Assembly: GCA_017405115.1 (NCBI GenBank)
Contig: JAFRBA010000083.1
Location: 1-5,478 of the forward strand
Length of the DNA stretch: 5,478 nucleotides
Source of the DNA: Kiritimatiellia bacterium
Lineage (GTDB): Bacteria > Verrucomicrobiota > Kiritimatiellia > RFP12 > UBA1067
Direction: 5' to 3'
Every line of letters begins with the position of its first letter. Positions within the stretch are counted from its first letter, which is position 1. The notes under the pieces are model-generated. The model searched no databases. It was not told the DNA's origin and saw only the letters and a program-made list of their open reading frames with translations. Below are positions 1 through 5,478 of the stretch, piece by piece. The position numbers and the translations under genes are program-made.

Positions 1-1
1 C

Positions 2-1480
2 GCGCAGCCGTCCGGGGCGTGGGCGTTCCAGACGAACGACGTGTACACGACGGGCGGCGATCCCGTCCATTCGGCAGACCTTATTCCCGTCGGCGGCGAA
101 GGCGTGGAAATCGACCCCGCCGACTACCTCGGCTTCGGCAACTCGCCGGGCGTCCTCGCGTTCGAAGCAGTGGGCGAAGTCGTGCGCCCCGACGCGCTAA
201 CGCTGCTTGTCGTCGACGGCGAAGACGACACGCTGTTCAGCTGCAGCATTCCGCTGTCGCTGCGCTCTGTGCATGACATGTATAGCTGGATAGGCGCACG
301 GCATCTGTCTGGTGAGGCAGACTATCGAAGTACTGCGGTTCACAGGATGTGGGAAGGAGAGACGGTAAAGTCGCTTGTGTTCTTCCACGGATTTAACGTC
401 ACTGGGTCAGGGGCGCAGGAGTGGGCTGACGCGGTGTTCAAGCGGCTGTGGCTTTCAGGCGCGAAGGTGGAGTTCTACAATGTGGACTGGCGCGGCGATA
501 TCGGCAGCGACGCGAACTACCATCAGAATGCGTCAAACGCCTTTGTGGTCGCAAGCCAGCTTGCATCCACAATCGCGGCGATTCCCGGCGAGAAGGTCGT
601 AATGGCGCATTCGCTCGGCAACATGGCAGCTGCGTCGATGAGACAGGATCATGGACTTCAGGTTTCAAGGTTCTTGATGTGCGACTCCGCCGTTCCTTCC
701 GAAGCATACTACCCAGCAAACGACGTATCAATCCGCATCCCGCAGTTGGTGCATCCGCAGTGGGAGGAATATCCTACAAACTCCTGGGCGTCAAATTGGC
801 ACAAGTTGTTTGCCGGCGATGTTTACGACGACAGGCGAAAGCTTGGCTGGCCGGGGCGCTTCTCGAATGTCGCGCAGTACGCGGTCAACTTCTATTCGAC
901 CGGCGACGAGGTGCTGGAACTTCTGGACGACAATGACATCGGGATCCTGACGGGCGTCACATCAGGGTATGTACAGTATTCATGGCATCATCAGGAACTT
1001 TGGAAAGGACGTGGTGTCGCGAACATGCTGGGCGGTACGACATGGTCTGGCTGGAACATAGAGGAAAACCTGTTTGGCGTCGATAAAATCTCCGTGCCGG
1101 AGGCGCAGCAGATGTCGCCTGAGGACTTCAAGACCAATACAGTGTTCTACTGCTATCCTTCAAGCATGAATTCGACGAACATCAGCCTGTTGGTCAGGGC
1201 GGCGCATCTAACACAGGGCATCCCCGCGTTGGCCAGGCCGACTGGAGGAACAAATCTGATTAATGTCGTAAGCATGGATGATGCGTATGATCTGAACCTT
1301 GACGAATCGTCTCTTTCAGAAGAAGATCCCCCAACAATTCATGGTTTGGAGAGACCTAATGGGTGGCCTTTAAGGTCAAGTTGGGGGGCGCGATGGTTGC
1401 ACTCTGACATGATGGATATCTCGTACTTTTACAATTTCAAGTTCTACGAAAAAGTGATAGAGAAAGGAAGCCTGCAATGA
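2..1480 (+). CDS. Alpha/beta-hydrolase domain protein, C-terminal part (5' end outside window)
   Basis: The reading frame is open from base 2, so the true start lies upstream; the GTG at 41 is only an internal codon. The C-terminal ~370 residues look like an alpha/beta-hydrolase. An oxyanion-type HGFN motif after a hydrophobic strand is at 386-397. The nucleophile elbow A-H-S-L-G-N has its Ser codon at 611-613; an Ala replaces the first Gly of GxSxG, as in some Bacillus lipases. A strand-end S-T-G-D-E-V-L has its Asp at 905-907, and W-L-H-S-D near the C-terminus has its His at 1400-1402. These form a plausible Ser-Asp-His triad, so esterase, lipase or amidase activity is possible; the substrate is unknown. 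The part before ~350 is Gly/Asp/Val-rich and probably a beta-rich domain of a larger protein. The gene ends in an ATGA overlap with the next gene, implying co-translation. The fold is a confident inference; the function is not. Confidence 0.8.
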   Translation, partial: AQPSGAWAFQTNDVYTTGGDPVHSADLIPVGGEGVEIDPADYLGFGNSPGVLAFEAVGEVVRPDALTLLVVDGEDDTLFSCSIPLSLRSVHDMYSWIGARHLSGEADYRSTAVHRMWEGETVKSLVFFHGFNVTGSGAQEWADAVFKRLWLSGAKVEFYNVDWRGDIGSDANYHQNASNAFVVASQLASTIAAIPGEKVVMAHSLGNMAAASMRQDHGLQVSRFLMCDSAVPSEAYYPANDVSIRIPQLVHPQWEEYPTNSWASNWHKLFAGDVYDDRRKLGWPGRFSNVAQYAVNFYSTGDEVLELLDDNDIGILTGVTSGYVQYSWHHQELWKGRGVANMLGGTTWSGWNIEENLFGVDKISVPEAQQMSPEDFKTNTVFYCYPSSMNSTNISLLVRAAHLTQGIPALARPTGGTNLINVVSMDDAYDLNLDESSLSEEDPPTIHGLERPNGWPLRSSWGARWLHSDMMDISYFYNFKFYEKVIEKGSLQ

Positions 1481-1512
1481 TGAAAAATCTAGTATTCATG
1501 ATAGTTGCGCTG
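1460..1512 (+). repeat. Leader/signal-peptide DNA segment, copy 1
   Basis: This segment contains a GAGAAAG Shine-Dalgarno-like motif (1460-1466) and the first 12 codons of the 315-aa exported protein. It aligns without gaps to 2430-2482, exactly 970 bases downstream. By hand count 29 of the 36 bases after the ATG match, and GAGAAAG lies at the same distance from the start. Similarity stops within the signal peptide. Common ancestry is inferred; convergent signal-peptide sequence is the alternative. Confidence 0.45.
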
Positions 1513-2424
1513 ACGGTCGTCATGCCGATCTTTGCCCATAAGGAAGATCCTGAATATCTCAAGGCCAGAAGGTTCGGAGGTGAGCTTCGTATGATAGTTT
1601 CTGCCGTTGACGATGATGGGAACGCCGTGTCGAATGCGACGGTGCGTGTGTTGATGGGCATGAACTTTCGTGAAAAGGCGCATTTTATCAATGGGATAAC
1701 AGATTGCCAAGGTCAATTTGTCATAGAAGGTAAAACCACTGGTAACGAGGTTGAAATTGTGGTCACAAAAGACGGATACTATAAAGGGCATCAGAAATTC
1801 TGCCTTATTGCCATGGGAAAAGAATTTGAGGTGAAAAACGGTAAATGGCAGCCATGGGATATGAAAGCCACCATCCCCATGCGATTGGTAAAGAACCCTG
1901 TTGCGTTAGTCAAGAAGAAAGGCGGAGTTGTTGTTCCAGAAACTAATAAATGGATTGGATTTGACATGAAGCTGGGAGATTGGGTTGGTTATGGCGGCAA
2001 AGGACTCATCCCAGACTTTGAAGTGAAACTTCAATGGGACGGAAAACCTGTTGTGTCATCTGACTTTGCAAGACTTGCGTTACGCTTTGTCGGTGATGGT
2101 GCAGGATTTTATGCAGTGAATACAACTCCGAACAGTGCATTCTCTGGCGTTTATAATGCCTCTACAAACGAAATGTATCACACGGAGTTTGTGTGTAGTA
2201 CAATTCGGAGTAATGGAACGGTCATAACACAAGAGATACCTAGGGGAAGACTCTTTGTTACGCGCAGTCGGTGCAAACTTGATGACAACGGTGGTATTGT
2301 GGAGGCGAACTATGGATTCGTCAGGGCGATGCCGATAGAAGGAGGATACGGAGGAAAGGCAAAGATATTTATGAATTATCGATTCAATCCCATCCCCAAC
2401 GACACGAACCTTGAACCGAAATGA
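1477..2424 (+). CDS. Exported protein with carboxypeptidase-regulatory-like beta domain, function unknown
   Basis: A 315-aa protein. Residues 1-20 form a signal peptide (Lys3, hydrophobic core, probable cleavage after M-P-I-F-A), so the product is exported. Residues ~36-105 resemble the carboxypeptidase-regulatory/Ig-like beta sandwich: V-D-D-D-G-N-A-V-S-N-A-T-V, then T-D-C-Q-G-Q-F and V-T-K-D-G-Y. A second region starts near residue 160 (I-G-F-D-M-K-L-G-D-W-V) and ends with N-Y-R-F-N-P-I-P-N-D-T-N. I recall similar two-part proteins from PVC-group genomes but know no function. Four Cys in the mature part could form disulfides. The start is the ATG at 1477, which overlaps the upstream stop (ATGA) and lies 6 bases after GGAAG; the ATG at 1480 is an alternative. 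The gene is clearly AT-richer than its surroundings (1681-1740 is 21/60 GC). It may bind a surface ligand or be a partner of the hydrolase. Confidence 0.85.
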   Translation: MMKNLVFMIVALTVVMPIFAHKEDPEYLKARRFGGELRMIVSAVDDDGNAVSNATVRVLMGMNFREKAHFINGITDCQGQFVIEGKTTGNEVEIVVTKDGYYKGHQKFCLIAMGKEFEVKNGKWQPWDMKATIPMRLVKNPVALVKKKGGVVVPETNKWIGFDMKLGDWVGYGGKGLIPDFEVKLQWDGKPVVSSDFARLALRFVGDGAGFYAVNTTPNSAFSGVYNASTNEMYHTEFVCSTIRSNGTVITQEIPRGRLFVTRSRCKLDDNGGIVEANYGFVRAMPIEGGYGGKAKIFMNYRFNPIPNDTNLEPK

Positions 2425-2450
2425 ATATTGAGAAAGTAGATTTTCGATGA
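2421..2450 (+). other. Possible 9-codon minicistron bridging two genes
   Basis: An ATG at 2421 overlaps the upstream stop (TGA 2422-2424) and opens a 9-codon frame, M-N-I-E-K-V-D-F-R. Its own stop (TGA 2448-2450) overlaps the ATG at 2447 of the next gene. It could carry ribosomes across the 22-base gap by termination and reinitiation. No good Shine-Dalgarno motif precedes it, and so short a frame can arise by chance. Confidence 0.2.
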
Positions 2451-2482
2451 TAAAGAAGCTAGCATTCATGATGGTTGTGCTT
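2430..2482 (+). repeat. Leader/signal-peptide DNA segment, copy 2
   Basis: This is the counterpart of the segment at 1460-1512. It has GAGAAAG at 2430-2436, then the first 12 codons of the EF-hand protein (M-I-K-K-L-A-F-M-M-V-V-L against M-M-K-N-L-V-F-M-I-V-A-L). Most differences fall at codon third positions, as expected for diverged copies of one coding segment. The AT-richer composition ends about where the signal peptide ends, near 2500. Confidence 0.45.
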
Positions 2483-3031
2483 CTGTCTGCAATCATTCTT
2501 TCATCCGTCGCCACCGCGACAGACATGCGGCCAGTTCTTCCGCCTGTCCACCACCTCGACACGGAGGTGGTGACGAACGTTGCTGTTTCGGCGCAGGGGT
2601 CGCGCGAATACTCCTTCGAACTGGCGTTCTCGGGCACGATGTCGAACAATGTTGAGATTGCGTTTGGCGCTGACGCCGATGGGGACGGTGCGCTCTCGGT
2701 CGACGAGATTGGGCTTTCCGCAGGATGGGACTGTGGCGAGTGGTTCGTGATGAACACCGCGATTGGCGAGCGGGTGTCAGTTTCGGCGGCGGAAGGTGCG
2801 CACAGTTTCGTCGGAACGATTCGTCTCCGCACGAGCGGGCGCGTGCGGGAGATCGCATTCCGCGATGGTGCGGCGGCTCTCTTTCCGATGCTCCATGGTG
2901 CGGCGCGGACGTGGTCGTTCCCCGCCGGTTGGAACATGGTGCGCCTCGTCGGGCGCGGCGAAAACGTCCGCTCCGGCGAGCAGTTTCACGTCACGGCCAC
3001 CAGCCACGGAATAACGCTCCGTTTGAAGTGA
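2447..3031 (+). CDS. Small exported protein with one canonical EF-hand loop, function unknown
   Basis: A 194-aa protein. Residues 1-24 are a signal peptide (I-K-K, long hydrophobic core, A-T-A cleavage site), so the mature protein is outside the cytoplasm. Residues 76-87, D-A-D-G-D-G-A-L-S-V-D-E, match the 12-residue EF-hand loop at every ligand position (Asp 1, 3, 5; Gly 6; Leu 8; Glu 12), so calcium binding is likely. The flanking parts look beta-rich rather than helical (S-F-E-L-A-F-S-G-T before, aromatic and Gly-rich strands after), so this is a single loop inserted in a beta fold, not a calmodulin-like protein. A dockerin would need two such loops, and only one is present. The start is the ATG at 2447, 10 bases after GAGAAAG. 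The mature part is GC-rich like the trp genes, while the signal-peptide DNA is not. Probably co-transcribed with the two upstream genes. Confidence 0.8.
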   Translation: MIKKLAFMMVVLLSAIILSSVATATDMRPVLPPVHHLDTEVVTNVAVSAQGSREYSFELAFSGTMSNNVEIAFGADADGDGALSVDEIGLSAGWDCGEWFVMNTAIGERVSVSAAEGAHSFVGTIRLRTSGRVREIAFRDGAAALFPMLHGAARTWSFPAGWNMVRLVGRGENVRSGEQFHVTATSHGITLRLK

Positions 3032-3062
3032 CATCCGCCAACGAGACGTAAATGCGATTTGC

Positions 3063-3088
3063 CCCCTTGACGCGGCGCAGGGGTTTTT
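3063..3088 (+). terminator. Weak terminator-like hairpin ending the upstream cluster
   Basis: CCCCT (3063-3067) can pair with AGGGG (3079-3083) around an 11-base loop and is followed directly by TTTTT (3084-3088). It lies 31 bases after the last upstream stop codon. The stem is only 5 bp, so efficiency may be low. It overlaps the -35 box of the trp promoter. Confidence 0.35.
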
Positions 3089-3096
3089 GGTAGACT
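3067..3096 (+). promoter_or_regulatory. Sigma-70-type promoter of the trp operon
   Basis: The -35 box is TTGACG (3067-3072) and the -10 box is TAGACT (3091-3096), separated by 18 bases. A TGG just before the -10 (3088-3090) gives an extended -10 element. Transcription would start near 3102-3104, about 16 bases before the leader-peptide ATG, which fits an attenuator leader. No obvious palindromic repressor operator overlaps it. Confidence 0.7.
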
Positions 3097-3119
3097 ATGC
3101 CGCGACAGGACGAAAAGTC

Positions 3120-3179
3120 ATGAGAAACATAGCGATCAACAACTGCTGGTGGTGGCGCCGCGCTTACGAAGCGAGGTAG
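3120..3179 (+). CDS. trpL: trp operon leader peptide
   Basis: A 19-residue open frame, MRNIAINNCWWWRRAYEAR, ending in TAG. Three consecutive TGG codons (3147-3155) are the hallmark of a tryptophan-sensing leader peptide; the peptide itself needs no function beyond being translated. A Shine-Dalgarno AGGA (3107-3110) lies 9 bases before the ATG. It sits just after the promoter, and its last codons form the antiterminator strand. The W-W-W-R-R arrangement resembles what I recall of the trpE leader peptides of rhizobia. It is too short for ordinary gene callers and is therefore easily missed. Confidence 0.88.
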   Translation: MRNIAINNCWWWRRAYEAR

Positions 3180-3211
3180 TCCGCAGCATTTGTCTTGATC
3201 AGGTTAGGACC

Positions 3212-3252
3212 GACGGCCCCGCTTCGAGTGAAGCGGGGCCGTTCTGTTTTCT
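3212..3252 (+). terminator. Attenuator intrinsic terminator before trpE
   Basis: GGCCCCGCTTC (3215-3225) pairs perfectly with GAAGCGGGGCC (3230-3240) around a GAGT tetraloop. The stem is extended at its base by C3214:G3241 and A3213:T3242. A T-rich tail with TTTT (3247-3250) follows. It lies between the leader peptide and trpE, so it would stop transcription when tryptophan is plentiful. Confidence 0.9.
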
Positions 3253-3277
3253 GCCGTAATCACCACAAAACCAAACC

Positions 3278-3283
3278 AAGGAG
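3278..3283 (+). promoter_or_regulatory. Ribosome-binding site that fixes the trpE start
   Basis: AAGGAG lies 4 bases before the ATG at 3288. This sets the trpE start downstream of the attenuator; the upstream in-frame TTG at 3195 would make the protein encode the terminator hairpin. Confidence 0.8.
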
Positions 3284-3287
3284 AGAA

Positions 3288-4757
3288 ATGTTGAGAGAAC
3301 TGACAAAGGAGGCATACGAGGCGAAGGGCGCCGGAGGCGGGATCATCCCCGTCTACCGGGAATACCTCGCCGACATGGAGACTCCGGTCTCCGTGCTGGC
3401 GTACCTGGGCCCCGAGGAGGACGCGTTCCTCCTGGAAAGCGTCGCCGACGGCACCGGCGCGCGCTATTCGTTCATCGGCGTCGAGCCGAGGGAGACGCTG
3501 ATCGCCGACGGGCCGAGCGTGCTCGTCCGCCGGGCGGACGGCGCCATGGACTTCGTCGCGGCCGAGGGCGGGTTCCTCGCCGCGCTAAAGGAAAGGCTCG
3601 CGCAGCGGGGCTTCCGCCCCGACCCGGACCTTCCGCCGCTCCAGGGCGGAGCCGCCGGGTACGTGTCGTACGACGCCGTCGCCGAGTTCGAGCCGCGCGT
3701 CAGGCTGAAGCACGAGCAGGGCACCCCGTCCGCCGCGTTCATGATATCCGAGAAGCTGCTCGTCTTCGACAACCTCCGCCGCACGGTGACCGTCATCGTC
3801 GCGGCGGACGCGTCCGACCCAGACGCCTACCCGAAGGCCCGCGACAAGATAGACGAGCTCTACGCGCGCTTCTTCCGCAGGGAGCGTCCGATGCCTCGCT
3901 CGCACCGCGCCAGGCCCGGCGGCGACGAGGGGTTCGTCCCCGAGATGAGGGCCGAGGAGTTCGCCGAGATCGTCGCGAAGTGCAAGGCCGACATCCTCAA
4001 CGGCGAATGCATCCAGATCGTGCCGTCCCAGAAGTTCACGCGCGAGAGCGACGTCGACTCCGTCTCGCTCTACCGCGCGCTGCGGATGGTCAACCCCTCT
4101 CCGTACAACATCTTCATGAAGATCGGCGACCGCACGATCATCGGCTCCTCGCCGGAGGAGCTCGTGAAGCTCGAGGGGCGCCGCGCCACGACGTGCCCGA
4201 TCGCGGGGACGCGTCCGCGCGGCCTCACCGCCGCCGAGGACGCCGCGAACGAGCGCGACCTAGTCTCCGACGTGAAGGAGAACGCCGAGCACGTCATGCT
4301 CGTGGACCTCGGCCGCAACGACCTCGGCCGCGTCTGCGAGACGGGCAGCGTGAAGGTAGCATCCTTCGCCCACGTCGAGCGCTACTCGCACGTGATGCAC
4401 CTCGTCTCGGACGTCGAGGGCACGCTCGCGCCGGACAAGGACGGCTTCGACCTGCTGCGCGCGGCGTTCCCCGCGGGGACGCTCACAGGCGCGCCGAAGA
4501 TCCGCGCGATGGAGCTGATCGCGCAGTACGAGAAGTCGCCCCGCGGCATATACGGCGGCGCCGCGGGCTACTTCAGCTACACGGGCGACATGGACTTCGC
4601 CATTGTGATCCGCACGCTCGTCAAGGTTGGGCGGACGCTCACCATGAGGGCCGGCGCCGGCATCGTCGCCGACTCCGACCCGCTGAAGGAATACCAGGAG
4701 ACCATCAACAAGTCGAAGGCCGTCTTCGAGGCGGTCAAGTTCGCGGAGGCTCTATGA
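3288..4757 (+). CDS. trpE: Anthranilate synthase component I
   Basis: Cytoplasmic chorismate-binding subunit, 489 aa, full family length. With TrpG it converts chorismate and glutamine to anthranilate, pyruvate and glutamate, the first committed step to tryptophan. The N-terminal domain carries L-L-E-S (residues 48-51), and N-P-S-P-Y is at 269-273; both belong to the tryptophan feedback site in characterised TrpE proteins, so allosteric inhibition is likely. The C-terminal catalytic domain shows G-T-R-P-R-G (307-312), D-L-G-R-N-D-L-G-R (340-348) and G-T-L-T-G-A-P-K (397-404), typical of chorismate-utilising enzymes. The paired trpG, the Trp-codon leader and the L-L-E-S site favour TrpE over the related PabB. 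The start is the ATG at 3288 after AAGGAG. The gene is very GC-rich (4201-4260 is 49/60) and ends in an ATGA overlap with trpG. Transcription is controlled by the attenuator just upstream. Confidence 0.97.
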   Translation: MLRELTKEAYEAKGAGGGIIPVYREYLADMETPVSVLAYLGPEEDAFLLESVADGTGARYSFIGVEPRETLIADGPSVLVRRADGAMDFVAAEGGFLAALKERLAQRGFRPDPDLPPLQGGAAGYVSYDAVAEFEPRVRLKHEQGTPSAAFMISEKLLVFDNLRRTVTVIVAADASDPDAYPKARDKIDELYARFFRRERPMPRSHRARPGGDEGFVPEMRAEEFAEIVAKCKADILNGECIQIVPSQKFTRESDVDSVSLYRALRMVNPSPYNIFMKIGDRTIIGSSPEELVKLEGRRATTCPIAGTRPRGLTAAEDAANERDLVSDVKENAEHVMLVDLGRNDLGRVCETGSVKVASFAHVERYSHVMHLVSDVEGTLAPDKDGFDLLRAAFPAGTLTGAPKIRAMELIAQYEKSPRGIYGGAAGYFSYTGDMDFAIVIRTLVKVGRTLTMRAGAGIVADSDPLKEYQETINKSKAVFEAVKFAEAL

Positions 4758-5338
4758 TACTGATGATAGACAACTACGACTCGTTCACCTACAACCTCGT
4801 GCAGGCGTTCCGCTCGCTTGGCGCCGACATGCAGGTGGTGCGCAACGACGCCATCGACGTCGCGGGCATACGCGCGCTCTCGCCAGAGGCGATCGTCCTC
4901 TCGCCCGGCCCCGGCAACCCCGACTCCGCCGGCGTCACGCTCGAGGCGGCGAAGGCGTTCGCGGGGACTGTCCCCATCTTCGGCGTGTGCCTCGGGCACC
5001 AGTCCGTGGCACAGGCGTTCGGCGCGAAGATCGTGCACGCGAAGCGGCTGATGCACGGCAAGACGAGCCCGGTCACCCACGACGGCAAGGGCGTCTTCGC
5101 CGGCCTCCCGCAGGGCTTCGCCGCGATGCGATACCACTCGCTCGCAGTCGACCGCGACACGCTGCCAGACTGCTTCGAGATAAGCGCCGTGGCCGACGAC
5201 GGCGAGATCATGGGGCTCAGGCACAGGACGATGCCGATAGAGACCGTGCAGTACCACCCCGAGTCCATAGGCACGCCGGAGGGCATGCGGCAGATGCAGA
5301 ACTTCCTCGAAATGGCGAGGGGAAAGGAGATGTCGTGA
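4754..5338 (+). CDS. trpG: Anthranilate synthase component II, glutamine amidotransferase
   Basis: A 194-aa class I glutamine amidotransferase, normal length for TrpG/PabA. It hydrolyses glutamine and passes ammonia to TrpE. Visible motifs: the N-terminal I-D-N-Y-D-S-F-T-Y-N; S-P-G-P-G-N-P of the oxyanion region; the nucleophile Cys79 in G-V-C-L-G-H-Q; and the catalytic His168 and Glu170 in Y-H-P-E-S, followed by T-P-E-G. All triad residues are present. The start ATG at 4754 overlaps the trpE stop (ATGA) and follows GGAGG (4745-4749) by 4 bases, so equimolar coupled translation is expected. TrpG and PabA are hard to separate by sequence, and this subunit might also serve folate synthesis with a distant PabB; its place in the trp operon makes TrpG the main role. 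Confidence 0.96.
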   Translation: MILMIDNYDSFTYNLVQAFRSLGADMQVVRNDAIDVAGIRALSPEAIVLSPGPGNPDSAGVTLEAAKAFAGTVPIFGVCLGHQSVAQAFGAKIVHAKRLMHGKTSPVTHDGKGVFAGLPQGFAAMRYHSLAVDRDTLPDCFEISAVADDGEIMGLRHRTMPIETVQYHPESIGTPEGMRQMQNFLEMARGKEMS

Positions 5339-5415
5339 TGGTGCGCCAAGCAAAGCTCGGCAGAGCTAACAGAATGAAAGGAGTCTGTACGGCAAAGAAA
5401 ACGAAGTGCCGTTAG
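5338..5415 (+). CDS. Possible small basic protein (25 aa) after trpG
   Basis: The ATG at 5338 overlaps the trpG stop by one base (TGATG) and follows AAGGAG (5324-5329) with an ideal 8-base spacing. The 25-codon frame begins M-V-R-Q-A-K-L-G-R and ends K-K-T-K-C-R before TAG. It has 9 Lys/Arg, no Asp or Glu, and 2 Cys. It contains no Trp, so it is not a second tryptophan-sensing leader. It is less GC-rich than trpG. It could be a small protein, a regulatory leader frame for the next gene, or chance; I recognise no family. The evidence is only the ribosome-binding site and the stop-start overlap. Confidence 0.35.
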   Translation: MVRQAKLGRANRMKGVCTAKKTKCR

Positions 5416-5418
5416 GAA

Positions 5419-5460
5419 GATTGGCTGCGCGGAGGGCGACCGACGCGCAGAAGCCCAATC
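5419..5460 (+). other. Stem-loop in the spacer after trpG
   Basis: GATTGG (5419-5424) pairs with CCAATC (5455-5460), and CTGCGCG (5425-5431) pairs with CGCGCAG (5444-5450). That gives 13 bp with a 4-base bulge (5451-5454) and a 12-base loop. No T-run follows, so it is not an intrinsic terminator. It could be an mRNA processing or stability element, or a translation control for the next gene. Confidence 0.5.
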
Positions 5461-5464
5461 CTAC

Positions 5465-5470
5465 AAAGGA
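5465..5470 (+). promoter_or_regulatory. Possible ribosome-binding site of the next operon gene
   Basis: AAAGGA lies 8-13 bases from the window end. The ATG at 5471 directly abuts it, which is too close for normal initiation, so a start at or just past the window edge (base 5478 is an A) is more likely. By operon logic the next gene is probably another trp gene, but none is visible here. Confidence 0.3.
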
Positions 5471-5478
5471 ATGAGCCA

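Follow-up and report, generated by a model that had tools for sequence, protein, structure and literature searches.

Ribosome-mediated transcription attenuation is an already known mechanism. In its E. coli trpL type, the leader peptide is encoded with Trp codons side by side, the 2:3 and 3:4 helices exclude each other, and an intrinsic terminator is present, with trpE next. In E. coli, strand 2 of this switch is located after the leader stop codon. Both the Trp leader and the T-box are represented among the Rfam families, and the PVC group of bacteria includes Chlamydia. For Chlamydia trachomatis trpRBA, the available portion of PMC3937554 describes a predicted and disputed attenuator between trpR and trpB, together with a Trp-rich peptide of 59 residues and a repressor. 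The trp operons of Actinobacteria (Corynebacterium, Streptomyces) are preceded by double or triple UGG codons, a GC-rich terminator, and complementary segments according to the accessible sections of PMC1262725, which also list an attenuator candidate preceding trpS2 of S. avermitilis. In Sinorhizobium meliloti, the attenuator of trpE(G), trpL/rnTrpL, lies on an RNA that begins at the leader ATG itself (PMC7298713, in excerpt). Other leader-ORF motifs are treated in PMC8632094, the accessible part of which leaves Verrucomicrobia unmentioned. In the open-access literature, no report of a trp attenuator was found for Kiritimatiellota, Lentisphaerae, or other Verrucomicrobiota, the Chlamydia prediction aside, and an earlier genome-wide prediction is possible.

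The window analyzed here, meaning the whole stretch of 5,478 nucleotides, carries in order three ORFs up to position 3031, a promoter, a leader, a terminator, trpE, and trpG (Table 1). As judged from its sequence, the region ahead of trpE very probably controls the trp operon by ribosome-mediated transcription attenuation. It has in common with E. coli trpL the adjacent Trp codons, the exclusive 2:3 and 3:4 helices, the intrinsic terminator, and trpE as the next gene. It differs in the placement of strand 2 within the leader ORF, just before the stop codon, so that a ribosome finishing the peptide would mask strand 2. The actinobacterial attenuators, from another phylum, resemble it in the UGG run, the GC-rich terminator, and the complementary segments (PMC1262725, accessible sections). 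The window resembles C. trachomatis trpRBA in its probable PVC-group origin and in a leader peptide rich in Trp close to the predicted attenuator, which is located there between trpR and trpB but here before the biosynthetic trpE (PMC3937554, available portion). The RNA start at ATG seen for S. meliloti rnTrpL is shared by the near-leaderless relatives described below, whereas the window would have a 5′ UTR of ~17 nt with AGGA if transcription starts near 3103 (PMC7298713, in excerpt).

Table 1. Elements of the candidate attenuator and the adjoining trp genes, in window coordinates.
Feature	Position	Strand	Remarks
Promoter	3067-3096	+	TTGACG (3067-3072), 18-nt spacer, TAGACT (3091-3096); TG precedes the -10 element
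Shine-Dalgarno-like site	3107-3110	+	AGGA, weak, 9 nt 5′ of the leader ATG; read from sequence
Leader ORF	3120-3179	+	19 codons, peptide MRNIAINNCWWWRRAYEAR; ATG at 3120, stop TAG at 3177-3179
Regulatory Trp codons	3147-3155	+	Three adjacent codons, UGG UGG UGG; run kept in relatives
Strand 1	3157-3165	+	Part of a predicted small 1:2 protector hairpin; pairs with 3169-3177, -9.1 kcal/mol
Strand 2	3167-3176	+	CGAAGCGAGG; antiterminator 5′ strand in the last leader codons; 9/10 pairs with 3217-3226
Strand 3	3212-3225	+	Terminator 5′ arm; strand 2 pairs with 3217-3226
Strand 4	3230-3243	+	Terminator 3′ arm, followed by CTGTTTTCTG
trpE ribosome-binding site	3278-3283	+	AAGGAG; read from sequence
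trpE	3288-4757	+	Anthranilate synthase component I; domains Anth_synt_I_N and Chorismate_bind
trpG	4754-5338	+	Anthranilate synthase component II; GATase domain; trpG_papA above cut-off

The best model for trpE was trpE_most, which scored 484.7 bits and stayed under its cut-off of 517.7, and trpG overlaps trpE by 4 nt. Along 67% of its length, the window TrpE is 98% identical to a protein annotated as 'anthranilate synthase component I family protein, partial [Kiritimatiellae bacterium]', a match that bears out the PVC-group origin guessed in the preliminary description, and the source is probably a Kiritimatiellae bacterium. The order and phylum sets used below were built around L001, a Kiritimatiellae MAG in which the operon behind the leader runs trpE, a trpG-trpD fusion, trpC, trpB, trpA, and trpF (ORFs named by eye). 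Relative L082 continues into an apparent trpD, also named by eye.

In the window, a group II intron seemingly begins at 5341 (GTGCGCC), two bases past the trpG stop and within the trp operon. An Rfam match to D1D4-4 spans 5370-5476 with 40.9 bits, under the gathering score of 49. DNA like the window from 5341 on is present in 42 of 155 order genomes, some of it 91-99% identical, and the 30 bases preceding 5341 match at just 11-14 of 30 positions in the four intron copies compared. At the other end of the window, the first of the three upstream ORFs has an alpha/beta hydrolase match. The remaining two (1477-2424 and 2447-3031) are adjacent, have hydrophobic N-termini that look alike (MMKNLVFMIV.., MIKKLAFMMV..), and gave no match in a Pfam search; they perhaps encode exported proteins.

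The promoter is the sole promoter-like match on both strands of 2950-3330, where shuffled sequences average 0.2, and TTGACG with its 18-nt spacer recurs in relatives L082, L083, and L091-L095. The promoter, the ribosome-binding site, and the 19-residue leader with three Trp codons, all claimed from the sequence earlier, were re-read in the window, the ribosome-binding site being weak (AGGA alone). Relatives carry WWW, WW, or WxW leaders at the corresponding place.

The terminator, claimed beforehand as 11 or more bp with a U-rich tail, was found as 14 pairs (3212-3243), 10 of them G-C, with the tail CTGTTTTCTG; the U tract after it is broken, which counts against an attenuator. The fold of the 185-nt leader has a z of -3.78, equaled by none of 200 shuffles, and this strength is attributed mainly to the terminator, which alone yields -29.7 kcal/mol. 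The antiterminator was present as proposed, with 3217-3226 (CCCCGCTTCG) and strand 2 paired at all positions except one A x C mismatch. By itself, the 2:3 pairing of the window is at chance level (z of -0.9; 22 of 100 dinucleotide shuffles equal or better), and a search for strand 2 that was free to begin at the first Trp codon or at any point 3′ of it put the start of the best window duplex within the Trp codons. The window antiterminator is credible because its place is fixed in relatives.

Folding with leader bases blocked, a check suggested in the preliminary description, revealed the expected switch. These folds covered 3103-3228, in which strand 4 is absent, with the bases between 3103 and a presumed edge of the ribosome masked. 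Stalling at each of the three Trp codons (edges 3160, 3163, and 3166) gave nine pairs of 2:3; without a ribosome, seven strand 2 positions paired with strand 1, and with the ribosome at the stop codon (edge 3190) not a single 2:3 pair formed. In full-length folds, the 3:4 terminator formed in five of five cases, and antitermination must therefore be kinetic, acting during transcription.

Briefly, RNA polymerase would begin near 3103 and a ribosome would translate the leader. When charged tRNA-Trp is scarce, the ribosome would stall at 3147-3155, covering strand 1 wholly or partly and leaving strand 2 (3167-3176) free to pair with 3217-3226 once this segment is made; formation of 2:3 would block the terminator and allow transcription of trpE, trpG, and the following genes. 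When Trp is plentiful, the ribosome would reach the stop at 3177-3179 and sit on strand 2, whereupon the 3:4 terminator (3212-3243) would end transcription. With no translation, strand 1 would take strand 2, and termination would be the default. The transcription start, leader translation, stalling, and Trp response are what we infer from this arrangement.

Conservation was investigated upstream of trpE in the order and beyond. Among 161 order genomes, 118 have TrpE at E up to 1e-60, and all 118 loci were taken; with the window these make 119, from which three partial hits and two loci with too little upstream DNA were removed, leaving 114. To count as a match, a region needed a short ORF in which a stretch of three codons included two or more for Trp and, at most 150 nt past the ORF stop, a hairpin that reached at least -12 kcal/mol in stability and was followed by a T-rich tail. 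Across these 114 upstream regions (the window and 113 relatives), 77 carry a Trp-rich leader with a terminator, compared with none of the 114 reverse strands and 9 of 1688 further windows on both strands of the same loci. Leader and terminator exceed chance because they are conserved at this rate. Relatives lacking the TGG run or the alternative pairings had been named in advance as evidence against an attenuator; most of the order retains the TGG run together with the terminator.

The scan gave no match in 37 of the 114 order regions, some of which have short upstream DNA and many of which have nothing. L127 has the ORF without a hairpin match and L144 a terminator only; the leader of L138 stands 821 nt upstream, and in L153 an ORF lies closer to the presumed start. 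L100, L101, L104, and L114 are among the order loci with neither a Trp leader in the 1000 nt 5′ of trpE nor an Rfam match. Rfam, applied at gathering thresholds to 20 of these 37 regions, gave zero matches. For wider relatives, 80 loci minus L019 and L044 (too little upstream DNA) left 78, seven of which matched; L002 (Victivallales), L003, and L001, itself a member of the order set, were among them. Control windows matched in 33 of 2518 cases. In the phylum, 299 of 387 genomes have TrpE at E up to 1e-90, and 77 places were scanned, comprising 17 new loci and 60 picked, non-randomly, down the list. Matches were obtained in 48 of the 77 compared with 1 of 77 reversed, or in 46 of 75 after removal of L202 and L203, which repeat order members; some matches (L222, L226, L229, and L233) look false. 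As far as sequence comparison can tell, similar leaders are widespread in the order and present in part of the phylum.

The 2:3 duplex was equaled by at most 1 of 100 shuffles in 24 of the 77 order leaders and by at most 5 in 31; for the 46 phylum leaders, these counts were 7 and 13. A leader's own arm pairs better than foreign arms, with a median z of -0.98 vs. 0.13 in 97 of 123 leaders, the others having been dropped as length-unfit, doubtful, or near-copies. The Mann-Whitney p of this comparison is 9e-17 with relatedness not removed, 22 of the 97 fall in the best 5%, and the window has a z of -0.29. A free search from the first Trp codon onward, run on 118 of 123 leaders, placed the strand 2 start 12-24 nt past the first base of that codon in 52 of 76 order leaders (20% with shuffled arms) and 26 of 42 phylum leaders (24%); such a start would lie immediately in front of a ribosome stalled at the codon. 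Starts closer than 12 nt were obtained for the best duplex in 20 of 76 order leaders (53% with shuffled arms), one of them the window, and in 7 of 42 phylum leaders (42%).

Three families were aligned without structure, their members picked by hand as look-alikes: A2, with 21 of the 77 order leaders; A3, with the window and 19 of the 77; and A4, with 17 of the 46 phylum leaders. In the sister family A2, 98.9% of the 2:3 cells are paired (0 of 500 shuffles), three pairs show changes in both partners (2 of 500), and the covariation score was reached by 0 of 500, while further pair types were unremarkable (75 of 500). Sliding the partner by one column dropped the paired cells to 65% or 40%. For 3:4 in A2, 89.7% of cells are paired and the covariation score again stood at 0 of 500, with both-side-changed pairs unremarkable (102 of 500). 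In A3, the family of the window, 3:4 is 93.1% paired in 20 leaders, with a covariation score at 0 of 500 and six pairs changed on both sides (1 of 500). The 2:3 helix of the same 20 leaders shows no covariation above shuffles (84.2% paired vs. 85.1%; 449 of 500) and is therefore kept mainly by invariant and G-U pairs, with strand 2 at the same alignment place across all 20. Covariation, which the preliminary description had proposed to look for in relatives, was thus seen for 2:3 in A2 and for 3:4 in A2 and A3, and did not extend to 2:3 in the window's own family.

Attenuation by a translating ribosome is the best reading of this locus, resting on the parts, their pairing, their conservation, terminator covariation, sister-family 2:3 covariation, and the constrained folds. 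This central claim of the earlier description holds up, with trpE and then trpG behind the leader, a fitting geometry, folds that switch, TGG run and terminator kept in related genomes, and 2:3 pairs that covary in A2. An ordinary constitutive terminator or insulator, preceded by a WWW ORF that arose by chance, would accommodate the insignificance of the window 2:3 pairing by itself and its lack of covariation within A3. Such an element is nevertheless very improbable in view of how often leader and terminator recur at this place relative to control windows, the 2:3 covariation of A2, and the promoter sitting directly 5′ of the leader. A TnaC-like nascent-peptide sensor, whose leader peptide would bind free Trp and arrest the ribosome in place of slow Trp decoding, is just as hard to credit. 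The residues past the Trp run are indeed alike within families (GFGFA, RGDSPER), but in A2 they are encoded by strand 2, so that RNA pairing can explain them, and between families they vary while the Trp run stays; the TnaC layout, moreover, is not known to include a Trp run.

The least probable explanation, with next to no likelihood, is direct Trp sensing by a protein or a tRNA (TRAP, T-box) beside an incidental ORF. A precedent exists in the Bacillus subtilis trp operon, which is under TRAP control according to the accessible part of its description, and the same partial source gives a TRAP array as ~11 GAG/UAG repeats. No such array is present in 3103-3287, which holds 8 GAG/TAG triplets, the longest run with 1-4 nt spacers being two (282 of 500 shuffles as good). 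Nor was a T-box or other Rfam leader matched: at E up to 5 the window returned nothing but a group II intron and C0719, leaving it unmatched by Rfam leader models, and eight related loci gave zero matches at E up to 0.5. For the Trp attenuator, the search was also extended to further genes of the group. Before trpS, 3 of 30 loci (from 51 genomes) matched the scan, all doubtful and with poor hairpins (reverse 1 of 30), in contrast to the S. avermitilis trpS2 candidate (PMC1262725, accessible sections). Before DAHP synthase, 0 of 30 loci (from 59 genomes) matched (reverse 1 of 30), and a short ORF with a run of at least four His codons preceded hisG in 0 of 30 loci (from 40 genomes).

In 38 of the 77 order leaders vs. 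2.5 in shuffles, and in 17 of the 46 phylum leaders vs. 5.6, an in-frame start codon follows the end of a promoter at a distance of 5-11 nt; L147 and L150 were included via weak matches at other starts. In these cases, for example L087, L113, L135, and L160, little or no 5′ UTR would precede the start codon of the leader mRNA. With the -10 element as its sole criterion, a stricter test gave 28 of 77 vs. 2.4 in the order, and the phylum leaders (4 of 43 vs. 4.3) did not exceed shuffles; near-leaderless starts therefore have good support in the order and weak support beyond it. The longer form, with AGGA, is the one present in the window. In L145-L148 and L150-L152, TACGAA or a close variant occupies the -35 place before TATAAT, 5′ of the leader, and is perhaps a site for another regulator or sigma factor.

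Two terminator-like hairpins at most 30 nt apart follow 30 of the 123 leaders, 10 in the order (L156-L165) and 20 in the phylum (L204, L206, L207, L209, L211-L216, L219-L221, L224, L232, L238, L239, L241, L242, and L245), compared with 0 of 123 on the reverse strand; at any distance, the number is 36 of 123. The TrpE of L209, one of these, is 97% identical over 78% to a Lentisphaeria bacterium protein. Among 33 two-hairpin leaders collected with laxer hairpin settings, the pairing of the post-Trp segment was reached by at most 5% of shuffles for the first arm in 15, for the second in 10, and for both in 7, including L217, whose hairpins overlap. In A4, 91.0% of the cells of the first pairing are paired, and this value and the covariation score each stood at 0 of 500 shuffles; two both-side-changed pairs were unremarkable (309 of 500). 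These comparisons lend only partial support to the idea that both terminators are served by a single segment. Simultaneous pairing with both arms would form a pseudoknot, and the two pairings are therefore read as sequential. It is a tentative proposal, possible rather than probable, that Trp attenuation is old in Kiritimatiellae-Lentisphaeria and has a double-lock form, in which one ribosome-exposed post-Trp segment would complement the 5′ arms of two successive terminators and one stall would open both, often on a near-leaderless mRNA.

Taken together, and with the support of comparison, these observations would add a deep and mostly uncultured group to the range of a textbook regulatory device, and the attenuator yields a prediction on trp control in this group that can be tested. 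The natural variants, with strand 2 within the ORF, near-leaderless starts, or paired terminators, may serve to test how the position of the ribosome sets the switch.
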